Assembly (NCBI GenBank): GCA_902775075.1
Contig: CACYKX010000044.1
Coordinates: 1-16,611 of the forward strand
DNA: 16,611 nt
Origin: an uncultured Prevotellaceae bacterium
GTDB taxonomy: Bacteria > Bacteroidota > Bacteroidia > Bacteroidales > Bacteroidaceae
Direction of reading: 5' to 3'
Part shown: positions 1-16,611 of the stretch, piece after piece
How positions within the stretch are numbered: the stretch's first letter is position 1
Layout of the letters: every line of letters begins with the position of its first letter
Notes under the pieces: model-generated
Databases searched by the model: none
What the model saw: the letters and a program-made list of their open reading frames with translations, nothing else
Told to the model about the DNA's origin: nothing
Position numbers and translations under genes: made by a program

Positions 1-217
1 AGTTCTGCATCGCCTTACGCTGATTGCTCGCATACCAAAGATTCAGAAAATTCATTTCTGATATATTCTTTGCAAAGTCAGAGCTATCAGCATCAAGCCT
101 GTCATGATACTTTGAAATGATTTCCCACTTATACAGCTCCTGCTGATAAGGGTCGCCGTTCAATCCGTATTTCTTCAGATGTTCGGTAAAGTTAGTTATG
201 AGTTCATTTATAGTCAT
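1..217 (-). CDS. N-terminus of a McrB-like AAA+ restriction ATPase (partial, cut by left window edge)
   Basis: The minus strand carries an open frame from the ATG at 217-215 to the window edge: 72 codons with no stop, beginning MTINELITNFTEHLKKYGLN. It follows the stop of the large helicase by only 8 nt, so it is almost certainly the next gene of the same transcript. The pattern 'LYKWEIISKYHDRLDADSSD' followed by 'NLWYASNQRKAMQN' resembles from memory the N-terminal region of McrB-family AAA+ proteins of Bacteroidota (LYKWE..., then NL.YA). McrB is the GTP-driven motor of the modification-dependent McrBC restriction complex, with McrC as nuclease partner. The AAA+ core, which would settle the identity, lies outside the window. 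The coding reading is secure; the family call is moderate. Confidence 0.6.
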   Translation of the reverse strand, partial: MTINELITNFTEHLKKYGLNGDPYQQELYKWEIISKYHDRLDADSSDFAKNISEMNFLNLWYASNQRKAMQN

Positions 218-225
218 AATCGTTC

Positions 226-3200
226 TTAACAATCTTCTATTGTAATGTCAAACTTAATCTCCTTATTACGATAAATGTTGATATTAACGTCAGGAGTAAT
301 GTAGTTGGCATCGAAACGTTCATTATTGCTGCTTATATTCCACTCGTTGATAAAACCACCATCAGGGTAAATACAAAGTTTCTTTTTGCCACAAATGATG
401 GAAAGTTCACGCCAATGAGTTAATGAGCGCTTGTCTCCTGGCTGGATAGGTACCAAATCGCCCTTGATGTCATCATTATAACTGAGATTCTTCAGCCAAT
501 CAGTTGTCAGGAGTTTAAGTTTTGAATCACGTACATCAGAAGAAGGCATATTAGCAGTAATACTATCAGACTTCCCCTTGTCATCACGATAGGTTTCAAG
601 TTTAAACTCTATCGTGAAATCCTTATCAATCTGTTTCACGAAATGTTCAACTGTCTGTAATGTCAGAATCATACCCATGATACTCTTTAGGTGCTCATCC
701 TGATAAGAAATTGTCAGTTTCCCACTATTTTGCTTGGCATATCCGATAAACTGGTCAATGAGTCCTTCAGACTTACTCTGGAGGATTTCTCCGAGCTGAG
801 TAGAACCTATTTCACGATATTCGTTACCTGACAGTTTTATCAACATTGTTGATGGTTTGAATGACGTATCTATTGCCTTTGCCTTAGTTATAGGATTATC
901 AATACGAACAAAGAACATTACCTCATTACCCCATTGAACATTGAGTTGTGCATGCTCTTTACTACTGGTAAAGTATAGATTGCCATCGATATAGGCCAAT
1001 GGGTACAAGCCATTGTTCACCCAAGGATTCTTCATAATCTTGGCATCATCACCTTTAGCCCATGCTTTGAACTCCCGAATCATAGACATGATTGGGTCAA
1101 CAATAGCGTTATCATCAGACTCCATCACACAGAATGTCGTGGTGTCACTCTTCATCACGAAATTGTTCATCAACTGTGGACGCCATCCTGTTTCTTTACC
1201 ATCGTAATCCCATTCCTTATAATCATTATCAACAAAAAGAACAAGATTCTGATGTGAGCCACTGAAAGCTTTCTGCAAATCATACAATGTTGTTTGCGAA
1301 GGTGATGCATTGGGAAAGGCATCTTTTACATTCTGGGGAATGGTATCGCCAACTTCTTCTTCCTCTGCAATCCAGGCAAGGGCTGCATCTATATCTACAT
1401 ACCTGATGAAGCGAAGTGTAAACTTGTCCAAAAGCATATCCTTTGAACACTTATCTTTAGCCTCTTGCAACAGTTTCTTAGATGCTTGGATGACTTCCTT
1501 CATCACCTGAATGTTTGCCATCTGGTTTGCGTAACCTGCACCGCCTGGATTACAGTCAAATACACAAAGATGACCATTAGGCATGATTGCGAAATCCACT
1601 GCACCACGTTCCTTGCCAAGAATATCCACAAGTGTTTGAGTAAACACAATACCAAGGGTGAAGAGCAAATTCTCTTCCTTAGAGCGGTCAGACATCCACT
1701 TATTTTGCCCCTTATGACGAATACGAATCTCACTATAGTCGGTCTGAATCAAGTCACCGATGATAACATTACGCTTTATCTTGGTTGGGTCATTGGAACA
1801 CCCACATCCTTTACGCATCTCCTTACCGGTGATAGCATAATGATAGTTTGGCTTTTCTGGCTGACCTTCTTTGCGTTTTGCAACAACAGGATTGAACTCG
1901 AATGGGAATTTCAAAGGTTCATCCTTATCTGCCACATCGTCCTCAATCACTGTTCTTCCACATCGAGGACAGAAACAGTAACCAAAGCCTTTTCCTTCAT
2001 TATAGTAGAGAATCTTGGCATTACCAGAATCACTATTAGGACGTACAGAGAACAAATGTGGTTCAGTTACATTGTTTGACCAGTCATCTGCATCAATCAA
2101 CTGAGCACTTACACGAGTGAATACATTACTATCCATAATACGTGTCTTGTCCTCATTAATATCAGGCATAAACCCAACCGGCTGGATTAGGTCAAGTCCA
2201 TAATCATTATTAACGCCCCATCTAATCTGAGTGCTCAAATTCGGGTCATCTATGACTGTTTTATCATTATTACGGTATATAGTTTTGAATGACTTCACAT
2301 TGTCATCATACATATTCGTGATTTCTATACCTCGTACAGTATATACAACTCCATCAACTGCAACGCTATTACCTGGTGCATATTGAGCAATAGCATCTCG
2401 TAATGAGTATGATGGATTTGAAGATGACATTGGAGTCAAATAATCCCTCTTGCCATTACTATTTAAGTCAAGTGTGAGGACATTGACAGGCATATTGGCA
2501 TTAGGAGTAAAACGACTTGTTGCCCAATAATTTAGCAATCGCTGATTAAGAACAGAGAAGTACTGCAATTTTAACTTAATTCGGAATCGTTCATTTTTCG
2601 TTGAATCCGGGTCATCAAAAGCAGTCTTATAATCAACCAACTTGTTATATAGTTCAGAATAACAACGCTCATTATTATCCTTTGCATTCCTGATGACCAG
2701 AGTCAACTGGTCTTCAAAAATTGTTCCTTTCAAGAGGCTTGTTAAATCTTCACGGAGATTCGGAGTGTCCGACAAAGGCTTGCAGCACATCTGATTGAAG
2801 CGTTCATACATAGTTCCTGCCGAATTTCCCAGCAAATCTTTAGGATCTGCTTCACTGGCCCCATTCAGGACAAGCAACTTTCCCTGTGACAAACGAACTT
2901 CAAAATTGGTATAGTAGTCAGCCACCTTCTGACCAAGACTACCACCATTTGCCCCTTCACTGAACACTCCAAAGGCGCGTACAAGGAATGAATTTACATG
3001 TCGCTGAACAACCTGAGGACTTTTCAAGTCAACGGTCGGAACACGGACAGGACGATTGATAATCTTCTCAATAGGATTTGTGAGTGTACGGAGACCAATA
3101 ACATCTGAACCACACAAAGTAATACATGCACTTCTTACTTTATTGTTACGTCCACTTCGACCTGCACGCTGCTTATAGTTTGATGGATGTGGCGGTACAC

Positions 3201-6200
3201 TTGACAGCATTACAACCTCCAAATTACCAAGGTCAACACCCATTTCCATAGTTGTTGAACAAGCCAAAATATTAATTGTATGGTCTTTGAACTTTGACTG
3301 CAATCCACGAGCAACACTCTTATCTACCTGAGCTGTATGTTCTTGCTGAACAAAAAGATTAGGAAAGACATGAATATCCTCCAGACGATCACTGAACACA
3401 CCATCTTCTCCCCAAACATTGTTATTCCAAAGTAAATTTCTGTGGGTCTTTGCCCATGTAGTGACGGTTTGTTTATCACCTTCCTTACCTGAACCTACAT
3501 AGTATGGGAATGCCTCCCATGTCTCATGCAAATCTTCATTAAGTTCTACAGGTGTGCTTCCTTCCATGTAAGGTGAAAAACGCTTGAAGTTATTACCAAT
3601 AGGACGTAAACATACAGCATGATTACCCACATCTGATTTTGTATCACACAAATACACATCATCATAGAGCTTGAAGCAGAGGTCATTAAGATTGTAACGA
3701 GGAGCATTATCCTTCTCTGGCACAAAATTACCTCCATCATCCAAGCGCATACCAACACTCATTATCCCATACTCTGGTCCTGTAAGTGTGTCCCAAAGTG
3801 CATCAATAACTGCTGAGATTTCATTGAAATATTGATGCTGCGCATCGTTCAGTGACAAAGAGTTGTCATCACGAGAAATCAAAGCACACAAATACCGAAC
3901 AATACGGGCTGTTGACACTTTGCCTTGTTCCAACTTTGGCTTGTTGAATGGTCGGCGGCGAGGTTTCTCCGTCGCGAATCGCACAGTAGAGAAAATGTCT
4001 ATCTTGTCATTGCCAGGAATACGCAAATAGAATGACTGGTTGTTTCGTACAGTATAGTCGAGATATACTTGCATTAGGCTTCTCCAGTCCTCTTCAGTAA
4101 TTCTATTAGCAGGGCTATCAAGGATATCATTAAAGTCTTCAACAGCCTGGGGCAAATGGATTTCTTTTAGTTTGGGATAACATGTCTCAAACAAACCCAT
4201 AGTTTCAGGAGATGCAGCAGATGCAGGACGGTGAGCAAGATACATCACCATAATGCTCTGAATATACTTGTCCATTATCTCCTCTGATGGAAGACCATCT
4301 TCAATTTCATCACTGTCTCCAGAACGCTTAACGAATACAGAACAGAATACAGGGCAATATGGATCTCGTTTGACAAGTTCTGCTATTTCGCTCCACGTAA
4401 TATAGTTGCAGGACATTTCGTCCAACTGCTTCTGTACAACAGATGGGTCAGTTGACTGAAGATTTGCCATCATTGGAGCATATTTCATCATAGTCATAGG
4501 ATCTGCCTGTACAGCAGCCATTATCTGAGCCATAGCAGCCTCTTTTGTCAGACCATTGGCCTTTCTTCTACACAGTTCATGATAAATGATGCTGTAGAAC
4601 CACATACGTTCTTGCTCCAGATTCTGTTTCAAAGTAGCCTTGGCAGCAGATTGACGACTATCGACAAAGCTAATATACTGTTGCCCTTTATGTAAGACAA
4701 TTCCATCAGTCTTAGATGTACCTTCTTCCAGCTGGTCAAGGATTGATGGTGCCATCATTCGTGAGATAAAATCAGCAGAAAGACGGAATTTTTGAAGACG
4801 ATTATCTTCCATGTTACCATTGGCATCACCTTCAAGTTCCTTTTCTGTATCACGCTTTCTTGTCTGCTTTGCATTGCAATTTGGGCAGCAGCATTGTGTA
4901 TTACCTACAAGTCGCCAAGGACGATATGACTTTTCACTTGCCAGAGCATTCTTTTCCTCTGCCTCTATTTCAGCAGGTGTCATAGGCTGCAACTTGCCCC
5001 CTGGCAGTACTTTGAAACTTACATTGTTATCTCCCTTCGAGTTTTTCTCATTCGAAAGTCCGAATATAGCATACTTTTTGGTTGATTCATCATCAGCATC
5101 GGCATCTACCAGGTCAAACATATCGCTATCATCAGTAGCCAATGGTTCATATGTCCAATCTGAGGTGTCAACCATAGCAAGTGCAACATACTCTCCGCAA
5201 TGTTTACATCGGCTCATTTCAAGCAGTGGATTTTCTTCAACACTCGTTGCTTCACCATCGCTAATGCGCTTGCCAATGGTATTTTCCGTATAGATTTTGA
5301 ATGCGCCATCAGCTATTTCGTCCAGACGAACAAACAATCCATTGTTAGGTACTCTATAGAAATAATGTACCTTCAACTTCATATCTGGAGCATTCTTACC
5401 AGCAGCCTTAAAACGTTCCTCTTCACGCTGACACATTTCGTCAAGCCATTGTAGCTTATCGCTGATTTCTGCATCACCTGGGTATAGTTCATCCAATGAT
5501 ACAAAATCCTTAGCAAATATCGTCTTCCATCGCTCGGCATCTTCCCCTTCAGGAATAACATTCTCACCGATTCGTACGCCACCAACAGCTTCTACTTGTT
5601 CTGGTAATATGCCAGTTATTCCAGAAATGAATTCTTTAAGTTCTCTTTCATCCTTCTCCTTGTCTTCACCGTTACCGAATGTTGCTGATGAGGTTGCGAA
5701 GTGTACATCATGAGCATCAACGTTGAAAGCAAGTAAGACTCTACGAAGGAGCATTGCCAATTCTGCAGCACCAGCTCCCGTATAGCTGTGAGTTTCATCG
5801 ATGGCCACCCATCGAAGACTTTTCTTTCCTGCGTTAATAATCTTTGCATCGGTGCCACGAAGCAAGATATACTCTAACATGGTAGGGTTTGTCAACAAGA
5901 TATTCGGTGGATTCTTTCGCACCATCTGTCGAGTATATACCATGTGGCTAAACTTCAAGTTCTCTAACACATAGTAGCCCTTCTCGTGTGGATCTGGCTG
6001 ATAGAAGGCATATTTACCTCCTGTAACCTGCTCGATGCGCTTACGCATCTTCATAGCATCGTCCGAAGCATCATTTCTATCAGGTTCTTTCTCTGGAAGG
6101 TCACCATTATATACAGTATAAGTAAGATTTGTTCCTGCAAGTAGCTCTTCCAAACGCTCCTTCTGGTCTTCCATCAAAGCATTTAGAGGATATAGGAACA

Positions 6201-6639
6201 AAGCCTGTATCTCATCAGGCATAGCATTTTGCTTCAAGTCATAGACAAGAGGCATCATGAAGCACTCAGTCTTACCCGAACCAGTACCTGTTGTAACAAC
6301 TATAGACATGGGCTTCTTCTCTCCACCAATTTCTATAGTCTTATTCAACAAGGCATCCCAACATTTATACTGATGTTCATATGGAGCGTATGAGGATTTC
6401 CACAAATCGCCTACGAGAGACTTTGCTGTTTCTACCGAAACACTATGAACAGCTTCATAGGAGTTCATGCATTGTACTACAGGAACAGCATTCTTTGGTG
6501 CAAAAACTTCACCAATGATTCTCTTCATCTGCTTCTGGTACGCACGTTGACTATCGTTGTGTGATTCACCACACCACATTGCAACAAGTGCTCGCTCTAC
6601 GGATGCACGGTTATTCTTGTATAATTCAGAGAAATTCAT
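226..6639 (-). CDS. Very large SF2 helicase with DUF1998 region, DruE-like (Druantia) defence helicase
   Basis: This 2137-residue protein is a superfamily II DNA helicase of the YprA/MrfA-DrmA-DruE type. Visible motifs: Walker A TTGTGSGKTE (116-125), motif Ia FLYPLNALMEDQ (148-159), TNPTMLEY (250-257), DETH Walker B (281-284), SSATFGN (317-323), motif IV-like FVDSRQSAA (658-666), motif V around TTMEMGVDLG (1129-1138) and motif VI QRAGRSGR (1157-1164). A CxxC at 478/481 and the cluster CCCPNC at 583-588 probably form an interrupted zinc ribbon. About 430 residues separate motif IV from the rest of the second RecA lobe. The C-terminal part has CPRC (1557-1560), CGC (1612-1614) and FDCNPGGAGYA (1694-1704), the GGAG signature of DUF1998, then about 370 unassigned residues. 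The size and the preceding 857-residue gene, 23 nt upstream, fit DruE of type III Druantia. Helicase and DUF1998 are certain by motif; the DruE name is inference. The most likely alternative is a DrmA-DrmB-like fusion. Confidence 0.82.
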   Translation of the reverse strand: MNFSELYKNNRASVERALVAMWCGESHNDSQRAYQKQMKRIIGEVFAPKNAVPVVQCMNSYEAVHSVSVETAKSLVGDLWKSSYAPYEHQYKCWDALLNKTIEIGGEKKPMSIVVTTGTGSGKTECFMMPLVYDLKQNAMPDEIQALFLYPLNALMEDQKERLEELLAGTNLTYTVYNGDLPEKEPDRNDASDDAMKMRKRIEQVTGGKYAFYQPDPHEKGYYVLENLKFSHMVYTRQMVRKNPPNILLTNPTMLEYILLRGTDAKIINAGKKSLRWVAIDETHSYTGAGAAELAMLLRRVLLAFNVDAHDVHFATSSATFGNGEDKEKDERELKEFISGITGILPEQVEAVGGVRIGENVIPEGEDAERWKTIFAKDFVSLDELYPGDAEISDKLQWLDEMCQREEERFKAAGKNAPDMKLKVHYFYRVPNNGLFVRLDEIADGAFKIYTENTIGKRISDGEATSVEENPLLEMSRCKHCGEYVALAMVDTSDWTYEPLATDDSDMFDLVDADADDESTKKYAIFGLSNEKNSKGDNNVSFKVLPGGKLQPMTPAEIEAEEKNALASEKSYRPWRLVGNTQCCCPNCNAKQTRKRDTEKELEGDANGNMEDNRLQKFRLSADFISRMMAPSILDQLEEGTSKTDGIVLHKGQQYISFVDSRQSAAKATLKQNLEQERMWFYSIIYHELCRRKANGLTKEAAMAQIMAAVQADPMTMMKYAPMMANLQSTDPSVVQKQLDEMSCNYITWSEIAELVKRDPYCPVFCSVFVKRSGDSDEIEDGLPSEEIMDKYIQSIMVMYLAHRPASAASPETMGLFETCYPKLKEIHLPQAVEDFNDILDSPANRITEEDWRSLMQVYLDYTVRNNQSFYLRIPGNDKIDIFSTVRFATEKPRRRPFNKPKLEQGKVSTARIVRYLCALISRDDNSLSLNDAQHQYFNEISAVIDALWDTLTGPEYGIMSVGMRLDDGGNFVPEKDNAPRYNLNDLCFKLYDDVYLCDTKSDVGNHAVCLRPIGNNFKRFSPYMEGSTPVELNEDLHETWEAFPYYVGSGKEGDKQTVTTWAKTHRNLLWNNNVWGEDGVFSDRLEDIHVFPNLFVQQEHTAQVDKSVARGLQSKFKDHTINILACSTTMEMGVDLGNLEVVMLSSVPPHPSNYKQRAGRSGRNNKVRSACITLCGSDVIGLRTLTNPIEKIINRPVRVPTVDLKSPQVVQRHVNSFLVRAFGVFSEGANGGSLGQKVADYYTNFEVRLSQGKLLVLNGASEADPKDLLGNSAGTMYERFNQMCCKPLSDTPNLREDLTSLLKGTIFEDQLTLVIRNAKDNNERCYSELYNKLVDYKTAFDDPDSTKNERFRIKLKLQYFSVLNQRLLNYWATSRFTPNANMPVNVLTLDLNSNGKRDYLTPMSSSNPSYSLRDAIAQYAPGNSVAVDGVVYTVRGIEITNMYDDNVKSFKTIYRNNDKTVIDDPNLSTQIRWGVNNDYGLDLIQPVGFMPDINEDKTRIMDSNVFTRVSAQLIDADDWSNNVTEPHLFSVRPNSDSGNAKILYYNEGKGFGYCFCPRCGRTVIEDDVADKDEPLKFPFEFNPVVAKRKEGQPEKPNYHYAITGKEMRKGCGCSNDPTKIKRNVIIGDLIQTDYSEIRIRHKGQNKWMSDRSKEENLLFTLGIVFTQTLVDILGKERGAVDFAIMPNGHLCVFDCNPGGAGYANQMANIQVMKEVIQASKKLLQEAKDKCSKDMLLDKFTLRFIRYVDIDAALAWIAEEEEVGDTIPQNVKDAFPNASPSQTTLYDLQKAFSGSHQNLVLFVDNDYKEWDYDGKETGWRPQLMNNFVMKSDTTTFCVMESDDNAIVDPIMSMIREFKAWAKGDDAKIMKNPWVNNGLYPLAYIDGNLYFTSSKEHAQLNVQWGNEVMFFVRIDNPITKAKAIDTSFKPSTMLIKLSGNEYREIGSTQLGEILQSKSEGLIDQFIGYAKQNSGKLTISYQDEHLKSIMGMILTLQTVEHFVKQIDKDFTIEFKLETYRDDKGKSDSITANMPSSDVRDSKLKLLTTDWLKNLSYNDDIKGDLVPIQPGDKRSLTHWRELSIICGKKKLCIYPDGGFINEWNISSNNERFDANYITPDVNINIYRNKEIKFDITIEDC

Positions 6640-6662
6640 ACTGTATATCTGATTTCAAATTA

Positions 6663-9236
6663 TTATTCTAAGTATATTTTATGCTCTTGCCAGTCAAATC
6701 CCAACTCCTCACCAAGGCGTATGAGTCCGGCTTTATCTTTTTCTGTAAGTTCACCTCCTCTTAATTCAAGCAGAGGTTCATATATTGCAGAGATTATGTC
6801 TGCCTTAGACAAATCTCTCAGGGCTTTCATCAAGAAGAAATAATTATCTGCCTCGTTTGCAACCTCAAAGCATCGTAGTGGTGACTCTTCTATGTCATCC
6901 CATGCCCAGGGGTCATTGTCGAGGTCTTCTCCAAGATTACAGACAAGGTCTTTGTTCTTACTCAAATTCTGTAAAACGATGCCCACATCATAGCCATCAG
7001 TTCCATCCGAAGGATTAATAACTACAGGACTGCTGTTTTTATCGTAGTTCCAGAACAAAGCTTCATGACCTTCCCATTCTGTCTTATTTTGAGCATTACC
7101 AAAACAAATGGTTAAACAATCAGGAGCCATAGCATCCAACAACTTTCCAGCAAACCTTCTATCTAATCGCCAAGCGTTCAAAGCTGCCATACCAATGCTT
7201 GGATTATGCTCAATATCAATATATGTCTGTGAGTAGATACTGCACAGATTCTTACAATCATACGACTGATAGCCATGCTTGGAAAAATCGTTTACTAGAA
7301 CTCTGTCCTTAAAAATGTAAGGCAGATTTACTTTTTCATCACCATGCTTGTAGTCGATGATTTCACCATCAAGAATCACTTCCTTTATCAAGGTGGGACG
7401 ATAAACATCCACTTCGCAAAAGTTTTCTCCTTCGCCATACCGAATAGGAACAGTAGGGGAAAGAACCTTTTTATCCTCTGGAATGGTGTCCTTAATACAT
7501 GCTTCTGACCTATCAGGCTTACGATAGCGTATACAGGTTGTCTCAAAATCCCGTCGAATTGGATTGGCTTCATCAAGCCGTGGCAGATACATCACGGTGT
7601 AAGGGAATGTTCGACCCTTTACAGTTATTCGTAATTGAACCTCTCCGTATTGAGGTTCGTCAGCCGATGTCCATTCCTGATAACGTCCGTTCGGTTGTTT
7701 GAACTCAACAAGTTCTGCCACACAATCCTCTTCTGGCTGTGCATTCAAGATGTCATCCTTAGTAGCAAAATGACGTACTATCACGTCCTCCCAACCGAAG
7801 ATTAGTGGCAACTCATCAATATCATAATTGTCCGATTCATCTGGGTCTTCAATATAGTAATGTTTTACCTTTCCTCCATTAACATAATGGATAGAATCTG
7901 AGTAAAGTTTTGATGTTATCTGGTCATAACCAATACGGTTATATAGACTTATCTCTTTACCCTTCTCGTCAATAAAGGTTACAGAATCATAGATGTAGAA
8001 CCAGTTTAGAGGTTCGCTCATTCCATACTTTTGGTCTCGGAAACTCTTTCTGTAAACATCATCAACTATGCTTTCATCCTTCAATGAACAGCGATTAGAG
8101 AATAGCAGAGCTGTTTCTTTTTGTGCATTTTGTGTTGAAGTCCAAGTATCTCCATAGCTCACATTTCGCCAAAGCTGAATGTATTCTCTTGCAGCTTCAG
8201 ACTGTGCGATGTATTCTTTGCCATCTTCGTCTCTGGCAATAATCTCTATAGTATCAAATTTACATGTTGGCACATGTTTGCATTGTGCACACTTTTCTAT
8301 ACCGAATGCGACAAAACCTGTGTCAGCCTGGCCTGTATTGAGGTAGGTAATGATTGGGCTGTCCATTGTTGATGGCTCAACGACCTCATTATCTCTCTTA
8401 AATCTAACATAAATGTATAGCTTATGCTGCTTTTCGGGATAAGCGACACCCCATAAATGTACTCTGTCATAACGGAGATACTGATGTAACTCACCTCCAA
8501 CTTCTTCAGGTTTCATCCAAATGTTAAGACGGCGAGTCATACAACTATATTGTGGAGAGAATGTCACTTGCCATTCAAATCGGAACTTAACCTTCAAAAT
8601 CTCATCGTTTGCAGCTTTTACGGTGGCAATGAATCGGTTCACATCTGAACCAGCATCTGAAAGGTCTTCCTCATTAAAAGGCATTTCGCCATTCAATATC
8701 TGGCGCATATACTCAAAGAGCGAGTGCTGACGCTTGATACTCTCTCGAAAGGCAATAGCCCTTGATGCTTCGTCAAGATTCTCCAAGGTGTAGTTCTCTC
8801 CATGATAGATGCGACAAAGCCCCTTGAGGAACTTCATGTTATCATTTCTCGACAACTCATGTTGTATGGCAAGTCCACCAAGGACATAGATGGAGTATAG
8901 CCAACGCTTGTTGCCGGACTCGTCACGATAAAGATACTGCTTGATGCTGATTCCACTGTTGCGAAACAACTGTTCTACATCAACACCATCCATCAGGTCA
9001 CACTTGTTTCCACTTTGGTACTTACGTTTGTACCATTCGGCAAGATAAACCACACCATAGATGGCATTCTCTGTTGTGGAAAGTGCAGTATTTCCTCTGT
9101 CGGCAATAAACGCAGAAAGGCAGGCTTCAAGTTCTTTGAAGTCTGTCTCAGACAACTTTAGTCGCCAGACATATGGCTCTCTAATGTCGAGTGACAATAT
9201 TTTATCGCGTAATGCGCTGCTTAATCTTCCTTGCAT
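6663..9236 (-). CDS. Unrecognised 857-residue defence protein, candidate DruH-like partner of the large helicase
   Basis: I do not recognise a domain in this 857-residue protein with confidence. It shows no helicase, nuclease, methyltransferase or kinase motif, no signal peptide and no convincing membrane segment, so it is probably cytoplasmic. It has a clustered Cys motif CAQCKHVPTC (C316, C319, C325; CxxC-x5-C) that could bind metal, and a strongly acidic stretch near 462-475 (IEDPDESDNYDIDE). The C-terminal third has aromatic and acidic segments such as DNDPWAWDDIEESP. The ATG at 9236 lies inside the end of the HNH gene (16-nt overlap), so translation is probably coupled. The stop is 23 nt before the giant DUF1998 helicase. 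In type III Druantia a large protein of unknown domain content (DruH) is encoded directly before DruE; position and size match that layout, so a DruH-like role is the leading guess, from context only. Confidence 0.75.
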   Translation of the reverse strand: MQGRLSSALRDKILSLDIREPYVWRLKLSETDFKELEACLSAFIADRGNTALSTTENAIYGVVYLAEWYKRKYQSGNKCDLMDGVDVEQLFRNSGISIKQYLYRDESGNKRWLYSIYVLGGLAIQHELSRNDNMKFLKGLCRIYHGENYTLENLDEASRAIAFRESIKRQHSLFEYMRQILNGEMPFNEEDLSDAGSDVNRFIATVKAANDEILKVKFRFEWQVTFSPQYSCMTRRLNIWMKPEEVGGELHQYLRYDRVHLWGVAYPEKQHKLYIYVRFKRDNEVVEPSTMDSPIITYLNTGQADTGFVAFGIEKCAQCKHVPTCKFDTIEIIARDEDGKEYIAQSEAAREYIQLWRNVSYGDTWTSTQNAQKETALLFSNRCSLKDESIVDDVYRKSFRDQKYGMSEPLNWFYIYDSVTFIDEKGKEISLYNRIGYDQITSKLYSDSIHYVNGGKVKHYYIEDPDESDNYDIDELPLIFGWEDVIVRHFATKDDILNAQPEEDCVAELVEFKQPNGRYQEWTSADEPQYGEVQLRITVKGRTFPYTVMYLPRLDEANPIRRDFETTCIRYRKPDRSEACIKDTIPEDKKVLSPTVPIRYGEGENFCEVDVYRPTLIKEVILDGEIIDYKHGDEKVNLPYIFKDRVLVNDFSKHGYQSYDCKNLCSIYSQTYIDIEHNPSIGMAALNAWRLDRRFAGKLLDAMAPDCLTICFGNAQNKTEWEGHEALFWNYDKNSSPVVINPSDGTDGYDVGIVLQNLSKNKDLVCNLGEDLDNDPWAWDDIEESPLRCFEVANEADNYFFLMKALRDLSKADIISAIYEPLLELRGGELTEKDKAGLIRLGEELGFDWQEHKIYLE

Positions 9237-9982
9237 ATAATCAAAGGTTTCTTATCGCCTCGGTATGCTTCACGCAATTCATGAAGACTGAGAGGCCCTT
9301 GCTTTCCGTGATGAATCATGGAATGACAGTTTGAGCAGAGAGGAACAAGGTTTTCCACATAGTCTTCTGGACGGTTCTCATCATATGTAGAAATCATCTG
9401 AAGGTGATGTACCTCTATAAAATTGGCACCTAATTCCTCACCATACATACTTGCAAAGTCCATACCACAGCATTGGCATTGATAGCCGTATTTGTCCAGA
9501 CAGGCTTGCCTGAGCTTTGGATTGCGATGAGCAGTCTCAAATTCCACATGCTTCTTTTCGCCTTCTGTCATTTCTCGCTCCTTCGGTTGATGAGAAACAG
9601 ATTGTGCTGTTTCCTTAGGAGAGGAAACTTGTTCGTTCGGACTTTCAATGCGACTCTTAAAGAGCTGCTTAAAATGCTTGGACTCCAAGAACATAGAATA
9701 AAGCTTCAGGTGGCTCGAATACTTTAGTTCCGCAGCTTCATTGGCATCCTTCATCTCTTGATTGAGAGGTATCTGACTTATAATGCGGTCATAATAGTTA
9801 TGATCAAGCTCTGCATAAACGCCCTTGAAACTTGCGTCAGCATATTGACGTATGAAGTAGGTCAACTCCTTTTCTGTGAAATCGGCTATTGCTTCTGCAT
9901 TGCTCTTACGCTTTGCTTCAAGGTTGGCAATATATGCATCCCTAAGTTTCAATAGATTCACGTCTATTTGTTGCTTTGTCAT
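9221..9982 (-). CDS. HNH endonuclease (McrA-type), 253 aa
   Basis: The C-terminal half is a clear zinc-supported HNH (beta-beta-alpha-metal) nuclease domain. C169 and C172 form the first CxxC, VHH (191-193) is the catalytic first H, N211 the central residue, C216 and C219 the second CxxC, and H224/H225 the final H. Such domains nick or cut double-stranded DNA using one divalent metal. Residues 1-110 form a charged, mostly helical N-terminal domain without a recognised family. A polar linker (about 113-150, rich in S, E, K, Q) separates the two halves. The ATG at 9982 is preceded by the A-rich leader AAAGATAAAAAAG. It follows a 90-nt gap, the largest in the operon, and its end overlaps the next gene by 16 nt. 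It is the only unmistakable nuclease in the window. Its target is unknown; the McrA resemblance suggests modified DNA, but that is inference. Confidence 0.9.
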   Translation of the reverse strand: MTKQQIDVNLLKLRDAYIANLEAKRKSNAEAIADFTEKELTYFIRQYADASFKGVYAELDHNYYDRIISQIPLNQEMKDANEAAELKYSSHLKLYSMFLESKHFKQLFKSRIESPNEQVSSPKETAQSVSHQPKEREMTEGEKKHVEFETAHRNPKLRQACLDKYGYQCQCCGMDFASMYGEELGANFIEVHHLQMISTYDENRPEDYVENLVPLCSNCHSMIHHGKQGPLSLHELREAYRGDKKPLIICKED

Positions 9983-10072
9983 CTTTTTTATCTTTATAAT
10001 ATACTAAAGTATTCACTAAACTTAAACTTGTTCCATTCTGTTATGAAGACCAGTTAAGATATATAGCAAATG
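9983..10072 (-). other. 90-nt intergenic gap before the HNH gene; possible internal promoter region, no clear element
   Basis: This is the longest non-coding stretch in the window. On the minus strand it is AT-rich and holds two imperfect matches to the Bacteroidota minus-7 box TAnnTTTG (TAAGTTTA and TACTTTAG, one mismatch each), but no well-spaced minus-33 TTTG. A short hairpin-capable pair (CTTTA...TAAAG) is too weak for a terminator. It may separate the methyltransferase module from the HNH/DUF1998-helicase module, or it may be plain spacer. Confidence 0.25.
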
Positions 10073-13000
10073 TCATTCATCCATTGGCTTTATCAGTGAC
10101 TCAATATATTCACGTTCGAACAAATCAATACCGTATTTTGTGTACAATTCTTCGTCTGTCCATGGCTTTGAAAAATCTTGCAGAGGTACAAATTGGAACA
10201 ATTCACGTGTTACATTTTGCGTTTTTTTCTTTATTAATACAAGATAACGGAAGAATTTCGTCTTTATATACGTAATCGCGTTTTCGCATTCTTCTTTTGA
10301 CTTAAACTCTCCGTTATAGCCTATGACAATATATGTCACGGAACAAACACTATTCTTTTCCCCATAAAAAGGAACACCTATTATCTGGTGTGGGAAACTT
10401 TCTCCGGCTCCATATGCTTTAGAAATATATACTTTGCATACATCTTTTGCCTGTTTATTCTTTGGTATGTCAGATTCTTTTATCCAACCATAGCCTTTTC
10501 CATTAAGTTGTTTATTAAGATAATATTTAACAGTATGTTCAGAATCAGGATTGTCTACAAAGCCCTTCCAATTAGAGCCAAGAATACTTTCACCTTCAAT
10601 TTTAGTGGTGAAGAAATCTCTTGGACTTATTAAACTTGCAAATGAGTTTTCATTCGTTAACTTACCTTCCACTGCAAAAACCTTTTCTAAGATGTTTCCT
10701 GCATAGCTGTCACGAATAATAATACCAGCATCTAAAGCATTCAATTTGTCATCTTTAACAACTGTATGACCTCCCTGAGTTAAATAATGAGCACAAGTTC
10801 CAATATACTGGTTACTATACAAGAAATAGTTTACACCACCTTTGATTTCAACACCAGGAAAACATTCACTTGCGTTCATATAATCATATATTTTTATGAA
10901 ATGATTGCTATTTATCATTTCATCAACCCACTCTTCTTTTATACCTTGCCCGTCTTTTGTCATCCATCTGCTTGGGGTAATCATAGAAATGAATGAGGGA
11001 TTTAGATTACGAGCTATGTCAATAAAAAGAGGATAAATAGAACCCGCATACGAACTAATTTCTGACAAAGAAACCTGATATGGGGGATTACCAACTACTG
11101 CATTAAAAGCTATCATTTGTTTACTTGTATTACCTTTCCAAAAACCGACACTCTTTATCTCATTTATGAGTGTATCTTGGTCATTTGTTGCTTTTTCAAT
11201 TAATTGTTCATTCTTGATATTCGCCTTCTTCTCAACCTGACGGAAACCGAAGAGTGTACGTTTTGTGATTCCAACAGCCATCGGTGTATTGCATATGACA
11301 AAGATATTGTCAGCAACAATATCATCCCATACAACCTGTTCCTCTTGTACGCTGACATTCTCAATCTCAATACATTCAGCCTTCACATATTCTTCAAGGC
11401 GACGACGATACAAAGAATATGTAATATAAAGAGGATAAAGACCCGTTTTAGAATTAATCTCTAGTATTTTAGTCTGTACCTCACCAGAAAGATCAACATT
11501 ATCAAAAAGCTGCTTAGTAACGTCACCTTGATCAACGAAACGAGGAGAATCAAGCTGCCCTGTTTTCTCATCGAAGGTCTCGTCATAGAAACAGTAGCCA
11601 CCAAGAGTGTCACTCATGTGCATGTTTACAACACGCCATGGGGTAAGTACAGTTTCCTTGTCTGGGTTACGGAAATAAGAGAATATCTCAGCAATTTGTT
11701 TGATACGTTCGTCAACGTGCATAAAATCAGCTTCACGAGTGAGAGCACGATATTTCTTACCTGCCTCTTCAAAACGGGTGGCGTTGAAACACTTGCGAAT
11801 CTTATTAAAGTCCTCCTTGCTGATACCCTTAGGCATAAACTCAGCCCAAGACTCATCTTTAATCTTACGAGTAAAGTTGTCAACTGTAAGGTCTTCTTTA
11901 GGATCACCAGCATCGGCTCCACCATACATCAAAAGAGGAATACGGAGAGCAATACCACGAATATTTGTTATACGTGCTTTGAACTCCTCTCGTGCTTTCT
12001 TCAGTTCTTCGTTGCGAGCAAGACGCTCAGCTTCCTTCTGGAGCCATTCTTCACGCTGTTCTTCTGACCACTCTTCCCATTGTTTTCTGAACTTCTCATC
12101 CTTCTGAGCCTTCTTCTTCGCTCTTTCTGCAGCTTCTGCTCTCTTGCGACGAATACTTTCTTCGTATGCAGCACGTTCTTCCTCAGTCATGTGACTAAGG
12201 TCAACTGACTTCTTCGCTTCTTGGCGTTTTTCATCAGGAGCCTTTCCACCATTTTCACCAATATGGTTAACAATGTCTTCGTCTATCTTATTAAGTTCAT
12301 CTTGATTGTAAAGACATGGATCATCAAAGCCCTTGCGGACAAGGCGATCAATAAAGACATTTTCTAACTGCTTGTAGATGTACTTAACATCGACAGGACT
12401 CATCTTTCCCCCATTCATTGAGATAACAGGGCAAAGAGCAATGAAATCACTTACTGTTTCCTTATCGCGTTGCTCCTGTGTCTTTTCTTCCTCGCCTTCC
12501 TCTTCCTTCTTTTCCTTAGTCTTTGCCATGGAAGAGAATTTAGCTGTCTCTGCTACAATTTTCAATGTTCGATCTGGTGCAAAGTCAAAGACATAACAAG
12601 AGGTTTTCATCTTACCGTCAGGAGTCTTGTATGGTGACTGAACACGGAAGATTGTCTGCATATACGTTGCTGCACCATCACCTCCTTTAAGATAGAGGAC
12701 AGCAGACCATGGGCGTACTGTGACACCTGTAGTTAGACGACCACAAGAAATGGTAATGGTACTTGTTTTCTCAGGTAATTCGCCAATTGCATTGTTTACA
12801 GCATCAAGAGCATTTTCGTTCTGTTCATCAATATCACCCTTTCCAGCAACATTGACTATTTCAAAACGCCTGAATGTTGGATGCTCACGTAACAATTGCG
12901 TCAAAGCTGCAGCTTCGTCAACATGTGATACAACCCATAGTGTGTGACGGAACTGCTGACGATATTCTGTAGTAGAGAATGGGAAATTATTGGTGTCATC

Positions 13001-14065
13001 TTTTGTACAAAGTAACTGAAGGAATTTCTTTACCTCATCTTCATGCACAAATCGTCCTTTTGCTCCTTGTGGCATTACTGCCTTGTCTGCCTTTGGATTA
13101 CCTGTCCATGTACGCAAGAACTCATTAAAAGTGAATACACCATCATGATCCACAACATCTTTTATGTTATTAGTAATATCGTAGGTGTATATGTTCATTT
13201 TTGGCAATTCTGCGTATGGATTCGGCTCATGTGGGTGCTTTATGTTCCATTCGAGCTTTGCCTGCTGCTCTGAAACGTAATCCCAAGTGAAGATTTCCTC
13301 TTCTTTGAAATCTTCATACAGGTTAAAAGGAGTACCAGAAAGATGAAGCATCTTTGTCTGTTCCTTATGCAAAAACTCATCAATAACACGCTTACCAAGA
13401 GCTGTCCGTGTACCCTCATGTGCTTCGTCAATAACAACAAGATCCCAATCGGTATTCAAGATGTCTGCCTTTAGCTTCTCATTCTCTTTGGTAGAGTTAT
13501 GGCCAAACATGTCATCTTGCTTATCCTTATTCTTCACCTGAGTCTTTACATTAACAAGTTCAGACAAACGTAGGTACTGCATGGAAACGAAGAATACGTA
13601 GTGATTATCTTCACTTTGGTTGGCAAACTTTTCCAAATCGTAAAACTTACGCTTATCGTGCTGCTCGTCATCAAACAAAGTACCATAGTCCCACTTCTTC
13701 TTCTGGTTGTCATTTCCAGCTATTCGGTCTGTAACTACATTATCGAAGTCATCTTTCCAACTTTTATTTACAACAGGACGATGGGTTACAATAAGAGTGC
13801 GTTTCACTCCCATTTCACGAGCAAGTTGCAAAGCACATAGAGTTTTACCAAAACGCATCTTTGCATTCCACAAATACTGTGAATACTTTGATTCTACCGT
13901 CCATTGATAACCAGAAGCCTTACTGCCGCTTCGTTTGCAGAATTGGTTCTTAGCTCGATCGATAGCATCCCTTTGTTCAGAACGAAGCGTAATCTGGTCA
14001 TCACCGAAAAGTGATGTTCCAAACGTCGCCTGTATCTCTTCTAAAGTATTAAACGTTTTGTCCAT
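10073..14065 (-). CDS. SF2 helicase fused to an Eco57I-like N6-adenine DNA methyltransferase and specificity region (1330 aa)
   Basis: The N-terminal SF2 helicase starts almost at residue 1, leaving no room for an N-terminal nuclease. Motifs: Q-like LRSEQRDAI (27-35), Walker A AKMRFGKT (68-75), Walker B VIDEAHEGT (211-219), motif III HLSGTPF (241-247), and VI-like ATYMQTIFRVQSP (466-478). Residues about 620-705 are a long charged helical stretch, probably coiled coil, linking the halves. The methyltransferase follows: motif X-like LTPWRVV (807-813), motif I-like ILEINSKTGLYPLY (867-880), catalytic motif IV NPPY (993-996) with preceding FNAVVG, then FPGVEIKGGVNYFLY (1069-1083). A C-terminal target-recognition part ends in VPLQDFSKPWTDEELY. 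The family methylates N6 of adenine; the helicase should translocate on DNA during restriction. It lies 13 nt after the 406-residue MTase-like gene, a recurrent partner. The NPPY-to-recognition segment is notably AT-rich. No nuclease motif is visible, so how DNA is cut is open. Confidence 0.88.
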   Translation of the reverse strand: MDKTFNTLEEIQATFGTSLFGDDQITLRSEQRDAIDRAKNQFCKRSGSKASGYQWTVESKYSQYLWNAKMRFGKTLCALQLAREMGVKRTLIVTHRPVVNKSWKDDFDNVVTDRIAGNDNQKKKWDYGTLFDDEQHDKRKFYDLEKFANQSEDNHYVFFVSMQYLRLSELVNVKTQVKNKDKQDDMFGHNSTKENEKLKADILNTDWDLVVIDEAHEGTRTALGKRVIDEFLHKEQTKMLHLSGTPFNLYEDFKEEEIFTWDYVSEQQAKLEWNIKHPHEPNPYAELPKMNIYTYDITNNIKDVVDHDGVFTFNEFLRTWTGNPKADKAVMPQGAKGRFVHEDEVKKFLQLLCTKDDTNNFPFSTTEYRQQFRHTLWVVSHVDEAAALTQLLREHPTFRRFEIVNVAGKGDIDEQNENALDAVNNAIGELPEKTSTITISCGRLTTGVTVRPWSAVLYLKGGDGAATYMQTIFRVQSPYKTPDGKMKTSCYVFDFAPDRTLKIVAETAKFSSMAKTKEKKEEEGEEEKTQEQRDKETVSDFIALCPVISMNGGKMSPVDVKYIYKQLENVFIDRLVRKGFDDPCLYNQDELNKIDEDIVNHIGENGGKAPDEKRQEAKKSVDLSHMTEEERAAYEESIRRKRAEAAERAKKKAQKDEKFRKQWEEWSEEQREEWLQKEAERLARNEELKKAREEFKARITNIRGIALRIPLLMYGGADAGDPKEDLTVDNFTRKIKDESWAEFMPKGISKEDFNKIRKCFNATRFEEAGKKYRALTREADFMHVDERIKQIAEIFSYFRNPDKETVLTPWRVVNMHMSDTLGGYCFYDETFDEKTGQLDSPRFVDQGDVTKQLFDNVDLSGEVQTKILEINSKTGLYPLYITYSLYRRRLEEYVKAECIEIENVSVQEEQVVWDDIVADNIFVICNTPMAVGITKRTLFGFRQVEKKANIKNEQLIEKATNDQDTLINEIKSVGFWKGNTSKQMIAFNAVVGNPPYQVSLSEISSYAGSIYPLFIDIARNLNPSFISMITPSRWMTKDGQGIKEEWVDEMINSNHFIKIYDYMNASECFPGVEIKGGVNYFLYSNQYIGTCAHYLTQGGHTVVKDDKLNALDAGIIIRDSYAGNILEKVFAVEGKLTNENSFASLISPRDFFTTKIEGESILGSNWKGFVDNPDSEHTVKYYLNKQLNGKGYGWIKESDIPKNKQAKDVCKVYISKAYGAGESFPHQIIGVPFYGEKNSVCSVTYIVIGYNGEFKSKEECENAITYIKTKFFRYLVLIKKKTQNVTRELFQFVPLQDFSKPWTDEELYTKYGIDLFEREYIESLIKPMDE

Positions 14066-14078
14066 AGAAGTGAGGGTT

Positions 14079-15299
14079 TTATTGTTGAGTTTTATTGTTA
14101 TTTACTAATGATTCAAAGGTCTGTTTAGGAGCAGACTGGTCATGAAAGTCTTGCGACTTTAATGTTGCCTTCTTGATATTTACTCCGTCAAAGAAATCCT
14201 TGATTAAACAGTATTGCTCAAAGAGTTGAACTGGTTCAGGAACAGGTTTTACCAACTCCGGAAGATTCATCTCGTCAAGACCGAATAAACTATTCTGAGC
14301 AATTTCTGCTCTTTCTTTTATTTGCCTTTCGTAGTCTTTTAACTTTGCTTGGTATAATTCATCACGCTGTTTGCGATTCTGAACCTTTTCTTCATATCCT
14401 GGCAATCCGTAAGTAAGACCATCCATCTGCCATAAGTTCCATGATACAATGTAAGCAACACCTGGCATTATACGCATCTTGTTTTGGTTAAACTTTTTTT
14501 CGCCAAACTGCTCAACGTAGTGTTCCTCAAATGTGAAGAAGAGAGCTTCACGAGCTAAAAGTAGGTTATCACCTTGCCACTCGAAACCGTATGTTGAGCG
14601 TAAGGCAATCTTTGCCCATAAAATCCACTCTTTTGAATCCTTCACATTCTCTGAAACAATACGCAGTTTGCGGTCGAGCATACCTATACGGAACTTTGCC
14701 ACATCATTATATTCGCCAGTAACTGCATCATAACGATTAGCGAGATAAGGAGCTTCACCACAGGTAATCTCCAGACGCATATCAGCCACATAATCCTTCC
14801 AATCTTTCCCAGTACCTTCAAAAGAGATTTGCTCTTCATTGTTTATCCATTTATGCGGATTATCAGGGTCAGGGGAGTTGAAAAGACCTTCTTTACGACC
14901 GAACCAAGCTTCATCAATCAAGTTATTCTGTGCATTACAAATCCATGAAGGAGTAAACACTTCTGCCTTATCCTTGGCTCGTTGTGTTTGCTCTTCCTTC
15001 GATTTTACAGCACGAGGACGAATAATTTCTTGATATTTGCTTTTATCATCAGGATTCTGCTTTATATCTTCTTCATACTGTTCTTTTGTTAATACAACGC
15101 CATCATCAGAAACATACGAAGTGATTTTGTCTATTGTTATTGGGTCAAAGAAAGCGAAACCTTCTCCATAATCAGCATACGACTCGGTAGCCCAGTAGAT
15201 GTTCTGCTGGGTGGTATGGTCCTTCAGAAGGTTCATACAAACCTGTTCTCCGTAGCTGAGAAGCAATTGGTTTTCACTTATGTCTGAACTATTAACCAT
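14079..15299 (-). CDS. Methyltransferase-like restriction subunit ("subunit M" type), lacks NPPY
   Basis: This 406-residue protein has a shortened N6-adenine-methyltransferase-like fold. The motif X-like segment KDKAEVFTPSWI (109-120) matches the (G/A)EVFTP start of such enzymes. LEITCGEAPYL (176-186) stands where the SAM-binding motif I belongs, and GDNLLLAREAL (243-252) resembles the motif after it. Where NPPY is expected I find only IVSWNLWQMDG (284-294), so the catalytic tetrad is absent and the protein probably cannot methylate alone. Residues 303-335 are a charged coiled-coil-like helix. Such proteins are commonly annotated as restriction subunit M next to helicase-methyltransferase fusions, as here with a 13-nt gap to the NPPY-containing partner. 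The likely role is an accessory or DNA-recognition subunit; that part is inference. ATG at 15299 follows a 50-nt gap with a candidate promoter. Confidence 0.8.
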   Translation of the reverse strand: MVNSSDISENQLLLSYGEQVCMNLLKDHTTQQNIYWATESYADYGEGFAFFDPITIDKITSYVSDDGVVLTKEQYEEDIKQNPDDKSKYQEIIRPRAVKSKEEQTQRAKDKAEVFTPSWICNAQNNLIDEAWFGRKEGLFNSPDPDNPHKWINNEEQISFEGTGKDWKDYVADMRLEITCGEAPYLANRYDAVTGEYNDVAKFRIGMLDRKLRIVSENVKDSKEWILWAKIALRSTYGFEWQGDNLLLAREALFFTFEEHYVEQFGEKKFNQNKMRIMPGVAYIVSWNLWQMDGLTYGLPGYEEKVQNRKQRDELYQAKLKDYERQIKERAEIAQNSLFGLDEMNLPELVKPVPEPVQLFEQYCLIKDFFDGVNIKKATLKSQDFHDQSAPKQTFESLVNNNKTQQ

Positions 15300-15315
15300 A
15301 TTTATGCAATATCGA

Positions 15316-15341
15316 GTGCAAATCTAAACTTATACTGTGCA
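15316..15341. promoter_or_regulatory. Direct repeat GTGCA at 21-bp spacing around the candidate promoter
   Basis: In the 50-nt gap before the MTase-like gene, GTGCA occurs at 15316-15320 and again at 15337-15341, start to start exactly 21 bp, about two helical turns. The pair brackets the minus-7 box. A looser TGCA lies at 15305-15308. A regulator of this operon (WYL or XRE) could bind here, but five-base repeats can arise by chance, so this is only a candidate operator. Confidence 0.22.
15319..15326 (-). promoter_or_regulatory. Candidate Bacteroidota minus-7 promoter element TAGATTTG
   Basis: The minus-strand octamer TAGATTTG fits the Bacteroidota sigma-ABfr minus-7 consensus TAnnTTTG at every fixed position. 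It lies about 20 nt upstream of the ATG at 15299, so transcription would begin with a very short leader. No TTTG minus-33 element is visible at the usual distance, so the promoter would be weak or activator-dependent. It would serve the MTase-like gene and everything downstream, separately from the XRE/WYL genes. Confidence 0.4.
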
Positions 15342-15349
15342 GTCTATCT

Positions 15350-16373
15350 TCACACCCCGTAGATTTTTACAATTTCTTTATATTTTTCAATAATTTGATT
15401 ACGAAACCACTCTGGAGAGAGCACTTCAACCTGCTGTCCAAACGAGAAGATGTTTTGTTCCAACTCGCGGTTAATCCTCACATCGATGGATAGCGTGCCA
15501 TCTTCTGCATTCACGACCTGTTGACTTTGATGAATCGGCTTCGAAACGACATAAGGAAATCGCTCTTTAGCGAATTTCAGTACGACATGTTCTACATCAG
15601 GATGCTTGCGGTCATGAGTTACACCTACTATGTCATCGAAATATGTCTCATAGTCAATCTGGTCATTTTCTACAAACCGCACATTGGCGATAGAGAACTT
15701 CACAATACGGTCGAGAGCCTTGTTTACTGGACTCATTCCATATTCTCCATGGTCTTCAAGTCCGAAAAGGAACCACCGTGTATTGTACTGCTTCATATAG
15801 TGAGGATGGATGACCATAGTCTGTTCATCCCCTTTATATGGGCGGTAAGTCATCTTCAATGGCTGGTGGTTGATTATTGCATCGATAAGGTCTGAAAGAA
15901 ACTCAATGCCTTTCAGCTGGTCATTTTGCTCAAAGGAAACGACTTTATCACGATTAGCTTTTATACCAAAACGGAGTTCCAAACTTGAAATCACCTCTTC
16001 CAGCCATGCGTTCTTAGGACTGCGATAGCGACCAAGCATGTCAATGGTTGAAAGGAGGTTCTTCACTTCCTCGACAGAAAGTTCACTGCTGAAGATGGAG
16101 AAATGGGGATCTTCATAAGTGTAGTAGCATCTTCTACCCTCAATAGGACGCGCCACGATAGGAGCATTATAAGAAACTCTGTCACGCATATAAGTTATAT
16201 CAGCACGTATTTGACGAAGACTGACAGTCTTACCATACATATCAAGCAAAGCATCATTTACCTTGTCAACGAGGTCTTCAATCTCGTAACGACGATGACG
16301 GTCACTGAAACAGCGGTCAAGTATCTGGTATCGTAAAAGCGCGTTCTTATAGCGCGTTCTTATTGATAGGCAT
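15350..16373 (-). pseudogene. WYL-domain transcriptional regulator, 5' end disrupted by a 13-bp tandem duplication
   Basis: WYL regulators pair an N-terminal helix-turn-helix with a ligand-sensing WYL domain and often repress defence operons. The expected start, ATG at 16373-16371, opens MPINKNAL and then hits TAA at 16349-16347, because a 13-bp unit is present twice (16338-16363). With one copy removed the frame reads MPINKNALLRYQILDRCFSD and continues without interruption to the stop at 15350, giving 336 residues, a normal length for this family in Bacteroidota. As it stands, the main frame has no ATG, GTG or TTG between the upstream stop at 16411-16409 and a TTG at 16249, so only a 299-residue product lacking the first 37 residues of the DNA-binding domain could be made. 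The retained part has the WYL core with NTRWFLFG and a C-terminal WCX-like segment FGQQVEVLSPEWFRNQI. The restored ATG is 21 nt after the XRE stop. It is either a recent pseudogene or a reversible off state. Confidence 0.85.
16338..16363. repeat. Exact 13-bp tandem duplication (2 copies of AGCGCGTTCTTAT)
   Basis: Plus-strand copies are 16338-16350 and 16351-16363, identical and directly abutting; flanking bases differ, so there are exactly two copies. The unit is not a multiple of three. It lies within the first eight codons of the WYL regulator and shifts its frame into an immediate stop. Loss of one copy restores the gene; adding further copies would not, because the same stop is met first. 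Confidence 0.95.
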
Positions 16374-16394
16374 AATCGATGATGGTTAGAAGGG

Positions 16395-16611
16395 TTAATC
16401 TTGATTTTTTAGAATCGTAGAATCATCCATACGAACTAGATCGCCAATATCACACTTCAATGCCTTGGCAATCTCAATTAAGCTCTCCAAGGTGGGCTGA
16501 GAGGTATTTGTCACCCATCTGGATATAGTGGCAGTGTCCTTGTTAAGCATCTCGCTCAGGTCTTTATTAGAAACCATGCGCTCTGCCATCACTACCTTAA
16601 TTCGATTCAAC
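16395..16611 (-). CDS. XRE-family helix-turn-helix regulator (5' end beyond the right window edge)
   Basis: A small single-domain DNA-binding protein of the XRE/Cro-C1 class. After NRIKVVMAERMVSNKDLSEM come the recognition-helix segment DTATISRWVTNTSQP and LIEIAKALKCDIGDLV, the usual five-helix layout in about 65 residues, with a short polar tail. The first in-frame start inside the window would be TTG at 16610-16608. I think this is an internal Leu codon, since relatives read MLNRIKVV or MKLNRIKVV, and the true ATG is probably just outside the window. The stop at 16395 is 21 nt before the original WYL start, so the two regulators look like a co-transcribed pair at the head of the defence array. 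It likely binds an operator near its own promoter, outside the window. Confidence 0.85.
   Translation of the reverse strand, partial: LNRIKVVMAERMVSNKDLSEMLNKDTATISRWVTNTSQPTLESLIEIAKALKCDIGDLVRMDDSTILKNQD

Follow-up and report, generated by a model that had tools for sequence, protein, structure and literature searches.

A recent 13-bp duplication interrupts a WYL regulator gene and probably leaves a Druantia-III-like defence operon uninducible

Introduction

What becomes of a defence operon when the regulator gene ahead of it is broken? The question is raised by a stretch of 16,611 nucleotides from an uncultured Prevotellaceae bacterium (hereafter the window), in which a small HTH gene, a WYL gene and then a defence cluster follow one another on the minus strand. 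A preliminary description, which was made from the sequence alone, had proposed that a 13-bp duplication switches off a WYL regulator and, if this is a repressor, would raise defence expression, either as a phase-variable switch or as a fixed mutant. In the present analysis the lesion and its youth stood, while the direction of the effect was probably wrong and a programmed switch found no support.

The features on which the argument depends are the following.

226-6639, minus strand: DruE (type III)-like helicase, 2137 residues, match DruE3
6663-9236, minus strand: protein of 857 residues that matched nothing in Pfam or PADLOC at 0.001
9221-9982, minus strand: HNH endonuclease, 253 residues
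10073-14065, minus strand: ResIII helicase and Eco57I methylase protein, 1330 residues
14079-15299, minus strand: methyltransferase-like protein, 406 residues, first gene behind the promoter element
15317-15352, minus strand: promoter element, TGMAG-N6-TGCAC-N10-TAnnTTTGCA, overlapping the WYL stop codon, with the -7 box at 15326-15319 (the element is placed at 15319-15352 by a pattern two bases shorter)
15350-16336, minus strand: rest of the WYL frame, open, with WYL (PF13280) and WCX (PF25583)
16338-16363, minus strand: perfect 13-bp tandem duplication, copies 16363-16351 and 16350-16338 (Tandem Repeats Finder)
16347-16373, minus strand: remnant WYL gene start, eight codons and TAA (MPINKNAL from 16373, TAA at 16349-16347)
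16395-16610, minus strand: small HTH gene of the Cro/C1 type, preceding WYL and truncated at the window end

The genes of the defence cluster are all long open frames. The cluster resembles Druantia type III in its 2137-residue helicase, which matches DruE3 with an E value of 5.8e-258, and departs from it in two respects. The 857-residue protein lacks a PADLOC match, and the remaining genes, a pair of methylases and an HNH nuclease, have their matches among MTase or HNH families.

The interrupted gene and its relatives

Tandem Repeats Finder reported 16338-16363 with a period of 13, 2.0 copies and a 100% match, the top score among its six rows, and translation from 16373 gave MPINKNAL followed by TAA, so that the minus-strand reading proposed earlier, in which a perfect duplication ends the WYL frame after codon 8, was borne out. 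No other perfect tandem duplication whose unit measures 8-60 bases exists in the window, and none with a unit of at least nine bases appeared in 40 Markov-1 simulated windows. Six related loci were found, the nearest being that of Prevotella pectinovora P4-76 (L002). The sixth, L007, ends short of the duplication site; the other five (L002-L006) were aligned over the site and all carry one copy of the unit. Their open WYL genes encode 336, 336, 336, 338 and 348 residues, and the 336 residues that had been predicted for a one-copy gene agree with the nearest of them, the comparison being one with relatives only. In another set of 13 loci, at least five of which are places already counted, all 13 begin with an intact WYL N-terminus. 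In a wider survey, a WYL relative at E ≤1e-30 was present in 56 of 199 genomes; among the 67 matches listed there were no internal stops, and in seven the match begins beyond the first 20 residues of the query.

Downstream of the duplication, the window and L002 differ by 16 silent and three changing codons among 329, which indicates that selection acted on the frame until a short time ago. As the remainder of the frame has stayed open and conserved, the lesion is young, as the preliminary description had supposed. The gene encodes a WYL transcription factor of the wHTH-WYL-WCX type: the protein of the intact relative has WYL and WCX domains by Pfam and a winged helix in its structure model (mean pLDDT 81.5, pTM 0.54, 39 sequences). 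In this model the winged helix occupies residues 5-82 and the WYL-WCX part begins at about residue 152, while helices 96-111, 115-130 and 152-163 are candidates for the three-helix bundle that DriD/PafBC-type activators have between wHTH and WYL, the pLDDT being 45-62 over residues 91-150. The first ATG, GTG or TTG of the remaining frame is the TTG at 16249 (299 residues). Judged by the model, a start there, at residue 38, is predicted to cost the protein helix 1 and almost the whole of helix 2.

A promoter element behind the regulator gene

The operon has a promoter element of its own behind the WYL gene, which makes nonsense polarity less likely as the main effect of the lesion; a sigma-70 promoter scan was set aside as unsuited to Bacteroidota. 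We looked for the Bacteroidota -7 box, whose consensus is given as TAnnTTTG in the accessible text of PMC7366714, behind the WYL genes of 42 loci, in which the window was counted once with L002 (the two are identical there), L014 was dropped because of a contig end and judged duplicates were left out. The box lay within 70 nt of the WYL stop in 26 of the 42 loci compared with 1.6 expected from base shuffles, and with one mismatch allowed in three more it was present in 29. When the first best box was chosen blind to the upstream sequence, TGCAC (at most one mismatch) started exactly 15 nt upstream of it in 24 of 29 loci and TGMAG (at most one mismatch) 26 nt upstream in 23, both being placed thus in 22. 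The half-sites are near-palindromic, TGMAG-N5-CTGCA, with the linking C in only 55%. Since the sequence of the N10 spacer is weakly conserved among the loci, relatedness alone leaves the spacing unexplained. At promoters of DriD/PafBC-type activators the -35 box, here the -33 box, is weak or absent. The element lies over the position of the -33 box, for which a nearby TTTG was seen in two of the 29 loci; according to the literature consulted, however, not all Bacteroidota promoters have a -33 box. At L015, L016, L043, L049 and L053, the half-sites fall inside the WYL coding sequence, at its 3' end, and the -7 box shares bases with the stop codon; the regulator gene therefore bears the promoter of the next operon.

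The pattern was also searched genome-wide. The exact form gave 33 matches in 21 of 200 same-genus genomes and its reversal none in the same 200. With the spacer left free between 3 and 25 (TGCAG form only), 43 matches were found in 28 of 398 genomes, 40 of them at exactly 10 and the others at 17, 17 and 19, and the reversed control again gave none in the 398; not all matches are independent, as some recur identically in different genomes and the first 200 genomes form part of the 398. Thirty of the 33 sites were inspected: seven follow a WYL gene at a distance of 0-4 nt, and another two have one within 1 kb. The proteins scanned downstream (13 of the 19 ORFs with 100 or more residues, run as two sets of 10 that overlapped in part, and not all against both libraries) comprised seven N6 or type I methylases, one defence-type AAA ATPase, one candidate defence protein (DUF4268, PDC-S11), one DUF2130 protein, one HATPase and two without a match. 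The element thus recurs behind diverged WYL genes and ahead of other defence-type operons. A WYL relative was present in 12 of 13 pattern-positive genomes compared with 27 of 107 others (n = 120; Fisher p 3.7e-6, hand counts), an association that is partly built in because some sites sit behind WYL genes. In a literature search judged mostly from its listings, no published report of such a motif was seen.

At 11 of the 30 sites, no ATG-started ORF of 60 residues lies within 200 nt. These perfect elements (L060, L061, L064, L065, L068, L070, L072-L074, L076 and L087) could serve to express small RNAs, short proteins or genes that begin at another start codon.

Activator or repressor

The main question is whether losing the WYL protein raises or lowers expression of the operon. 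We lean, by a modest degree, towards an activator like DriD or PafBC that serves a portable promoter cassette, and towards an allele that would leave the Druantia-III-like operon uninducible. DriD was the top fold match of the WYL protein, and among PDB profile matches DriD and PafBC were stronger than the BrxR chains (E 8.4e-6, 0.0035). The intact relative shares wHTH, WYL and WCX domains with activators of this type, and the loci examined likewise show a putative operator at a constant distance from the core promoter (24 of 29 loci behind WYL genes; 40 of 43 matches with a free spacer). PafBC is a mycobacterial DNA-damage activator that works by sigma adaptation; the accessible text of PMC11804915 describes it as a WYL-WCX activator that acts via a -26 motif with the housekeeping polymerase, and the WYL-WCX architecture is common to PafBC and the protein studied here. 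DriD of Caulobacter has a comparable operator-promoter layout. Unlike the protein of the window, to which it is 17-18% identical, DriD serves DNA-damage genes, whereas the WYL gene here precedes a defence operon with a Bacteroidota -7 box, TAnnTTTG.

By analogy with DriD and PafBC, the WYL protein would bind the promoter element and recruit RNA polymerase, with single-stranded DNA perhaps as its trigger. From a broken activator it follows that the operon would stay at its basal level and be uninducible rather than derepressed; on this reasoning the strain can probably no longer induce its defence cluster.

The strongest competitor is the earlier proposal itself, in which a BrxR/CapW-like repressor is lost and expression of the defence operon rises. 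We regard it as rather unlikely, and its prediction of derepression as probably wrong. An exact spacing to the -7 box fits polymerase contact better than repression, and the PDB matches favour DriD and PafBC over BrxR. Moreover, disruption of CapW was not obtainable alongside the full system, and a stop codon in BrxR changed little. The two repressors differ from the protein studied here in further respects: CapW sites overlap the -10 (PMC9122588, as far as its text was accessible), BrxR and CapW chains are shorter (266-295 residues), and their alignments span 215-229 residues compared with 290 for DriD. By BLAST, 338 of 347 BrxR family members belong to Proteobacteria (PMC9122601, accessible part).

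A wider picture can be put forward tentatively, with less confidence than we attach to the single locus. The WYL proteins of Prevotella, and perhaps of other Bacteroidota, would be activators of the DriD kind. Their common promoter code, TGMAG-N6-TGCAC-N10-TAnnTTTG, would stand where the regulator gene ends, and the resulting portable cassettes of regulator and promoter would place unrelated defence operons under one damage-type inducer. Within populations the regulator would lose its N-terminus again and again, which would leave a silent, uninducible defence, the window being one case. Should the activator reading hold, breaking the WYL regulator would silence a phage-defence operon instead of raising it, the reverse of what had been predicted; defence induction in gut Prevotella would gain a concrete promoter code that can be searched for, and a short promoter fragment together with a single gene would suffice for a direct test of what induces these islands.

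Nature of the duplication

On balance, we read the WYL allele as a recent loss of function and the duplication as an ordinary revertible mutation with no built-in switch, which could collapse by rare slippage or recombination; this reverse change may come more easily than the forward one. With regard to its origin, slippage at a pre-existing microhomology found no support: there are exactly 2.0 copies, with no extra matching base at either end. A target-site duplication left by a transposon that has since been lost was considered as well.

Three other explanations would change the meaning of the allele. That the protein is still made, by a non-standard start upstream of or in the first copy or by frameshifting, so that the lesion is nearly silent, seems improbable. 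The WYL frame is free of stops from 16408 through both copies, and an ATA or ATT start would therefore yield a nearly complete winged helix; no ATG, GTG or TTG occurs between 16408 and the copies, however, the frames of the relatives begin at ATG, and frameshift signals were judged by eye only. We give about as little credence to an assembly or sequencing artefact, since reads span a 26-bp feature easily and the other cluster genes are long open frames, even though no second genome with two copies turned up among the loci compared. The least probable is a phase-variable switch maintained by selection, despite the perfect copies, the one-copy state of the relatives and the constrained frame, because a contingency repeat must exist in the ON state to slip, and here ON is one copy, which offers no repeat for expansion and no forward switching faster than ordinary mutation; none of the five relatives has a repeat at the site, and the two-copy allele was absent from the loci compared and, as an exact 26-bp sequence, from viral_contigs.

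Lesions among metagenomic WYL proteins

The population set was drawn from the best 120 of 2072 protein clusters and consisted of the 97 whose identity to the intact WYL protein reaches 80% or more. Lesions were seen in 29 of these 97 clusters (best 120 of 2072 by score): 10 have internal losses of at least four residues, 15 lack at least 25 N-terminal residues and four lack at least 10 C-terminal ones. Of the 29, 27 occur on one contig only, and some of the lesions may be contig-edge effects. In the neighbouring methylase, used as a control and likewise taken from the best 120 by score, terminal losses were found in none of 45 clusters (0 of 120 at 70%), several starting 21 residues later, and internal losses of at least four residues in six of 45 (37 of 120 at 70%), many of them the same length variant; best-120-by-score lists hide shortened methylases more than shortened WYL proteins. 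Given the score-ranked lists, the single-contig clusters and the possible contig edges, the population lesions were set aside as proof of selection and give only a hint of it.

The best-supported lesioned case is P0090, with 279 residues on 25 contigs, the longest of 60 kb. To judge by a common sequence signature, P0046 (336 residues) is likely its intact counterpart. Together with P0087, P0089, P0091, P0094 and P0096, P0090 forms a metagenomic lineage that begins at residue 58, which suggests a second, spreading N-terminal lesion. No relatives of P0090 were found in viral_contigs, where only one distant HTH matched, and BLASTN of the WYL region in 'distant' mode gave no match in the plasmid and phage collections. 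A separate group of seven clusters (P0060, P0065, P0067, P0072, P0080, P0093 and P0097), on a single contig each, shows in-frame internal losses of 14-55 residues in WYL proteins that are otherwise 94-99% identical; these are either real alleles or assembly errors.

A seemingly portable regulator and promoter

Comparison of the related loci bears on how the regulator and its promoter travel. The HTH protein is 98.6% identical to that of the window in both the contig of L002 and L003, 95.8% in L004 and 100% in L005. For the WYL part the identity in L003 is 93%, whereas the methylase behind WYL is 46% identical in L003 and 37% in L004 and has no match in the locus of L005. Behind the WYL gene, AGATAGACTGCAC followed by the -7 box is common to the window, L002, L003, L004 and L007. 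Because the HTH and WYL proteins and the stretch with the -7 box are alike while the methylase behind them diverges, the regulator seems to travel together with its promoter and to come to stand ahead of different genes.

The HTH frame of L002 starts a few codons further upstream than the cut copy in the window. L002 also carries, at 3591-3711, a recent 60-bp tandem duplication of its own (61 matching bases) of the promoter ahead of its HTH-WYL genes; L004 and L005 have one copy of this unit. The same promoter is preceded at 3572-3597 of L002 by an inverted repeat, TGCACGAA-N10-TTCGTGCA, which by eye is imperfect in L004 and L005 and may be the operator of the small HTH protein.
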